Source: Robiginitomaculum sp.
Lineage (GTDB): Bacteria > Pseudomonadota > Alphaproteobacteria > Caulobacterales > Maricaulaceae
Length of the DNA stretch: 64,000 nt
Assembly (NCBI GenBank): GCA_002733905.1
Contig: NVXK01000003.1
Span: 25,859-89,858 of the forward strand
Direction of reading: 5' to 3'
Below, in pieces: positions 1-64,000 of this stretch. Each line of letters starts with the position of its first letter. The first letter of the stretch is position 1. The notes beneath the pieces are model-generated. The model was not told where the DNA came from and did not search any database. It saw nothing but the letters and a program-made list of their open reading frames with translations. Made by a program: the position numbers and the translations under genes.

Positions 1-828
1 CAGGTTTTGGCAAAAATCGCGGCGGAAATGAATAAACCAAACGGTTTGGTGTGCTTACACCCTGCCGATTTACCCCACCGACTTTATGAAATTGAACTCA
101 GCGATATTCCGGGAATTGGACGCGGTATGAAATTGCGCCTCGCCAACGCAAATATCGTATCTGTACGGCAACTTATGGCCATGAGCGCAAAGCAAATGCG
201 TAGCCTCTGGCGCAGTGTTGAGGGGGAGCGCCTTTGGGCTGGCTTACATGGTTATGAAGTCGAGAAACTTGAAACGGTGCGCGGCATGTTTGGGCATGGC
301 CGTATTCTGTCTCCTGATTGGCGCAATGTAAAAGGTGTCCGCAATTGTGCGCGCATGTTGTTGGTCAAGGCTGCGCGCCGATTGAGACGTGAAGATTTTG
401 CGGCAGGGCAGTTAAGTCTTTCTGTCACGTTTAAGGGCAGGGCCATACATGGTGTCGCGCAAAAAACACACCGCAGCGTACGGCAAAGCTTTAGTGTTCC
501 CGCCATTGCCGATCAAACATTTCTCAACGCGCTTGAGAATCTGTTGAAAACGGTTTGGCAAGATGCGCCCGATATGGCTCCGTTTCAGGTCTCTGTAAAC
601 CTCTTTGCCATTACCCCTGTTTACGAAAGATCCGAAGATTTGCTTGAAACACATCATGCCCGTCATCAGCGCAAAAAATGGGAGGACATAACACTATTGC
701 TCGACGGTCTAAACAGACATTACGCCAAAACCATGATCAGTCTGGGCACGCATATAGAACCACCGGGTGGTTATACGGGCGCGAAAATCGCCTTTGGGCG
801 CATTCCGGATATGGAAGATTTTATCTAG
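1..828 (+). CDS. Y-family DNA polymerase, C-terminal part (5' end outside window)
   Basis: This is the C-terminal part of a translesion DNA polymerase of the DinB/UmuC/ImpB superfamily. The reading frame is open from the first base, and the opening residues resemble the LAKxAxxxNKPNG motif at the end of the palm domain, so the gene starts upstream and the catalytic carboxylates are not visible. A helix-hairpin-helix thumb motif (DIPGIGRGMKLRL) lies about 40 residues in. It is followed by a little-finger-like domain of about 150 residues. I cannot separate DinB-like from other alphaproteobacterial Y-family types without the N-terminus. The stop codon overlaps the convergent apaG stop by a few bases. 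Confidence 0.85.
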   Translation, partial: QVLAKIAAEMNKPNGLVCLHPADLPHRLYEIELSDIPGIGRGMKLRLANANIVSVRQLMAMSAKQMRSLWRSVEGERLWAGLHGYEVEKLETVRGMFGHGRILSPDWRNVKGVRNCARMLLVKAARRLRREDFAAGQLSLSVTFKGRAIHGVAQKTHRSVRQSFSVPAIADQTFLNALENLLKTVWQDAPDMAPFQVSVNLFAITPVYERSEDLLETHHARHQRKKWEDITLLLDGLNRHYAKTMISLGTHIEPPGGYTGAKIAFGRIPDMEDFI

Positions 829-1217
829 TTGAGGATGCGCGCTTCAAACGGGCTATCAAGAGAAAATGCAGGAATCTCAACATCATAACATTCGCCGTCG
901 AGGGTTTTCATACCATAGGTACCTAGCATGACACCAGATGGTGCAGAAAGCGGTGCGCCAGATGTATAGGTAAATGTTTCACCAGGTTTCACAGTTGGCA
1001 TTTCGCCAACAACACCTTCGCCGCTCACTTGTTGAACCTGACCATCACGGTCAGCGATTTGCCAACAGCGTTTTACGACTTGAATATCAAATTCGCCTTG
1101 GTTCTCGATTTCGACAGTATAGGCCCAGATATAACGGTCATCTGCGGGTGAAGATTGCTCAGTAAGAAATTCAGGTTCTACGCGTACAACAATGTCACGT
1201 GTTTTTCGCTCGTACAT
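825..1217 (-). CDS. apaG: ApaG domain protein
   Basis: A 130-residue protein matching the ApaG family in length and pattern. It is a small beta-sandwich protein, with a core from VRVEPEFLTEQSS through YTSGAPLSAPSGVMLGTYGM to VEIPAFSLDSP. ApaG is linked genetically to cobalt/magnesium phenotypes and diadenosine tetraphosphate metabolism in enterobacteria, but its biochemical role is not settled. I chose the ATG at 1217 because the family starts close to the MYERKTRDI segment; a start 8 codons upstream is possible. It converges on the Y-family polymerase gene and their stop codons overlap. Confidence 0.9.
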   Translation of the reverse strand: MYERKTRDIVVRVEPEFLTEQSSPADDRYIWAYTVEIENQGEFDIQVVKRCWQIADRDGQVQQVSGEGVVGEMPTVKPGETFTYTSGAPLSAPSGVMLGTYGMKTLDGECYDVEIPAFSLDSPFEARILN

Positions 1218-1285
1218 AATCCACCCTTTTATTTCACGCATATTATAATATGTCGTCCCAATATTGAGGCTAACTTAGAGGAGGT

Positions 1286-1318
1286 AAAAAAAGGCGCAAG
1301 CAAATAAACCAGTTGCGC
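1286..1318 (-). terminator. possible terminator-like hairpin read on the minus strand
   Basis: GCGCAA (1294-1299) can pair with TTGCGC (1313-1318) around a 13-base loop. On the minus strand the stem is followed by seven T residues (the A-run at 1286-1292). It lies between the divergent apaG and dcd genes, so it would stop a minus-strand transcript before apaG rather than after a known gene. The stem is short and the call is weak. Confidence 0.3.
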
Positions 1319-1360
1319 GAGCGTATTAACTGTAATTCATGTGAGTAGAAGGGGAAAACT

Positions 1361-1426
1361 ATGACTTTGAACATCTTTAACCCTCTGTTAGAAGCAAAGA
1401 CTAGAATCATAAGAAGAAAGTATTGA
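1361..1426 (+). CDS. candidate 21-codon leader ORF upstream of dcd
   Basis: A short frame of 21 codons begins with ATG at 1361, preceded at good spacing by the purine-rich AGAAGGGGA. It ends at a TGA six bases before the dcd start codon. The predicted peptide starts MTLNIFNPLLEAKTR and is basic at its C-terminus. The dcd ATG itself has only a weak ribosome site about 13 bases upstream, so this ORF could deliver ribosomes to dcd by termination-reinitiation. I recognise no family. It may instead be a chance ORF; the strong ribosome site is the main support. Confidence 0.35.
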   Translation: MTLNIFNPLLEAKTRIIRRKY

Positions 1427-1432
1427 GCAATT

Positions 1433-2449
1433 ATGGGGATTTTACCCAAACAAGATATTGACGCCTTAATCGAAAGCGACGCCCTGAGCGCACGCACCCC
1501 GATAGAAGCGACGCAAGTTCAGCCCGCTTCATTGGATCTACGTCTGGGCGATGTGGCTTACCGTTTGCGGGCCAGTTTTTTGCCAGGGCGAGAACGTAGT
1601 ATTTCGCAATGCCTTGATGATCAATTGGTGATGCATAAAATTGATTTAAGCGGCGGCGCAGTTTTAGAAACAGGATGTGTCTATCTTGTACCATTGCAAG
1701 AAGTGCTAAATTTACCAGATGATTTATCTGCCAGTGCAAACCCGAAAAGCTCGACAGGGCGGCTAGACGTGTTCACGCGTGTCATCGCCGATAATGCACA
1801 ACAATTCGAAGCGATTCCTGCAGGATATAGCGGCCCGCTTTATGTTGAGATCGCACCGCGTACATTCTCAGTCCTCGCACGCCCAGGTGATAAGCTCGTG
1901 CAAATTCGTTTTCGTCGTGGGGACGTGCAGGTGCTAAATACACAAACGGTCAGCATTGATCTTAAGGGCATAGATGATGACGGCATTATTGGCTGGCGCG
2001 CGCGCCGACATAGCGGCCTTGTTGATCTGTCAAATATTGGCGGCCATAATGCATTAGAGTATTGGGAACCACTTACTGCGCCTAAGGGTATTCTTATTCT
2101 TGATCCTGACGAGTTTTATATTTTGGCGTCGAAAGAATCTGTGCAAATTCCAAATGACCAAGCCGCAGAAATGGCACCTATCGCACCTGAAATAGGTGAG
2201 TTCCGTGCCCATTATGCAGGGTTTTTTGACCCGGGTTTCGGACTTTCAGAGGCTGGTGGTTCTGGCTCTCGCGCTGTCCTCGAAGTACGTGGTCGGGACG
2301 TGCCCTTCATGCTGCGTCATGGTCAAGCTGTCGCGAAATTAGAGTTTGAACCCATGACCGCTCTCCCTGAAAACCTCTACGGCCAAAACGGCTCCCACTA
2401 CCAAGCCCAAGGCCTAAGACTGTCAAAGCATTTTAAGTTACGTAAATAG
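1433..2449 (+). CDS. dcd: dCTP deaminase, double-length alphaproteobacterial type
   Basis: This enzyme deaminates dCTP to dUTP in pyrimidine deoxynucleotide supply for dTTP. The 338-residue product is about twice the length of the classical Dcd/dUTPase subunit. The N-terminal half carries the PASLDLRLGDVAYRL segment and a PKSSTGRLDVF motif. The second half repeats the fold and contains HYAGFFDPGFG and an SRAVLEVRG segment. Alphaproteobacteria commonly carry this two-domain version, so the length is normal for them. The start follows a possible 21-codon leader ORF by six bases. Confidence 0.88.
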   Translation: MGILPKQDIDALIESDALSARTPIEATQVQPASLDLRLGDVAYRLRASFLPGRERSISQCLDDQLVMHKIDLSGGAVLETGCVYLVPLQEVLNLPDDLSASANPKSSTGRLDVFTRVIADNAQQFEAIPAGYSGPLYVEIAPRTFSVLARPGDKLVQIRFRRGDVQVLNTQTVSIDLKGIDDDGIIGWRARRHSGLVDLSNIGGHNALEYWEPLTAPKGILILDPDEFYILASKESVQIPNDQAAEMAPIAPEIGEFRAHYAGFFDPGFGLSEAGGSGSRAVLEVRGRDVPFMLRHGQAVAKLEFEPMTALPENLYGQNGSHYQAQGLRLSKHFKLRK

Positions 2450-2509
2450 TATTTGCCAGTTCAGGTGTTGTTTCCTATGTGTAGGTAACAAGTGGAATCG
2501 GGAGAAAAT

Positions 2510-4495
2510 ATGATGAACTGTATTCGTGTGCTAGTGGTTGTCATTACGTGTTTTTGGAGCGTGGGCGTAAGCGCAAAGCCAGTTCCTGCGGAATTTTATT
2601 CACGAATGCCAGCTATTTATGATGCGGCGATTTCCCCAAACGGTAAATATTTAGCGACAGTTATTGATTCAAAAGGGAAATATATTGTCCGTGTTTTTAA
2701 TCTAGCTGATGAAACAGATAAAACGGTAAGAGTAGTTTCTTATGGTAAAAACGTAAAAGTTGGGTGGATTAAATGGGCGAATAATAAAACACTCTTGATT
2801 AATACACGTCAAAGTGAACAAGCGAGTGGGGTAATATTCGCGACTAGCTATCTTTATACTGCCGATGTTGACTTAAAAAATGTACGTATACTTTTGGATC
2901 CGAAACTCAAGGCACAAAAGACAGGCAGCCGTATAGTTGGTCATGTTGGGGCGAGGCAGTTTAACGCTACGGTGGTGGATTTTTTACCTGATGAGCCTGA
3001 TCACATTCTCATGAAATTTAGTAAAACGACTAATTTTGGTGGTGGCGTTCATAAGGTGAATGTCAACACCCGTCAGAGTAAAGAGATTAAAAGTGGTTCA
3101 ACGAGTATTCAAACATGGACTGTTGATCTCAACCACGAAGTCCGCCTTGGCGAAGGACGACGCGAAAAAGGTGGCGAATACCGTATGACCATACGCGATG
3201 CTACTGGTAGTAAGGAATGGCGTGACGTATCGGAGTATCCAGGCATTACGGCTAAAACAACAGTATATGGATTTACCGAAAACCCGAATGAGATGATTAT
3301 TGGCGCTCGCAATGGAAAAAATACACGCGGGATCTACGTCTATGATCTCGTAAAAAAACAACGGACCCGCAAATTGTTGCATCATGATAAATATGACGCG
3401 TCTGGAATTATTAAGAGTGCAGATGGTCGTAAAATTGTTGGTGCCACATATATAGCCGATACGACGGTTCGGGTTATATTTGACCCAAATTTTAAAATGA
3501 TGATGGATGGGTTGCAGGCATCGCGTAAAGGGTTTGATGCTAGAGTTATTGATATAACACCTGATAGTAAAAAAATATTGTTTAAATCGGGTAGCCCAAG
3601 TAATCCGAATATTTTGACCTTGTATGATACGCAAACGAAAACATCACAAGATTTACAATATGATTATCCCGAAATAGGTAACTCTCAACAAGGAGATGTC
3701 ACGAAAATAAAATATGCTGCACGGGATGGCTATAAAATCACTGGGTATTTGACAACACCTCCAAAAATTGCCGCTGGAATGCCATTCAAAAAATTACCAT
3801 TTATCATCATGCCTCATGGAGGGCCTAATGCACGTGATACGAAAACTTTTGATGCCATGGCGCAGTTTATGGCGTCGAGAGGGTATTTAGTGCTACAAAT
3901 GAATTTCAGGGGGTCAACAGGGTTAGGTGTAGCGCATGAAAACGCAGGGCGTAAGAACTGGGTGATTATGCAAGAAGATGTCGAAGATGCAACACGCTGG
4001 CTCATAAAAAAAGGGTATGCTGATCCTAACCGTGTTTGTATTGTTGGATGGTCATATGGTGGCTATGCTGCTTTAATGGGGTCGCTTAAAAACCCAGAAC
4101 TTTATCAATGTGCAATCAGTATCGCCGGGGTCACGGATTTAAAAGATATGATCCGTGATATGAAAAAATATAGATTTGGTAAGTTTTCTGCCAAGGATTT
4201 TATCCTAAGAGGCTTTGAAGACAAAGATGATATCCGTGAAAATTCACCTGTGAAACGTGCTAAAGAATTGACTGTTCCCTTATTGTTAGTTCATGGAAAA
4301 AAAGATGTTATAGTTCATTATGATCAGTATACCAGAATGAAGCGTGCGCTAAAAAAGAGTGGGGCTGATATCAGCTACCTTAGTTTTGACAATGGAGGCC
4401 ATAGCTTGAAGTCTTTTGAGGACCGTAAGAAGCTCTATGAAACAATTGATGTGTTTTTAGCAAAAAATTTAGGCGTGAGCGAAGCCGCGCCATAG
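2510..4495 (+). CDS. secreted S9-family prolyl oligopeptidase-like serine peptidase
   Basis: A 661-residue S9 peptidase with an N-terminal signal sequence of about 20 residues ending near VSAKP. The middle is a beta-propeller-like region, and the alpha/beta-hydrolase catalytic domain occupies the last 260 residues or so. The catalytic serine is S515 in GWSYGGY. The likely partners are D599 in HGKKDVI and H631 in GGHS. Such enzymes degrade short peptides, here probably in the periplasm. I chose the ATG at 2510 because GGGAGA sits just upstream; an in-frame GTG at 2492 lacks a clear ribosome site. It converges with the radical SAM gene across a 12-base gap. Confidence 0.9.
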   Translation: MMNCIRVLVVVITCFWSVGVSAKPVPAEFYSRMPAIYDAAISPNGKYLATVIDSKGKYIVRVFNLADETDKTVRVVSYGKNVKVGWIKWANNKTLLINTRQSEQASGVIFATSYLYTADVDLKNVRILLDPKLKAQKTGSRIVGHVGARQFNATVVDFLPDEPDHILMKFSKTTNFGGGVHKVNVNTRQSKEIKSGSTSIQTWTVDLNHEVRLGEGRREKGGEYRMTIRDATGSKEWRDVSEYPGITAKTTVYGFTENPNEMIIGARNGKNTRGIYVYDLVKKQRTRKLLHHDKYDASGIIKSADGRKIVGATYIADTTVRVIFDPNFKMMMDGLQASRKGFDARVIDITPDSKKILFKSGSPSNPNILTLYDTQTKTSQDLQYDYPEIGNSQQGDVTKIKYAARDGYKITGYLTTPPKIAAGMPFKKLPFIIMPHGGPNARDTKTFDAMAQFMASRGYLVLQMNFRGSTGLGVAHENAGRKNWVIMQEDVEDATRWLIKKGYADPNRVCIVGWSYGGYAALMGSLKNPELYQCAISIAGVTDLKDMIRDMKKYRFGKFSAKDFILRGFEDKDDIRENSPVKRAKELTVPLLLVHGKKDVIVHYDQYTRMKRALKKSGADISYLSFDNGGHSLKSFEDRKKLYETIDVFLAKNLGVSEAAP

Positions 4496-4507
4496 CTTGG
4501 AGGCGTT

Positions 4508-5473
4508 TTAACCAGAACAGCTAGCGCCGCCGAGGACGCAGAATTTTGAGCAGTGAGGGTGGTTGAGTTTGACGGGGGCGCGTGCACCTTCGAGGGTCGG
4601 GCCCATATCAAATTGAGGATCATCCCAAAGAAGTGTGCAGGCAAGCACGCTTGCATGGGACGAACCCTTATTTTTGACCACCATGCGCGAACTGCTACAC
4701 ATCATCGTATCTGGCGATACATTGAGGATATCCCAACAGGCATTGGTGATTTCGGGAACGTCTACGGTCTCGTCCATTTCTGGGAATAAAATTAATTTAC
4801 CCAAATTTTGCGCGTCAATGTTCCAGCCGTTTTTCGCGATCAGCTTTGCAAACTCTTTTCGCGTACTGTCCTCTGCTTCGCCCCACATGGTACGCCCCGC
4901 AATATGTAATGCGACGCCGTGCTCTGATAACCAGTTCATGCCTTTCATGGCAATGTCAAAACTCCCTGTGCCGCGTTCTTCGTCGTGGTGAAGGGCGGTA
5001 TAATGATCAAGGCTGACACGCAAAGTCAGAGCATTACCAAACCGCGCCTGCAAATCCAAAATGCCTTTTTGTATACGCGGGCGCATCATCGGTTTCATAG
5101 CATTTGTAAGAACAAGGAGGGTGTGACCGCGCTCGAGCGCCATCTCGCTGAGGCGAAAAATATATGGATTGAGATAAGGCTCACCGCCTGTAAATGCGAT
5201 TTCGATCTTGCCATAGCCAAGCGCGTCGATTTCGTCCAGAAATGGCGTCATATCGTCTGGCGTCAAATATACGAAATGATCTGCGGAGGGGGAACTTTTA
5301 ATATAACAATTGATGCATTCAATATTACACAGCGAGCCCGTATTAAACCAAAGGGTCTGTAAACCCTTGAAGTCAATATGTGCACGTGTTTCGCCCTTGG
5401 CCGTAATGTTCGGATCAGAGAATTTTTGTGAGGACAAAATATTCTTGGTTATTGTGTTGGTCGAAATATCCAT
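4508..5473 (-). CDS. radical SAM protein with C-terminal cysteine cluster
   Basis: A 321-residue radical SAM enzyme. The CX3CX2C motif for the SAM-binding 4Fe-4S cluster is at C49, C53 and C56, and a GGEP motif follows about 40 residues later. The C-terminal third holds further cysteines, ending in a CX3CX6C arrangement at C308, C312 and C319 just before the stop. This suggests an auxiliary Fe-S cluster of the SPASM or Twitch kind. The substrate is unknown. There is no obvious RiPP precursor, transporter or cofactor-pathway gene beside it. A good ribosome site (GGAGAGCT) supports the ATG at 5473. Confidence 0.82.
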   Translation of the reverse strand: MDISTNTITKNILSSQKFSDPNITAKGETRAHIDFKGLQTLWFNTGSLCNIECINCYIKSSPSADHFVYLTPDDMTPFLDEIDALGYGKIEIAFTGGEPYLNPYIFRLSEMALERGHTLLVLTNAMKPMMRPRIQKGILDLQARFGNALTLRVSLDHYTALHHDEERGTGSFDIAMKGMNWLSEHGVALHIAGRTMWGEAEDSTRKEFAKLIAKNGWNIDAQNLGKLILFPEMDETVDVPEITNACWDILNVSPDTMMCSSSRMVVKNKGSSHASVLACTLLWDDPQFDMGPTLEGARAPVKLNHPHCSKFCVLGGASCSG

Positions 5474-5570
5474 AGCTCTCCATATCTGTTTTTAAGGTAG
5501 AAGTCATACACAATATCGTGAACTCATATCAAGGCCCCTGACAAGTTAGGTTGATTTTTGGAAAGGGTGC

Positions 5571-5598
5571 TTGACATTTGATGAGCGCCAGTTATGTA
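5571..5598 (+). promoter_or_regulatory. sigma-70-type promoter for the 5.6-7.9 kb operon
   Basis: A perfect -35 TTGACA (5571-5576) is separated by 16 bases from TATGTA (5593-5598), about 30 bases before the first start codon of the operon. A second TTGACA occurs 30 bases downstream within a repeated GTGCTTGACA segment. Confidence 0.55.
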
Positions 5599-5627
5599 AA
5601 GCGTGCTTGACAAAATTGGAGAAACTA

Positions 5628-6068
5628 ATGCAAAAACCATTTTATGTGAATATGGATGCCCTAGAGGCAGGCTATGGATCGAAATACGATGTATTGGTTT
5701 TACTCTGTTTTGCCCTTGGCATGTTGCTCGCACATTTTGTGTTTAAAACAGCAATAGATCCGAATATATCCTTCTCTGCACGCGCAGGTTTGACATTTGG
5801 TTATGTAGGTTTTTTGGCGGGTGTTTATAGCCATTTAATGAAGCAAACAAAACCCAATGATGAATTTGTCCAAGATATATTTAATAAAGCGGTCGCGCAA
5901 GCAGGCCTCATCACCGTGATTTTTGTCTGTGGATTCACCCTCTACCAATCCGTATTTAGTAAGAATTTAATCGGTGTTTTTGCTGTCTACGCCCCGATTA
6001 TATTCCTTGCAATTTCGTACAAAAGTGCGCGGACACTCGCCGTGTCATACAAAAATACATCTATATAA
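5628..6068 (+). CDS. four-helix membrane protein of unknown function
   Basis: A 146-residue predicted inner-membrane protein with four hydrophobic segments (about residues 24-45, 52-70, 92-110 and 117-135). It has no motif I recognise. GGAGA at 5618-5622 precedes the ATG with 5-base spacing and decides the start; a longer frame from 5571 would begin inside the promoter. It is the first gene of a compact operon with a second membrane protein, a lipoprotein hydrolase, an XRE regulator and a tiny membrane protein. Similar regulator-plus-membrane-protein pairs are common in bacteria, but their function is unclear. Confidence 0.75.
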   Translation: MQKPFYVNMDALEAGYGSKYDVLVLLCFALGMLLAHFVFKTAIDPNISFSARAGLTFGYVGFLAGVYSHLMKQTKPNDEFVQDIFNKAVAQAGLITVIFVCGFTLYQSVFSKNLIGVFAVYAPIIFLAISYKSARTLAVSYKNTSI

Positions 6069-6079
6069 TAAGGAGACAT

Positions 6080-6490
6080 ATGATGAGACAAAAACAAGCA
6101 CATACCCGTTATATGAAAATTTTCGCCCCCGCCATGTTGGTCTATGTCATTGGAATTCTCACAGTGGTATATTTAAGAGAACACACAGAGGTCGCAAGGA
6201 CGGTATTAATCGCGCTATCGCTTGTCCCTGCGGTGAGCATGATTGTATGGATGTGGGGGCATATGCGCTATATCACCGAGATTGATGAATATCTTCGGGC
6301 GCAGCAAGTTAAATCAATCATGTTTGGCTTGGCCGCAATTATGTCATTCGCAACATTTTGGGGACTGATTGAGCTTCTCGTCGATTTACCGCCAGTACCA
6401 ATATTTTATGTCGTACCCGGCTTTTATCTTATTCAAGGACTAAGTTTTGCCATTGCTTGCCGCCTTGGTCGTAATGAGGAGAGTGAATAA
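6080..6490 (+). CDS. small membrane protein of unknown function
   Basis: A 136-residue protein with four predicted transmembrane helices (around residues 11-30, 36-55, 76-97 and 103-125) and a charged cytoplasmic linker. An AAGGAGA ribosome site lies just before the tandem ATG codons at 6080 and 6083. Its TAA stop shares one base with the next gene's ATG (TAATG), so translation is probably coupled. I do not recognise the family. It may form a membrane complex with the similar-sized product encoded just upstream. Confidence 0.75.
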   Translation: MMRQKQAHTRYMKIFAPAMLVYVIGILTVVYLREHTEVARTVLIALSLVPAVSMIVWMWGHMRYITEIDEYLRAQQVKSIMFGLAAIMSFATFWGLIELLVDLPPVPIFYVVPGFYLIQGLSFAIACRLGRNEESE

Positions 6491-7464
6491 TGAGAAACGA
6501 TTTCATATTGAAAAATTTGGTAATTAGTGTCGCGGCCATATCAATGCTAAGCGGATGTTCACAAGCCAATGACACTGATACCGTCAAAAAAAATGTGAAT
6601 AAAACACAGGGGCGAACACATCAAACGGCCCCGTTTGATTACACATCAAACTGGCTCAACATTCGGGTGATAGGTTTAGAAACCGCTGACGCTCCGAATA
6701 TGATTTTAATACCTGGATTAGTCTCTTCCTCAAAATCATGGGATCGTGTCACTGACACTTTGGCGAAAACATATCGCTTGCACATGGTTGATGTGTCGGG
6801 GTTTGCAGGCACGCCTTCGCCAAATGAAAACAGCGAGAATATAGTGGCAGCATTGGCCGATGAACTCAGCGCCTATATCGAGACTGAGAAGTTGAAACAT
6901 GTCACCATTATGGGGCATTCAATGGGGGGATTTACCGCACTTAAAACGGCTGAAAATATTGGGGAGGCACTCGACAAAATTGTTATCGTAGACGCGCTGC
7001 CTTTCTATCCCGCTTTGTTCAACCCGAACGTAACCACCGAAACATCAACGCCTCGCGCAACACAAATGCGAACGCAAATTATGACGATGAAAGATGATGC
7101 TTTCGAAACCATGCAAGCACAATCCGTTTCGCGCATGTCCAAAGACACTCAAACGCAAAAAGATATTTTGAAATGGTCAGTACGGTCAAACCGTAATGTT
7201 ATGGCGAATGCCATGTACAATATTATGACCCAAGACATGCGTGAGAGTTTAAAAAATATCGCAACTCCTGTCCATGTGATTTATGCGTGGGACGCGGCTA
7301 TGGGCATATCTGTTGACCAAATGAAAAACACGTATGAAGGACAATATACTGGCCTTGAAAATGCGCAGTTCACACGGATAGACAATAGTTATCATTTCAT
7401 TATGCGCGATCAACCCGAAGCATTTTTAACCGCAGTACAGGTGAAAAACCGCGATGAAAAATAG
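6490..7464 (+). CDS. alpha/beta-hydrolase lipoprotein
   Basis: A 324-residue alpha/beta-hydrolase-fold protein. The N-terminus has a lipoprotein signal with lipobox LSGC at about residues 20-23, so it is probably anchored to a membrane on the periplasmic side. The nucleophile elbow is GHSMGG at about residue 142. A histidine in YHFIMRDQPEAF near the C-terminus fits the catalytic base. The fold resembles esterases and peroxidase-like hydrolases, and the substrate is unknown. The gene overlaps the downstream regulator by 11 bases, which implies co-translation. Confidence 0.85.
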   Translation: MRNDFILKNLVISVAAISMLSGCSQANDTDTVKKNVNKTQGRTHQTAPFDYTSNWLNIRVIGLETADAPNMILIPGLVSSSKSWDRVTDTLAKTYRLHMVDVSGFAGTPSPNENSENIVAALADELSAYIETEKLKHVTIMGHSMGGFTALKTAENIGEALDKIVIVDALPFYPALFNPNVTTETSTPRATQMRTQIMTMKDDAFETMQAQSVSRMSKDTQTQKDILKWSVRSNRNVMANAMYNIMTQDMRESLKNIATPVHVIYAWDAAMGISVDQMKNTYEGQYTGLENAQFTRIDNSYHFIMRDQPEAFLTAVQVKNRDEK

Positions 7465-7663
7465 ATTAAAAGTACTCCGCGCAGAGCGTGATTGGTCACA
7501 GGCGAATTTGGGCGAAAGGCTTGATGTGTCTCGCCAGACTATCAATGCGATTGAGAAAGGACGGTATGATCCATCTTTGCCGCTGGCGTTTAAAATCGCA
7601 CGATTATTTGCGATGCCCATCGAAGAAATATTCAAAGATGAAATTGATGAAAAGAAAAAATAA
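7454..7663 (+). CDS. XRE/Cro-type transcriptional regulator, minimal (69 aa)
   Basis: A single helix-turn-helix domain of the Cro/CI (XRE) family. The sequence LRAERDWSQANLGERLDVSRQTINAIEKGRYDPS spans the DNA-binding helices. A basic, lysine-rich tail follows. Regulators of this size and pattern are usually encoded beside membrane proteins and often act on their own operon, so autoregulation from the promoter at 5571 is plausible. It overlaps the hydrolase gene by 11 bases and ends two bases before the next start codon. Confidence 0.88.
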   Translation: MKNRLKVLRAERDWSQANLGERLDVSRQTINAIEKGRYDPSLPLAFKIARLFAMPIEEIFKDEIDEKKK

Positions 7664-7664
7664 T

Positions 7665-7865
7665 ATGTTTAAAAACAATTCCAAAATATGGCCATTAATC
7701 GGGGTTTCACTTCTCGTAGCAGCGTGGCTCATCAGCGGCGAAGACATTTTGCAACGTATTGGCGCACCAGAAAAAATCATCAGCGCATTGGTGAATGCGC
7801 CTGCTATACTCGTGTTTGTTTGGATTATCACTGGCAAGTCGCGTTGCTATATAGATCGTAGCTAA
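7665..7865 (+). CDS. 66-residue membrane protein, last gene of the operon
   Basis: The product has two hydrophobic segments (about residues 9-24 and 41-58) and no recognised domain. The ATG at 7665 follows the regulator stop codon by one base. Position and membrane character tie it to the two larger membrane proteins at the operon's start. The ATG itself has a poor ribosome site, so it probably relies on coupling to the regulator gene. Confidence 0.55.
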   Translation: MFKNNSKIWPLIGVSLLVAAWLISGEDILQRIGAPEKIISALVNAPAILVFVWIITGKSRCYIDRS

Positions 7866-7872
7866 ACTGCCA

Positions 7873-7900
7873 TAAAAAAAGGGTAGGCGAAACCTACCCT
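7873..7900 (-). terminator. rho-independent terminator downstream of the DegP-type protease gene
   Basis: AGGGTAGG (7880-7887) pairs perfectly with CCTACCCT (7893-7900) around the stable loop CGAAA. On the minus strand the stem is followed by a run of T residues (A-run at 7874-7880), as expected for a terminator of the protease gene ending at 7924. Read on the plus strand it could also weakly stop the upstream operon. Confidence 0.8.
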
Positions 7901-7923
7901 TCATCATTTAAATGTGTCTGAGA

Positions 7924-9387
7924 CTATTTAACTGCAATAAAAACCTGTCCACGGGGTTTTTGAACGGAAAGGAAATGCGCGCCCTTTTTCTTGGCAATTG
8001 CTGTTTTGAAGTCACGCAAAGATTTGACATCGTGATTGTCAATAGAACGTACAATATCACCTTTGCGAAGGCCAGCTTCCCACGCATTTGAATTACGTTT
8101 GACGTTGATGATAAGTACGCCATTATCGCCGCCCTCAGGATCAAGGTCTTTTGGAATAGCACTAAAGCTCGCTCCGTCGAAAGCTTGGAATACGGCTGTA
8201 TCTATTTCGCTCTCTTCGCCTATATCATCGACCGAAACATCATCTTTTTCTTCGTCAGGCATTTTATCAACGCTAATTTTAGTCGTGTAACGTCGCCCGC
8301 CACGGAGATAACTAATGCTCGCACGTTTGCCAGGCTCGATATAGCCGACAGCATTACGAATATCAGTTGCGTCTAAAATATCGACATCATTAAAGCGAAT
8401 GATAACATCGCCAGATTTCAAACCCGCACGTTCAGCCGCACTTTTATCAACGACTTTACTGATCAGTGCGCCATTACGATCTTTTAAATTCATAGCTTCC
8501 ATAAGCTCGGGTGTGATGTTTTGAATATTTACACCGATACGTCCACGGCGGACTTCACCATAAGAAATAATTTGGTTCATAACATTGGTGATCATATCCG
8601 TAGGGACTGCAAACCCAATGCCGTTTGAACCACCCGAGCGCGAAAGGATAGCGGTGTTCATACCAACAAGTTGACCTTTGGAATTGATGAGCGCACCGCC
8701 TGAATTCCCTTGGTTAATGGCGGCGTCTGTTTGAATGTAATCTTGGTATTTATCACGGCTAGAAAAATCAGAACGACCAAGCGCACTGACAATGCCAGAC
8801 GTCACAGATTGCCCAATACCAAAGGAGTTGCCAATGGCAACCACATAATCACCGACTTTAACCTTGCTTGACTTTGCAAATGGCATATCCGTGAGCCCGC
8901 GCAAATCTATTTCGAGCAAAGCCACATCAGTCGCAGGATCACTGCCGATAAGAGTAGCAATTGCTGTGCGGCGGTCTTTGAGTGTCACGGTAATTTTATC
9001 TGCCCCATCAATGACATGATGATTGGTCAAGATATATCCTTTGCCAGCATTGACGATAATGCCCGAGCCTACACTGCGTTGCGTGCGTGTATTGGCTTCG
9101 CCTTTATCTGACTTTTGATCAGGTTTTTCGCCGCGTTTTCCAAAAAAACGTTCAATGAATTCGTCGTTGGAAAACTGATTTGTTTTTACCTTAACTTTTG
9201 ATGACACAGAAATGTTCACAACGGCAGGGGTGACGCGTTCTAACAATGGGGCGATGGTCATGACGCCGCGCGAAGGATCAACCTTCATAGCTTGCCCATG
9301 TTGTGCAGAGGCTGTGGGGGCGAAAATAAGGGTGCCGCCTATGAAGATAAAGCTAGCAGCGTTGATTAATAGTGATTTTTTCATCAT
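7924..9387 (-). CDS. DegP/HtrA-family periplasmic serine protease (Do type)
   Basis: A 487-residue periplasmic quality-control protease. The signal peptide ends near TASAQ (residue 29). The trypsin-like domain carries the triad H124 (TNHHV), D154 (ATDVALLEI) and S229 (QGNSGGAL). Two PDZ domains follow, at about 285-375 and 400-487. Such proteases act as oligomers that degrade or refold misfolded envelope proteins. AAGGAG stands just ahead of the tandem ATG codons at 9387 and 9384. The gene is probably monocistronic, with a terminator at 7873-7900. I leave out a symbol because degP, degQ and mucD cannot be separated here. Confidence 0.95.
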   Translation of the reverse strand: MMKKSLLINAASFIFIGGTLIFAPTASAQHGQAMKVDPSRGVMTIAPLLERVTPAVVNISVSSKVKVKTNQFSNDEFIERFFGKRGEKPDQKSDKGEANTRTQRSVGSGIIVNAGKGYILTNHHVIDGADKITVTLKDRRTAIATLIGSDPATDVALLEIDLRGLTDMPFAKSSKVKVGDYVVAIGNSFGIGQSVTSGIVSALGRSDFSSRDKYQDYIQTDAAINQGNSGGALINSKGQLVGMNTAILSRSGGSNGIGFAVPTDMITNVMNQIISYGEVRRGRIGVNIQNITPELMEAMNLKDRNGALISKVVDKSAAERAGLKSGDVIIRFNDVDILDATDIRNAVGYIEPGKRASISYLRGGRRYTTKISVDKMPDEEKDDVSVDDIGEESEIDTAVFQAFDGASFSAIPKDLDPEGGDNGVLIINVKRNSNAWEAGLRKGDIVRSIDNHDVKSLRDFKTAIAKKKGAHFLSVQKPRGQVFIAVK

Positions 9388-9480
9388 CTACTCCTTGTAT
9401 TGATAAGCCTAGAAATAGCCGCTCTCTCAAAAACCACAAGGGGCGTCCGCACTTCCTTACCAAGATTTAAGCGAAACGAT

Positions 9481-9690
9481 TTAACGGTTCCCAGTCTCGA
9501 AACCCAATAGATTGACAATATGCACGATAATCATAAAGCTTACGGCCAGACAACCAATGGCGATAATGATCCAAGGTATCATGCGCGGCTCTAATTCATT
9601 ATGCTCGCGCGTATGCCGTTTATAGCAAAACATGCCAAGGCAAACACAGCATAATAAAGCAAATAAAGATGTAGAAATTTCTGGCGTCAT
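9481..9690 (-). CDS. 69-residue protein with two membrane helices
   Basis: A small predicted membrane protein with hydrophobic segments at about residues 8-23 and 38-60 and a charged loop between them. It starts six bases after the glycosyltransferase stop codon on the same strand and would be co-transcribed with it. There is no clear ribosome site and no family I recognise. The arrangement (membrane glycosyltransferase plus tiny membrane partner) is suggestive, but the gene is not certain. Confidence 0.5.
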   Translation of the reverse strand: MTPEISTSLFALLCCVCLGMFCYKRHTREHNELEPRMIPWIIIAIGCLAVSFMIIVHIVNLLGFETGNR

Positions 9691-9696
9691 GCGCGT

Positions 9697-11214
9697 TTAT
9701 ATAGGGGGGAATTGGGGCTGTTCAAGGGGAAGAATTTCTATATCTGTTGCGTTATTGGGGATTTCGTAATCTTGCCCAACATGTTTTGTCTTTCGCCAAT
9801 GACTTGGGGCCACAATAAATTCATAACTCGCGATAAGAACGGCCGGGAATTGTAACAGCCAATAAAGAGGTAGGAGTGGTGCGAAAAAGATGAGAAAGGG
9901 TTTGTTCTCTTTCAGTACGCCAAGAATAGACGTAAGAATCGCGGCGCTATATCCAAACACAAGAACGGGTAAAAAAAGAGGTGGTAAGGGGGCTACCGAT
10001 TTGAACCCAAAATATTCAAGAAGAAAAGCTGTACAAAGTAAAACAATACTCGGCACATGTAAGTAAGCAAAAAACAAAGTCGCCCCAATTGTTAAGTTCA
10101 GCGCCACAAGGTTTTTTACGCGCGTCAAAAATGACATATCCTCACCTGTCGGCCCCATATCATGTTTACGCGTATGCACATTCGCTGTTTGCATAAACCC
10201 TTTTAGCCAGCGTGAGCGTTGATGGGTCCACATAGGCACATTATCGATGGCTTCTTCTTGTGTTCCGTGGGGAATACAACCAATTTTGGAAGGGTGTTTT
10301 GTGTCGCGTAAGCTCGCAATACGAAAACTGAGATCGGCGTCCTCAGTCACATTATAACTATCCCACCCTCCGATAGCTGACAGGATGCTGCGGCGAATAT
10401 GATTGCTTGTCCCACCGAGTGTGAAGGGCAGTTTGAGCGCGCAAAACGCTGGATTGATAATATGAAATAGCGCCGCATATTCGAGTGAGAAAAATGCCGT
10501 GAGTAGGTTTTTCGGCGCGTTGTAAAATCCCAAAGGCGCTTGCACGACGGCTAAATCTGGATCGTGTGCAAGGGCGCACGCCGCGGTTTTTAATTGCAAA
10601 GGGTGTGGGCGGTCTTCGGCGTCATATATGGTGACGATCTCATCTGGGGATTTTTGCGCTATATGTGCAAGCGCGGCATTTAGCGCTTTGGGTTTCGTGC
10701 GTGGTAGGCTAGGCGGTGTTTCGAACAAGGAAAATGGTGCGTGTAGACGTGCACGCACTGCCGCACATGTTTGCAAATCGTCGGCTTCACAAACGATGAT
10801 AATTTGCAACTTTTCACGTGGGTATTCCAGTTGAGAAAGGTGCTGCATAAGCTTTTCGACCATGTGAGCTTCATTGTACAGAGGCGCAAGTATTGTGAGG
10901 TGAGGATATTCTTGTAAATATGTGGGATGAGGCGTTGTTTTCGTTAAGGCTATGGTGAGGCACGCCAATACGCGCAGTGCCGCCATAGTGACAATAATAA
11001 AATAACTCATATTGAATAAAATTGGTAAAATATGGGAATGGAAAAATATAAATATAAAAATTAAACCTAAAGAGGTACTAATATTAATCCAATTGTAAGT
11101 TGTATTTGCTCTTTTTGATGACCATTCTGCAGATAATATGCGTATATTACGCACTTGTTTCGTTACTTGCAGTCGCAAGTTCACCCCTTCGCCAAAATAC
11201 CCCATGTATGACAT
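9697..11214 (-). CDS. membrane-bound family 2 glycosyltransferase
   Basis: A processive-type GT2 enzyme of about 505 residues. After a hydrophobic N-terminal region comes the GT-A domain, with LAPLYNE, the DAED metal-binding motif, TEDADL and HQRSRWLKG (the QxxRW motif). At least four membrane helices follow in the C-terminal 150 residues. The architecture resembles cellulose, hyaluronan or glucan synthases without a PilZ domain. The acceptor and donor are unknown. I start it at ATG 11214, because a good promoter at 11231-11259 would lie inside the longer frame that begins with TTG at 11262; ATG 11205 is also possible. Confidence 0.85.
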   Translation of the reverse strand: MSYMGYFGEGVNLRLQVTKQVRNIRILSAEWSSKRANTTYNWINISTSLGLIFIFIFFHSHILPILFNMSYFIIVTMAALRVLACLTIALTKTTPHPTYLQEYPHLTILAPLYNEAHMVEKLMQHLSQLEYPREKLQIIIVCEADDLQTCAAVRARLHAPFSLFETPPSLPRTKPKALNAALAHIAQKSPDEIVTIYDAEDRPHPLQLKTAACALAHDPDLAVVQAPLGFYNAPKNLLTAFFSLEYAALFHIINPAFCALKLPFTLGGTSNHIRRSILSAIGGWDSYNVTEDADLSFRIASLRDTKHPSKIGCIPHGTQEEAIDNVPMWTHQRSRWLKGFMQTANVHTRKHDMGPTGEDMSFLTRVKNLVALNLTIGATLFFAYLHVPSIVLLCTAFLLEYFGFKSVAPLPPLFLPVLVFGYSAAILTSILGVLKENKPFLIFFAPLLPLYWLLQFPAVLIASYEFIVAPSHWRKTKHVGQDYEIPNNATDIEILPLEQPQFPPI

Positions 11215-11230
11215 AATCACACGAAGCCTA

Positions 11231-11259
11231 ATTATAAGTGGTGATTTTGGCGATGACAA
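11231..11259 (-). promoter_or_regulatory. sigma-70-type promoter for the membrane glycosyltransferase
   Basis: Read on the minus strand, TTGTCA (11254-11259) and a perfect TATAAT (11231-11236) are separated by 17 bases. The predicted transcript start is about 10 bases before the ATG at 11214, leaving a very short leader without a clear Shine-Dalgarno site. Confidence 0.55.
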
Positions 11260-11323
11260 CAAAAAAGCATGTTGAAATTTTCGCGAAATTGAGAGCTAAA
11301 GTATCAACAGAAGAGATATGTGC

Positions 11324-13132
11324 CTAATTATCATCCATTTTAAGCGCCGCAATAAAGGCTTCTTGAGGGATATTGACGCTACCAAATTGGCGCATACGTT
11401 TCTTACCTTTTTTCTGTTTATCAAGCAGTTTACGCTTACGTGAGGCGTCACCACCATAACATTTTGCCGTGACATCTTTACGCATAGCGGCAATGGTTTC
11501 GCGGGCAATGACTTTACCGCCAAGGGCAGCTTGGATCGGAATTTTAAACAAATGACGCGGAATGAGATCTTTCAAGCGTTCACACATTTGGCGTCCACGA
11601 TTTTCCGCACGTGATCTATGCACGAGCATAGCAAGCGCGTCCACAGGATCGCCGTTTACGAGAATACTCATCTTGACAAGATCGCCTTCACGCACACCAA
11701 TCGGTTGATAGTCAAAACTGGCATACCCTTTAGAGATAGATTTCAAACGGTCATAAAAATCAAACACGACTTCATTGAGCGGTAATTCATAAACGAGCAT
11801 GGCGCGACTGCCGACATAGGACAGTTCTTTTTGAACACCGCGTCTGTCTTGGCAAAGCTTGATAATGCCGCCCAGATATTCGTCAGGCGTTAAAATCGTC
11901 GCCGTAATCCAAGGCTCATGAATTTCTTCAATTTTCATAACGTCAGGCATGTCGGCAGGATTGTGCAAAAACTCTTCGGTCCCGTCTCTCAGCACAAGTG
12001 TATAAACCACAGAAGGCGCTGTCGTAATCAGATCAAGATTAAACTCACGCTCAAGACGCTCTTGAATAATTTCGAGATGCAAGAGACCAAGGAAACCACA
12101 ACGGAAACCAAAACCAAGCGCGGCACTTGTTTCCATCTCATAAGAGAAGCTCGCATCATTGAGGCGCAAGCGCCCCATCGCAGCACGAAGGTCTTCAAAA
12201 TCTGCGGCGTCGACTGGGAAAATACCACAAAACACAACGGGCTGTACGGGCTTAAATCCGACGAGTTTTTCTTCGCACGGACGTTTTTCTTCGGTAATTG
12301 TGTCGCCAACGGCGGCGTCAGCAACTTCTTTAATACTTGCCGTAAAGAATCCAACTTCGCCAGGCCCCATGCTTTTTACGTCTGTGGGTTTTGGGTTAAA
12401 CATACCGACTTTATCAATGGTGTAATTGGCACCATTATTCATCATGCGAATACGCATACCTTTTTTCAGCTCACCATCGATCATGCGAAAGAGAACAACA
12501 ACACCCATATAGGTATCATACCATGCATCAACCAATAGTGCCTTCAACGGCGCGTCTTTGTCGCCGTGGCTTGGGGCGGGGAGGCGGGTAACAATCGCTT
12601 CTAAAACGTCCTTGATGCCAATACCTGACTTAGCAGACGTCTCGACAGCGTCAGAGGCATCAATGCCAATAACGTCTTCGATTTGTTGTCTGACACGGTC
12701 TGGATCAGCGGCTGGCAAATCAATTTTATTAAGGATAGGCACAATTTCGTGATCATGTTCAATGGCTTGATATACATTGGCAAGCGTCTGGGCTTCAACC
12801 CCTTGGGACGCGTCAACAACAAGAAGGGAGCCCTCACAGGCCGCAAGTGACCGCGACACTTCATAAGCAAAATCGACATGCCCCGGTGTATCCATCAAAT
12901 TAAGGACATATGTCTCGCCGTCATCAGCCGTGTAATTTAGGCGCACAGTTTGCGCCTTGATGGTAATACCGCGTTCGCGCTCAATATCCATACTGTCGAG
13001 AACCTGCGCGCTCATCTCGCGCTCAGACAGTCCACCTGTCGTTTGGATCAAGCGATCAGCAAGTGTCGATTTCCCATGATCAATATGCGCGATAATAGAA
13101 AAATTACGTATTTTGGAGAGTTCAATGGTCAT
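11324..13132 (-). CDS. lepA: elongation factor 4 (LepA) GTPase
   Basis: A 602-residue translational GTPase of the LepA/EF4 family, which acts on stalled or initiating ribosomes. The G domain opens with AHIDHGKST (P-loop) and contains DTPGHVDF (G3) and NKIDLP (G4). The EF-G-like domains III and V follow. The LepA-specific C-terminal domain includes [18 protein letters not shown] near the end. Length and full motif set match the family. The gene seems to stand alone here; it is not next to lepB, its usual partner in enterobacteria. Confidence 0.98.
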
Positions 13133-13326
13133 TGCATTTCTCTATAGGATTACTGGATAATCGCAAGCAGAATTGCGTATAGCCGTCAAGGTGAGGTTCT
13201 CTGCGTGCTAGATTCAGACATGACCGTTTCTTAACCCCTTCTTCATCAAAAATTTTCGTTTCCTTAACCATAAATAGACAGGATAGCGAAAACGAAGTTT
13301 TGCCTAATATATTGGGAGGATATCAC

Positions 13327-13974
13327 ATGTCTCTAAGTCTAAAAACATCACCCATTAGATCAATGGTGCGTTACGCGCCGCATATGCTTTTGGCACTGAC
13401 CCTCGCGGCTAGTCTTGGCCTTTCTGGCTGTGCAACTGCGCCAAATGATCCAACAGGGCAAAACCAAATTGCGCGTGAAAAACGTGTGACGGGTACTTAT
13501 AATGAAAACGAGCTTGTCAGCGCGATTTCAGGTCATCTGGGTGTGACAGCCGAAAGCGGCGCGAGCGTAATTGAACGCATGTTTCGCAAACAAGGTCGCC
13601 CAGTCGGCTATATCGTCGGCCAAGAAGGCGGCGGTGCATTTATCGCAGGTCTTCGCTACGGCAAAGGCAAATTATGGATGAAAGACGGACGTTCCGCAGT
13701 TGTGTATTGGCAAGGGCCAAGCATTGGTTTTGATTGGGGCGCAGACGGTTCCAAAGCTTTCGTACTCGTCTATGGTCTCGAAGATCCAAAAGATTTATAT
13801 CGCCGTTTTCCGGGCGTGAACGGCTCAGCATTCCTCGTCGGTGGCATGGCTGTGAATTATCAACGCGCAGACGGCATCACACTCGCCCCGATCCGTACAG
13901 GTGTTGGCGCACGTCTCGGTGCAAATATCGGATATCTATCCTATTCCCGCAAACGCAAAATTTTACCATTCTAG
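13327..13974 (+). CDS. EipA-like (DUF1134) envelope lipoprotein
   Basis: A 215-residue envelope protein of the alphaproteobacterial DUF1134/EipA family, with the conserved body ENELVSAISGHLGV, GYIVGQEGGGAFIAGLRYG and IGFDWGADGSKAF. EipA in Brucella is a periplasmic protein needed for envelope integrity. This version has an N-terminal hydrophobic stretch ending in a lipobox-like LSGC, so it may be lipidated. GGGAGGA just upstream of ATG 13327 fixes the start. Downstream, CCGATAG (13990-13996) and CTATCGG (14047-14053) can pair around an inner small hairpin, a possible 3' structure. Confidence 0.88.
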   Translation: MSLSLKTSPIRSMVRYAPHMLLALTLAASLGLSGCATAPNDPTGQNQIAREKRVTGTYNENELVSAISGHLGVTAESGASVIERMFRKQGRPVGYIVGQEGGGAFIAGLRYGKGKLWMKDGRSAVVYWQGPSIGFDWGADGSKAFVLVYGLEDPKDLYRRFPGVNGSAFLVGGMAVNYQRADGITLAPIRTGVGARLGANIGYLSYSRKRKILPF

Positions 13975-14082
13975 GATTTACCCTTTGTCCCGATAGTGCG
14001 TTAAATATCCTCGAAAGCCTTAGCGGCTTCCTGCGGTATTCGCCTGCTATCGGAACAAATTGAAAACCCTATAAAGGTAAAA

Positions 14083-16470
14083 CTACCCGCGTAGCTCTGC
14101 ACCAGATTTTTTGGCTTGGGCGATGATTTTGAGGGTGACGGCTTCGATGTCTTTGTCGGTCAAAGTTTCTGATTTAGGTGACAGGGTAACGTCGAGTGCG
14201 AGGGATTTGAAACCTTCGTCTACGCCTTTGCCCTGATAGACATCAAACAAGGAAACATCAGTGATAAGCGCTTTGTCAGCGCCTTTCACTGCGCGGAGTA
14301 ATTTATCTGCGCCCATGTCTTCTGGTACGATAAATGCAAAATCACGGTGGACAGGCATAAGATCAGAAATGCTGAGCGCACCTTTGGCCTTGCTTGCTTT
14401 CTTGCGACCTGCTGGCACAGCGTCTGGCCAAATTTCAAATGCACAGACACGCCCTTCAATACCGAGAGCTTTTAATACGCTCGGATGTAATTCCCCAAAA
14501 TCGGCGAGGATATTCTTCGGCCCCATTTGCAAACGCCCAGACCGTCCGGGATGCCAATAGCTACCCGTTGGTTTTGACATTTGTAGATTATCGACCTTCG
14601 CGCCCATTGCGCTCAGTGCCGCAAATGCATCTTCTTTGGCGGTAAAAGCATCAGGGACACTATCGCCTTGCCAATCACGTTTACTCTCAATACGGCGCAT
14701 GCCTGCAATCGTTGGTGCTTGGCCGTTCGGCGCTTGGCTTTGATATGTCGGGCCAGCTTCGAACAATGCGCTGGCAGGATAACCTTTGTCCGCACTGCGT
14801 TGTCCCGCAAGCAAAAGATGGATTAACGCACTTGGGCGCATACAATCCAGATCGCTTGAAATTGGATTGTCCAAAACAAGCGCGGCATCACCACCGTCAA
14901 ATACTTTCGCATGTGCACGTGAACTAAATGACCATGTGACCGCCTCGGACAAACCTTGATTGGCAAGCGCGCGACGTGCACGGCGAATTTTATTTTGCAG
15001 AGGCGTCGCTGTCGGTTCACGACGACCACGCTCAACGGGAAGGCTCTTTGCTTCCATTTGATGTAGACCATGCGTACGCGCAATTTCTTCAACAAGGTCA
15101 GCGCCAAGTTTGCAATCGCGTCTATGGCTCGGCACGCTCACTGTCCAAATATCACCGCTCGCATCAATGTCAAACCCAAGGGTTTCCAGAATGCGGACCA
15201 TCTCTGCGTGTTCAATATCAAGACCCGTCAGGCGTTTGTTCAGCTTTGGATCAAATGCAATTGGTTCAGGCGGGGCAGGGACTTCACCAGCAACCACAAC
15301 TTCAGACGCTTCACCGCCGCAAATTTCAAGGATAAGTTTGGTCGCCATCTCAAGACCGTTCACAACAAACCCCGTATCCACACCACGTTCAAAACGGTAT
15401 TTGGCGTCGGAATTTATGCCGAGCGTTTTGGCTGAACGACGTGTTGTTAACGGATCAAAATAGGCGCTTTCAAGCAAAACATCTGTTGTCTCTTCGGAAC
15501 AGCCAGAATGCGTGCCGCCCATAATGCCGCCAAGCCCAAGCACACGGGTATCATCGGCAATCACGCACATTGTGCCTGCGCATGTGTATTCTTTATCGTC
15601 AAGCGCAGTGAATGTTTCACCTGCACCGAGACGCGCACGCATTGTGCCCGTAACTTTGGATGTGTCGTACACATGCAAAGGCCGCGCACGGTCATAGGTC
15701 ATGAAATTGGTGATATCAACAAGCGCAGAAATCGGCTTGAGGCCAATTGCTTTCAACTTTGTCTGTAGCCATTCTGGTGATGGGCCATTTTTCACACCGC
15801 GAATAACGCGGCCAGAAAATACAGGACACGCTTCATTGGCGTCAATTTCGATTGTGATTGGACAAGGGAATGTGCCTTTCACAGGCTCTACGCTTGGCGT
15901 AATCCATTCCCCTAAACCGACGGCCGCAAGGTCGCGCGCAATATTATCAACACCCAGCCAGTCGGGACGGTTAGGCGTAACTTCGAAATCAATGACAGGA
16001 TCATTAAGCTCAAGCGCGTCGGCAAGTGACATGCCCATTTCGAGCCCATTGTCTAAATCCATAATGCCGTCATGATCATCACCCATTTCCAATTCTTTGG
16101 AAGAACACATCATGCCAGAACTATCAATGCCGCGAATTTTACGTGGTTTTTTATCAAGACTGAAATCAAGACCAGGGATATAGGCCCCAAGCGGCGCAAA
16201 GGCCACAGTCATATCCGCGCGCGCATTCGGTGCGCCACAGACGATTTGTTTCATGCCGTCTTTGGTCTGCACTTGGCAAACTTTCAACTTGTCCGCGTCG
16301 GGGTGTTTCTCTGCGGATACCACTTTGGCAATTGAAAATGCCGCCAATTTTTCGGCAGGGTTTTCAACCTCTTCAACTTCCAAACCCGCCAAGGTCATCG
16401 CCTCAACAACTTCATCAATGCCTGCGTCTGTCTTCAGGTGTTCTTTCAACCAAGAGAGTGAGAATTTCAT
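14083..16470 (-). CDS. pheT: phenylalanyl-tRNA synthetase beta subunit
   Basis: The 795-residue beta subunit of the heterotetrameric PheRS, which charges tRNA-Phe. It begins with the typical MKFSLSWLKEHL. The N-terminal tRNA-binding (OB) domain includes DKLKVCQV and IVCGAPNAR. The B3/B4 editing region, the B5 DNA-binding-like domain and a catalytic-like core follow. The ferredoxin-like anticodon-binding domain ends the protein (LTDKDIEAVTLKI). It is separated from pheS by an unusual extra gene whose stop codon overlaps this start (ATGA), so translation is likely coupled. Confidence 0.98.
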   Translation of the reverse strand: MKFSLSWLKEHLKTDAGIDEVVEAMTLAGLEVEEVENPAEKLAAFSIAKVVSAEKHPDADKLKVCQVQTKDGMKQIVCGAPNARADMTVAFAPLGAYIPGLDFSLDKKPRKIRGIDSSGMMCSSKELEMGDDHDGIMDLDNGLEMGMSLADALELNDPVIDFEVTPNRPDWLGVDNIARDLAAVGLGEWITPSVEPVKGTFPCPITIEIDANEACPVFSGRVIRGVKNGPSPEWLQTKLKAIGLKPISALVDITNFMTYDRARPLHVYDTSKVTGTMRARLGAGETFTALDDKEYTCAGTMCVIADDTRVLGLGGIMGGTHSGCSEETTDVLLESAYFDPLTTRRSAKTLGINSDAKYRFERGVDTGFVVNGLEMATKLILEICGGEASEVVVAGEVPAPPEPIAFDPKLNKRLTGLDIEHAEMVRILETLGFDIDASGDIWTVSVPSHRRDCKLGADLVEEIARTHGLHQMEAKSLPVERGRREPTATPLQNKIRRARRALANQGLSEAVTWSFSSRAHAKVFDGGDAALVLDNPISSDLDCMRPSALIHLLLAGQRSADKGYPASALFEAGPTYQSQAPNGQAPTIAGMRRIESKRDWQGDSVPDAFTAKEDAFAALSAMGAKVDNLQMSKPTGSYWHPGRSGRLQMGPKNILADFGELHPSVLKALGIEGRVCAFEIWPDAVPAGRKKASKAKGALSISDLMPVHRDFAFIVPEDMGADKLLRAVKGADKALITDVSLFDVYQGKGVDEGFKSLALDVTLSPKSETLTDKDIEAVTLKIIAQAKKSGAELRG

Positions 16471-16937
16471 TGGACTATCGTCCTTTCTTGTACTTTATAA
16501 TAATGAATTGGAAGGCCATCTACTGCTTGCAAAATATCTAATTTTGATTTCTCAAAACAATCTTTCCGCATTGCAAAAACCATTTCTGTATATTGATTAA
16601 GTATTTTGTCTGGGTTATTGACAGAGCCTTGTGATTTTTCTTCACTACTAGCTCTATTTTGGGCTTTAAAAAAACGTCCAGTGCTTATAGCAACCTGATC
16701 AGAGGCGACTAAAAAAAGTTCAGCTCTTGCCTCGTTTAGCTTTGCCAAGTTTGGTGGAGAGGAATCTACGATCTGTCTGGTTAGGCTAACGAGTAGCTTG
16801 ATATAAACTTGCTGGCGTTGCTTCAGTAGGTCCGTTTTTCTGTCTACATGCTTTTGCCATGAATAAGTTATGAAGGCACTAAGGATAGCAATGAAGCTAA
16901 CGATGACAGGAACCCATGTTTTCAGTTCAATAATCAT
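16467..16937 (-). CDS. unknown membrane-anchored protein inserted between pheS and pheT
   Basis: A 156-residue protein with one hydrophobic N-terminal helix (about residues 7-26) followed by a mostly helical, charged soluble part. The latter includes QRQQVYIKLLVSLTRQIVD and a segment around FFKAQNRASSEEKSQ. I recognise no domain; single-pass proteins with a short coiled soluble part of this type are usually annotated as hypothetical. Its base composition looks more AT-rich than pheS and pheT. The stop codon overlaps the pheT ATG as ATGA, and it starts 10 bases after the pheS stop, so it sits inside the pheST operon. Confidence 0.7.
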   Translation of the reverse strand: MIIELKTWVPVIVSFIAILSAFITYSWQKHVDRKTDLLKQRQQVYIKLLVSLTRQIVDSSPPNLAKLNEARAELFLVASDQVAISTGRFFKAQNRASSEEKSQGSVNNPDKILNQYTEMVFAMRKDCFEKSKLDILQAVDGLPIHYYKVQERTIVQ

Positions 16938-16947
16938 TTTATGCTCT

Positions 16948-18015
16948 TTAGCTCAACCCTGTTGCCAAGTTCGCTTGCAATAACGGACTGAAACCGTAAT
17001 GGCCGAGCCATCTCTGGTCGGAGGCGAACATGTCGCGCAGGTCGGGCATGCCGTATTTTAACATGGCGAGGCGGTCGACGCCCATGCCGAAAGCAAAGCC
17101 TTGATATTCATCTGGATCGAGGCCGCAATTAATCAATACATTTGGATGTACCATGCCGCAGCCGAGAATTTCCATCCATTTATCACCTTGGCCAATACGA
17201 ATTTCGTCGCCGACACGTTCATAGCGCACATCCATTTCGGCGCTTGGTTCCGTAAATGGGAAATGATGCGGACGGAAACGGGTCTCAACTTCGGTCTCGA
17301 AAAACGCGGAGATGAAATCCATGAGACAGCCTTTGAGATGCCCCATATGTGTCGTCTTGTCGATCACCAAGCCTTCGACTTGGTGGAACATTGGCGTATG
17401 TGTCTGGTCACTATCGCAACGATAAGTCCGCCCTGGCACGATAATACGAATAGGCGGTTTTTGGCTCATCATTGTGCGAATTTGCACGGGACTTGTATGT
17501 GTACGGAGCACCATTTTATTGCCTTCAGAATCTGGCGCCAAGAAAAATGTATCATGCATATCACGCGCAGGATGCCCGACAGGGAAATTGAGCGCGGTGA
17601 AATTATGGAAATCGTCTTCAATATCTGGGCCTTCGGCAACACTGAAACCCATATCGGCAAAAATCACAGCCATTTCTTCCATCACTTGCATGACGGGGTG
17701 AAGCGTGCCTGTGTCTGTCGTGACGGGCAATGTCATGTCGAGCGTCTCAGACGCAAGCGCCGCGTTTAATGCCTCGCCTTCAAGTACAGATTTGCGCGCT
17801 TCCACCAAAGCGGCAAGTTCGTTTTTCAAACCGTTCAGGGCAGGGCCCATGACTTTCTTTTCTTCAACACTCATTTTGCCAAGTGTACGCATTTGCAACG
17901 ACACTTCACCTTTTTTGCCAAGCGCGGCCACACGTATCTCGTCGAGATTGCCAAGGTCGGTGACTGATTCGATAAGGTTCGCATATTTAGATTTTAATTC
18001 ACTGAGATCGGTCAT
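16948..18015 (-). CDS. pheS: phenylalanyl-tRNA synthetase alpha subunit
   Basis: The 355-residue catalytic alpha subunit of PheRS. An N-terminal coiled-coil arm (residues 1-90) precedes the class II core. Motif 2 lies in [19 protein letters not shown] and motif 3 in [14 protein letters not shown] near residue 310. It is full length. It follows rplT after a hairpin terminator (18053-18083), suggesting that only part of the rpmI-rplT transcription reaches pheST. Confidence 0.98.
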
Positions 18016-18052
18016 AGTGGATTTCCATTTGATTTGTCGTCTGTACCATAAA

Positions 18053-18083
18053 AAAAGGCCCCTTGGAGTGCAAGAGGCCTTTT
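18053..18083 (-). terminator. intrinsic terminator or attenuator between rplT and pheS
   Basis: Read on the minus strand, AAAAGGCCTCTTG pairs with CAAGGGGCCTTTT around a five-base loop (one G-T pair) and is followed by a long T-run. It lies after rplT and about 38 bases before pheS, so read-through would set the pheST level. No phenylalanine-rich leader peptide (as in E. coli pheM) is visible here. Confidence 0.75.
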
Positions 18084-18105
18084 GAAATTCTTATAAGCTA
18101 ATCTC

Positions 18106-18459
18106 TTAAAGAGCAGCTTGGGCCTTGTCTACCAAGGTTTTAAACGCTGCTGGTTCATTGATCGCAAGATCAGCAAGCATTTTACGGTCAACTTCGATAT
18201 CGGCTTTGTTCAAACCGTTGATGAATGTACCATATGTCAGGCCGTGCAAACGCACAGCCGCATTGATACGTTGAATCCAAAGCGCGCGATATTGACGCTT
18301 TTTAAGTTTACGACCAATATATGCATATTGACCAGCTTTTTCGACTGCTTGGTTAGCAATACGAAATGTATTCTTACGACGGCCGCGATAGCCTTTTGCA
18401 AGATCGATAATTTTTTTGTGACGTGCGTGTTTGGTAACACCTCTTGATACGCGTGCCAT
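18106..18459 (-). CDS. rplT: 50S ribosomal protein L20
   Basis: L20 of normal length (117 residues), beginning [24 protein letters not shown] and ending with the globular 23S-binding part. It binds 23S rRNA early in large-subunit assembly and in many bacteria represses the rpmI-rplT mRNA. It lies 23 bases downstream of rpmI. Confidence 0.98.
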
Positions 18460-18482
18460 AGTCTACTCCAATTCTGTATCTG

Positions 18483-18683
18483 TTAGCCGTACGGCATGAA
18501 TTTTTTGCGGATAACGCGCGCATCGCACTCGGCAAGGATAGTTGTGCCGCGATTATTACGAATTTGCTTGTTAGTACGCTTGATCATACCATGCTGCTTA
18601 CCAGCTTGACCTGCTTTGATTTTTCCAGAAGCAGTAAATTTGAAGCGCTTTTTGGCACTCGATTTTGTCTTCATTTTTGGCAT
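18483..18683 (-). CDS. rpmI: 50S ribosomal protein L35
   Basis: L35 of 66 residues, with the family start [15 protein letters not shown]. The ATG at 18683 is preceded by GGAG at proper spacing; a frame extended by four codons is not needed. The leader RNA has a perfect hairpin just upstream of the ribosome site (18701-18716) and a promoter about 100 bases upstream. Confidence 0.96.
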
Positions 18684-18700
18684 TTCGTTCTCCATTTTAC

Positions 18701-18716
18701 GAATAGCGAGCTATTC
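18701..18716 (-). promoter_or_regulatory. hairpin next to the rpmI ribosome binding site
   Basis: GAATAG and CTATTC form a perfect six-base stem around the tetraloop CTCG (minus-strand sense), ending a few bases before the GGAG of rpmI. Position in the leader of an L35-L20 operon makes a role in translational feedback possible. That role is inference. Confidence 0.4.
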
Positions 18717-18784
18717 CTGAACTTAAGAACCGACAGGCATGCCTTTAGCCCATACGGTTACACCCCAATCATTGAGGAATTCGG

Positions 18785-18812
18785 GTTATAGGCCTAACCA
18801 CAGGGAATGCAA
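18785..18812 (-). promoter_or_regulatory. promoter for rpmI-rplT
   Basis: On the minus strand TTGCAT (18807-18812) and TATAAC (18785-18790) are separated by 16 bases. The predicted start gives a leader of roughly 95 bases before rpmI. This puts an independent promoter directly ahead of the ribosomal-protein genes, consistent with infC being elsewhere. Confidence 0.5.
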
Positions 18813-18823
18813 GCGTTGAATCG

Positions 18824-19576
18824 CTATTTTGCGTCTGGTTTTATGACAGAAGACATTGGCGCTTTGACGGAATGGCTAGGGGGCAGGGTTACAGGCTGAA
18901 AAGCCCTTAACCGCTTGGCCTCTATGATCTTACCGCGCACGACAAGTGTGTCGATACTGTCTGGATTATAGCGCATTGATTTTTTGATATCGACGAGGGC
19001 TTGGTCGAGCTTGTCTTGGCGTAACCGTGCATCGGCGCGGTAGCGTAAAGCGGCCGCATTTTGTGGTTCGAAAGCCAGTGCAGATGTCAGATCAGTCTCG
19101 GCGTAATCCCACCGCCCCATTGCCGCATATGCACGTGCACGCACAATGCGTAACGCCGTGTCTGATTTTGCAATTTTCAGACCTGCCGTTGCTGCGTCAT
19201 AAGCTTTGTGTGGAGTGTTCGCTTTTAGCCATAAATCAGCAGACTCGGCGTAATAGCCAGCCCGCATAGCAGGACTGCCGCCATCAGGGGCTTTGGCGAG
19301 TTTCTCGAGGCGAAAGGCGGCCTCTTCTTCATGGCCGAGTGCGAATAATGCCATTGCGACACAATGACGTGCGCGACGACCGCCCCCGTCACCTTGCCAG
19401 ATAAGCGCGTCTTCGAATGCGGTCTCTGCATCATCCGCGATTTTTTCAAGGCAATTTTTATGCTTGGCGTCAAAACTGACTTTAACAGGTTTTGCTCCCT
19501 GCTTGACTTCATCGGCCCATACAGGCACTGCAATGAAAGCGCATAAACTGGCGCATGTGAGGAATAGGGTTTTCAT
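18824..19576 (-). CDS. secreted tetratricopeptide-repeat protein
   Basis: A 250-residue protein with a signal peptide ending near VWADE. It is followed by helical repeats typical of TPR proteins, clearest in ARAYAAMGRWDYAETDLTSA and ADARLRQDKLDQALVDIKKS. TPR proteins of this kind serve as periplasmic scaffolds, and no partner is evident. I start at ATG 19576, where the signal peptide begins; an 11-codon longer frame begins with GTG. It is divergent from the SDR gene with only 34 bases between starts. Confidence 0.8.
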   Translation of the reverse strand: MKTLFLTCASLCAFIAVPVWADEVKQGAKPVKVSFDAKHKNCLEKIADDAETAFEDALIWQGDGGGRRARHCVAMALFALGHEEEAAFRLEKLAKAPDGGSPAMRAGYYAESADLWLKANTPHKAYDAATAGLKIAKSDTALRIVRARAYAAMGRWDYAETDLTSALAFEPQNAAALRYRADARLRQDKLDQALVDIKKSMRYNPDSIDTLVVRGKIIEAKRLRAFQPVTLPPSHSVKAPMSSVIKPDAK

Positions 19577-19610
19577 AAAGCCTATGTAACGAGGAGACGT
19601 TTTAAACACA

Positions 19611-20483
19611 ATGGGCGTAGACGTTAAATTACAGTCAGAAACTTTCTTGTTCTTTGGACTGGGCTATGTGGCCCGTGCGCTCTTGCCTTCATTGCTTGCA
19701 AAAGGTTTTCACGTATTCGCAACGGCGCGCACCCAAGACGCCGCGCAAGCGTGTGAAGCCTTAGGCGTTACGCCAATACGCTTTAATGGTGCGGCTTCAC
19801 GTGAGTTAAAAACCGTCTTGAAAAAAACCGCATATATAATGTCATCTATTGCACCGAACGCCGATGGTGATCCCGTGATAAATGCCCTTGGTAAGAATTG
19901 GGTCAAGAGAGCACCAAATCTAAAGTGGGCGGGATATTTGTCCGCGACCAGTGTTTATGGCGATCGGGGTGGGCAGTGGGTGTTCGAGGAAGAATTTCTC
20001 TACCCCACGACATCACGTGGAAAATACCGTGTACTGGCTGAACTGGATTGGTGTGAAAGCGGTGCACCTGTGCATATCTTCAGGCTCGCAGGTATTTATG
20101 GCCCAGACCGAAATGCCTTTAAACGTGTCCGCGCCGATAATGCCAAAGCCATTATAAAAGAAGGTCATGTGTCTAGCCGTATCCATGTCGATGATATTGT
20201 CTCGGCGCTCCTGCTCTCAATGGAAAATCCAAACCCGTTACGTATCTATAATCTCGCAGATGATACGCCATGCCCTCCGCAAGATGTGCTTAATTATGCG
20301 GCTGAATTACTTGGTATAACCCTGCCTCAAATGGCGTTCACAGACGCAAACATGTCCCCACTCGCCCGCAGCTTCTACAACGATTTACGGCGTACCTCTA
20401 ATGAGAGGGTAAAACGGGAATTGGGATGGGCGTTGAAATACCCAAACTATAAAGAGGGCCTAAAGGCTATTTTAAAAATTTAG
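19611..20483 (+). CDS. NAD(P)-dependent SDR/epimerase-family protein
   Basis: A 290-residue extended-SDR-like protein. The dinucleotide-binding motif is FGLGYVARAL at residues 15-24. Similar proteins (YeeZ-like) have a shortened SDR fold; here a YxxxK-type pair may be in TSRGKYRVLAELDW. The segment HVDDIVSALLLSME and the RIYNLADDTP strand are also typical. The substrate is unknown. GAGGAG lies 14 bases upstream of the ATG, a longish spacing. The 3' end overlaps the convergent hydrolase gene by 12 bases. Confidence 0.8.
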   Translation: MGVDVKLQSETFLFFGLGYVARALLPSLLAKGFHVFATARTQDAAQACEALGVTPIRFNGAASRELKTVLKKTAYIMSSIAPNADGDPVINALGKNWVKRAPNLKWAGYLSATSVYGDRGGQWVFEEEFLYPTTSRGKYRVLAELDWCESGAPVHIFRLAGIYGPDRNAFKRVRADNAKAIIKEGHVSSRIHVDDIVSALLLSMENPNPLRIYNLADDTPCPPQDVLNYAAELLGITLPQMAFTDANMSPLARSFYNDLRRTSNERVKRELGWALKYPNYKEGLKAILKI

Positions 20484-21245
20484 CAGGGAAACTGTCTTCA
20501 ACAATCTCTCAATATCACTCTCCCGTGACAAGCTATGATCGCCGTCTTTGACAAGTGTCATCTCCATGTCATTACTTGTTACCACGTCGAGTAGTTTTTG
20601 GGCGTGTGCCCAAGGGACGCTGGTGTCTTGCATGCCTTGGAGGATACGGACGGGGCCGTTAAAAGATATGGGGGCGTCGAGGAGTTGGTTTTCGCGACCA
20701 TCGACGATCAACTCGCGGCTAATCTCATAAGGTTCGTCATAATCGGATGGCTCATAATATATGCCGTCTTCCATAATGGTTTTGCGAATGGTGTCATCAA
20801 ACCTTGCCCACATCAATTTCTCGGTAAAGTCGGGGGCAGGGGCGATAAGCACGAGAGCCTTCACCCGCTCTGGTCTTGCAAGGGCGGCGAGCAACGCCGT
20901 CCATCCCCCCATGCTTGACCCGACAATGATTTGATCCCCTGATGTAAGTTCATCAATGACGTGAACCGTGTCTTGCGCCCAACGTGAAACTGTACCGTCC
21001 CGAAACCGACCTGTGGACTTGCCGTGGCCAAAATAATCAAACCTGACATAGCTACGGTCTTGTGCTTTGGCCCAATCATGTAGAGCAAGCGCTTTGCTAC
21101 CCTCCATATCTGACTTAAGTCCACCACACCAAATAATGCCTGCACCATCAGATTTACCTTGGTTTTTGCAATAGGCGATTTTGTTGATCTCTTGGTCTGC
21201 GAAAGCAGGCGCTGTTAAATATTTTACCGTACATGCATTTGTCAT
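20472..21245 (-). CDS. alpha/beta hydrolase
   Basis: A 257-residue cytoplasmic alpha/beta hydrolase. The nucleophile elbow is GSSMGGW at about residue 110. An acid residue is likely in QGMQDTSVPW and the base histidine in GDHSLSRESD near the C-terminus. It resembles prolyl-oligopeptidase-like or palmitoyl-thioesterase-like (ABHD10-type) hydrolases. The reaction is not determined. It converges on the SDR gene with a 12-base overlap. Confidence 0.85.
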   Translation of the reverse strand: MTNACTVKYLTAPAFADQEINKIAYCKNQGKSDGAGIIWCGGLKSDMEGSKALALHDWAKAQDRSYVRFDYFGHGKSTGRFRDGTVSRWAQDTVHVIDELTSGDQIIVGSSMGGWTALLAALARPERVKALVLIAPAPDFTEKLMWARFDDTIRKTIMEDGIYYEPSDYDEPYEISRELIVDGRENQLLDAPISFNGPVRILQGMQDTSVPWAHAQKLLDVVTSNDMEMTLVKDGDHSLSRESDIERLLKTVSLLNF

Positions 21246-21292
21246 GTTATGTGCTTTCCCATTACCAACAAAATCATTAGTTAAGTATAGCC

Positions 21293-22438
21293 ATGAATAT
21301 TTTACAAGTCGTGCCTGAATTAAATGCAGGTGGTGTTGAACGCACTACGATTGAAATTGCCCAAGCTTTGCATGCGCGTGGCTTTACCGCCCATGTGGCG
21401 AGTGAAGGTGGACGCATGGAAGATGAATTGCGGGCGGCGCAGGGGGCCTTGCACCGCTTGCCAATGGGCAGTAAAAATCCGCTGAATTTGAGGAGTAATA
21501 CTAAGGCGCTGATTGATCTGATTAAAAAAAATAAGATTGATCTTGTCCATGCACGCTCCCGCGCCCCTGCTTGGGCGGCCAAAGCGGCGGCGCAGGCCAC
21601 TGGCGTTGCGTTTATCACGACGTATCACGGTATCTATAATGCGAAATCTGGATTGAAACGTCGCTATAATGCCGTGATGACAAAGGGTGATATTATTATT
21701 GCCAATTCAAAATTCACCAAAGCCCATATTATAAAAGAACATAATATATCAGCCGATAAAATCATCGTGATTGCACGTGGCGTCGATATGGTTGTTTTCG
21801 ATCCCAAGCTTGTCAAAGCAAAGGCGGTCAAGGACTGTAAGAAAAACTGGGGTATTGAAAATACTTCATGGCCTGTTTTATTACTCCCTGGTCGTTTGAC
21901 CCGTTGGAAAGGTCAATTGGTTGCCATCAAATCACTCGCAGAATTAAAAGAAAATGGTGTTGATGCCTATCTTGTTTTGCTTGGTGACGCGCAAGGCCGC
22001 GATGATTATATCACAGAGATCGAAGTGTTGAGCGAGAGCTTGGGCATCTCGGACCGTGTCAAAATTGTTTCACATACACTTGATATGCCCACGGCATATA
22101 TGGCTGCTAATCTGGTAATTTCTGCATCAACGGACCCAGAAGCGTTTGGCCGTGTCGCTGTCGAGGCGCAAGCCATGCAAAAACTTGTCATTGCCACAAA
22201 ACACGGCGGTGCATTGGAAACGGTCATCGAGGGTGAAACTGGTTTCTTAGTGACGCCCTCTGACGTGCAGGCCTTAACAACAGGGATATCCGAGGCGTTG
22301 GCTTTATCGCCCGCAAAATACAAAACACTGGGAGGCTTTGCGCGAAAACGCATAATGAAAGAATTTTCGGCGCAGGCTCTGAAAGAGGCAACATTGGCTG
22401 TGTATCAACAGGCCATAGCGACGAATAAATCGCCTTAA
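21293..22438 (+). CDS. family 4 glycosyltransferase
   Basis: A GT-B-fold retaining glycosyltransferase of 381 residues. The N-terminal domain opens with LQVVPELNAGGVERTTIEIA. The C-terminal donor-binding domain has LLPGRLTRWKGQ and the EAFGRVAVEAQAMQ segment carrying the EX7E motif. Similar alphaproteobacterial proteins act in LPS or exopolysaccharide synthesis at the inner membrane face. Neither donor nor acceptor can be read from the sequence. It stands alone upstream of infC. Confidence 0.88.
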   Translation: MNILQVVPELNAGGVERTTIEIAQALHARGFTAHVASEGGRMEDELRAAQGALHRLPMGSKNPLNLRSNTKALIDLIKKNKIDLVHARSRAPAWAAKAAAQATGVAFITTYHGIYNAKSGLKRRYNAVMTKGDIIIANSKFTKAHIIKEHNISADKIIVIARGVDMVVFDPKLVKAKAVKDCKKNWGIENTSWPVLLLPGRLTRWKGQLVAIKSLAELKENGVDAYLVLLGDAQGRDDYITEIEVLSESLGISDRVKIVSHTLDMPTAYMAANLVISASTDPEAFGRVAVEAQAMQKLVIATKHGGALETVIEGETGFLVTPSDVQALTTGISEALALSPAKYKTLGGFARKRIMKEFSAQALKEATLAVYQQAIATNKSP

Positions 22439-22522
22439 CGCCGCTTTCCTGCCTCTCTGCTTGGGCAAATAAGCAACAAATTCATAAAAACCATAGTTTT
22501 CCACATAAGAGTGCTTGAAAAT

Positions 22523-22568
22523 TGTGTCATGAAAAGCCATATTCCTGCCGTGTGAAATTTTTGACACA
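22523..22568 (+). promoter_or_regulatory. stem-loop in the infC leader
   Basis: TGTGTCA (22523-22529) pairs with TGACACA (22562-22568). Four more A-T pairs follow inside after a two-base bulge. An alternative stem, GTGTG (22550-22554) with CACAC (22565-22569), competes for the same bases. The structure ends about 23 bases before the ribosome site of infC. A regulatory role is inference. Confidence 0.35.
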
Positions 22569-22602
22569 CATGAGCTAAACTGCAACAAAATGGAGAACAA
22601 AC

Positions 22603-23139
22603 ATAGCCCGCAGACCACTTGCCGCGCCGCCCTCAAAAAAAGGGCCACGCACTAACGATGATATTACATCGCCTAAAGTCTTACTTATCACTGAAACCGG
22701 AGAAAAACGTGGCGTCGTCGCTATTGACGAAGCAATCGCTTTAGCACGTTCCGTTGGCCTTGATCTTGTGGAAGTGTCTCCAAACCCGGATATGCCTGTT
22801 TGTAAAATTCTTGATTACGGTAAAATGCGTTTTGAAGCGCAAAAGAAAAAAGCCGCAAACAAAAAACGCCAAAAGACCCAAGAAGTAAAAGAAATTAAAA
22901 TGCGTCCGAATATTGATACGCATGATTATCTTGTCAAAACAAAAGCGATGACAAAATTCTTTGACCGTGGTGACAAGGTTAAGGTGACAATTCGTTTCCG
23001 TGGCCGTGAAATGGCCCATATGGACCGTGGCCGTGATCTCTTGATCCGTGTCAAGGAGGACTTCGCAGAAACCACTAAAGTTGAGTTTCATCCAAAAACC
23101 GAAGGTCGTTTAATGACGATGGTTTTGGCGCCTAAATAG
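22603..23139 (+). CDS. infC: translation initiation factor IF-3, with non-canonical AUA start
   Basis: IF-3 binds the 30S subunit, prevents premature 50S joining and proofreads start codons. Domain N includes GPRTNDDI and VGLDLVEVSPNPDMPVCKILDYGKM. The linker is lysine-rich, and domain C contains VTIRFRGREMAHMDRG. No ATG, GTG or TTG exists in frame between the upstream stop at 22576 and a GTG deep in domain N at 22768. GGAG at 22592-22595 stands seven bases before ATA at 22603, where alphaproteobacterial IF-3 is expected to begin. The resulting 178 residues match the family. Rare start codons let IF-3 repress its own synthesis. Confidence 0.93.
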   Translation: MARRPLAAPPSKKGPRTNDDITSPKVLLITETGEKRGVVAIDEAIALARSVGLDLVEVSPNPDMPVCKILDYGKMRFEAQKKKAANKKRQKTQEVKEIKMRPNIDTHDYLVKTKAMTKFFDRGDKVKVTIRFRGREMAHMDRGRDLLIRVKEDFAETTKVEFHPKTEGRLMTMVLAPK

Positions 23140-23171
23140 GCATTATATTTGGTATATTGACGGAGAGAAAC

Positions 23172-23345
23172 GTGGGTTTCCTTAAAGGCGTATTAGCCGT
23201 ATTTTTATTCCCGGGTAATCTGGTCATTCGTGCTATTGGTATTACACCAGAACAAGATGGCGGCATTGTGCGTAGCACAGTGAATATGATTGTATGGGGC
23301 TTGGTTATGTTTGCGATCCTCGTACCAACTGTCATTATGAAATAG
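23172..23345 (+). CDS. 57-residue membrane protein
   Basis: A small protein with two hydrophobic segments (about residues 2-18 and 36-54) and an invariant-looking turn GITPEQDGG between them. GTG at 23172 is preceded by GGAG at six-base spacing, which makes it a better start than the TTG at 23157. Its TAG stop overlaps the GTG start of the truncated haemoglobin gene (TAGTG). It might position or support the haemoglobin at the membrane; this is only a contextual guess. Confidence 0.65.
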   Translation: MGFLKGVLAVFLFPGNLVIRAIGITPEQDGGIVRSTVNMIVWGLVMFAILVPTVIMK

Positions 23346-23821
23346 TGGCAGATACAATACACGTTTCCGACGACATTACCGAAGAAGACATTCAAAAACT
23401 GACCCATGTATTTTATACTTGGGTCAGAAAAGATGATCTGCTTGGCCCAATTTTTAACGGAAAAATTGGGACGAGTGATAAAGACTGGGAACCCCATATT
23501 GAAAAGATCAATAATTTTTGGTCTAATATTTTCCTCCGCACAGGTCGTTATCATGGGCAACCTTTGAGTAAACATATTGGCTTCCCAACGATGAGCCCCA
23601 AGCATTTCACGCGTTGGCTTGAACTGTTTGACAAAGCAGGCGCAAAGGCTTTAGCGCCACATAAACATGAACGTTTCAATCAAACTGCAAAACGTATTGC
23701 CCAAAGTTTCCAAATGGCGTTAGCCGTTCACTATTCTCAAAAAGAAGGTGTGAGTGACGCAGATAATCCATTTATAGATTTTGGGATACGGCGACCATCT
23801 TGGGCGCACAAAAAAGACTAG
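23345..23821 (+). CDS. group III truncated haemoglobin
   Basis: A 158-residue haem protein of the truncated-haemoglobin group III. The helical pattern runs from DITEEDIQKLTHVFYTWVRKDD to the F-helix region. The likely proximal histidine is in MSPKHFTRWLELF, and HIGFPTM lies just before it. Members bind oxygen or nitric oxide and may protect respiration. The GTG start overlaps the stop of the small membrane protein. The N-terminus has no secretion signal. The last codons overlap the convergent queG gene by four bases. Confidence 0.87.
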   Translation: MADTIHVSDDITEEDIQKLTHVFYTWVRKDDLLGPIFNGKIGTSDKDWEPHIEKINNFWSNIFLRTGRYHGQPLSKHIGFPTMSPKHFTRWLELFDKAGAKALAPHKHERFNQTAKRIAQSFQMALAVHYSQKEGVSDADNPFIDFGIRRPSWAHKKD

Positions 23822-24852
23822 TTCGAAATTTGCGCCAATGCCCATTCGGCTGCGTCCCGTACAACAGGGTCGCTATGTGATAAATGTGGTGAGATAATAT
23901 CACCAAAATTTGCATCTCCGGAATTGCCAATTGCATACAGCACATTGCGTAAAAACCTCGGTAGACCAATCCGCTTTATGGGTGACCCAGAGAAATGGGT
24001 GCGAAAATTTTGGTCTGTTAATTTCGCAAGCATAGCAAGGTCAGGCGCGTTTAAATCAGGTCGCGCGATCAATTTTTGTTCACTGGCCGCTTGCGCGAAT
24101 TTATTCCAAGGGCAAACAGAAAGACAATCGTCACAACCATAAATACGATTGCCAAGCTTGGCCCGCAGGTTTTTTGGAATGGGGTCTTTATGCTCAATCG
24201 TCAGATACGAAATACATAAACGCGCGTCCAATTTATACGGCGCTGGAAATGCATCGGTCGGGCACACATCAAGGCACGCCGTACATGACCCGCAATCCCC
24301 AGTTTTAAGAATTGTGGGGGTTAGCTGTTCCTCGCTAAGAATAACGCCAAGAAACAACCATGATCCAAATTCACGACTGACTAAATTTGTGTGCTTGCCT
24401 TGCCAGCCAATACCCGACATCGCCGCCAATGGTTTTTCCATTAACGGGGCCGTGTCGACAAAAACCTTCACATCTTTAGTCGTATCTCTTGCGAGTAATC
24501 CTGCGACTTCTTTTAGTTTTCCCTTGATGAGGCTATGATAGTCTTTGTTACGTGCATAAACGGAAATAGTGGCTTTATCAGTTTGCGATAGACTGGCCAT
24601 TGGGTCTGTGTCAGGGCCATAATTAAATCCGAGTACGAGGGCAGAACGTGCCTCGGGCCAAAGATTATGTGGATGGGCACGCCGAAATGCGGTTTCTTTC
24701 ATCCAGTCCATAGTGCCGTGATATTGGTTGTTGATAAATTCGTTTAGCCACGCGCCGTTTTGCTTTCCGACATCCCCCAGATCAACAATGCCAAAGGTTG
24801 AAAACCCTAGCTTTTGAATGCGCGTTTGGAGGTTTTTCGAGAGCGCAAACAC
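23818..24852 (-). CDS. queG: epoxyqueuosine reductase
   Basis: The last enzyme of queuosine synthesis, which reduces epoxyqueuosine to queuosine in the tRNA wobble position using cobalamin and two 4Fe-4S clusters. The two ferredoxin-like motifs are CGSCTACLDVCPTDAF and CDDCLSVCPWNKF. A HEAT-like C-terminal tail includes SDPVVRDAAEWAL. The length (344 residues) is normal. The GTG start at 24852 lies three bases after the stop of the GST gene, so both are co-transcribed. Confidence 0.95.
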   Translation of the reverse strand: MFALSKNLQTRIQKLGFSTFGIVDLGDVGKQNGAWLNEFINNQYHGTMDWMKETAFRRAHPHNLWPEARSALVLGFNYGPDTDPMASLSQTDKATISVYARNKDYHSLIKGKLKEVAGLLARDTTKDVKVFVDTAPLMEKPLAAMSGIGWQGKHTNLVSREFGSWLFLGVILSEEQLTPTILKTGDCGSCTACLDVCPTDAFPAPYKLDARLCISYLTIEHKDPIPKNLRAKLGNRIYGCDDCLSVCPWNKFAQAASEQKLIARPDLNAPDLAMLAKLTDQNFRTHFSGSPIKRIGLPRFLRNVLYAIGNSGDANFGDIISPHLSHSDPVVRDAAEWALAQISN

Positions 24853-24855
24853 GCG

Positions 24856-25536
24856 CTAAAAATCCAGATCCGCATAATGAGGTGGCGCGCGCAGCCCTGG
24901 AATTTTATCTTTTAACAATGGACGAAATGATGGTCGTGATTTTAATTTTTGATACCAGGCTTTGAGCTCTGGCCATTTTTCCCAATCAATTTCACCCAAA
25001 TAATCGAGGCACGAAATATGCGCACCCGCAGCAATGTCAGCAAGGCTTATGGTTTTACCTGCAAGCCAGTCACGGCTTTCTGATAACCAGTTAAAATATT
25101 CGAGGTGAAATTTTAAATGCTCACGCCCAATTCTTAAATTCGCGGGGTTGGGGGCGGCGCTTCCCGTGAGTGTTTTTTCGAGACGTTCGGTGAGAATATA
25201 GGTATTTACATCCCCTGCAAATCTAATGTCAAACCAGTTTACAATACGCCTCACTTCTGCGCGCTCTCTTGGTGTTGAAGGCATCAGAGACGTGCGTGCA
25301 TTTTGGTCATCGGCGGCATATTCGCAAATGGCACGGGCGGAACTGATAATCGTTTTGCTAACACTTGTATCTTCGACAAGACAGGGGGGAACCCCCTCTG
25401 TACACAGGCGCAAAAAAGAGTTGCCCGGTTCCCATGGTGTAATGGATACCAGTTTGAATTTAAGTTTTTTTTCCGCAAGTGCCAACCGCGCTTGGCGCGA
25501 GTCCGGATCAAGCGGCCAATGATATAGAGTTCTCAT
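24856..25536 (-). CDS. glutathione S-transferase family protein
   Basis: A 226-residue GST-like protein. The N-terminal thioredoxin-like domain begins RTLYHWPLDPDSRQARLAL, and the cis-proline region is GVPPCLVED. The helical C-terminal domain includes WLAGKTISLADIAAGAHI, with the conserved aspartate of the N-capping box. The substrate is unknown. It is the first gene of a two-gene unit with queG. Confidence 0.9.
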   Translation of the reverse strand: MRTLYHWPLDPDSRQARLALAEKKLKFKLVSITPWEPGNSFLRLCTEGVPPCLVEDTSVSKTIISSARAICEYAADDQNARTSLMPSTPRERAEVRRIVNWFDIRFAGDVNTYILTERLEKTLTGSAAPNPANLRIGREHLKFHLEYFNWLSESRDWLAGKTISLADIAAGAHISCLDYLGEIDWEKWPELKAWYQKLKSRPSFRPLLKDKIPGLRAPPHYADLDF

Positions 25537-25617
25537 AGGCAGATAATAACGTTAAGGGGGTAAGAAATTGTTAAGAATAAAGTGCGTTTTCACGCGCGAA
25601 TATGAATGTGTTTTTGG

Positions 25618-26649
25618 CTAGGTTTCCACATTAATTTGGCAGCATTTTTCGTCTGGGTCGTGTTTGTCTTGATGGAAAATAGAATTGCCATGTAATTGAT
25701 GGCAACTCGACGGATGAGGGTGGATGAGAATGTCTGCGGCAGGATATGATTCCATCATACGTTTTTCAGCTGCAACGACAATTTCATGGGCTTCGCTGAG
25801 GGACAGTTTATCATCCAGATCAAGTTGCATTTGAATGTGGACATGAGGCCCCGCCGCGCGCGTTCGTAAATCATGCACCCCATTTATGCGTTTGTCCTCA
25901 AGCGCAAGATCACGAATAAGCCAGCGTTCTTTTTCTGGCAGTTCATGATCCATCAATTGGCTCCATGCGAGCCGACCTACGCGGTAAGCGGTATAAAATA
26001 GCCACAATGAAATCCCTACGCCTACAATGGCGTCTGCACGTACAAATGATGTGTAACTGGTGATAAATATACCAATAATAACCGCAAGGTTAGCAGACAT
26101 ATCAGCGAAATAATGGGCGCGGTCTCCACGTACGGCAAGTGAACCTGTCGCTTTAATCGCCCATGTTTGGGCAATTAATAGCCATGTGGTCAACAAAACC
26201 GCAATCCCCATCACAGCAATCGCATACCCGCCATGGGCAATCGTGTGTGGGTGTTGTACGTTTTCGAAAGCCATTTCCAATAAATGCATGGCGGCAATAA
26301 TGATAAGGCAGACTTGCAGAACGGCAGAAAATCCTTCGGCCTTGCCCCGTCCAAATCTGTAATGTGTATCTGGCGTGCGGGCCGCGTAACGCACAGCAAA
26401 ATAACTAGAGAGGGCGGCGACAAAATCGAGACCCGAATGCACGAGGGATGATAAAATGCCAACCGAGCCTGATTCTTTGAAAACAATGAATTTTAGGGTA
26501 ATCAAAAGAAGCCCAACACCGACAGAAAAGGCAGTGATGCGGCGTGTAATACGAGAACTTGCTTGTGCAGATAGCCTGCCAGGGCGTCCTTCGCGAAAGG
26601 GAACGCTACCTGGTGTGCGTTTCGGAAATTGCTTTTGCGCGCGTGCCAT
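25618..26649 (-). CDS. cation diffusion facilitator (FieF/YiiP-like) transporter
   Basis: An inner-membrane divalent-metal/proton antiporter of 343 residues. Six helices occupy about residues 35-230. Metal-site residues appear in HSGLDFVAAL (helix 2) and HYFADMSANLAV (helix 5, HxxxD). The cytoplasmic domain includes the HVHIQMQLDLD segment. A histidine-rich tail (HPHPSSCHQLHGNSIFHQ) may buffer metal. Zinc, iron or manganese are possible substrates. An AGG-containing ribosome site supports the ATG at 26649. Confidence 0.92.
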   Translation of the reverse strand: MARAQKQFPKRTPGSVPFREGRPGRLSAQASSRITRRITAFSVGVGLLLITLKFIVFKESGSVGILSSLVHSGLDFVAALSSYFAVRYAARTPDTHYRFGRGKAEGFSAVLQVCLIIIAAMHLLEMAFENVQHPHTIAHGGYAIAVMGIAVLLTTWLLIAQTWAIKATGSLAVRGDRAHYFADMSANLAVIIGIFITSYTSFVRADAIVGVGISLWLFYTAYRVGRLAWSQLMDHELPEKERWLIRDLALEDKRINGVHDLRTRAAGPHVHIQMQLDLDDKLSLSEAHEIVVAAEKRMMESYPAADILIHPHPSSCHQLHGNSIFHQDKHDPDEKCCQINVET

Positions 26650-26783
26650 AGTGCCTACTTGGTTATTGATATGGATTGTTATAGCATTACTTTCGCAAGG
26701 GATAGATATTTTTCGCGTGACTTTTTATTTATAATCCTTACCGATAATTTCGGTACATATCATTTCATTGAAAAGAGAAAACT

Positions 26784-29537
26784 ATGACATATATGAAAAC
26801 ATTATTGTTAAGCGCAAGTTTGATGGTCAGCATGACAGCGTGCTCGCAAAATAACGAAACATCCACACCGTCCGAGGTCAACACAACAACTGACAACACG
26901 ACAACTCACAATGGCGATAATGATAAAATACCACACGCACAATTAAGTGAAAATGTTGCACCGACAAAGTATAATTTGGAAATGAAAATCGATCCAGGTG
27001 CAGACGGTTTTTCTGGTGTTGTGACGATTGATGTACATATTAAAAAAGCTACAGATAAAATCTGGCTACATGGTCAACATATTACGGTCACAAATGGTGT
27101 GGCCAAGCTTTCAAATGGTACAGAAATTTCTCTAAATTACACAGAAATAGACGCCAAAGAAGCCCCCTCAGGTGTAGCATGGCTTAGCTTCCCTAAAAAA
27201 ATCGTTGGAGATGTGACCTTTGTTTTGCCCTATAAAACGCCGTATAATACTGCGCTAAATTCGGCTTATAAAGTGACGCGTAAAACGGATGCAGGTACTG
27301 ACAATTATATTGTCACCCAGTTTGAAGCTATTGGCGCACGTCAGGCGTTTCCTAGCTTTGATGAGCCTCGCTTTAAAGTACCATTTGATCTCTCTATCAC
27401 AGCGCCTACCCGAGATAATGTGTATGCGAATACACCCAAAACACAAATTCTTGACTTGGCAAACGGGTGGACAAAACATGTTTTTGCAACCACACGCCCA
27501 CTGCCAACATATTTAATTGCATTCGGTGTTGGCCCTTGGGACGTGCTTGAATATGCAGACATACCGGCTACATCTGTACGCGCACGCACAATCCCTTTGC
27601 GCGGCATTGCTGTGCGCGGCAAAGCCAAGGAAATGGAATATGCTTTGAAAAATACAGCCGGTATTTTGGAAGCCTTAGAAAGTTATTTCGGCATTCCTTA
27701 TCCTTATGAAAAACTGGATTTAATCGCCGCACCAGATTTTAATTTTGGCGCTATGGAAAATCCGGGCGCTATTGTTTTCACAGAATACTTATTGTTAATG
27801 AACGAAAATTCTTCACTCCGCCAACGTCGTGCCTATGCGTCGGTCAATTCGCATGAACTTGCACATCAATGGTTTGGCGATCTCGTCACGCCAATATGGT
27901 GGGAGGATATTTGGTTGAACGAAGCCTTTGCCAGTTGGATGGGCAATAAAGGCGTCGATTTATGGCAACCAGAAGGTAATTTTGGTCGCAATACTTTGCG
28001 GGGTGCGCTTGGAACGATGTCAACAGACTCGCTCGCCTCAACCCGCAAGGTGAGAGAGCCTCTGCACCGTTCCGAAAAAGTCATGGATCAGTTTGACAGT
28101 ATTACATACCGCAAAGGTGGCGGTGTCTTAGCAATGTTTGAAAGCTATCTCGGCGAAGAAGCCTTCCAAAAAGGTGTGCGTTTGCACATGAAACGGTTTG
28201 AAGATGATGTGGCGTCGGCGGATGATTTTTTTCAATCCCTTGCTGATGGTTCTGGCAATGCCCAAGTTGTGCCAGCCTTGAAAAGCTTTGTTGATCAACC
28301 GGGCCTTCCTCTTGTCAGTGCGGAGCTAAGCTGTAAATCAGATACATTTAAACTGAAGCTGTCTCAATCACGCTATGCACCATTGGGATCAACGATTAAA
28401 CAAGGTCAGTCTTGGCAAATTCCCGTATGTGTGAGTTATGAGGTGGACGGCAAGCGTACAAAAACCTGTAAACTCATGACGACAAAATCAACAATTATGG
28501 ACCTTGAAACCCAGTCATGCCCAAGCTGGATAAGCGTCAATGCGGATGGCGCAGGATATTACCGTTTTTCATTGGATACGAAAGCGTGGGCAGGCTTGCT
28601 TGATAATATAGATAAATTAAATTCAAAAGAAGTCCTGACTGTTATGGACAGTTTGAAAGCAAGTTTTGCGACAAACAAAATAGACGCACATACATATTTG
28701 AACGGGTTAAGTGCGTTCGCCCAACATAGTGAATACGACATTTCGCGCACAGCGGGTAATCCAATTGCTTCCATGCATGGGGTTTGGCTCGACGAAAGCT
28801 CTCATGATGATATCGCCCGTTTCACAAAAAGCCTTTATGCACAGAGATATGAACGCATTAAAAATGCAGACAGCATAGAAGCCGATTTATTAGCGCCAAC
28901 ATTGGCGGGACGTTTGCTACACTATGGTCAAGATAAAACATTAGCGAAAGAATTTGCTGAGGCAGGCGCGTCCTATCTAGGGATAAATGCTAAAGCTGAT
29001 AAAACGGCCTTAGCACCAAAAGTACTCGGCCTCGGTTTAGGTGAAGCTTTTCGGGAATATCCTCAAAAGGCCCTCCCGCTCTTGATGGCCCTCGTGCAAA
29101 ATGGATCCGCCGTTGAAAAGGGGAGTGCAGTGGCTGTACTTTCGGGTACAACTGACCCAAAAATCGCAGCCCAACTCCGTGACGATGCACTGAACAATAC
29201 TGATGTGTTTACGGGACGCCAAGCCATGGGGCTATTGGGTGGCCTGCTTGGTAATTCTGTAACAAAGGACGCAACATGGGAATGGACGAAAACGAATTTC
29301 GATGCATTTGTCAAAGTGCGTGTGCCTGATGCTCGCCTCGGCGCCGTTCCAAGATTAGCACGTGGTTTTTGTGACGCGGAAAAATCTGCCGAGATCAAAG
29401 CCTTCTTCGAAAGCAAAATTGACATTATCCCGGGCTCAGAGCGTTCACTCGCACAGACTTTGGAAGGTGTGAATTTATGTGCAGGCTTCGTCAAAGCCAA
29501 AAGAGATGAACTCGCAAAAGCCCTAGCCGAACGCTAA
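26784..29537 (+). CDS. M1-family aminopeptidase, predicted lipoprotein
   Basis: A 917-residue gluzincin aminopeptidase. The N-terminal signal ends with the lipobox-like MTAC at about residues 17-20, so it is probably membrane-anchored in the periplasm. The substrate-binding GAMENPG motif precedes the zinc site HELAHQWFGD with the downstream glutamate in NEAFASW. The C-terminal 350 residues are helical, as in ERAP/PepN-like members. It would trim N-terminal residues from peptides. It overlaps the convergent acyltransferase by 15 bases. Confidence 0.94.
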   Translation: MTYMKTLLLSASLMVSMTACSQNNETSTPSEVNTTTDNTTTHNGDNDKIPHAQLSENVAPTKYNLEMKIDPGADGFSGVVTIDVHIKKATDKIWLHGQHITVTNGVAKLSNGTEISLNYTEIDAKEAPSGVAWLSFPKKIVGDVTFVLPYKTPYNTALNSAYKVTRKTDAGTDNYIVTQFEAIGARQAFPSFDEPRFKVPFDLSITAPTRDNVYANTPKTQILDLANGWTKHVFATTRPLPTYLIAFGVGPWDVLEYADIPATSVRARTIPLRGIAVRGKAKEMEYALKNTAGILEALESYFGIPYPYEKLDLIAAPDFNFGAMENPGAIVFTEYLLLMNENSSLRQRRAYASVNSHELAHQWFGDLVTPIWWEDIWLNEAFASWMGNKGVDLWQPEGNFGRNTLRGALGTMSTDSLASTRKVREPLHRSEKVMDQFDSITYRKGGGVLAMFESYLGEEAFQKGVRLHMKRFEDDVASADDFFQSLADGSGNAQVVPALKSFVDQPGLPLVSAELSCKSDTFKLKLSQSRYAPLGSTIKQGQSWQIPVCVSYEVDGKRTKTCKLMTTKSTIMDLETQSCPSWISVNADGAGYYRFSLDTKAWAGLLDNIDKLNSKEVLTVMDSLKASFATNKIDAHTYLNGLSAFAQHSEYDISRTAGNPIASMHGVWLDESSHDDIARFTKSLYAQRYERIKNADSIEADLLAPTLAGRLLHYGQDKTLAKEFAEAGASYLGINAKADKTALAPKVLGLGLGEAFREYPQKALPLLMALVQNGSAVEKGSAVAVLSGTTDPKIAAQLRDDALNNTDVFTGRQAMGLLGGLLGNSVTKDATWEWTKTNFDAFVKVRVPDARLGAVPRLARGFCDAEKSAEIKAFFESKIDIIPGSERSLAQTLEGVNLCAGFVKAKRDELAKALAER

Positions 29538-30638
29538 TGCCTGTTTAAGACGCAGATTACATTTTTGACTTACCAGTGCCCAGACCAGTAATGAGACGAG
29601 CACAGTAATCGGAAATGCAATCACAAAAAGTGTCAGTGCGCTAAGGCTCGGCAATACGAGTAAGGTTAGCTGTGTGACAGGCCAGTTAAATACATAAAGT
29701 GCCAGTGAAATATCTGGAATTTTTTGTATCCATTTTGGTGTTTTTCTTTGTGTGGTCATGACGAGGAAGCATAAAAACCCAAAGCCAAGTTCTGTGCTAA
29801 CCTCAATGAAAGGCGTCCACGGGAATACATAATAATTAATGGCCGCAAAACCAAAAAATACAAAAGGAATGATTAATTTGCGTGGAATGTCATCGCGGTA
29901 AGCATATGTGCACATGCCAATTAACATTGCCCATCCTAGCCGCAGTCCTGTCGCAGTAAACTCTATCAACGGATGTACACGTGTTGCGTCACTAAAATAA
30001 CTGGTTAAAATAGACGAAGCTATAATCGTAAAGACCGTGAAAAGAAGGAGAAGTTTTTTCTTTTGAAATAATCCAAGCGGCCATAAAATAGCAATGCCGA
30101 CATAGAGAATAGCGCCCCAACGAAACGTCCAAAGCGCACCCTGTATGACGCATTTATAAAGTGCATCATCAAGAAGGCCAGGTGTTAATTCATTCGCATC
30201 TAAAACGCTAAGAACCTTAACGAGGTAAAGCGAGTGTTGTTTGAGGCGTGATGCGTTCGGGTCTGTTATCAGATCAATAGGCACGCCAAATATCGGGAAT
30301 ATAATAAAGACCACACAAAGCGCAAAAACGGCTAATGTCGGAAAATTTCGACCAAATCGTGACAGAAGAAAGGCTTTGGGAGACCCATGTTTTTCGAGGC
30401 TATGTAAGGCTAGGAACCCAGAAATCATAAACAGAATGGCAATGCCGTACCAGCTAGGGTCATAGCCAAACATACGTAAATACTCAGCCTCTTGCAGTCC
30501 GCGCGGCATGGTGGATGTATACCCAAAAGCAATCATGGTAATTACGAGCATACGAAGAGGGGCAAGCCAAGGCATCTGGCTAGAATCAAGCTTAATACGA
30601 TTGTGAGTATTTTCTTGTTTTCTCTTGATTATACGCAT
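29523..30638 (-). CDS. acyltransferase 3 family membrane protein
   Basis: A 371-residue polytopic membrane protein with about ten predicted helices. The segment ILFMISGFLALHSLEKHG followed by FLLSRFGRNFPTL matches the acyltransferase-3 family, in which R-x-x-R near helix 3 is conserved. Members O-acetylate surface sugars such as LPS, peptidoglycan or exopolysaccharide. The target is unknown. A long cytoplasmic N-terminus of about 25 residues precedes the first helix. Confidence 0.85.
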   Translation of the reverse strand: MRIIKRKQENTHNRIKLDSSQMPWLAPLRMLVITMIAFGYTSTMPRGLQEAEYLRMFGYDPSWYGIAILFMISGFLALHSLEKHGSPKAFLLSRFGRNFPTLAVFALCVVFIIFPIFGVPIDLITDPNASRLKQHSLYLVKVLSVLDANELTPGLLDDALYKCVIQGALWTFRWGAILYVGIAILWPLGLFQKKKLLLLFTVFTIIASSILTSYFSDATRVHPLIEFTATGLRLGWAMLIGMCTYAYRDDIPRKLIIPFVFFGFAAINYYVFPWTPFIEVSTELGFGFLCFLVMTTQRKTPKWIQKIPDISLALYVFNWPVTQLTLLVLPSLSALTLFVIAFPITVLVSLLVWALVSQKCNLRLKQALAFG

Positions 30639-30778
30639 TGATTTCGCCTATTCCATTGCCCCAGTGTTGCCTACTACCTTAAATTACTTAATATATGCTT
30701 TTTATGAACATATTTTAACCGGGTTTGAGGTTAGGTTTGAATGGTTATAGCGCGGATGTGGAAAATATTGGATTGTTT

Positions 30779-31603
30779 ATGGATTGGCTTCAATTATTAA
30801 TTTTGGCGATTGTACAAGGCTTGACCGAGTTTTTACCTGTCTCAAGTTCGGCTCACCTTATCCTGCCTTCGAAAATTATGAACTGGCCAGATCAAGGGCC
30901 AATGATCGACTTAATGGCGCATTTAGGTTCTCTTGGCGCTGTATTGATATATTATCGCCGTGATGTGGGACGCATGATTGCGGGCGGGTTTGATATTTTA
31001 AGTTTCAACAACGAACGTATGCAAAAGCCGCAAGCAAAACTCGCTTTTCATATTTTGATTGCGACACCTCCCGCACTTATCACTGGTCTTACCATGAGTA
31101 TTGTCGGCTGGGATGAGCTTGTACGCTCTCCACTGATTATTGCGTGGGCAATGATTGGTTTTGGTGTTGTTCTTTGGCTGTCAGATATTATGGGCAAAAA
31201 ACTGAAAACCATCGAGACGATGAATTGGAAGTCTGCTGTTTTGATTGGCCTAGCACAGATGATTGCTTTTATTCCTGGAACGTCACGTTCGGGCATTACA
31301 ATGACGGCGGCACGGGCGCTTGGCTATACACGTAGCGAGGCGGCACGGTTTTCAATGCTACTTGCAATCCCGACGATCTTGGCTGGTGGCGCCTATGCCT
31401 TTTTGAAGCTTCTCACATCTGATGGTGCTATGCAGGTAAGTCTTCAAGACGGCCTTATCGTCGCAGCCTTGTCGTTAGTGGCGGCGTATATTGCGATTTA
31501 TATTTTCATGAAACTGATCGAGAAGGTAAGTTTTTTCCCATTTATGATTTACCGTTTTCTACTCGGCGGCGCGATTTTATATTGGCTAGCTTATATCAAC
31601 TAA
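30779..31603 (+). CDS. uppP: undecaprenyl-diphosphate phosphatase
   Basis: UppP/BacA recycles undecaprenyl diphosphate to the monophosphate lipid carrier of peptidoglycan and O-antigen synthesis. The 274-residue protein begins MDWLQLLILAIVQGLTEFLP. It has SSSAHL in the first re-entrant region and the PGTSRSG motif in the second, with about eight helices. I chose the ATG at 30779 by family length; a frame extended by 18 codons is possible but unsupported. Confidence 0.96.
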   Translation: MDWLQLLILAIVQGLTEFLPVSSSAHLILPSKIMNWPDQGPMIDLMAHLGSLGAVLIYYRRDVGRMIAGGFDILSFNNERMQKPQAKLAFHILIATPPALITGLTMSIVGWDELVRSPLIIAWAMIGFGVVLWLSDIMGKKLKTIETMNWKSAVLIGLAQMIAFIPGTSRSGITMTAARALGYTRSEAARFSMLLAIPTILAGGAYAFLKLLTSDGAMQVSLQDGLIVAALSLVAAYIAIYIFMKLIEKVSFFPFMIYRFLLGGAILYWLAYIN

Positions 31604-31612
31604 CGCAAAGTA

Positions 31613-31640
31613 ACTTAGGCCGAGTAGCTTAGGTCGAGTT
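31613..31640. repeat. two tandem copies of a 14-bp unit
   Basis: ACTTAGGCCGAGTA is followed directly by GCTTAGGTCGAGTT between the convergent uppP and NDUFA9-like genes. Two substitutions and a changed flank separate the copies. It is one of several short tandem duplications at gene ends in this window. Confidence 0.55.
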
Positions 31641-32614
31641 TAGTTCTCTGCCTCTTTGTGAAATTGGCCATACGTCTTAAAGACTTCAAGCGTTGGCGGT
31701 ACGATTGCTTCAATTGTTTCGACGTGTACGCCTAACTCGGCAAAACCAGCGCGATCACCACTGAGGACAACATCGACCTTCATGCCTTTGACCATGTCCC
31801 GCGTGATAAATGGTTTGACTAGCAAGTTGAGAAGGGGAATTGCACCTAAAATTTCAAAGCCTAACCCAAATATTGTACCTGCAAACCACGGCATGGGAAT
31901 GAGCGCACGTTTTTTATCAACGGTTTGCAAAGTGAAGGTAATCAATTCTTTCACGCTATAGGTTTCTGGCCCTGCGAGTTCAAAGATTTTTCCAGTATGG
32001 CCTTGTGTGACCACTTTTGCGACGGCTTCGGCGACATCACCAACATATACAGGCTGTAAACGGTTTTTGCCGCCACCCAGAAGCGGAATAACCGGGCTAA
32101 GTTGTGCAAGGCGTGCAATGTTTTTAAACACCCCAACCCCTTCGCCGTAAAGGGTTGCTACGCGAACAATATTGGCTGTCGGCAGCACAGTCGTGACCGC
32201 AGTTTCGCCGTCAGCCTTTGATTTCGCGTAATTGCATTTTGCATCCGCATCGGCGCTTAAAGAGGAAATTTGCACAAGATTAGTAATCCCGTGTGCATGC
32301 GCCGCTTCTGCTACAGTTTTCGCGCCAAGGACATGAACCGCGTTAAACGTTTGGCTACCCGCTTTGTGAGAAATACTTGCAAGGTTGATAACGGCGTCTG
32401 CGCCTTCAATAGCATGTGCGACAGAGGCTTTGAAACGAAGATTGGCTTGTACCAAATGTATTTGACCCACTTTACCGCTGAGACGTAAATCTTGAGCAAT
32501 ATGGGGACGTCTGACGGCTGCGCGTACACGCCATCCTTCGCGGACAAGTTCGCGCAAGACATGGCGACCAAGAAACCCGTTAGCGCCGAAAACTGTTACA
32601 AGACCTTTTGTCAT
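31640..32614 (-). CDS. complex I NDUFA9-like SDR-family protein
   Basis: A 324-residue atypical SDR of the NDUFA9-like type, common in alphaproteobacteria. The NAD(P)-binding motif is VFGANGFLGRHVL at residues 8-20. The middle contains RLQPVYVGDVAEAV and FELAGPETYSV. The C-terminal region lacks the usual active-site tyrosine-lysine pair. NDUFA9 proteins bind complex I, although in free-living bacteria the role is uncertain. AGGG precedes the chosen ATG at 32614 by about ten bases. Confidence 0.88.
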   Translation of the reverse strand: MTKGLVTVFGANGFLGRHVLRELVREGWRVRAAVRRPHIAQDLRLSGKVGQIHLVQANLRFKASVAHAIEGADAVINLASISHKAGSQTFNAVHVLGAKTVAEAAHAHGITNLVQISSLSADADAKCNYAKSKADGETAVTTVLPTANIVRVATLYGEGVGVFKNIARLAQLSPVIPLLGGGKNRLQPVYVGDVAEAVAKVVTQGHTGKIFELAGPETYSVKELITFTLQTVDKKRALIPMPWFAGTIFGLGFEILGAIPLLNLLVKPFITRDMVKGMKVDVVLSGDRAGFAELGVHVETIEAIVPPTLEVFKTYGQFHKEAEN

Positions 32615-32798
32615 GTTAATACCCTTCATGATTCAATCCCCTAGCCAATACGCCCAAAAGCTTTCCATGTCTATAATAAGGCGTGATAAAAGCACGTTTT
32701 TGTGATGGAAACCCCACAAAGAAATTGACCAGCTTGCTTGGCTATCGTACATGCTGTGCCAGAGTTTTAAGATTTTGAAATCCGCTAAGGACATAATT

Positions 32799-33419
32799 AT
32801 GGCTATACATTTACACAAAAATGACCTCCCTGATAATATCAGTTTTGGAAAATCAGTAGCTGTAGACACGGAAACACAGGGTTTATCGCTTGTACGTGAT
32901 AAATTATGTTTGGTACAATTGTCGGCGGGCGACGGGGACGCACATATTGTGCAAATGGATAGAAATGCATATGATTGCCCAAATCTAAAAGCTTTGATGA
33001 GCGACCCCGACGTTGAAAAAATATTCCACTATGCACGGTTTGATATCGGCATGTTGAAACGTGATTTGGGCGTAGAGGTCACACCTGTTTATTGTACGAA
33101 AATTGCCTCTGCATTGGTGCGTACCTATACGGACGGTCACGGCTTGAAAAACCTCTGCAAAGAATTGCTAAATGTAGATTTGTCCAAACAACAACAAAGT
33201 TCTGATTGGGCCAGTGAAAGCCTAAGCCAAGCGCAGCTTTCTTACGCGGCCTCGGATGTTTTGTATTTACATCAATTACAACGTATTCTCACGGCGCGCC
33301 TGATGCGTGAAGATAGACTTGATATGGCCAAAGCCTGTTTTGAGTTTTTACGCACGCGTGCCGATCTTGATATGGCGGGTTGGGCAGAGGTCGATATTTT
33401 CTCTCATAGTTTTCGGTAA
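32799..33419 (+). CDS. rnd: ribonuclease D (DEDD 3'-5' exoribonuclease)
   Basis: A 206-residue short RNase D. The catalytic DEDD residues begin with DTETQGL (Exo I). Exo II is in FHYARFDIGML and Exo III in YAASDVLYLHQL (Y-type). The helicase-like HRDC domains of E. coli RNase D are absent, as is usual in alphaproteobacteria. It trims structured RNA 3' ends such as tRNA. AAGGA lies eight bases before the ATG at 32799, which decides the start. Confidence 0.92.
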   Translation: MAIHLHKNDLPDNISFGKSVAVDTETQGLSLVRDKLCLVQLSAGDGDAHIVQMDRNAYDCPNLKALMSDPDVEKIFHYARFDIGMLKRDLGVEVTPVYCTKIASALVRTYTDGHGLKNLCKELLNVDLSKQQQSSDWASESLSQAQLSYAASDVLYLHQLQRILTARLMREDRLDMAKACFEFLRTRADLDMAGWAEVDIFSHSFR

Positions 33420-33521
33420 GGGCACTTGAAAAAAAGCTAACCAGAAATTCATGTAATCCTTTGTCGCAAAACACATAAGAATAGGCTATATATCTGTGGG
33501 AAAGCTAATGTGTGAAACTGT

Positions 33522-34667
33522 ATGAGTATTGCCACCGACGAAAAAGGTGTGAAGTCCGCCGAATTTTGGGAGCCGCGCCGCGCGCTCACCCTTGATGCTG
33601 CGCGTCGACATTCCTCATTTATTCGTATTGCACGCCAGGTTTTACTTGCTTGCGCCGCATTATTAGCGGGCCTGCTTGTTTGGTATTTTGTCAGTGCGCC
33701 AAAAACCACGCCCATGCAACCAAGTGCGGACGAGACTGTGAAAATGGTCAATCCAATTTATAAAGGGCGCACGTCGGATGGGCTTGCCTACCGCATTATT
33801 GCCGATGTGGCTGTACGGTTTTTGCAAAAGCCGGATGAAGTTACATTGAGCAAGCCTGTTTTAAATTTTTTGCGTACTGCCGGGGTAGACGAGAGTAAAG
33901 TTTTTGCACAATCGGGCGTCTATAACAGCAAAGACCACATTTTGGATTTACGTAAAAATGTAAATTTAAAAACAGATGAAGGTCACGAGTGCCAAACTGA
34001 GCATAGTTTGGTATTTATCAAAGATAAACGCATAATAGGCGATGCATCGATTACGTGTATGGGGTCCTTTGGCACAGCATCTGGTCATGCATATGAGGTA
34101 AATAATAATTATACCGAATTTGTTTATAAAGACGGGATGACGGCGCGACTTATCCCAAAAGACGTTGGCGCATCTTTACGTGGGGCGTCATCCGTATCAA
34201 ATACAAAGTCGCCGCAAATGGGGTTTGATACAAATAAGGCTGTTGATGTAGCCGCTCAAAAAGCTGTGTATACGGGGCCTAAAATTGTACTGACTGAGAA
34301 AGTTGATATCCGCCAAGAAGATACACATATTCGTGCAAAGCGCATCGATTTATATCGTGAAATCGAAAGCACCTCGGATGAGGGCAAAGTGAAATACGGT
34401 AATATTAATCGTATGGTGGCAACAGGTGCTTTTCGCTATGAAGATAAAGAAAGCATGGTTTCTGGGCATAAAGGGGTTTACGAACGTGATAAAAATATTA
34501 TCACAGTCACAGGTGAAAATGGTACGGTGCGCTATACACAGGAAAATGGCAATACGGTTTCGGGTTGTAAGCTTGTGTATGATTTGACAAAAAGCCGTGC
34601 GACTTTCGATGGCCGTTGTGGGGCTAAGACGTCAGGTGGCCGTGTCATTATTCGAACAGGGCAATAA
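33522..34667 (+). CDS. lptC: LptC with an added C-terminal LptA-like domain
   Basis: A 381-residue LPS-export protein. A single inner-membrane helix (about residues 36-57) leads into a periplasmic LptC beta-jellyroll (about 65-220). A second domain (about 240-381) closely parallels the separate LptA encoded downstream. Both contain paired segments such as VDIRQEDTHIRAKRIDLY against VDVRQDDVRILADKMVIK, and both end with a cysteine pair before a glycine-rich basic tail. LptC is normally about 200 residues. The extra domain would extend the LPS bridge from the inner membrane. The gene begins the lptC-lptA-lptB-rpoN-hpf-ptsN block. Confidence 0.85.
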   Translation: MSIATDEKGVKSAEFWEPRRALTLDAARRHSSFIRIARQVLLACAALLAGLLVWYFVSAPKTTPMQPSADETVKMVNPIYKGRTSDGLAYRIIADVAVRFLQKPDEVTLSKPVLNFLRTAGVDESKVFAQSGVYNSKDHILDLRKNVNLKTDEGHECQTEHSLVFIKDKRIIGDASITCMGSFGTASGHAYEVNNNYTEFVYKDGMTARLIPKDVGASLRGASSVSNTKSPQMGFDTNKAVDVAAQKAVYTGPKIVLTEKVDIRQEDTHIRAKRIDLYREIESTSDEGKVKYGNINRMVATGAFRYEDKESMVSGHKGVYERDKNIITVTGENGTVRYTQENGNTVSGCKLVYDLTKSRATFDGRCGAKTSGGRVIIRTGQ

Positions 34668-34718
34668 TTGGCACGGTAATAATCGTAAGACTACTTTGCG
34701 AAGAAAAAGGAAATGTTG

Positions 34719-35243
34719 ATGAACATATTTATGTCTGGTTTTAAACATGCACTCGTTGGGTTATCGCTCATGGCAATCCCCTTAAGCGCGTCGGCACAAT
34801 TTGTGTCAGGCAGCAATGCTTCTACAATAATTACTGCTGACCGTGCTGAATACCAAGGAGATGTAACCATTCTTACAGGGCAAGTGGATGTGCGCCAAGA
34901 CGATGTCCGTATTCTTGCTGATAAAATGGTGATTAAAAGTTCTAGCGGTATCTCTTCAGGGGTGTTTTCCGAAGTTACTGCTGAGGGTAATTTTTATTAT
35001 CTGACTTCTGAGCAAGAAGTAAAAGGCCAGCGTGGCGTATATACAAAAACAAATGATACATTTGTGGTGACTGGTGATGTGGTTTTAAAGCAGGCCAGTG
35101 GGAATGTTGTGACAGGTGATAAGCTTTATTACAATATTGGCACAAAAAATGCGCGTGTCGTTGGCACTTGTAAAGGCCGTAAATGTGGTTCAAAGGGGCG
35201 AGTTAATATTCTGATTAAAAATTCAGGCGGTTCTGGAAGCTAA
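34719..35243 (+). CDS. lptA: periplasmic LPS-bridge protein LptA
   Basis: The 174-residue LptA/OstA-like protein that forms the bridge carrying LPS between LptC and LptDE. The signal peptide ends near LSASAQ. The beta-jellyroll includes TADRAEYQGDVTILTGQVDV and VVTGDKLYYNIGTKNARV. The last 30 residues hold two cysteines and a glycine/lysine-rich tail. ATG 34719 has AAGGA at good spacing; ATG 34713 is too close. It is followed within five bases by lptB. Confidence 0.92.
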   Translation: MNIFMSGFKHALVGLSLMAIPLSASAQFVSGSNASTIITADRAEYQGDVTILTGQVDVRQDDVRILADKMVIKSSSGISSGVFSEVTAEGNFYYLTSEQEVKGQRGVYTKTNDTFVVTGDVVLKQASGNVVTGDKLYYNIGTKNARVVGTCKGRKCGSKGRVNILIKNSGGSGS

Positions 35244-35248
35244 TATTT

Positions 35249-36031
35249 ATGACTGACACAACACCAAAAGGCGACACTTCGCCAGCCCAAACACCACAAG
35301 CCGAGATTCCGCAAGAAGGCCTTGCCGCTATTGGTATTGGGAAATCTTACAAAGGCCGCGCTGTGGTCAAAGGGATTACACTTTCTGTCAAACGTGGAGA
35401 AATTGTTGCTCTCATGGGGCCAAACGGGGCTGGTAAAACAACAAGTTTTTACATGATTATGGGCCTTGTCGAGGCCGACCGTGGTCAAATCCTGCTCGAT
35501 GGCCAAGATATTACTGGTTTACCTATGTATCAACGTGCTCGTTTGGGCGTTGGATACTTACCACAAGAAGAAAGCATTTTCCGTGGGCTTAGTGTCGAGC
35601 AAAATATTCGCGCTGTTGTCGAATTAACAGAAAAAGACCGAAGCAAATGGAGCGATAATGTTGACGCGCTTCTAGACGAGTTGAATATCGGTCATATCAG
35701 AAAAAGCCCGGCGCTTGCCCTGTCGGGCGGTGAACGTCGTCGTGTTGAAATCGCGCGCGCATTGGCATCTCGTCCCTCATTCATCCTTTTGGACGAACCA
35801 TTTACAGGTATTGATCCAATTGCGATTGCAGATATTTCAGACCTTATTCGCTATTTGAAAAAGCGCGGTATTGGCATTTTGATTACAGATCATCGTGTGC
35901 GCGAGACTCTCGATATTGTTGATCGTGCCTCTATCATGTTCCAGGGCGATGTCTTGTTTGAAGGCAGTCCCGATGAAATTCGTGCCAACAAAGATGTACG
36001 CCGCGTATATCTCGGTGAAAAATACGCTTAA
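35249..36031 (+). CDS. lptB: LPS export ABC transporter ATPase
   Basis: The 260-residue ATPase that powers LPS extraction with LptFG. Walker A is GPNGAGKTT (residues 57-65), the signature is LSGGERRR, and Walker B is FILLDEPF. It also has the DHRVRETL switch region. A non-conserved N-terminal extension of about 25 proline/threonine-rich residues precedes the core. The position beside lptC and lptA is standard for the family. Confidence 0.97.
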   Translation: MTDTTPKGDTSPAQTPQAEIPQEGLAAIGIGKSYKGRAVVKGITLSVKRGEIVALMGPNGAGKTTSFYMIMGLVEADRGQILLDGQDITGLPMYQRARLGVGYLPQEESIFRGLSVEQNIRAVVELTEKDRSKWSDNVDALLDELNIGHIRKSPALALSGGERRRVEIARALASRPSFILLDEPFTGIDPIAIADISDLIRYLKKRGIGILITDHRVRETLDIVDRASIMFQGDVLFEGSPDEIRANKDVRRVYLGEKYA

Positions 36032-36167
36032 ACTGGCCCTGTTAAATCAGGTTCATCCCAAGCCTTTCAGGCCTTTCGTGTTTTTATAAAATAATACAGA
36101 TTTTGGATAATGGGTGAATGGAAATTCACGCGTGCGCTTCTGTGTGTGCCACGCCATTATTGGTATA

Positions 36168-36184
36168 TTAAGTGTCTATTAACC
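36168..36184. promoter_or_regulatory. CtrA-type box upstream of rpoN, in a 292-bp intergenic region
   Basis: TTAAGTGTCTATTAACC matches the alphaproteobacterial CtrA consensus TTAA-N7-TTAAC exactly. It lies 156 bases before the rpoN start in the only large non-coding gap (36032-36323) of this block. The rest of the gap is AT-rich, with a weak GCCT-TTC-AGGC hairpin after lptB. No CtrA gene is visible here, so the match is suggestive only. Confidence 0.45.
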
Positions 36185-36323
36185 ATGTTTTTTTCTTTGC
36201 TGAAACTGTGTGCAGTCAAGAAGGTTTTGAAACCACTCTTTAATGCCTCTCTGATAGACACCATATTAAATATAAGAAAAAGGAGTGTTTTGACGCTCCA
36301 TTAAAATTTAAGAAAGTTCATAA

Positions 36324-37835
36324 ATGGCATTAGCGCCGCAAATTCAACTGAAGCAAGGTCAGAGCCTGACCATGACGCCGCAATTACAGCAGGCGATTAA
36401 ATTGCTGCAATTGTCTAATATTGAACTTGCCGCATTTGTAGAAGAACAGCTTGAAAGCAATCCGTTATTAGAGCGGGGAACTGGCACTGAAAACCGCCGT
36501 ACAGAAGACGCCGAAGTTAAAGCCGAGCCAGAAAGCGGGCTTGAAGAATTGAATCTGGCAACGCCCAATGCCCAAGCGGCAGACGCTATGGACGCGTCGG
36601 ATAGTTTGATGAATGCGGACGCGACAACGGCAGAACTTGCCCCATCTGCCCCATCCGTTGGTGGGGAAATTGATTGGTCAAAAGCAAGCTCTGGCGGGAG
36701 TTTTAATGGGGGGAGTGAATATGACGCCGCCTCGAACACAGCGCATGAAACAACGCTAAACGAACACTTAACAGCCCAACTCGTTTTGGAAATTCATGAT
36801 ACGCGCGACCGTCTTATCGGTGCGTATCTTATAGATAATGTCGACGAAAATGGATATTTACGTGCTGATTTAGCAGAGCTATCTGAGCGCCTTGGCGTAA
36901 ATATAGCGCGTGTGCAATCTGTTTTGAACATTATGCAAGGCTTTGAGCCTACGGGCGTTATGGCGCAAAATTTAAGCGAATGCCTCGGTTTACAACTGAA
37001 GGAAAAGAATGAACTAGACGCGCCGATGCAAATTTTATTGGATAATTTAGAGCTTCTTGCTAATCATGATCTGCCTAAATTATGCAAATTATGTGATGTG
37101 AGCACAGAAAATCTCGGGACGTATATTTTACGTCTGCGTAGTCTTGCGCCAAAGCCTGGCCTTGCATTTGGTAGCGAGTCTGCGGCGGTTGTCGAGCCTG
37201 ATGTTTTCGTACGCGAACGTCCAGACGGTGGTTGGTCAGTCGAGTTAAATACAGAGACCTTGCCGCGTGTATTGGTCAATTCACGGTATTTTGCGGAAAT
37301 TTGCGGCAAAAATGCCGATCAAAGTGTCAAAACTTATATGAGCGAATGTCAACAAAATGCGAGTTGGCTGGTAAAAAGCCTTGATCAACGCGCGCGCACG
37401 ATTTTGAAAGTTTCGAGCGAGATCGTCAAACAGCAAGACGGTTTTTTTGCATATGGTATTGACCATCTAAGGCCGCTAAATTTGCGGACTGTCGCCGACG
37501 CTATTGAAATGCATGAAAGTACGGTCAGCCGCGTGACGTCAAATAAATATATCGCAACACCACGTGGTACGTTCGAGTTGAAATATTTCTTTACGGCCGC
37601 AATCGCGTCTATGGATGGTTCGGAGGCGTTAAGTGCTGAGGCCGTGCGACATAAAATCAAAATCCTTATCTCCGAAGAAAAGGAAGTAAAGAGCGTGCTT
37701 TCAGACGATAAAATCGTTGATTTGCTGCGCGCCCAAGGGGTGGATGTTGCAAGACGTACTGTGGCGAAATATAGAGAATCTCTCGGTATTCAGTCGTCTG
37801 TTCAGCGTCGTCGGATTTTAAAAAACGCATTATAG
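36324..37835 (+). CDS. rpoN: RNA polymerase sigma-54 factor
   Basis: A 503-residue sigma-54 that reads -24/-12 promoters with AAA+ activators. Region I is glutamine-rich (LTMTPQLQQAIKLLQLSNIEL). Region II is acidic and variable. The core-binding and helix-turn-helix parts follow. The C-terminal RpoN box is ARRTVAKYRE near the end. It controls nitrogen assimilation, flagella and other functions in related bacteria. A CtrA-type box lies upstream. hpf and ptsN downstream repeat the classical rpoN context. Confidence 0.97.
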   Translation: MALAPQIQLKQGQSLTMTPQLQQAIKLLQLSNIELAAFVEEQLESNPLLERGTGTENRRTEDAEVKAEPESGLEELNLATPNAQAADAMDASDSLMNADATTAELAPSAPSVGGEIDWSKASSGGSFNGGSEYDAASNTAHETTLNEHLTAQLVLEIHDTRDRLIGAYLIDNVDENGYLRADLAELSERLGVNIARVQSVLNIMQGFEPTGVMAQNLSECLGLQLKEKNELDAPMQILLDNLELLANHDLPKLCKLCDVSTENLGTYILRLRSLAPKPGLAFGSESAAVVEPDVFVRERPDGGWSVELNTETLPRVLVNSRYFAEICGKNADQSVKTYMSECQQNASWLVKSLDQRARTILKVSSEIVKQQDGFFAYGIDHLRPLNLRTVADAIEMHESTVSRVTSNKYIATPRGTFELKYFFTAAIASMDGSEALSAEAVRHKIKILISEEKEVKSVLSDDKIVDLLRAQGVDVARRTVAKYRESLGIQSSVQRRRILKNAL

Positions 37836-37940
37836 CACTTAAAATCTTTACTGAAAATAAAACAAAATACCTTTTTCACTGCCAAAATTACGCCAAATGT
37901 GTTAGGCTCACCGCAGGCTTAACACACAAGGAGATCGCCT

Positions 37941-38507
37941 ATGCAAATCCAAATTGTTTCTAAAGGTATTGATGTTTCACCCGCGCTAAGTGAGCGCATA
38001 AGTGCACGACTTGAAGACATGATGGATAAATACATACATCGAGACGGGGAAGCCCAAATCTCGATTGCAAAGGATGGGGCGGGTTTTCAAACAGTTATAA
38101 ATATGCATCTCCCTTCGGGGACAACCATGCAAGCGCGTGGCGCTGCCTCGGATGCATATGCGGCATCGGATGAAGCCTTGGAGCATCTTGAAAAACGGTT
38201 GCGTCGTTATAAACGCCGCCTGAAAGATCATCACCAAGAATCTAAGGCCGAGGCTATGGCCATGTATATTTTGCAAAACCCTGTTGAAGAGGGTGATGAT
38301 AGCGAGGATGCAGGCCTTCCAGCAGAACCGATCGTAATCGCAGAAAAAACAACTGAAATTGGCACAATGACAGTCAGCATGGCATCTTTAGAGCTTGGCT
38401 TGACGGATTCTAATGTCGTGGTTTTTAAAAATGCCGCGCATGGCGGCATAAATGTCGTGTTTAAGCGTGCAGACGGCAATATTGGGTGGATTGACCCGCA
38501 GCGTTAA
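37941..38507 (+). CDS. hpf: long-form ribosome hibernation promoting factor
   Basis: A 188-residue long HPF. The N-terminal domain (residues 1-100) binds the 30S decoding region. The C-terminal domain (about 130-188, NVVFKNAAHGGINVVFKR) mediates 100S dimer formation through HPF-HPF contacts. It silences translation in stationary phase. AAGGAGATCGCCT precedes the ATG, a strong ribosome site. It stands between rpoN and ptsN as in many proteobacteria. Confidence 0.95.
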   Translation: MQIQIVSKGIDVSPALSERISARLEDMMDKYIHRDGEAQISIAKDGAGFQTVINMHLPSGTTMQARGAASDAYAASDEALEHLEKRLRRYKRRLKDHHQESKAEAMAMYILQNPVEEGDDSEDAGLPAEPIVIAEKTTEIGTMTVSMASLELGLTDSNVVVFKNAAHGGINVVFKRADGNIGWIDPQR

Positions 38508-38554
38508 GCAGGCTATGAGCCTTCTTCGAAAGTGGAAGCTAAAGCTGTGGACCG

Positions 38555-39034
38555 ATGAATATTGAAAGCCTGTTTATACCCGCTTGTGTAAGTGTTGGAT
38601 TAAATACTGTAAGCAAGAAACAACTCCTGCAAGAAATGGCAGAGATGGCTGTATCCTGTGGGGCGTGTGCGCATACCAATCTGAAAACACGTGATGTTGT
38701 CAGCGCGGTTATGGAACGTGAACGTCTGGGCAGTACGGGCGTAGGGCATGGTGTGGCAATCCCTCATGCGCGCCTCGAAGGGTTGGATCAAGTCCGTGCG
38801 GTTTTTGCCCGTTTGGAAACACCGCTTGATTACGAATCCATTGATGACCGCCCCGTTGACCTTGTGGTGCTTTTGCTTGCGCCTGCAAATGCAGGTGGTG
38901 ACCATCTTCGGGCTTTGGCGCAAATCTCTAGATTGCTCCGTAAAGAAGATATGCGTGCGCGTCTACGTAGCGCCCCAAATGCAGAAAGTCTGCATTTGCT
39001 CCTTACCGAAAAACGTGTGGCGGGCGTTGCATAA
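38555..39034 (+). CDS. ptsN: nitrogen-PTS enzyme IIA (PtsN)
   Basis: A 159-residue EIIA-Ntr. The phospho-accepting histidine is H71 in GVAIPHARLEG, and the GSTGVGHG loop precedes it. It is the end acceptor of the EINtr-NPr-EIIANtr relay that links nitrogen and potassium status to regulation. It carries no sugar-transport domain. No npr (ptsO) gene lies nearby. Confidence 0.95.
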   Translation: MNIESLFIPACVSVGLNTVSKKQLLQEMAEMAVSCGACAHTNLKTRDVVSAVMERERLGSTGVGHGVAIPHARLEGLDQVRAVFARLETPLDYESIDDRPVDLVVLLLAPANAGGDHLRALAQISRLLRKEDMRARLRSAPNAESLHLLLTEKRVAGVA

Positions 39035-39088
39035 AAGTTTCATGTTTTAGAGTATCTCTTTTTCATCAAGCTATGATAAGAACTGACT

Positions 39089-41329
39089 ATGTCAGTCAAT
39101 GCGCCCAAAAAAACAAAAGATAAAACAAAAGATAAAACGAATTTATATTTTAACCGAGAGCTGTCTTGGTTATCATTCAATGAACGTGTGATGGAAGAGG
39201 CACAAAACCTTTCCTACCCATTATTGGAACGCTTACGTTTTCTCGCGATTTCAGCAAATAATCTAGATGAGTTTTATATGGTGAGGGTTGCTGGGCTACG
39301 GACTCAAGTGATCGCAGGAATGCCGTCTACAAGCCTGGACGGTATTTCAGCAAACAAACAACTGATCAATATCCGTAAACAGGCCAAGCAATTAATCATT
39401 GATCAGCAAAAACAGTGGAAGCGATTACACAAAGAATTATATGCTGAGGGCATTCGGGTAAAGAAAGCGGCGAGCCTCAATACAAAAGACCGAGAGCATT
39501 TGCACAAGATTTACCAAAGCGAAATTCTACCGCTTCTTACGCCGCTTGCGATTGATCCAGCACATCCTTTTCCGTTTATTGCTAATTTTGGTTTTGGTCT
39601 TATTTTGTCTCTCACGCGGCGATATATACCAACGGATATAGAGGGGGTTACGCACAGAACCGATGAAGACAATAGAAAAGCACTCATCATCGTGCCTGCA
39701 CATGTGCCACGTTTTATCCGTCTGGAAGAAGATGATGAAAGTAAAGAACAAACCTTCATTCCGCTCGAAGATGTTCTCAAACTTTTTTCTCCAGAGCTAT
39801 TTCCTGGTTTCAAAATCACTGATTATGGATTGTTCCGCATCACCCGTGACAGCGAACTTGCCATTGACGAAGAGGCCGAAGACCTTGTGCGTCATTTCGA
39901 ATTTCTCCTTAAAAAACGTAGACGTGGACGTGTCATTCGACTGGCAATGGACGCAGCGACACCTGAACATCTAAAATCATTCCTTATTGAAAGTTTTGAG
40001 GCGTGGGATGAAGAAATTATGGATATAGATGGTCTGCTTGGATTGGCTGACCTTACACATATTATCGCTAAACACCGCAGCGATCTTCTCTTCAAACCAT
40101 ATAAAGCCCGTTTTCCAGAGCGTATCCGTGAACATGACGGAGACTGTTTTGCCGCAATTGCCCAAAAAGATATTCTCGTCCATCATCCTTACGAAGAATT
40201 TGATGTGGTTGTGCAGTTTTTACAACAAGCAGCCATCGACCCTGATGTGGTTGCCATCAAACAAACCCTTTACCGCACCAATGAAAATAGCCCTATTGTG
40301 CGTGCCTTGATTGACGCGGCCGAGCGCGGAAAAAATGTAACGGCGCTTGTCGAATTAAAGGCGCGTTTTGACGAAGCCAGTAATATTCGTTGGGCGCGGG
40401 ATTTAGAACGTGCAGGCGCCCATGTTGTCTACGGTTTTGTTGAATATAAAACCCATGCAAAAATTAGTCTGGTCATTCGCCGTGAAGGTGGAAAACTTCG
40501 CACATATACGCATCTTGGCACTGGGAATTATCATGTGCAAAATGCAAAAATTTATACGGATTTGGCACTGTTTACCGCCAAGGACAGTATTGGGCGAGAT
40601 GCAGGTAAAATTTTCAATTTTGTCACCAGTTATTCTAGCCCAAGTAATTTAGAGCGTTTACGTGTCGCGCCACTCAATTTGCGAGAGACACTTGTCGGAC
40701 ATATCGAAGATGAAATTGCCCATGCGAAGGCAGGGCGTCCAGCTATGATTTGGGCAAAAATGAATGCATTGGTTGATGTGGGTATTATTGACATCCTTTA
40801 TAAAGCGTCTCAGGCAGGTGTGCAGATCGACCTTGTCGTGCGGGGTATTTGCTGCTTGCGACCAGGTGTGAAAGGCTTATCGGAAAATATACGTGTTAAA
40901 AGTATTGTGGGACGTTTTTTAGAGCATTCTCGCATTGTCTGTTTTGGGAATGCTAAGGTTTTGCCGAATGCAGATGCCTTGATTTATTTCAGTTCCGCAG
41001 ACTGGATGCCGCGTAATTTAGACAGGCGTATCGAGACACTTGTTCCTGCGGATGATCCGACTGTGCGACGTCAAATTATGAACCAAATCATGACGGCTAA
41101 TTTACGCGACAATACGAATAGTTGGGATTTAAATCCTGATGGTAAATATGTGCGTCGTCAGCCAAGTGAAGATGAGCCCGCATTTTCTGCCCATGCGTAT
41201 TTTATGGAAAATCCGTCTCTTTCTGGACGGGGTACGGCACTGGAAATGAACAAGCCATTAGATATTAAACCCGTCTTCCGTCTTAAAAAACAACCAAAAT
41301 ATGCTATGGATAATACTGATGAAGCATAA
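39089..41329 (+). CDS. ppk: polyphosphate kinase
   Basis: A 746-residue PPK1, which makes polyphosphate from ATP. N-terminal domain: ELSWLSFNERVMEEA. Catalytic region: the autophosphorylated histidine in EYKTHAKISLV, a second HTHLGTGNYH-like segment, and SSADWMPRNLDRRIE near the end. The N-terminus carries a 12-bp tandem duplication (39114-39137) coding KDKTKDKT. ppx overlaps the 3' end by 11 bases, so the pair both makes and hydrolyses polyphosphate. Confidence 0.97.
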   Translation: MSVNAPKKTKDKTKDKTNLYFNRELSWLSFNERVMEEAQNLSYPLLERLRFLAISANNLDEFYMVRVAGLRTQVIAGMPSTSLDGISANKQLINIRKQAKQLIIDQQKQWKRLHKELYAEGIRVKKAASLNTKDREHLHKIYQSEILPLLTPLAIDPAHPFPFIANFGFGLILSLTRRYIPTDIEGVTHRTDEDNRKALIIVPAHVPRFIRLEEDDESKEQTFIPLEDVLKLFSPELFPGFKITDYGLFRITRDSELAIDEEAEDLVRHFEFLLKKRRRGRVIRLAMDAATPEHLKSFLIESFEAWDEEIMDIDGLLGLADLTHIIAKHRSDLLFKPYKARFPERIREHDGDCFAAIAQKDILVHHPYEEFDVVVQFLQQAAIDPDVVAIKQTLYRTNENSPIVRALIDAAERGKNVTALVELKARFDEASNIRWARDLERAGAHVVYGFVEYKTHAKISLVIRREGGKLRTYTHLGTGNYHVQNAKIYTDLALFTAKDSIGRDAGKIFNFVTSYSSPSNLERLRVAPLNLRETLVGHIEDEIAHAKAGRPAMIWAKMNALVDVGIIDILYKASQAGVQIDLVVRGICCLRPGVKGLSENIRVKSIVGRFLEHSRIVCFGNAKVLPNADALIYFSSADWMPRNLDRRIETLVPADDPTVRRQIMNQIMTANLRDNTNSWDLNPDGKYVRRQPSEDEPAFSAHAYFMENPSLSGRGTALEMNKPLDIKPVFRLKKQPKYAMDNTDEA

Positions 41330-42806
41330 CACATCCAAAGCAATTCATGACCAAATTGCGATTATTGATATTGGATCGAACTCAGTACGTTTTGTTATCT
41401 ACGAAATTCATGGCGCCGCTTTCACACCAATCTATAATGAAAAAATTCTCGCAGGACTTGGACGGGATTTGCAACGGACTGGCAATCTTCATGTCGAGGG
41501 GGTAGAACAGGCATTTTCAGCGCTAAAACGCTACAAGGTTTTAGTCAATGAACTTGAAATAGAAACCGTATTAATTGCGGCGACAGCAGCCATGCGCGAC
41601 GCCAAAGATGCACCCGCATTTATCAAACGTGTAAAAGATGAAATCGGCTTTGACATTACCCCGTTAAGCGGCGCGCAAGAAGCGTTTGTATCTGCGATGG
41701 GCGTCGTGTCTGGCGATGTGCGTTCGCAAGGCATTGCCGTGGATTTGGGTGGTGCCAGTCTGGAGCTTATCGAGATAAAAAACGCCCATGCACAAGACGG
41801 TGTTACCTATCCGCTTGGCCCGTTCTCTATGTTTGAAAACAGTTTTGATCCTGTAGAAATGCGGGCGCGTATAAAAGCCGAACTTGATAATGGGCAACCC
41901 CATAAAACAGGGCAAGATTTATTTCTTATCGGAGGTGCGTGGCGTAACTTGTTTATCATTCACCAAAAACGAACGGGCTACCCCCTGCGTGTCGCTAATA
42001 ATTACCGCCTTGAGGTTGACGAGGCCAATACATTGGCGCAATGGGCCTATAGCGAAGAGGGCGTTGATATTATTAAGAGCTGGCGCGGTCTTTCTTCGCG
42101 GCGGGCGGATACTTTACCGTATTCGGGCCTGTTACTGACTGTGCTGTTAGATATTTTAAAGCCGCGTAGTGTGATTGTTGCACCGGGCGGTTTGCGGGAA
42201 GGCTTGGTATATAATTCCCTCTCACGCGAAGTGAAATCACGAACAGCTTTGTTTGATGCTTGTCATGCATTGGCTGGGGGGGGCGAAGAGGGCATTGGTT
42301 TTGGCCAATCTTTATTTGATTTTTTAAACGGGCTTGACGCAAGGCTTCCTAAATATTTTTCGTATGAAAATGAAAACAGGTTACGCAAAGCGGCTTGTAT
42401 ATTGGCAAGCCTTGGCAAAGGCTTGCACCCGGATCACAAGGCACGAATGGTATTTCGCGCCGTGATCTATGCGCCATTACCAGACATAAGCCACGAAGAA
42501 CGTGCGTATTTAGCCTTGATGCTTTTCAGTTCATATACAAGTAAAACCAGCACCCCTAATGATGAAGTACTGACGCATTTTCTGAGCGATGAGGCACAAT
42601 TAAGTGCGCGTATTTATGGTGACGCCATGCGGCTTGGTGCTGATATTTCGGGGCGTAGTCATAAAGTTTTATTGCTCTGTCATTGGGGAAATCTATCTGA
42701 AAAATTACACTTAAATATTCAACACGGTTACGAAGATTTATTTACCGATAAAGTGGACACGCGATTAGCGGATTTAAACGCCTTGATCACAAGTGCTCAT
42801 CTCTAA
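41319..42806 (+). CDS. ppx: exopolyphosphatase / Ppx-GppA phosphatase
   Basis: A 495-residue exopolyphosphatase-family protein that hydrolyses polyphosphate or pppGpp. The actin-like ATPase fold shows IIDIGSNSVRFVIYEI at the N-terminus and GIAVDLGGASLELIEI near residue 140. The helical C-terminal domain resembles HD-like Ppx extensions. I choose ATG 41319 within the last codons of ppk; it overlaps ppk by 11 bases. The stop codon lies in a 14-15-bp tandem repeat. Confidence 0.94.
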   Translation: MKHNTSKAIHDQIAIIDIGSNSVRFVIYEIHGAAFTPIYNEKILAGLGRDLQRTGNLHVEGVEQAFSALKRYKVLVNELEIETVLIAATAAMRDAKDAPAFIKRVKDEIGFDITPLSGAQEAFVSAMGVVSGDVRSQGIAVDLGGASLELIEIKNAHAQDGVTYPLGPFSMFENSFDPVEMRARIKAELDNGQPHKTGQDLFLIGGAWRNLFIIHQKRTGYPLRVANNYRLEVDEANTLAQWAYSEEGVDIIKSWRGLSSRRADTLPYSGLLLTVLLDILKPRSVIVAPGGLREGLVYNSLSREVKSRTALFDACHALAGGGEEGIGFGQSLFDFLNGLDARLPKYFSYENENRLRKAACILASLGKGLHPDHKARMVFRAVIYAPLPDISHEERAYLALMLFSSYTSKTSTPNDEVLTHFLSDEAQLSARIYGDAMRLGADISGRSHKVLLLCHWGNLSEKLHLNIQHGYEDLFTDKVDTRLADLNALITSAHL

Positions 42807-42845
42807 TCCTCTTTGCCTAATCCTTTTTTACCTAATCTTTTTTAG
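42803..42845. repeat. three tandem copies of a 14-15-bp CTAATC-T-rich unit
   Basis: CTAATCCTCTTTGC, CTAATCCTTTTTTAC and CTAATCTTTTTTTAG (allowing 14-15 bases each) follow each other directly. The TAA stop of ppx lies in the first unit and the TAG stop of the convergent beta-propeller gene in the last. The T-runs could help end transcription, but no stem is present. Confidence 0.55.
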
Positions 42846-44052
42846 AAGACTCCGCCCCCTCATCCTGCGTTGTCTGACGGTAACTAAATTTATCCGTATC
42901 AAGCTCTTTACTCGTTTTCAGCAGAGACCCGTGTTTTATGGATGAAGCCGATTTAATTGAACTCCCGTGCAGCACGAGAGATGTTTTTTGTGAGGTATTT
43001 TCCAAGCGTTGGATTTTGTCTGTGGCTTGTGCTTTAGTGTCTTTCTCTGAAACCTGTACGGTAATGCCTTTTGTCTGCGCGGCTTTGCTAACACGCCATA
43101 ATTTTTGTGTTTGGCGTTCGGCAAATATGAAATCACCATTTTCCATAAGCATAATCGCCGATGGCTCACCCCAGATTCGCAATTTGCCTTGTAGAGGAGA
43201 AGGGCGGGAAAATCCTTGAATAAAAGCTTCTGATAATGGGGCTAAACTTCCATATTGAAACGTGCGTTTTGCAATCATTGGGTTGCGCCCTGTTTGGGCA
43301 ATAAGAAGCCCGTCTGGCCAAAATACCATAGCATGAATAGGTGTGCGTTTTGTGTCCGCCCCTTGCGCGATATCAAAATGAGTGTTCGGGCTTAAGGGGA
43401 TTATGTCGGAAATATTCTTATCGCCTAATGCGGCCCACAAAATGCCTTGTGGGGTTACGGCAAGTGCATTGACCGAGAGATCGTCATTCCGAGAGGCGGC
43501 GAAAATAGACACTTGGAGCGTTTGGGTATCCAGTCGCATTATGTGTTGGCCGTCTGCTATATATAAACTACGCGTTTTAGGATGAACGGCGATTGGCAGT
43601 TTCGCGAGTGTCGTTGCGAGTGCCGTTGTATGTGTGCGAGGGAATATCAATGTGGGCATGGTGTCCGTGTGCAAAGCGGCCCCCGCATGAATACGCCAAA
43701 CACCCTGTGCATCCGAAATATAAAGCGTGTCGGTATCGGCGACCATATGTGAAGGCCTCTCAAAGCCAACAAGAAAGACAGTTTTCATGTCAGGCATACC
43801 GTCACGGTTTTGATCGCGAAGTTTGATGATGCGTTGACGCTTGCGGTCGAGTACGAAAATATCATTATTAATACTTGCGAGCGCCGAGATGTCGCCTAGG
43901 TTCTGGCCAATTTTTTTAAGGGCGAAACCAGATGGGGCTGTTGGTACGTCTTGAGTACCCGCTCTATATATATTTCTTTGCGGCGGCGTTGCATATGCAT
44001 ACGCAGGCAAAAGACCATAAAAGCAGAGGAAAAGTGAGACAACGAATCGCAT
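42832..44052 (-). CDS. secreted beta-propeller protein, sugar-dehydrogenase-like
   Basis: A 406-residue periplasmic or exported protein. The signal peptide ends near AYATP (residue 23). The body (residues 40-330) has propeller-blade repeats such as DIFVLDRKRQRIIKLRDQNRDG and GILWAALGDKNI. It resembles soluble PQQ-type glucose/sorbosone dehydrogenases, without clear catalytic residues. The last 70 residues form a lysine/serine-rich tail that ends at the stop codon. The function is unknown. Confidence 0.7.
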   Translation of the reverse strand: MRFVVSLFLCFYGLLPAYAYATPPQRNIYRAGTQDVPTAPSGFALKKIGQNLGDISALASINNDIFVLDRKRQRIIKLRDQNRDGMPDMKTVFLVGFERPSHMVADTDTLYISDAQGVWRIHAGAALHTDTMPTLIFPRTHTTALATTLAKLPIAVHPKTRSLYIADGQHIMRLDTQTLQVSIFAASRNDDLSVNALAVTPQGILWAALGDKNISDIIPLSPNTHFDIAQGADTKRTPIHAMVFWPDGLLIAQTGRNPMIAKRTFQYGSLAPLSEAFIQGFSRPSPLQGKLRIWGEPSAIMLMENGDFIFAERQTQKLWRVSKAAQTKGITVQVSEKDTKAQATDKIQRLENTSQKTSLVLHGSSIKSASSIKHGSLLKTSKELDTDKFSYRQTTQDEGAESSKKD

Positions 44053-44093
44053 AAGCTATAGTGGCGCAAACCAACGTCATTAGCGAGAGCAAG

Positions 44094-44156
44094 CTACACC
44101 TTGTACTATGGCCAAGTACTGTGGCCAAGTACTCTGCCCAAATACTCTACCAAACC
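44094..44156. repeat. degenerate 13-bp tandem array upstream of the HNH gene
   Basis: Units TATGGCCAAGTAC (44107-44119), TGTGGCCAAGTAC (44120-44132) and TCTGCCCAAATAC (44133-44145) are contiguous. More degenerate copies lie on either side. It is the only repeat in the 229-bp gap between the beta-propeller and HNH genes. The units decay outward, as expected for slippage-derived repeats. Confidence 0.6.
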
Positions 44157-44281
44157 TAAGCTTCTTGTCAGACGTGCTGGGGTTTGATAGTTAGAAATGA
44201 ATAAGGGGATTCGCTTTCAAAAATAACAAGCAAAACAATAATGAAAATATCCGTACTCATGTGAATGGGATGGGCTAGTTT

Positions 44282-44887
44282 ATGGGTGTAGTCTTACACA
44301 CACATTTGGACGAGGTTTCAAAAATTCTGACGCCGAAATTAAACGACGGCGCTTATCCTTGTTTGATTTTAAACGCAGACTATCAACCATTGAGCTATTA
44401 CCCGCTTTCATTATGGTCATGGCAAGACGCGATTAAAGCCGTGTGCCTTGAGCGTGTAAATGTTGTTGATTTTTACGCAAAAACAATACGCTCAGCACAT
44501 AGCGAAATGTTATTACCTTCGGTTTTGGCGTTAAAAGATTTTGTGCCACAGAACCGCTCGCCCGCATTTACACGGTTTAATCTTTTTCTACGCGATGGTT
44601 TTCAATGCGCCTATTGTGGTTGCGAGAACGAACTGACATTCGATCATGTGATACCCCGAAGACTGGGCGGAGTTACGAGTTGGCAAAATATCGTAGCAGC
44701 CTGTTCTCCGTGTAATTTTAAAAAAGGTGGCCGAAGCTTAAAAGAAGCGCGAATGATCTTGCAACATAAACCCTTTCAGCCCAGCATGCATGCATTGCAA
44801 GCACAGGGTCGTAAATTCCCACCGGGGCATTTACATGAAACATGGCTGGATTATTTGTATTGGGACATTGAACTCGAAAGAGAATGA
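44282..44887 (+). CDS. HNH endonuclease-family protein
   Basis: A 201-residue alphaproteobacterial HNH protein. An N-terminal domain (PCLILNADYQPLSYYPLSLW) precedes the nuclease core. The zinc ribbon has CAYCGC and CSPCNF (CxxC pairs), with the catalytic histidine in TFDHVIPRR. Proteins of this family are conserved in alphaproteobacteria as stand-alone nucleases, perhaps in repair or RNA processing. The role is not proven. Its TGA stop overlaps an ATG of the next frame. Confidence 0.9.
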   Translation: MGVVLHTHLDEVSKILTPKLNDGAYPCLILNADYQPLSYYPLSLWSWQDAIKAVCLERVNVVDFYAKTIRSAHSEMLLPSVLALKDFVPQNRSPAFTRFNLFLRDGFQCAYCGCENELTFDHVIPRRLGGVTSWQNIVAACSPCNFKKGGRSLKEARMILQHKPFQPSMHALQAQGRKFPPGHLHETWLDYLYWDIELERE

Positions 44888-44901
44888 AAATTGGAGCAAT
44901 G

Positions 44902-45525
44902 ATGACAAAGATGAACAGAAAAATATCTACGCTAATTTTATCGCTATTTGCTTTACCCGCGCTTTTATTGGTGGGGTGTGGTGATGATAGAATTTCCCAT
45001 GTTATCCTTGAAACCAGTCATGGCAATATTGAAATTGCGATTTATAATGAAAAAGCACCGATCTCTGCTGCCGATTTTTTATACTATGTCGATAATGGTT
45101 TATATGACGGCGAGGGGTTTTACCGCGCTGTACGTCCGCAAACTGACCCACGCGGTTTGAATATGGAAATCATCCAAGGTGGCTTGTTGGGGATGGAAAC
45201 GGTTACCGCGACAATCGAACATGAGACAACACAAGTGACAGGCTTGTCTCATACAGACGGCGCGATTTCAATTGCGCGTGATGAGCCGGGCACAGGGAGC
45301 GCTGCGTATTTCTTTATTTCAATCGGTGACAATACTGAACTTGATTTTGGCGGCGAAAGAAATCCTGATGGGCAAGGTTACGCGGTGTTTGGTAAAGTCA
45401 TAAAAGGTATGGATGTGGTGCGCGCGATTCAAATGAGCGACACAGGCGCCATAAGCGATGACGCAATCACCCAAGGACAAATGCTCACCAAACCTGTAAT
45501 TATTGTGAAGGCAAAGCGTAAATAA
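44902..45525 (+). CDS. cyclophilin-type peptidyl-prolyl isomerase, lipoprotein
   Basis: A 207-residue cyclophilin with an N-terminal lipobox LLVGC, hence probably anchored in the periplasm to assist folding of envelope proteins. The core contains EGFYRAVRP and GSAAYFFISIGDN. The active-site arginine is probably in EGFYRAV. GGAG before the tandem ATG codons supports a start at 44902. It follows the HNH gene closely. Confidence 0.9.
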   Translation: MTKMNRKISTLILSLFALPALLLVGCGDDRISHVILETSHGNIEIAIYNEKAPISAADFLYYVDNGLYDGEGFYRAVRPQTDPRGLNMEIIQGGLLGMETVTATIEHETTQVTGLSHTDGAISIARDEPGTGSAAYFFISIGDNTELDFGGERNPDGQGYAVFGKVIKGMDVVRAIQMSDTGAISDDAITQGQMLTKPVIIVKAKRK

Positions 45526-45530
45526 ACGCG

Positions 45531-46121
45531 TTAAATTTTTTCACTTAATCTAATGGCCATGCGGCAGCCTGCTTTGATAACTGCAGAGAGTACTGGATAG
45601 GCAGGGGCCTCTTTGGCACCCGATTCAATGGCTAAATCTCTATGGCGTAATTCATCTTCTCGAAACTGCGTGAAACGCGCACAAAGCTCTTTATCGCTAT
45701 TTTTGGTTTCTTCGATTTGCTCCGCGTAATGTTGTTCAATCACCGATTCAACGGCTTCGGTACAGGCATGGGCCGCTTTTTCGCCCATGAGCGCCGTAGC
45801 AACTCCAAGCCCTGTGCTGGCAATATTCCAAATCGGAAGCAAAACTGTTGGCTTGGCTTTATGTTCGAGAAGAAGCGCGTCAAATGCATCCAAATGCTCT
45901 TGTTCTTCTTCACACATATGTTGTAATTGCGCCGCGATTTTACGGGTCTGGTGTGAACGCCCAAAAACTTTCGCTTGCGCGGAATAAATAGCTACGGCCG
46001 CGTATTCGCCTGCATGGTCAACCCGAAGCATTTCAGCAATGCGCGGTGACGATAATGTTTTCGCCGCGCCGCCTGATGTACCGCCTGGGCGTGCAGGTCT
46101 CGCAGTTGACTGATTAGTCAT
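45531..46121 (-). CDS. coq7: demethoxyubiquinone hydroxylase (Coq7 family)
   Basis: A 196-residue ferritin-like di-iron monooxygenase of ubiquinone synthesis. Iron ligands are visible in RVDHAGEYAAVAIY, EEEQEHLD and EDELRHRD. It lies near the membrane and hydroxylates demethoxyubiquinone. AAAGGA inside the dsbB end serves as ribosome site. The genes overlap by eight bases, so translation is coupled. Confidence 0.93.
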   Translation of the reverse strand: MTNQSTARPARPGGTSGGAAKTLSSPRIAEMLRVDHAGEYAAVAIYSAQAKVFGRSHQTRKIAAQLQHMCEEEQEHLDAFDALLLEHKAKPTVLLPIWNIASTGLGVATALMGEKAAHACTEAVESVIEQHYAEQIEETKNSDKELCARFTQFREDELRHRDLAIESGAKEAPAYPVLSAVIKAGCRMAIRLSEKI

Positions 46122-46638
46122 AGCTATTTCCTTTAAAGATCACACCTAAGCAGAGCACTGTGGCGATGGCTGAGAAAAAGGCATTATATCCAGCCATTGA
46201 AATTTTTAGTAAATGCCAAGGCGCATCCGAGCATGACGGAAGTTTAACACCCGGCTCAAAAATTTTAGAAATATCTGTAATGTTAATTGTGCCAATATCG
46301 GGAATCGCGGAACATGTTTTTGGGCCGTCCCACCATTTATATTCGACCCCTGTATGCCAAAAGGCGAGACCAAAGCTTGTGATGAACGCCATACTCATAA
46401 TTAAGAGAAACACTTTATCCCAAGTACCGTCTTTGGAGAGATAACGTGCTACAAGCATAAATAGGGCAATTGCAAGAATTGTTTTATGGGCATGTCGTTG
46501 CCAATAACACATTTGGCACGGGTGCATGTCACCAAAATGTTGAAAGGCAAGTGCGCCCATCAACAGTCCACCTGAAAAAAGAATGGCAAGCCAAGGGGAA
46601 AACCGAAGCGCAAACCCTGTATCAATACGTTGTGTCAT
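46114..46638 (-). CDS. dsbB: disulfide bond formation protein B
   Basis: A 174-residue four-helix inner-membrane protein that reoxidises DsbA and passes electrons to quinone. The first redox pair is CQMC at C41 and C44 in the first periplasmic loop. The second pair is C109 and C136. The quinone-binding arginine may be R48 after CQMCYWQR. It forms a bicistron with coq7, putting ubiquinone synthesis beside a quinone-linked enzyme. Confidence 0.93.
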   Translation of the reverse strand: MTQRIDTGFALRFSPWLAILFSGGLLMGALAFQHFGDMHPCQMCYWQRHAHKTILAIALFMLVARYLSKDGTWDKVFLLIMSMAFITSFGLAFWHTGVEYKWWDGPKTCSAIPDIGTINITDISKIFEPGVKLPSCSDAPWHLLKISMAGYNAFFSAIATVLCLGVIFKGNSYD

Positions 46639-46811
46639 GCTTTACAATTTGTCCTCGTCCCATTTAGCTTCATTACAACGCTTATACGTTGGCTTATCTC
46701 TTGCATAAACAATAAAAGCACTTGGGTAAAATGAATTTTATACGGCTTACCCTTGGCAAATCTTAATACTTGTGGTTTAAGACAATTCTTGTCGAAATTA
46801 TGGCAAGAAAG

Positions 46812-46841
46812 ACTTTTGTGGGCATGAAAAACTTTTGTGGG
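46812..46841. repeat. 11-bp direct repeat before the RodZ-like gene
   Basis: ACTTTTGTGGG occurs at 46812-46822 and again at 46831-46841, a 19-base period. It lies in the leader just before the GTG start of the RodZ-like gene. The rest of the 213-bp gap to dsbB holds no further feature that I see. Confidence 0.45.
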
Positions 46842-46851
46842 AAGGGATGAA

Positions 46852-47589
46852 GTGGGCATACAGCAAGCAAGTTGTGATCTGAATACTGTGCATATTGGCG
46901 CAATGCTTCGCGCTGCGCGCGAAGAACAAGGTCTGAGTTTTCCCGATATTTCAGAACAATTGAAAATCCCAACACACTATCTCGCCGCGATTGAAAGTTT
47001 AGACAAAGATGCACTGCCAAGTTTAGGATATGTGTTGGGTTTTATACGCGCCTATGCATTGCATTTGGGGTTGGACGCAAAAGATGCCGTGGCGCGCTAT
47101 AAAATTGAAATCGAATGCCCTAAAAATTTGGGTCTGCGTAATCGCCCCCATTATGTGCCAAAAAATAAACTCCGCCTACCACGAGGCAGTTTTGCCGCAG
47201 GCATGGTTCTGAGCTGCATGATTGTTGTGGTCAGTTGGTATGGATGGAAGACAGATGCAAACTCTGCACAAATCACGACACCGATACTGGAACAAGATAA
47301 AAGCTGGACCCTTGATTCAATAGAGCCAATTCAAGGAGATGAAGATCTGATAGCCCTCAAAGCGGTCGGGCCAAGTTGGGTGCATGTTGTTGATAAAGAC
47401 GGAATCGTTTTAATCTCGCGCATTATGGTGCCAGGTGAAATGTTCGAAACCAAACGCGACCTTGCACCTGTTTTATCATTACGTGACGCAGGCGCTATAG
47501 AGCTTTATTTTGGTGGCAAACGTCTCGGCGCTGTTGGCCAAAAAGGTGAGAGCGCTAAAGATATTCCTTTAGCGGATGTTGCACAATAA
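46852..47589 (+). CDS. RodZ-like HTH membrane protein (DUF4115)
   Basis: A 245-residue single-pass inner-membrane protein. The N-terminal cytoplasmic helix-turn-helix (residues 10-80, GAMLRAAREEQGLSFPDISE and FIRAYALHLGL) precedes one hydrophobic helix (about 116-132). A periplasmic DUF4115-like beta domain follows (KAVGPSWVHVVDKDG). RodZ links MreB to cell-wall elongation. This protein is somewhat short for RodZ. GTG at 46852 after AGGGATGAA is a better start than the GTG at 46837. It lies just ahead of ispG, as in many proteobacteria. Confidence 0.88.
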   Translation: MGIQQASCDLNTVHIGAMLRAAREEQGLSFPDISEQLKIPTHYLAAIESLDKDALPSLGYVLGFIRAYALHLGLDAKDAVARYKIEIECPKNLGLRNRPHYVPKNKLRLPRGSFAAGMVLSCMIVVVSWYGWKTDANSAQITTPILEQDKSWTLDSIEPIQGDEDLIALKAVGPSWVHVVDKDGIVLISRIMVPGEMFETKRDLAPVLSLRDAGAIELYFGGKRLGAVGQKGESAKDIPLADVAQ

Positions 47590-47627
47590 GCTTTGCTTTG
47601 GGCCCGTGCTGATTTACATACATATAT

Positions 47628-48776
47628 ATGAGTAATGCATTCGACCATATACGCCCATGGCGCCAAATTTCACGCCGTAAATCGCGACAGATTATGGTTG
47701 GAAAAGTTCCTGTGGGTGGCGACGCACCGATCAGTGTCCAGTCCATGACCAATGCCCTGACCCCTGATATTCAAGCCACTATCAAACAAGTGCGCGACCT
47801 CGAAGAAGCAGGCGCAGATATTGTGCGTATTTCTTGCCCCGACCCTGAAAGCACGCATGCACTCAAAGATATAACCAAGGCTGTGAGTGTACCAATCGTT
47901 GCCGACATCCATTTCCATTATAAACGGGGTATCGAAGCCGCAGAAAACGGCGCAGCCTGTTTGCGGATAAATCCTGGAAATATTGGCGGACAGCACCGCG
48001 TGAAAGAAATCGTCAGCGCCGCGCGTAATAATGGGTGTTCAATCCGTATTGGCGTAAATGCGGGCAGTTTGGAAAAAAGCTTACTAGAAAAATACGGCGA
48101 ACCCTGTCCCGAAGCCATGGTCGAGAGCGCACTAATGCATGCACGCATGTTGCAAGACGAAGATTTCCACGATTTTAAAATTTCTGTAAAAGCTTCCGAT
48201 GTGTTTCTAACCGTTGCGGCCTATCATCAACTCGCAGACGCGATTGATTGCCCGCTTCACCTTGGAGTCACAGAAGCAGGGGGCTTGCGGACGGGCGGTA
48301 TTAAATCGGCGATCGGCATGGGCAGTTTGTTATGGGCAGGGATTGGCGACACAATCCGTGTCTCGCTTTCTGCTGATCCTGTTGAAGAGATTAAAACGGG
48401 TTATGATATTCTCAAATCTCTGAATTTACGCACACGCGGTATTAATATTATTTCGTGCCCCAGTTGCTCAAGGCAAGGCTTTGATGTGATTACAACGGTC
48501 GCGGCCCTCGAAGACAGGCTCGCACATATTAGCGAGCCAATTACCCTTTCTATTATTGGCTGTGTCGTAAATGGCCCCGGTGAAGCCGCCTATACAGACA
48601 TTGGTTTCACAGGCGGCAAGGCTGGTTACGGCATGATGTACGCCGCTGGTAAGCGTACAGGCAAAACGGCCAATGAAGATATGATTGAGGATATTATTAC
48701 TCAAGTAGAAGAACGTGCAGAAATATTACGCAAGCAGGCCGCAGAAGAGGCCGCAGAAGAAGCGGTTCTTGATTAG
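47628..48776 (+). CDS. ispG: 4-hydroxy-3-methylbut-2-enyl diphosphate synthase
   Basis: A 382-residue 4Fe-4S enzyme of the MEP isoprenoid pathway. The TIM barrel begins with [20 protein letters not shown]. Iron-sulfur ligands are C277 and C280 in SCPSCSRQG and C312 in [11 protein letters not shown]. The C-terminal tail carries a 12-bp duplication (48736-48759) coding an alanine/glutamate repeat, AAEEAAEEA. It feeds isoprenoids to quinone and undecaprenyl synthesis. Confidence 0.97.
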
Positions 48777-48840
48777 CGTAGTTTGGTCGAAATTGCGCTA
48801 ACCCCTTGACTCTTCTTATTATTGCACCAAGCTCTATATT

Positions 48841-49743
48841 ATGAGCGATAATTTACCAGCGACCATCCCTTCACTTGCGCGTGCATTTGAAGACGAGCGA
48901 GAAAACCTACGTTCCGCAATCTCTGCCCAAAATTTATCTTCCAGCCAAGCCGTGATTGAAGCAAGGCGGGCCTTGGACCGTACGGGCGATATATTTGCAA
49001 GCCAAACCGAAGACATGCATTTGCAAAAATCTGGGCTATGGTTATTGGAAATGGTCAAATCTGGTTCAGGCGTTTTAGACCGTGGGGTGAAAGCCGATAT
49101 TATCTGGCGCGAAGTGCCCAAGGCCTCAAAACGTATCATCGCAGGCAGCACGCTGTATTACAGCGCCGCAGGACTGTTTTTTGTCGCGGGTTTTCTACAA
49201 GCATCACGCATTGCAATGCTGGCTTCGCTCACCCTTGCCGCATTGCGGTTTTTTGACCCGAAAGACTGGAAAAACCTCTTAGGGAAAGTCCCTTTTTTGG
49301 GCAGGCATAAGACGCCGTTATTAGAAGCCCCAAATGGGCAATCCTTTCAAGCTGACACGCATATCTCCGTCGAAGCAGGGGGCTTTGTAGATACACTCGC
49401 CGATGCTCTGCGTACTGCGGATCATATTCTTGTTCGCCTCGCCGAACCTGTAGTGCAGACACATTGGCGCGATGATGCGCGCCTCATGGGGTTTGTGCAA
49501 AACTTGCTAGAGGCAAATGCATCAGGTGATACTAAATTCGCGCAGAAATTGGTTGGTAGTGAACTGGAAAGTATATTGCGAAACGAAGGCATAGAGATCG
49601 TAGATTATTCTCGCAAAACGGCCAAATATTTTGATGTCCTGCCTGCGCTTGATATGGATGGTACAAAAACCAAACAGGCCTCACCTGCATTGATGCATAA
49701 TGGTGAAGTGCTGCGGCGCGGAAGTATCTGGAAAGCCATATGA
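48841..49743 (+). CDS. membrane protein with a GrpE-like C-terminus, partner of the Hsp70-like ATPase
   Basis: A 300-residue protein with no family I recognise. A charged helical N-terminus (residues 1-95, QAVIEARRALDRTGD and QKSGLWLLEMVKSG) leads to one long hydrophobic region of one or two helices (about 98-138). A soluble part of 160 residues follows. The last 55 residues (from about 245, GIEIVDYS, FDVLPA, SPALMHNGEVLRRGSIW) recall the beta domain of GrpE by pattern only. It sits directly upstream of an Hsp70-like gene and shares ATGA at the boundary, so it may be a nucleotide-exchange or tethering subunit. Confidence 0.6.
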   Translation: MSDNLPATIPSLARAFEDERENLRSAISAQNLSSSQAVIEARRALDRTGDIFASQTEDMHLQKSGLWLLEMVKSGSGVLDRGVKADIIWREVPKASKRIIAGSTLYYSAAGLFFVAGFLQASRIAMLASLTLAALRFFDPKDWKNLLGKVPFLGRHKTPLLEAPNGQSFQADTHISVEAGGFVDTLADALRTADHILVRLAEPVVQTHWRDDARLMGFVQNLLEANASGDTKFAQKLVGSELESILRNEGIEIVDYSRKTAKYFDVLPALDMDGTKTKQASPALMHNGEVLRRGSIWKAI

Positions 49744-49765
49744 GTAAAACAGATGAGTAAAACAG
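49740..49765 (+). repeat. 13-bp tandem duplication at the start of the Hsp70-like gene
   Basis: ATGAGTAAAACAG occurs twice in succession. The first copy overlaps the upstream stop (ATGA) but is out of frame and would stop after six codons (TAA at 49758-49760). The second copy holds the real ATG at 49753. Without the duplication, the upstream stop would overlap the start of the ATPase gene directly. Confidence 0.75.
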
Positions 49766-51669
49766 ATAAAAATCTTGAATTTATTGGCTATGATCTTGGG
49801 CACGGCGAAACGGCTGTTGGGCGTGCCTATTCTGGCTCTGCCCGCGAACCAGAAATTTTAGAACATATGGGCGAACGCAGTTTCGTCACGGCAATTGCCA
49901 AAGGAAAATCTGGCGTACGCATTGGCGCGCAAGCGGTGAACCTCGCGGCCATTGGTGATAAAAAAGATAAAGTCTGGGTGAAATTTAAAAGCCGCGATGT
50001 CACGGACGCGGAAACGCAAATACCCACGCAATTATTTACCAAAACGCTTTTCGGTGATCTGGCCAAAGAAAAGAAAACCCAAGGCATGGGCGAAAGCCAT
50101 TTTATTGTCGGGTGCCCATCTGGATGGGATGCCAATGACCGCGCGAACTACACAAAGCTTATGCAAAGTTCTGGCTTAAAAAAAGTGCGTATTGTACCTG
50201 AATCCCGCGCGGCGCTTATGACCGCTTTGGAGCAAGGCTATCTTTCGCTTGAGGCGGCACGCTCAAGTGTTTTGATCGTAGACATAGGGTCGTCAACAAC
50301 CGACTTCACCTATTGTATGGATTTGGACGCAGAGGATGTCGGTCATAATATTCTAGGGTCAGGCTTGCTGGATAGCTTGATATTTGACCGCAATCTTGCA
50401 CGCCAACCAGAACGCAAAAAGATTGAAAAATTGATTGCCCGTTTTCCCTATTACCGCCCCATTCTTGAATATTGGTGCCGCTTGGCTAAGGAACAATATT
50501 TCAACGGCGAAGAATTACCCGTGGAAATGATCCGCAGACTTCCTGTCGCAGGTGGCGTTTTGTTTGAAATTCGCATGGACAAAGAAGACGCAAAAGAAAT
50601 TCTAAAAGCCAAAATACCTGCGTTGAACGGCTTTAATTGGCCCGAGACATTTGACTATGCATTGAAAGAGGCGGTATCGGGACTTGGTGGCCGTGAACCA
50701 CAAACCGTATTATTGACAGGCGGTGCGTCTCGACTCCCCCTTATTGCGCCTGCGTGCGAAAAAGCTTTCCCGAAGGCACGTGTTGTGCGCGGCGCAGAAC
50801 CCGAATTTGCGATTGCGCGTGGCCTTGCGTGGCTCGGCAGGTTTGAGTTTTTACATGCGAGTTTTAAATCATCTGTCACTGAACTGGTCGCCGAAAATGG
50901 CCCCGTATTTGAAAAGGCCAAAGCCGCGAGCGAAGCCTTGGGCGATGTTTTGGCCCCTGTACTTGTCGACGCCCTGATTGAGGCATGTGTAATTCCTGCA
51001 TTCGCCGACTGGCGTAAAGGCACGATCAAAAATCTTGATAGTGTCGAAGCAGCATTAAATAAACGCGTGAAAATATGGCTAGGCAGTGACGACGCACAAG
51101 CGACCTTAAAACCTGAAATCGAAAAATGGTTTGCAAGTTTACAGCGCGACATTGAACATATCACCGACCCACTTTGTCGTGATCACGGCTTGCCTGCAAT
51201 GGTTTTGTCTCTTGATGACAACGCACATGTTAGCCGCCATTTGGAAGGGCTGAGTGTCGCTGCGCCGCAAGTAGCAAGTTTGGAAAATGACACGGCGCTT
51301 GCAGGGACAACCGTGTCGGCAATTTTAATCGGCGTCTTGCTCGCAAAAGCTAATCTGCTGGCTCCACTTTTGGCCAACCCTCTTGGTATTGCCGTTGGCG
51401 GTGCGATCGGCGTTGGCGGTTTCTTCTTTGGTAGAAAAGCACTGGAAGGCAAATTACGTACGGCCAATGTTCCGATACTCGCACGTAAACTCATGACCAA
51501 TGGCCGTATCCGCAAGGCCGCCAATAGCCAACGCGCTGATCTGATAAAAGATGTGGCAAAGGCATGGAATGAACAGGCATCTATGCGTTTTACGGACGAG
51601 CTCATCGAAATGTTAGAAACGGCATTTTTACAACGCACTCATGAACGTGCAGTTTTGTTTTTATTGTAA
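49753..51669 (+). CDS. divergent Hsp70-like ATPase with a C-terminal membrane region
   Basis: A 638-residue protein. Its first 370 residues follow the Hsp70/actin ATPase plan: phosphate loop 1 (GYDLGHGETAVG, residues 12-23), phosphate loop 2 (VDIGSSTTDF, D177-D184) and the adenosine motif LTGGASRLP (322-329). It lacks a recognisable substrate-binding beta-sandwich and EEVD end. The region 380-500 is helical. A glycine-rich hydrophobic segment (about 517-560) and a charged helical tail follow. It is probably a membrane-tethered chaperone-like or sensor ATPase working with its upstream partner. Confidence 0.75.
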   Translation: MSKTDKNLEFIGYDLGHGETAVGRAYSGSAREPEILEHMGERSFVTAIAKGKSGVRIGAQAVNLAAIGDKKDKVWVKFKSRDVTDAETQIPTQLFTKTLFGDLAKEKKTQGMGESHFIVGCPSGWDANDRANYTKLMQSSGLKKVRIVPESRAALMTALEQGYLSLEAARSSVLIVDIGSSTTDFTYCMDLDAEDVGHNILGSGLLDSLIFDRNLARQPERKKIEKLIARFPYYRPILEYWCRLAKEQYFNGEELPVEMIRRLPVAGGVLFEIRMDKEDAKEILKAKIPALNGFNWPETFDYALKEAVSGLGGREPQTVLLTGGASRLPLIAPACEKAFPKARVVRGAEPEFAIARGLAWLGRFEFLHASFKSSVTELVAENGPVFEKAKAASEALGDVLAPVLVDALIEACVIPAFADWRKGTIKNLDSVEAALNKRVKIWLGSDDAQATLKPEIEKWFASLQRDIEHITDPLCRDHGLPAMVLSLDDNAHVSRHLEGLSVAAPQVASLENDTALAGTTVSAILIGVLLAKANLLAPLLANPLGIAVGGAIGVGGFFFGRKALEGKLRTANVPILARKLMTNGRIRKAANSQRADLIKDVAKAWNEQASMRFTDELIEMLETAFLQRTHERAVLFLL

Positions 51670-51748
51670 CCTATAAATTTGTCATAAACCCAAAGCAGGG
51701 TATGAAAGGCAAACTAGGGGTGCAAAATATAGTACTTTTGTTTTGCGT

Positions 51749-51786
51749 ATATTGGTTTAAGTTTATTCTATAACTAAAACCAATAT
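51749..51786. promoter_or_regulatory. inverted repeat upstream of the UDP-sugar epimerase gene
   Basis: ATATTGGTTT (51749-51758) and AAACCAATAT (51777-51786) form a perfect 10-base inverted repeat with an 18-base spacer. A third partial copy (ATATTGGT) is at 51797-51804, just before the gene. It may be an operator, since the arms are far apart for a terminator. No regulator gene is adjacent. Confidence 0.45.
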
Positions 51787-51822
51787 CGAGTCCCTCATAT
51801 TGGTACTCACAGGCATAGCACC

Positions 51823-52791
51823 ATGACTATTCTCGTAACAGGCGCCGCAGGCTTTATCGGATCGCATCTTTGTCGTGCCCTTTTGCAAGCGGGCGAACAA
51901 GTTGTCGGCGTTGATGCCCTCAATGATTATTACGATCCACAATTAAAACGCGCGCGCCTAGACAGCTTGGCACAATTTAAAAAATTCCGTTTTTCGCAAG
52001 TGAATTTGGCAGTGGACGGGGCCCTAGAACAGGCCGTATCCCCTGACGATATTGATGTCATCGTGAATTTGGCGGCGCAAGCTGGCGTGCGGTATTCCAT
52101 AGATAACCCACGCGCCTATAGCCGTTCAAACTTAAGTGGCTATATCAATATATTAGAGTTCGCGCGGGCTGCAAAAAACCTAAAACATTTGGTTTATGCT
52201 TCATCATCTTCTGTTTACGGCGAGCGAGAAGACGGGCCGTTTCGCGAGAGCGATATCGTACGCAAACCATCATCACTTTACGCCGCAACTAAAATTTCAG
52301 GCGAAATGCTCAGCCAGAGCTATGTGCACCTCTATGGTATTCCAATGACGGGGCTACGGTTTTTTACTGTATATGGTGCGTGGGGACGGCCCGATATGGC
52401 CTATTGGATATTTACGGAAAAAATATTGCGCGGAGAACCCATCACACTTTATGCGGCAGGGGAAATGTCGCGAGATTTCACTTATATTGACGATATTATT
52501 GAAGGTATATCTGCGGTGATGAAACAACCGCCAACGGGTGATGATTTACATGAAATTTATAACCTTGGTAATTCTACACCCACCCCACTTATGGATTTAG
52601 TGCAGGCCGTAGAGCAAGCGTGTGGTATCGAAGCCGAGAAAATTTATCTCCCCAAACAAATGGGGGATGTCAGCAAGACCTTCGCCGATGTGTCAAAAGC
52701 ACAAGCGGCATTTGGCTATAACCCACGAACAAAAATACAAGAAGGCATTCCTCATTTTGTAAACTGGTATAGAGATTTTTATAAAATTTAA
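51823..52791 (+). CDS. NAD-dependent UDP-sugar epimerase (UDP-glucuronate 4-epimerase-like)
   Basis: An extended SDR of 322 residues. The NAD-binding motif is VTGAAGFIGSHL. The active site has S-S-S in ASSSSVYGERE and YAATK (YxxxK). NDYYDPQLKRAR near residue 40 and GLRFFTVYGAWGRPDM are typical of UDP-glucuronate epimerases such as CapI/LpsL. It would supply UDP-galacturonate or a related sugar for surface glycans. The neighbours galU, glmS and glmM fit that role. Confidence 0.88.
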   Translation: MTILVTGAAGFIGSHLCRALLQAGEQVVGVDALNDYYDPQLKRARLDSLAQFKKFRFSQVNLAVDGALEQAVSPDDIDVIVNLAAQAGVRYSIDNPRAYSRSNLSGYINILEFARAAKNLKHLVYASSSSVYGEREDGPFRESDIVRKPSSLYAATKISGEMLSQSYVHLYGIPMTGLRFFTVYGAWGRPDMAYWIFTEKILRGEPITLYAAGEMSRDFTYIDDIIEGISAVMKQPPTGDDLHEIYNLGNSTPTPLMDLVQAVEQACGIEAEKIYLPKQMGDVSKTFADVSKAQAAFGYNPRTKIQEGIPHFVNWYRDFYKI

Positions 52792-52797
52792 GAGGCA

Positions 52798-52833
52798 GGC
52801 CCTATATATGTATAAGGCCCTATATGCGTATAA
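52798..52833. repeat. 18-bp tandem duplication followed by a palindrome at the galU end
   Basis: GGCCCTATATATGTATAA is followed by GGCCCTATATGCGTATAA, two near-identical 18-base copies. Directly after them AATACCT-G-AGGTATT (52832-52846) is a perfect palindrome that ends at the galU stop codon. It lies between convergent genes, where a terminator would be expected, but no T-run follows. Confidence 0.6.
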
Positions 52834-52845
52834 TACCTGAGGTAT

Positions 52846-53721
52846 TTATGCTTCTTGTCCCATTTTTTTCAAAAGTGCGCGTGCGCCGTCACCAATTTCT
52901 GCATGGTCGATAGCATAGGCACAGACGGCTTCGAAATAGCCAAGCTTTGAGCCACAGTCATAATCTTGACCTTCATATTCAAGGGCATGGAACTGCGAAA
53001 CTTCCATCAATTTTGCCATAGCATCCGTTAGCTGGATTTCATTGCCTGCACCAGGTTCTTGTAATTCAAGGAACGCAAAGATTTCAGGCTGCAAAATATA
53101 ACGGCCAGTGATTTTTAAATTAGAAGGTGCATCCGCAGGCGCAGGTTTCTCGACCATGCCGTTCATTTCGAACACGCGCCCATTTTGCGATTTAGGTGCA
53201 ATGACGCCGTATTTATCCGTTTCCTCTTTTGGGATACGGTCAACGGCAATAATATTTCCGCCCGTTTCCTCATATGTTTTGATCATTTGAGCAAGGCAAC
53301 CAGGTTCGGATTTCACAAGCACATCTGGCAAGAGTACTGCAAAGGGTTCGTCGCCGATCACATCACGCGCACACCAAATTGCATGTCCGAGACCAAGGGG
53401 TGTTTGTTGACGTACAAAACTTGTTGAGCCTGCTATCGGTAATTCGTTTTGCAGGCGCTCTAATATGTCGAATTTTTTCTTCATTTGCAGCGTAGCTTCT
53501 AATTCATAAGCACGGTCAAAATAGTCTTCGATAGCGCCTTTATTACGGCCTGTTACAAATACAATATGTTCGATTCCTGCTTCACGCGCTTCATCAACAA
53601 CATATTGTAGGGCAGGACGATCCACGACGGGCATCATCTCTTTTGGGATCGCTTTTGTTGCAGGCAACACACGTGTGCCAAGACCTGCAACAGGTAAAAC
53701 CGCTTTACGAATTTTTCTCAC
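52846..53721 (-). CDS. galU: UTP-glucose-1-phosphate uridylyltransferase
   Basis: The 291-residue enzyme that makes UDP-glucose. The nucleotide-binding motif GLGTRVLPATKAIPKEM begins at about residue 13. The FAVLLPDVL segment and the C-terminal FEAVCAYAID follow. It is conserved over its full length. I start at GTG 53721, which has GGGGAGA at good spacing; a six-codon longer frame lacks one. UDP-glucose feeds the epimerase upstream on the map and surface-glycan synthesis. Confidence 0.95.
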   Translation of the reverse strand: MRKIRKAVLPVAGLGTRVLPATKAIPKEMMPVVDRPALQYVVDEAREAGIEHIVFVTGRNKGAIEDYFDRAYELEATLQMKKKFDILERLQNELPIAGSTSFVRQQTPLGLGHAIWCARDVIGDEPFAVLLPDVLVKSEPGCLAQMIKTYEETGGNIIAVDRIPKEETDKYGVIAPKSQNGRVFEMNGMVEKPAPADAPSNLKITGRYILQPEIFAFLELQEPGAGNEIQLTDAMAKLMEVSQFHALEYEGQDYDCGSKLGYFEAVCAYAIDHAEIGDGARALLKKMGQEA

Positions 53722-53768
53722 TTTAATTCTCCCCAACAAAATGATGTTTAGGGTATGTCATATATTGA

Positions 53769-55613
53769 TTACTCAACCGTTACAGATTTTGCTAAATTGC
53801 GTGGTTGATCCACATCCGTGCCGAGATGTACGGCCGTATGATAGGCGAGTAATTGTATGCTGATCGCGTAAACAATGGGGGCCGTTTCAGGACAGACCTC
53901 TGGGCAAATCAATATTGCATCGGCCATGTCTTTGGCATGTTTAGCCCCTTTTGCATCTGTGATAAGAATGGTTTTCGCGCCGCGTGTGGACACCTCTTGC
54001 ATATTGGAAACCGTTTTTTCAAACATTTCGTCGCTAGGGGCGATCACGATAACAGGCGTGCCTTCTTCGATCAGTGCGATTGGGCCGTGTTTAAGTTCGC
54101 CAGCAGCATACCCTTCTGCGTGAATGTAGGAAATCTCTTTCAACTTAAGTGCGCCTTCAAGGGCAAGAGGGAAATGCACGCCGCGACCGAGATAAAATGC
54201 ACTTTTGGCTTTAGATAAATCGAGCGCGAGCGCTTCAATGTCTTTGTCCAGTTTAAGGGTTTCGGTGATCAGGCGCGGAATTTGCGTTAGCGATTGTATC
54301 AACGCGTGTTCGCGTTCCTCTGATATATGCCCACGTTGCACACCTGCCGCGATGGCAAGTGACAGTAGGGCGGTGAGTTGAGACGTGAATGCTTTTGTCG
54401 ACGCCACGCCAATTTCTGGCCCAGCATTAATTGGCATCGCAAAATCGGCTTCACGCGCCATCGTAGACTCTAAGACATTTACGAGTGCAGCAGTTTGTAA
54501 ACCTTTTGATTGACAATAGCGCAGTGCAGCAAGCGTATCCGCTGTTTCTCCAGATTGGGAGACCGCGACAGCGAGTGTGTTCTTTGACAGGGCTGGTTTA
54601 CGGTAGCGAAATTCAGAGGCAATATCGACATCTACGGGCATAAGTGCCAATTGTTCAAACCAATATTTCGCCACATAGGCCGCGTAGGCCGCCGTGCCAC
54701 ATGCGATCAGGCTCAAGCGCTCTAATTTACGCCAGTCAAGGTTTTCAAGCTCTAATTCTTTTGGTGTTTTCGCTTTGTAGTGAAACGCATCAATGAAATG
54801 TGTAAGTGTATGAGAAACTGTTTCTGGTTGCTCATATATTTCTTTCAGCATGAAATGACGGTAATTCCCTTTTTCAGCAGCGGCCATGCTTGTGGAAACA
54901 ATAGTGGTTTCACGAACGACAGCAGTGTCATTTTCATCAAAAACTTCAACACTATCTTTAGTGATAATTGCCCAATCACCTTCTTCAAGGTAAATAACCC
55001 GCGTTGAAAGTGTTGCCAAGGCCATGGCATCAGACCCGATATAATTTTCACTATCACCAAGACCAATAGCCAAAGGACAGCCGCGTCTGGCCGCGAAAAT
55101 AGTGCCGTCAATGCCGTCAATAATAACGCCGAGTGCAAAAGCACCTGTAAGCTGTTTGAGTGTATTGGCAAAGGCATCTTTTGCCGACATGCCTGTATTC
55201 ATGGCTTCGTCAATAAGGTGGGCAACAACTTCTGTATCTGTCTGGGTTTGGAAACTACGTTTCCCTTTAAGTTGTTCGCGGAGCTGTGAAAAGTTTTCAA
55301 TAATCCCGTTATGTACAAGTCCAACGCGCCCCGCAAAATGAGGGTGGGCATTGGTTTCGTTTGGTGCCCCGTGTGTTGCCCATCGTGTATGAGCAATACC
55401 AAGTACGCCGTCTACAGGCTCTTGCTTTATACGCTCTGCAAGATTAACGATTTTTCCTTGGGCGCGACGGCGTTTAAGGATGTCGCCATCTTTATTATTT
55501 TCGATGACGGCAATCCCAGCCGAATCGTACCCACGATATTCTAATCGCTTCAACCCATCCAATAATCTATTGGTAACAGATTGGTCCCCTGCAATTCCGA
55601 TAATTCCACACAT
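53769..55613 (-). CDS. glmS: glucosamine-6-phosphate synthase (GFAT)
   Basis: The 614-residue enzyme that makes glucosamine-6-phosphate from fructose-6-phosphate and glutamine. The glutaminase domain starts MCGIIGIAGDQSV; the N-terminal Cys1 nucleophile is exposed after Met removal. Two SIS domains follow (about residues 285-430 and 460-600). It is divergent from glmM, the next step. No glmS ribozyme motif is recognised in the leader. Confidence 0.97.
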   Translation of the reverse strand: MCGIIGIAGDQSVTNRLLDGLKRLEYRGYDSAGIAVIENNKDGDILKRRRAQGKIVNLAERIKQEPVDGVLGIAHTRWATHGAPNETNAHPHFAGRVGLVHNGIIENFSQLREQLKGKRSFQTQTDTEVVAHLIDEAMNTGMSAKDAFANTLKQLTGAFALGVIIDGIDGTIFAARRGCPLAIGLGDSENYIGSDAMALATLSTRVIYLEEGDWAIITKDSVEVFDENDTAVVRETTIVSTSMAAAEKGNYRHFMLKEIYEQPETVSHTLTHFIDAFHYKAKTPKELELENLDWRKLERLSLIACGTAAYAAYVAKYWFEQLALMPVDVDIASEFRYRKPALSKNTLAVAVSQSGETADTLAALRYCQSKGLQTAALVNVLESTMAREADFAMPINAGPEIGVASTKAFTSQLTALLSLAIAAGVQRGHISEEREHALIQSLTQIPRLITETLKLDKDIEALALDLSKAKSAFYLGRGVHFPLALEGALKLKEISYIHAEGYAAGELKHGPIALIEEGTPVIVIAPSDEMFEKTVSNMQEVSTRGAKTILITDAKGAKHAKDMADAILICPEVCPETAPIVYAISIQLLAYHTAVHLGTDVDQPRNLAKSVTVE

Positions 55614-55816
55614 AAAAAACCCCAAACGTCATTACTTTAATAATAAATAATACTGTGTAACACAATGTGATACAGCAGATGTATTGTTACATTGTTTACT
55701 TAGGGAATTCATATAAATACAGTGTTATTATAATGGATATCATCAATTATAAATGCGAAGTATTACATTAGATAACTATAAACGGGCGCAGCGTACAATT
55801 TAAGAAAGAATATAGT
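55614..55816. promoter_or_regulatory. AT-rich divergent regulatory region between glmS and glmM
   Basis: This 203-bp region should hold the promoters of both genes. TGTAACA (55656-55662) and TGTTACA (55685-55691) form a seven-base inverted repeat with a 22-base spacer. Perfect TATAAT-like hexamers occur around 55731-55740, but I cannot pair them convincingly with -35 boxes. No gene is present. Confidence 0.4.
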
Positions 55817-57169
55817 ATGGGTAAGAAGTATTTTGGTACAGATGGTATTCGTGGTTTAGCTAATCAAGGCAATATGGAAGTTCGCAATGTTTTACGCCTT
55901 GGCATGGCTGCGGGCAAATATTTTATGCGCGAAAAAGGTCGCCGCCATAGTGTAGTGATTGGCAAGGATACCCGGCTTTCAGGCTATATGATTGAACCTG
56001 CTCTTGTTGCGGGTTTTACGGCGGTGGGTATGGATGTGCGGTTGTTTGGGCCATTGCCAACGCCGGCTGTAGCAATGATGACGCGCTCTTTACGTGCTGA
56101 TTTAGGCGTAATGATTACAGCGTCACATAATAAATACGGCGATAATGGCATTAAACTTTTTGGCCCTGACGGCAAAAAACTCTCTGACGAAGCAGAACTG
56201 AAGATTGAAGCGCTTATGCAAGAGGGTTTGGGCGAAGGGCTCGCCGCCAATGAAAATCTAGGCCGCGCCAAAAGATATGATAATGCGCAAGCCCGTTATA
56301 TCGAAATTGTCAAAGCAACATTCCCGCGTCGTGTTACTTTGAGCGGATTGCGCATTGTTATCGATTGCGCGCACGGCGCCGCTTATCGCACGGCGCCTAA
56401 TACTTTATGGGAATTGGGCGCGTCGGAAGTGATCGCGATTGGTGTGACCCCAAATGGTACGAATATTAATGACGGTTGCGGTTCTACCGCGACACAGGCG
56501 CTGTCTGACGCCGTTCTTGAACACAAAGCCGACATTGGTATTGCGCTAGATGGTGACGCGGATCGTTTAATCATGTGTGATGAAAAGGGAAAAATTATTG
56601 ACGGTGACCAATTGCTTGGACTTATCGCTCTTGGGTGGAAAGAAACCCAGCGCCTATCCCGTAATGGACTTGTCGCGACAGTTATGTCCAACCTAGGGTT
56701 AGAACGCCTATTAGTCGATAATGATCTTGAACTTATTCGCACAGATGTGGGCGATAGGCATGTTGCGGCGCGTATGCACCAAGATGGTTATAATCTCGGC
56801 GGAGAGCAGTCTGGTCATATTCTCATGACCGATTTCTCAACAACTGGCGACGGCACAATAGCGGCTCTGCAAATCATAGCGGAAATGATCCGTAAAGATA
56901 AACCTGCAAGCGAAGTGCTAAATGTTTTTGAACCTGTACCGCAGCTTTTAAAAAATGTGCGCTATAGTGGCGAAAGCCCGCTTAATTTGGCGTCTGTGCA
57001 ATCGGCTATTCAAGACGCGCATGCGCAAATTTCTGGATCAGGACGTATTCTTGTCCGTGCTTCTGGCACAGAACCTTTAATTCGCGTGATGACCGAAGGC
57101 GATGACGCAAAAATGGTGCAAACCATTACCGATGATCTGGTTGATTTTATTGCAAAGGCGCAAAGCTAG
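55817..57169 (+). CDS. glmM: phosphoglucosamine mutase
   Basis: The 450-residue mutase converting glucosamine-6-phosphate to glucosamine-1-phosphate for UDP-GlcNAc. The phosphoserine loop is [14 protein letters not shown] (residue about 100). The metal-binding DGDADR is near 245, and the phosphate loop [12 protein letters not shown] is near the C-terminus. It is complete. It diverges from glmS, so both steps share one regulatory region. Confidence 0.98.
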
Positions 57170-57285
57170 TGCCTTAAACGGGTTCTACATAGCCTGTACC
57201 AATCATTGCAACGCGCATATTTCTACCCTGAGTTTTTGAATCTATAAAAGATAATATCAGAATAGGAAGATGGAAAGACACAGCC

Positions 57286-57723
57286 TTAGTTGAACGCATC
57301 CAAATTGTTATTGTGGTGTGTTTTATAGTATCTAGCCCCAATCAAACCTCGGCAAGCTAGCCATAACGTGAGTGTGATGATGAGGTTGGCACGGAAATTT
57401 ACTAGCAGAACTGCAATTGATATTCCGACAAGGATAACCACGTTTATGAGCACGCTTTTCCAGCAATGATATTTGAGAACTTGCCAACTAAAATAGATAA
57501 GCGCGATAGACAGGCCTAATGTTATAATGCCTAGAAAAATTAAGCTCATCGTAGATATTTGAAACTCAATTGGCAGGGTATGATCAGCTATTAGGTGCAT
57601 GCCCCAAAGCGTATATAACATAGTAATCGAACAATAAAATGCCGCGAAAAAGCCTGCATAAGCTCCATATTTTGTTCTACGAATAGCACGATCTATCTTC
57701 GAGCGCGTAGGTATTATATCCAC
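57286..57723 (-). CDS. small four-helix membrane protein
   Basis: A 145-residue predicted membrane protein with four helices (about residues 20-42, 54-77, 85-103 and 108-125) and a basic N-terminus. I recognise no family. It follows the phosphomannomutase gene by three bases on the same strand and is likely co-transcribed with it. The function is unknown. Confidence 0.6.
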   Translation of the reverse strand: MDIIPTRSKIDRAIRRTKYGAYAGFFAAFYCSITMLYTLWGMHLIADHTLPIEFQISTMSLIFLGIITLGLSIALIYFSWQVLKYHCWKSVLINVVILVGISIAVLLVNFRANLIITLTLWLACRGLIGARYYKTHHNNNLDAFN

Positions 57724-57726
57724 CTC

Positions 57727-59259
57727 TTAAATCTTCTGGTCGTATTCTCCGATTTCTGAGTATTTGGCGAGGCGTGCTTCTATTTCGCGAAACATTGCAA
57801 TTTTATTTTCCTCAGATGTTGGGCTTTCGACAACGACGACGAGGTTGGGGGTGTTTGAACTTGCGCGTACAAGACCCCACGTTCCGTCTTCGAGAACAAT
57901 GCGGACACCGTTGACCGTGATAAGCTCGCGAATGCTTTGTCCAAGCAGTTTTTCGCCATTGGCAAAGGCCGTTTTGTATTCTGTGATCACACGGTCGACA
58001 ACACCGTATTTTTCTTCATCGGCACAGAAAGGCGACATGGTGGGACTGCCCCATGTTTTAGGAAGGTCGCGGCGTAAATCTGCCATTGATTTCTCAGGGC
58101 ATCTGTCGAGCATTTGTAAAATGGCAATCGCAGAGAGAATGCCGTCATCATAGCCACGACCAATCGGCGCGTTAAAGAAATAATGCCCCGATTTTTCAAA
58201 TCCAACGAGTGCGCCGATCTCTTTGGAGCGGCGTTTGATATAGGAATGCCCCGTTTTCCAATAATCAGTTTTTGCACCGTTTTTAATGAGAACAGGATCT
58301 GTCAGGTAAAGTCCCGTTGATTTTACGTCGGCAACAAATTGGGCATTTTTGAACTTGGCAGAAAGGTCACGCGCCAGCATAACGCCGACTTTGTCAGCAA
58401 AAATTTCTTCGCCGTCATTATCAACAACACCGCAACGGTCCCCGTCTCCGTCAAAACCAACTGCAAGATCAGCCTTGTGTTCAAGCACGGCGTCACGCAT
58501 GGCGTGCAACATTTTCATGTCTTCAGGGTTGGGGTTATAGTTAGGAAAATTATGGTCCAGATTACACTGGACGGGAATAACCTCCACGCCGATTTTATCG
58601 AGGACGTGCGCGGCAAATGCACCCGCAGTACCATTACCACACGCGGCAACAACGCGTAGCTTGCGTTTGATTTTAATGCCTTTGGCAAGGTCACGCATAT
58701 ATAGCTCTGCCATATCTTCAATTTTTTGATAGCCACCACCACCACGGTTAATCGCGCCACCGCCAAGTGCGATTTCTTTGAGACGGCTCATTTCGTCGGG
58801 GCCAAAAGTAAGTGGACGTTCCACGCCCATTTTCACGCCTGTCCACCCATTTACATTATGGCTAGCCGTGACCATGGCAACACAGGGGACATCAAGAGCA
58901 AATTGCGCGAAATACGCAGTTGGAGAAAGGGCGAGACCAATATCCAAAACCTCGACACCCGCACTCATAAGACCGACGATAAGTGCCTGTTTGATAGATA
59001 AAGAATACGAACGGTAATCATGACCAACAACGATTTGTGGTTTGACGCCAAGTTCGTGTATGAGCGTGCCAAGGCTGGCCCCAAGAAGTTGAATGCCGTA
59101 AAGGTTTATTTCGGGAGACTTGCCACTACCGGACATGCTTTCATGATTGCCAAACCACCAACGCGCGTCATATTCACGAAAGCCAGTGGGCTTAATCAGG
59201 GCTTGGTTTTCAAATTCTATCGTATTGGCTGGTATTGCGCTCTTTGGCTTCACTGTCAT
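57727..59259 (-). CDS. phosphomannomutase/phosphoglucomutase
   Basis: A 510-residue alpha-D-phosphohexomutase that interconverts the 1- and 6-phosphates of mannose or glucose for GDP-mannose and UDP-glucose synthesis. The active-site serine loop is TASHNVNGWTGVKMG. The metal loop is FDGDGDRCG. The sugar-specificity loop is GFEKSGHYFF. The ATG at 59259 has AAGGA at good spacing. Together with galU it supplies hexose-1-phosphates. Confidence 0.92.
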   Translation of the reverse strand: MTVKPKSAIPANTIEFENQALIKPTGFREYDARWWFGNHESMSGSGKSPEINLYGIQLLGASLGTLIHELGVKPQIVVGHDYRSYSLSIKQALIVGLMSAGVEVLDIGLALSPTAYFAQFALDVPCVAMVTASHNVNGWTGVKMGVERPLTFGPDEMSRLKEIALGGGAINRGGGGYQKIEDMAELYMRDLAKGIKIKRKLRVVAACGNGTAGAFAAHVLDKIGVEVIPVQCNLDHNFPNYNPNPEDMKMLHAMRDAVLEHKADLAVGFDGDGDRCGVVDNDGEEIFADKVGVMLARDLSAKFKNAQFVADVKSTGLYLTDPVLIKNGAKTDYWKTGHSYIKRRSKEIGALVGFEKSGHYFFNAPIGRGYDDGILSAIAILQMLDRCPEKSMADLRRDLPKTWGSPTMSPFCADEEKYGVVDRVITEYKTAFANGEKLLGQSIRELITVNGVRIVLEDGTWGLVRASSNTPNLVVVVESPTSEENKIAMFREIEARLAKYSEIGEYDQKI

Positions 59260-59366
59260 TTTGCTATCCTTTGTTCCCACACTTGCCCTAAAATTGCGAT
59301 TAAAATACGAAATTGAGTGTTAAGTCTTCGTGTCTTTTTTGCGAATAATACTGTTTTGGAGTATAT

Positions 59367-60332
59367 TTATGCAATCCCTGCCCGTAGTAAATCATGCATG
59401 TGTAAAATGCCAACGGGTTTGTTGTTTTCGACAACGAAAATTTGCATCACTTTTGGCGCTTGGGCCGTCATGAGATGTAGGGCTTGGGCGGCTAACGCGT
59501 CTGGGGTAATCGTTTTGGATTGGGGCGTCATAATAGTTTTGACATTTGTGTGGATCAGGTCTTTGTCAAGGTTTCTACGAATGTCACCGTCCGTAATAAT
59601 GCCAATGAATTGTCCGTGTGAGTCGACAATGCCAACACAGCCAAACCCTTTTTCACTCATGACTTCGAGGGCAATGTCCATACGTGTGTCAATGTTGATC
59701 AACGGCATGTGCGCGCCAGTATGCATAAGGTCAGATACGCAAGAAAGTTGAGCGCCGAGTGCACCGCCGGGATGGAATGTTTTGAAATCCTTCGATGTAA
59801 ACCCACGCGCCTCCAGAAGGGCAACCGCAAGGGCGTCACCCAAGGCGATTTGCAAAGTGGTTGATGTGGTTGGCGCGCCCGTTATGGAACAGGCCTCGGG
59901 CATGTCAGGAAGGAGCAGCACATGATCAGCGGAACGCCCAAGTGTGCTATTGGGTTTGCAAGTCATTGCAATCAAGGGCACGCCGAAGCGTTTGCAATAG
60001 CCAATCATATCCGCCAATTCTTTGGTCTCGCCAGAGCGTGAAAGTGCGATAACCGCATCTTCAGCATGTATCATGCCCATGTCGCCGTGACTGGCTTCGG
60101 TTGGGTGAACAAAAAGAGACGTCGTGCCCGTAGAGGCGAGCGTTGCAGCGATTTTACGTGCCACATGTCCACTTTTCCCTACCCCTGCGAGGATAGTGCG
60201 GCCTTTTAAGGCGTGAAGCAAAGTGACAATATTGGTGAATTCCTCACCTAAATTATCGGAAAGTGTCATCAGTGCGTCTGTTTCAATTTTCAAAACGCGC
60301 TGGGCAACAGCAATAGCATTAAATTTTGTCAT
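59367..60332 (-). CDS. arabinose-5-phosphate isomerase (KdsD/KpsF-like)
   Basis: A 321-residue enzyme isomerising ribulose-5-phosphate to arabinose-5-phosphate, the precursor of KDO. The SIS domain (about residues 35-170) contains GVGKSGHVARKIAATLASTGT, and SRSGETKELADM lies near residue 90. Two CBS domains follow (about 205-321). ATG 60332 is 11 bases after the stop of the upstream glycosyltransferase; an extension of 22 codons would overlap that gene. KDO supply links it to LPS. Confidence 0.92.
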   Translation of the reverse strand: MTKFNAIAVAQRVLKIETDALMTLSDNLGEEFTNIVTLLHALKGRTILAGVGKSGHVARKIAATLASTGTTSLFVHPTEASHGDMGMIHAEDAVIALSRSGETKELADMIGYCKRFGVPLIAMTCKPNSTLGRSADHVLLLPDMPEACSITGAPTTSTTLQIALGDALAVALLEARGFTSKDFKTFHPGGALGAQLSCVSDLMHTGAHMPLINIDTRMDIALEVMSEKGFGCVGIVDSHGQFIGIITDGDIRRNLDKDLIHTNVKTIMTPQSKTITPDALAAQALHLMTAQAPKVMQIFVVENNKPVGILHMHDLLRAGIA

Positions 60333-60343
60333 AGGGGTTTGTA

Positions 60344-61339
60344 TCAGGGAAGTTTGCGAATGTGAACACCGCGTCTTAGAACTTTTAGTGGAGACCATGT
60401 GAGCCTCCGCAGTAATCTGAAACTGCTGAGTTTCCGATGTGCATTAACAGATTTTCTGGCAGCAAAAATACGGGGTAGCCCTTTAATGCCGTCCCATGTC
60501 CCTCTCCATGTGGTTTTGAACCGCCTACGGACGATTGACCATGCTAAATAGGCAATGTTTGCGAAAATATGCGCTGGCGTGAGAAGAATAAGCAGAGGGA
60601 GAGGCATGTTTTTAAAGAATGTCCAAATACGATTTCGCGTACCGTGATAAATCGCAAAATTTGGAATAGTGTTTGAAACAGCAGAGCTAACATGGTCAAT
60701 AATTGCAGTCGCGCTTTGTACACAGTCTTTTCCCATTAATTGCATGCGAAAGGCTAGGTCTACATCTTCATGATAGCAAAAAAAGCTCTCATCAAATCCC
60801 CCTAATGTCAAATAATCGTCGCGGTTATACATCGCGCCTGCACCACAGGGGCCGAAAACAAACCCTGTGTCAGGGACGGGCATTTGCTTTTTATATCCTG
60901 CGCGGTAGGCAATGCCGCTCGCATGAAAACAATCACCAACACCGTCAAGCGTGGGGGTGTCTTCCAGCGCAAGGAATTGGGTCGATCCAACCATTGATAT
61001 ATTCGGGGCGAGATCTTTTGCTTTTAGCAATTCTTCAAGCCAGTTTTCACGCGCAAAAGCATCTGGGTTTAACAAAGCGATCCAGGGGGATGTCGCGAGA
61101 TTGGCCGCAAAATTATTGGCACTGGCAAAGCCAGAATTATATCCACGCTCAATCACTGTAAAGCGGTCGTCGAGTTTTGGTAATGTCGCTAATGAATTAT
61201 CTTTCGAGCCATTATCTATGATGAAACATTCAAAATCGGCTTCGGTTTGCACGAGAAGGGAGCGCACACTACGTTCCAGCCACTGACCTGCATTATAGTT
61301 TACAATGATAACAGAGATTTTAGAAATTTTAGGCTCCAC
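60344..61339 (-). CDS. family 2 glycosyltransferase, rhamnosyltransferase-like
   Basis: A GT-A fold glycosyltransferase of about 331 residues. The core opens with SVIIVNYNAGQWLERSVRSL. ALLNPDAF is the metal-binding region, and FFCYHEDVDLAFRMQ is the base-containing segment. The C-terminus has a hydrophobic stretch. It resembles rhamnosyl- and similar sugar transferases of LPS synthesis. The start is uncertain; I choose the GTG at 61339 because the core begins there. It lies upstream of the arabinose-5-phosphate isomerase gene in the same operon. Confidence 0.8.
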   Translation of the reverse strand: MEPKISKISVIIVNYNAGQWLERSVRSLLVQTEADFECFIIDNGSKDNSLATLPKLDDRFTVIERGYNSGFASANNFAANLATSPWIALLNPDAFARENWLEELLKAKDLAPNISMVGSTQFLALEDTPTLDGVGDCFHASGIAYRAGYKKQMPVPDTGFVFGPCGAGAMYNRDDYLTLGGFDESFFCYHEDVDLAFRMQLMGKDCVQSATAIIDHVSSAVSNTIPNFAIYHGTRNRIWTFFKNMPLPLLILLTPAHIFANIAYLAWSIVRRRFKTTWRGTWDGIKGLPRIFAARKSVNAHRKLSSFRLLRRLTWSPLKVLRRGVHIRKLP

Positions 61340-61502
61340 TATGAAATAGTTGTAATGTCTTGGTCTAAAACCCCATGGAGTGCAACCCAATAAAACCTTA
61401 AATTCTTGCCATATATGAGAAAAATTCTGTACGAATATATAAAATACTGATGAAAGGCAGGTGAAAAACGGGTATAAATAAGGTGAGTCAAGGAATGGGA
61501 AT

Positions 61503-62105
61503 ATGATGAAACTTTACGATTATTGTGCATCTGGCAACGGTTATAAAGCACGTTTGCTGTTGTCATGGCTGGGCGAGGCACATGAATATATTGAAATCAA
61601 TATTCATGAAGGGGAAACCCATACCCCTGAATTTTTGGCGATGAATCCCGCAGGCCAAATTCCTGTGCTTATCTTGGAGGATGGTCGTTGCCTTGCCGAA
61701 TCGAACGCAATCTTGTTTTATTTGGGGCTTGGAAGTTCATATTTACCGCCAGATGCTTTTACACAAGCAGAAATTTTGCGGTGGATGTTCTTTGAACAAT
61801 ATAAACATGAGCCTGCAATCGCAGTTGCGCGGTTTATTACAGTGTACGCGCCAAAGCGCAAAAAAGAACTGCCTGCCTTAATCAAGCGAGGCTATGCCGC
61901 GCTTGATATTATGGAAACACATCTCAGCACCCGTGATTATTTTGTGGGCGATGGCCTGACCATTGCGGATATCTCCTTGTATGGCTATACCCATGTGGCG
62001 ACTGAGGGCGGCTTTGATATGAAACCGTATAAATTCATCAAAAAATGGCTAAAACGCGTAAAAGATCACCCCGATTATGTCAGCATTAAAAAACCACCGA
62101 AATAA
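61503..62105 (+). CDS. glutathione S-transferase
   Basis: A 200-residue GST. The N-terminal domain begins MMKLYDYCASGNGYKARLLL. The cis-proline motif is GQIPVL, and DGRCLAESNAILFYLG binds the glutamyl moiety. The helical domain ends with DHPDYVSIKK. It probably acts in the cytoplasm on electrophiles, with an unknown substrate. An A/G-rich ribosome site is just upstream of the tandem ATG codons. Confidence 0.92.
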   Translation: MMKLYDYCASGNGYKARLLLSWLGEAHEYIEINIHEGETHTPEFLAMNPAGQIPVLILEDGRCLAESNAILFYLGLGSSYLPPDAFTQAEILRWMFFEQYKHEPAIAVARFITVYAPKRKKELPALIKRGYAALDIMETHLSTRDYFVGDGLTIADISLYGYTHVATEGGFDMKPYKFIKKWLKRVKDHPDYVSIKKPPK

Positions 62106-62162
62106 CGATGTGAAGTGCGTTTTTTGAGTGCAATGACCCGACAGCTAGCGTAGATTACGGCG

Positions 62163-62651
62163 ATGTTAGCTGATTTATACACGACCGATATAATGAGCCT
62201 TGCCGCCAATATTAAACATGTTGGACGGCTAGAGGTGGCGCAGTCGCGTGCGCGCAAAGTTTCCAAACTCTGTGGCTCATGGGTAGAGGTCGATATCAAT
62301 ATGCAAGACGGCACGGTGACCGAATTTGCCATACGTTTGCAGGCTTGCGCGCTTGGTCAGGCCAGTGCAGCTATTCTCGCCGAATATATCATGGACGCAA
62401 CATACGAAGATGTCGCCACTGCACGCGATAATTTACACGCTATGTTGAAAGACAAAACGGCATTTCCAAATACAGGGCGTTTTGCTCATCTCGGCGTATT
62501 GTCCGATATTGCCAATTACCCTGCGCGCCATGCCTCCACTATGCTTGCATTTGAAGCGGCGCTAGACGCCATGAAAACTTTGGCCATGAAAACTTTGGCC
62601 ATGAAAACTTTGGCCATGAAAACTTTGCCCACGAAAAATCTGCAAGAATGA
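62163..62651 (+). CDS. NifU/IscU-like scaffold protein missing the third cysteine
   Basis: A 162-residue protein of the Fe-S scaffold (NifU N-terminal) type common in alphaproteobacteria. It has cysteines C37 (KLCGSW) and C62 (QACALG). The position where the family normally has its third cluster-binding cysteine (about residue 125, YPARHASTMLAF) carries an alanine/serine instead. The C-terminus, about 25 residues, is a translated 15-bp repeat (MKTLA copies, 62568-62642). The gene overlaps yidD by ATGA. Confidence 0.78.
   Translation: MLADLYTTDIMSLAANIKHVGRLEVAQSRARKVSKLCGSWVEVDINMQDGTVTEFAIRLQACALGQASAAILAEYIMDATYEDVATARDNLHAMLKDKTAFPNTGRFAHLGVLSDIANYPARHASTMLAFEAALDAMKTLAMKTLAMKTLAMKTLPTKNLQE
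62568..62642 (+). repeat. five copies of a 15-bp in-frame tandem repeat
   Basis: Four identical copies of GCCATGAAAACTTTG (62568-62627) and a fifth, mutated one (62628-62642) encode successive MKTLA units at the C-terminus of the scaffold protein. Copy identity suggests recent expansion. The period is a multiple of three, so the frame is kept. Confidence 0.9.
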
Positions 62652-62995
62652 AAAATCCGTTCATACATCTTGCTGTAGGTTTGTTACGACTTTACAAATT
62701 GACATTATCTCCTGCCTTCTCTGCGCTCGGGATAAAATGTCGGTATGAGCCGAGCTGTTCTAGCTATTCTATTGATGCCTTTCAGCGCCACGGTGTGTGG
62801 CGCGGTTTTTGGATCACATTGGCGCGGCTTTTGCGGTGTCATCCTTGGGGCTCATCTGGCCTTGATCCCGTACCCGAATGCGCCCATAAGCATCCGTTCT
62901 GGACGCCGTGGCGATATGGTGACTGGAGCTGGCGTAAAAATAGGGATGTATCGCACGATATATCCTGTGAGAACAAATCTGCCCATAAGGGGTAG
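62648..62995 (+). CDS. yidD: membrane protein insertion efficiency factor
   Basis: A 115-residue YidD. The conserved part begins AVGLLRLYKLTLSPAFSALG. CRYEPSCSSYSIDAFQRHG carries the cysteine and tyrosine signature. RLLRCHPWGSSGLDPVP is the typical C-terminal motif. It helps YidC insert proteins into the inner membrane. The ATG overlaps the scaffold stop codon (ATGA). A 35-residue extension after the family core ends in lysine-rich residues. Confidence 0.94.
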   Translation: MKNPFIHLAVGLLRLYKLTLSPAFSALGIKCRYEPSCSSYSIDAFQRHGVWRGFWITLARLLRCHPWGSSGLDPVPECAHKHPFWTPWRYGDWSWRKNRDVSHDISCENKSAHKG

Positions 62996-63020
62996 ATGAA
63001 AAACGAAGTAAAGTAATATA

Positions 63021-64000
63021 ATGACCAACATGTTGACAATTACATTTCCAGATGGCGCCACTCGTGAATACGAGGCCGGCACCTCGCCTATGGACGTGGC
63101 CAAATCCCTTTCCAAAAGTCTTGCGAAAAAAGTGTTGGCAGGCAAAGTAAATGGTGAAGTTTGGGATGCAACACGCGCGATTGAAGGGGATTGCACATTA
63201 GAGCTTTTAACCGCCAAAGACCCTGAAGGCCTTGAACTGATCCGCCATGATGCTGCCCATGTGTTGGCCGAGGCTGTGCAAGCATTATTCCCTGATACGC
63301 AAGTAACGATTGGCCCTGTTATTGAAAACGGGTTCTTTTACGATTTTGCGCGCGACGAACCGTTTTCGGTCGATGATTTCGCGGCTATTGAAAAGAAAAT
63401 GAATTTCATCATTCAACAAAACAAGCCCTTCACACGTGAAGTGTGGAAGCGCGGCGAAGCCATTAAACATTTCACAGACAAAGGCGAGTTGTATAAAGCT
63501 GAACTGATTTCTGATTTACCCGAAGATGAAACCATCACAATCTACAAACAGGGTGAATGGTATGATCTCTGTCGTGGCCCGCATTTGCCAAGCACAGGCA
63601 AGGTCGGCAAAGCGTTCAAATTGATGAAAGTCGCGGGTGCCTATTGGCGCGGCGACAGCAATAATGCCCAACTGCAACGTATTTACGGCACCGCGTGGGC
63701 GAACCAAGAAGATTTGGAGGCGCATTTACACCGCCTTGAAGAGGCCGAGCGTCGTGACCACCGTAAACTTGGGCGTGAAATGGATCTTTTCCATCTGCAA
63801 CCCGAAGCACAAGGCATGGTGTTCTGGCACGATAAAGGCACAGTATTATGGCGCGAAGTTGAAAACTATATCCGCCGCAAATTGCAAAAGGCAGACTATT
63901 CAGAAGTCAAAACGCCAATGCTTATCGATCACAAGCTCTGGGTGGCCTCTGGGCATTGGGAAAAATTCCGCGAAAATATGTTCGTATCCGAAGTCACTCA
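63021..64000 (+). CDS. thrS: threonyl-tRNA synthetase (3' end outside window)
   Basis: Threonyl-tRNA synthetase, first 326 residues. The TGS domain (about residues 1-64) begins [16 protein letters not shown]. The editing domain has [11 protein letters not shown] and the RGPHLPSTG segment. The class II catalytic domain opens at about residue 240 and contains [12 protein letters not shown] and [13 protein letters not shown]. The frame is open to the window end. Two ATG codons (63021, 63030) are possible starts, and neither has a clear ribosome site. Confidence 0.97.

Follow-up and report, generated by a model that had tools for sequence, protein, structure and literature searches.

A candidate membrane-bound Hsp70-family ATPase encoded next to a GrpE-like partner in a lineage of Alphaproteobacteria

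INTRODUCTION

Hsp70 is usually viewed as a motor that acts on peptides through its substrate-binding domain. Two adjacent genes, here named B and A, in the window (the whole stretch of 64,000 nucleotides of Robiginitomaculum sp. DNA that was analyzed) raise the question of whether the ATPase of this motor may work at a membrane without that domain, together with an exchange factor of its own. The first-pass annotation, made from the DNA letters, had proposed such a pair, in the form of an Hsp70-like ATPase tethered to the membrane and a membrane protein with a GrpE-like C terminus.

RESULTS

Two adjacent genes under purifying selection

The two coupled genes proposed at 48841-51669 are both present as open reading frames (ORFs) on the same strand, with B preceding A and 9 bases between them (Table 1). 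Codon comparison of 11 pairs of relatives gave dN values of 0.05 to 0.18 and dS values of at least 0.84, saturated in 2 of the 11, which indicates that both genes are under purifying selection. By eye, the upstream neighbor (47628-48776) is ispG-like, and the downstream neighbor (51823-52791) resembles a nucleotide-sugar epimerase.

Table 1. Positions in the window of genes B and A and of the features of their products
Feature	Position	Strand	Basis
Gene B, putative membrane partner, 300 aa	48841..49743	+	ORF; 51/137 family genomes; dN well below dS
B residues 10-92, N-terminal helical domain	48868..49116	+	AlphaFold2; pLDDT 81-97 (residues 11-80), 68-69 (residues 81-100)
B residues 98-138, predicted transmembrane helical hairpin	49132..49254	+	Hydropathy 42/54; helices 100-120, 123-137
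B residues 169-300, helices then small beta domain, GrpE-like (best profile match at about 234-296)	49345..49740	+	hhalign; Foldseek; VIA vs 3a6m
Gene A, Hsp70-family ATPase, 638 aa	49753..51669	+	ORF; Pfam HSP70 in 29/29 relatives
A residues 7-367, Hsp70-type nucleotide-binding domain	49771..50853	+	Foldseek 7n46, E 3.8e-15; VIA Z 28.6
A residues 12-19, phosphate loop 1	49786..49809	+	D14 aligned to DnaK D8; invariant in 29
A residues 175-184, phosphate loop 2	50275..50304	+	D177/T182 vs DnaK D194/T199; invariant in 29
A residues 320-331, adenosine motif	50710..50745	+	Aligned to DnaK GG.(T/S)R(L/M)P stretch
A residues 368-502, helical region replacing the substrate-binding domain	50854..51258	+	Model; second-family profile match to 479
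A residues 515-560, glycine-rich hydrophobic (predicted membrane) segment	51295..51432	+	Hydropathy 29/29; model confidence low at 502-565
A residues 561-638, charged helical tail, conserved RAVLFL motif at end	51433..51666	+	Alignment; model

Protein A contains an Hsp70-type nucleotide-binding domain

The Pfam HSP70 model matched A with 29.1 bits, above its cut-off of 20.6, and matched 29 of 29 relatives of A (E values up to 0.1). A profile of these 29 relatives retrieved DnaK first from the PDB (E = 9.1e-12). The AlphaFold2 model of A has a mean pLDDT of 77.9, with low values at residues 502 to 565, and in a Foldseek search with this model all of the best 50 matches listed belong to the Hsp70 family, with 7n46 as the best. 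VIA superimposed the model on an Hsp110 domain over 326 residues with an rmsd of 3.4 Å, and in its best 50 rows 325 to 339 residues of A align with Hsp70 domains at 3.4 to 4.0 Å.

Both phosphate loops and the adenosine motif, which had been read as kept in A, were found and align with their DnaK counterparts. Phosphate loop 1 contains the letters DLGHGE, phosphate loop 2 reads VDIGSSTTDF, and the adenosine motif reads LLTGGASRLPLI. Residues D14, E150, D177, and T182 of A align with D8, E171, D194, and T199 of DnaK, which are catalytic residues, and all four are invariant in the 29 relatives. The alignment is gapped at K70, the catalytic lysine of DnaK; a candidate for this position in A is K79, which lies in a conserved KFK motif and is likewise invariant in the 29.

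Scored by hhalign against single Escherichia coli proteins, the A profile gave 84.9 with HscC, 83.3 with DnaK, 56.7 with YegD, 44.1 with MreB, and 31.0 with FtsA. A is nearer to Hsp70 than to MreB or FtsA, and its original assignment as an Hsp70-like ATPase is borne out by the scores, the family matches, and the fold. A also matches PRTRC protein D (NCBIfam; E = 5.9e-9) and the phage-library partition protein PHROG 691 (E = 7.4e-12), as expected because the Hsp70-actin superfamily is shared, and the Pfam model MreB_Mbl matches 22 of the 29 relatives.

A helical and hydrophobic region in place of the substrate-binding domain

The best Pfam stretch on A covers residues 69 to 185, and the local hhalign alignment of A with DnaK stops at residue 364 of A and residue 380 of DnaK. 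The AlphaFold2 model has no strands past residue 346, so nothing like a substrate-binding beta-sandwich is seen, in agreement with the earlier view that A has no recognizable substrate-binding domain. A is therefore an Hsp70-family ATPase that is incomplete as an Hsp70 chaperone. Of the features that had been described in its place, the helical region and the tail are seen in the model, and the segment at about residues 515 to 560 is hydrophobic in each of the 29 relatives. Another hydrophobic helix (residues 399 to 417 in the window's protein) is not general among them.

Protein B carries a predicted hydrophobic hairpin and a probable GrpE-like C-terminal domain

The AlphaFold2 model of B (mean pLDDT 83.9, pTM 0.52) shows, in order, an N-terminal helical domain, a hairpin at residues 100 to 137, further helices, and a small C-terminal beta domain. 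The hairpin falls within the hydrophobic segment proposed at about residues 98 to 138. Among 54 relatives of B, 42 pass a Kyte-Doolittle cut-off of 1.6 in this segment and 12 fall below it, and membrane insertion of B is therefore likely but not certain.

The C terminus of B had been likened to the beta domain of GrpE by pattern, and this likeness survives profile and fold tests with modest strength. By hhalign, residues 234 to 295 of B align with the GrpE beta domain (P = 0.0003, probability 39.6) with a score of 33.7. Seven control families reached at most 20.5, a reversed alignment of GrpE 10.7, and 150 column shuffles at most 22.3. With an enlarged B alignment (A8), which holds more relatives and the second family described below, the score with GrpE drops to 26.1, above its own shuffle maximum of 21.1. 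When 21 families assembled from the fetched loci were compared, the B, A, and GrpE families among them, GrpE is the top match of B after itself (32.1, followed by the family of A with 23.9 and then 20.2). Reciprocally, B is the top match of GrpE after itself, with a small margin (24.7, next 21.0).

A Foldseek search of the B model against 350,542 PDB chains placed Thermus thermophilus GrpE at ranks 1 and 2, with E values of only 0.13 and 0.29, DnaK-bound GrpE (1dkg) at rank 15, and GrpEL1 of the mortalin complex (9bls) at rank 23, with E values up to 2.4. VIA aligned 146 residues of B with T. thermophilus GrpE (3a6m) at an rmsd of 12.3 Å and a Z score of 7.3, which lies in the range that the tool calls “common.” A different fold for the C terminus of B was looked for, and none was clearly better among the Foldseek and VIA matches listed. 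The VIA rows other than GrpE are matches of a generic helical kind, mostly to residues 1 to 207.

The Pfam GrpE model matched none of 30 B proteins at E values up to 1, and B is therefore termed GrpE-like rather than filed as GrpE; NCBIfam gave no GrpE match for the window's B, and a single E. coli GrpE sequence was not detected with the B profile (score 14.3). The Pfam model DUF3000 matched 8 of the 30 (best E = 2.8e-4) and stays below its cut-off in the window's B; this match, DUF1993, and other weak Pfam matches were set aside as inconsistent across members. The GrpE resemblance of B is thus modest but repeatable. A GrpE-like C-terminal domain is likely, at a confidence well above even, and nucleotide exchange by B, as judged from sequence and model, is somewhat less likely than the domain itself. 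All 31 genomes of the order that were tested have an ordinary GrpE gene at another place, and B would therefore be a dedicated, additional factor.

A and B are strictly linked in two families of one order

Of 59 genomes of the window's taxonomic family, independent searches for A and for B retrieved an identical set of 22. B occurs in 51 of 137 genomes of this family, in 8 of 19 genera, with Robiginitomaculum and Hellea assemblies among the named relatives, and A adjoins B in all 51 (49 genomes by gene layout, plus the window and genome G042 by coordinates). In all 58 loci mapped, which come from 55 genomes as L001 to L003 repeat three of them, B lies immediately upstream of A on the same strand. 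One genome (G565, loci L003 and L174) has B broken into two ORFs.

Among 200 genomes of the order, 13 have both A and B, all from the window's family, and 6 from another family, in genus g248, have a diverged A. In a survey of 62 genomes of this second family, strong matches were confined to g248, where 6 of the 10 members had one; G601 (5.7e-6) and G509 (4.5e-4) gave weak matches. The six g248 genomes all carry a diverged pair in the same gene order, with a partner that is encoded directly upstream and has a hydrophobic stretch. The ATPase profiles of the two families match over residues 8 to 479 (E = 1.5e-43). The g248 partner profile scarcely matches B (E = 0.067) and does not match GrpE (0.17), so that it is gene position and layout that speak for kinship of the partners.

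Three surveys of the class, with 289, 289, and 279 genomes, gave nothing convincing elsewhere among the part of the weak matches that was inspected, namely, L142, L143, and L144 of nine in one survey (the others being L145 to L150) and L029 of two in another (the other being L030). As distant relatives, all four inspected matches were rejected: by eye, L029 starts as an ordinary DnaK does and L143 resembles DnaK, and by Pfam, L142 and L144 carry Hsp70s. Co-occurrence across alphaproteobacteria, named at the outset as support for a system, therefore stands in part: the two genes co-occur perfectly where both were searched, but in the searched set they are confined to two families of a single order.

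Genomic context and empty sites

A gene named c2, which encodes a protein of about 190 aa (two members were scanned with Pfam, and neither matched), lies 3' of A, directly or one ORF away, in 20 of the 26 loci mapped outside g248. It is present in 125 of 137 family genomes, with or without the pair, and on another contig in the window's genome; a three-gene system was rejected, since c2 is not required. The pair is often near envelope-sugar genes, namely, the GlcNAc 2-epimerase family (by Pfam, in one member) and GalU-, GlmS-, and GlmM-like genes (by eye). The g248 pair has other neighbors, and because c2 belongs to the core genes of the window's family, the context is only a weak hint. No J-domain gene was found among seven neighbors scanned.

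Empty sites were found in two genera. In g1, the pair is missing from genome G027, where c2 adjoins the ispG-like gene, and in g19 it is missing from three genomes (G043, G032, and G525), where c2 adjoins the gene x28. In carriers of the same genera (L056 in g1, L063 and L064 in g19), B and A lie exactly between those flanking genes. A third case, in g12, is less clean, as not only the pair is absent before c2 in G040 and G048, but also c5 and one carrier's c54. A tblastn search of A and B against these six pair-free loci gave a single chance match (E = 0.57). Five pair-free genomes of other genera have different surroundings at the site. For 22 genomes, the A tree and the B tree are correlated (r = 0.83, reached in 0 of 5,000 permutations), which shared ancestry alone would also give. 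Linkage and joint absence give A and B the look of a two-component unit, and the recurrent core-gene neighbor (20 of 26 loci) looks like vertical inheritance with losses.

DISCUSSION

Proposed mechanism and alternatives

The explanation that we favor, and consider probable though far from assured, is that the pair consists of a membrane Hsp70-family ATPase and its own GrpE-like exchange factor, restricted to this lineage. A would reside on the cytoplasmic face of the inner membrane, where its helical region, membrane-inserted segment, and helical tail would stand in for the substrate-binding domain. B would be the dedicated partner of A, held by its hydrophobic hairpin with the GrpE-like C-terminal domain toward the cytoplasm. 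ATP binding and hydrolysis in A would shift its helical and membrane part, and the GrpE-like domain of B would then open the nucleotide cleft, so that ADP is released and A is reset, with both steps taking place at the membrane. The output of A would be its own helical and membrane half, and a client may be found in the membrane or the envelope. The fact that A and B come and go together points to an undescribed two-part ATP-driven membrane machine. A bolder version, which we hold only tentatively, is that of a new class of Hsp70 machine: its ATP cycle would drive a hairpin embedded in the membrane instead of a peptide-binding domain, and a membrane-bound GrpE-like factor would reset it on the spot, so that the Hsp70-GrpE core would form a device for membrane remodeling or for handling membrane proteins.

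The strongest competitor, still unlikely in our judgment, makes B a membrane receptor or anchor for A, with a C-terminal domain that merely resembles GrpE and performs no nucleotide exchange. The lack of a Pfam GrpE match in B would fit an anchor, as would the weak E values and large rmsd of the fold match and the second family's partner, which is not GrpE-like by profile. GrpE and B are nevertheless reciprocal top matches after self among 21 families, GrpE is the first PDB match for B, and A belongs to the Hsp70 type, the class on which GrpE acts, all of which argue against a mere anchor.

Improbable by comparison is a cytoskeletal pair, in which A would be a filament-forming actin-like ATPase of the ParM or MreB kind and B its membrane adaptor. 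The PRTRC protein D, PHROG 691, and MreB_Mbl matches speak for such a pair, but they are countered by the Pfam HSP70 match in all 29 relatives and by the long alignments with Hsp70 domains; moreover, the hhalign score of A is 44.1 with MreB and 83.3 with DnaK, and A is therefore not closer to MreB. At least as improbable is a defense or other conflict cassette, which would explain why the pair is present in only 51 of 137 genomes of one family and absent as a unit in relatives. PADLOC returned no credible model (best 0.044), B is unmatched in 72,556 plasmid records, and the same family-core gene is adjacent or one ORF off in 20 of 26 loci, all of which tell against a cassette of this kind.

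If the favored explanation, a membrane ATPase with its own exchange factor, is correct, the Hsp70 motor would have been moved to a membrane and its substrate-binding domain discarded with a GrpE-like partner retained, which would make the ATPase-exchange core reusable for another output. The pair is small, its host genera include a described species (Robiginitomaculum antarcticum), and pair-free relatives such as G027 share a genus with carriers, so the function of the pair is approachable by deletion and transfer.

Relation to known systems

Family, PDB, and literature searches, the last of these outside most subscription journals, retrieved no description of the A-B pair among the entries and papers listed, and A matched none of the described families that have a known partner. 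With DnaK or HscC and GrpE, the pair shares the Hsp70-type nucleotide-binding domain, with identical residues at the invariant catalytic positions, and a partner C terminus whose helices and beta domain are probably GrpE-like. Unlike those proteins, A has a hydrophobic segment where no substrate-binding domain can be recognized, B is extended by an N-terminal domain and by a predicted membrane hairpin, and the two genes adjoin and are inherited together. YegD, PRTRC protein D, ParM, and MreB share the superfamily fold of A and give weak sequence matches, but these leave the helical and membrane C-terminal half of A uncovered, and the hhalign scores of YegD and MreB are much lower than those of DnaK and HscC.

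The CnuD proteins of CoCoNuT systems, in the accessible part of their description, show Hsp70-like domains used in a bacterial system other than folding, and A is similar in that such a domain appears recruited outside folding (PMC11090510). CnuD has both nucleotide- and substrate-binding domains and is fused or linked to McrBC-type GTPase systems, and that part of the description mentions no membrane GrpE-like partner (PMC11090510).

In the two other alphaproteobacterial loci L142 and L144, the gene directly 5' of an Hsp70 gene matches GrpE below the threshold (Pfam 0.078 and NCBIfam 0.096, respectively), and the A-B pair is therefore not a categorically new system. These loci differ from it in that their Hsp70s match Pfam HSP70 over most of their length and in that their partners give no match with the B profile and a weak one with that of GrpE (22.0 at best). 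Hsp70 genes with a diverged GrpE-like partner next to them may thus be a wider, little-described theme. By eye, the upstream gene of L142 has hydrophobic stretches, and a TerB gene lies next door in L144.

Genes neighbouring the ATPase

Two genes adjoin the gene for the Hsp70-family ATPase (A) at some loci. The c2 gene, present in 125 of the 137 genomes of the family, usually lies next to A in genomes that carry A together with its upstream GrpE-like partner (B). Its product is a conserved protein of ~190 amino acids with a hydrophobic stretch at the N-terminal end, and the two members scanned gave no Pfam match. The c5 gene, immediately past A in reverse orientation at 10 loci, encodes about 155 to 290 amino acids, and the one member scanned had no Pfam match.

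Positions of the genes neighbouring A
Gene	Position	Other loci	Strand
c2	L056:9686-10258	19	
c2, window's genome	G000:C9:51503-52072		
c5	L060:9443-10072	nine	opposite to A

Other arrangements

In one genome, B is divided into two open reading frames while A is unbroken (L174:2952-3949, on a contig shared with L003); either a fault in the assembly or decay at an early stage could explain this.

Two distantly related alphaproteobacteria each carry an Hsp70 gene with, directly 5' of it, a gene whose match to GrpE falls below threshold (L142:511-2997 and L144:2-2148). These are possibly independent operons of Hsp70 with a diverged GrpE-like gene. By eye, the upstream gene of L142 has hydrophobic stretches; at L144, a TerB-family gene follows downstream.
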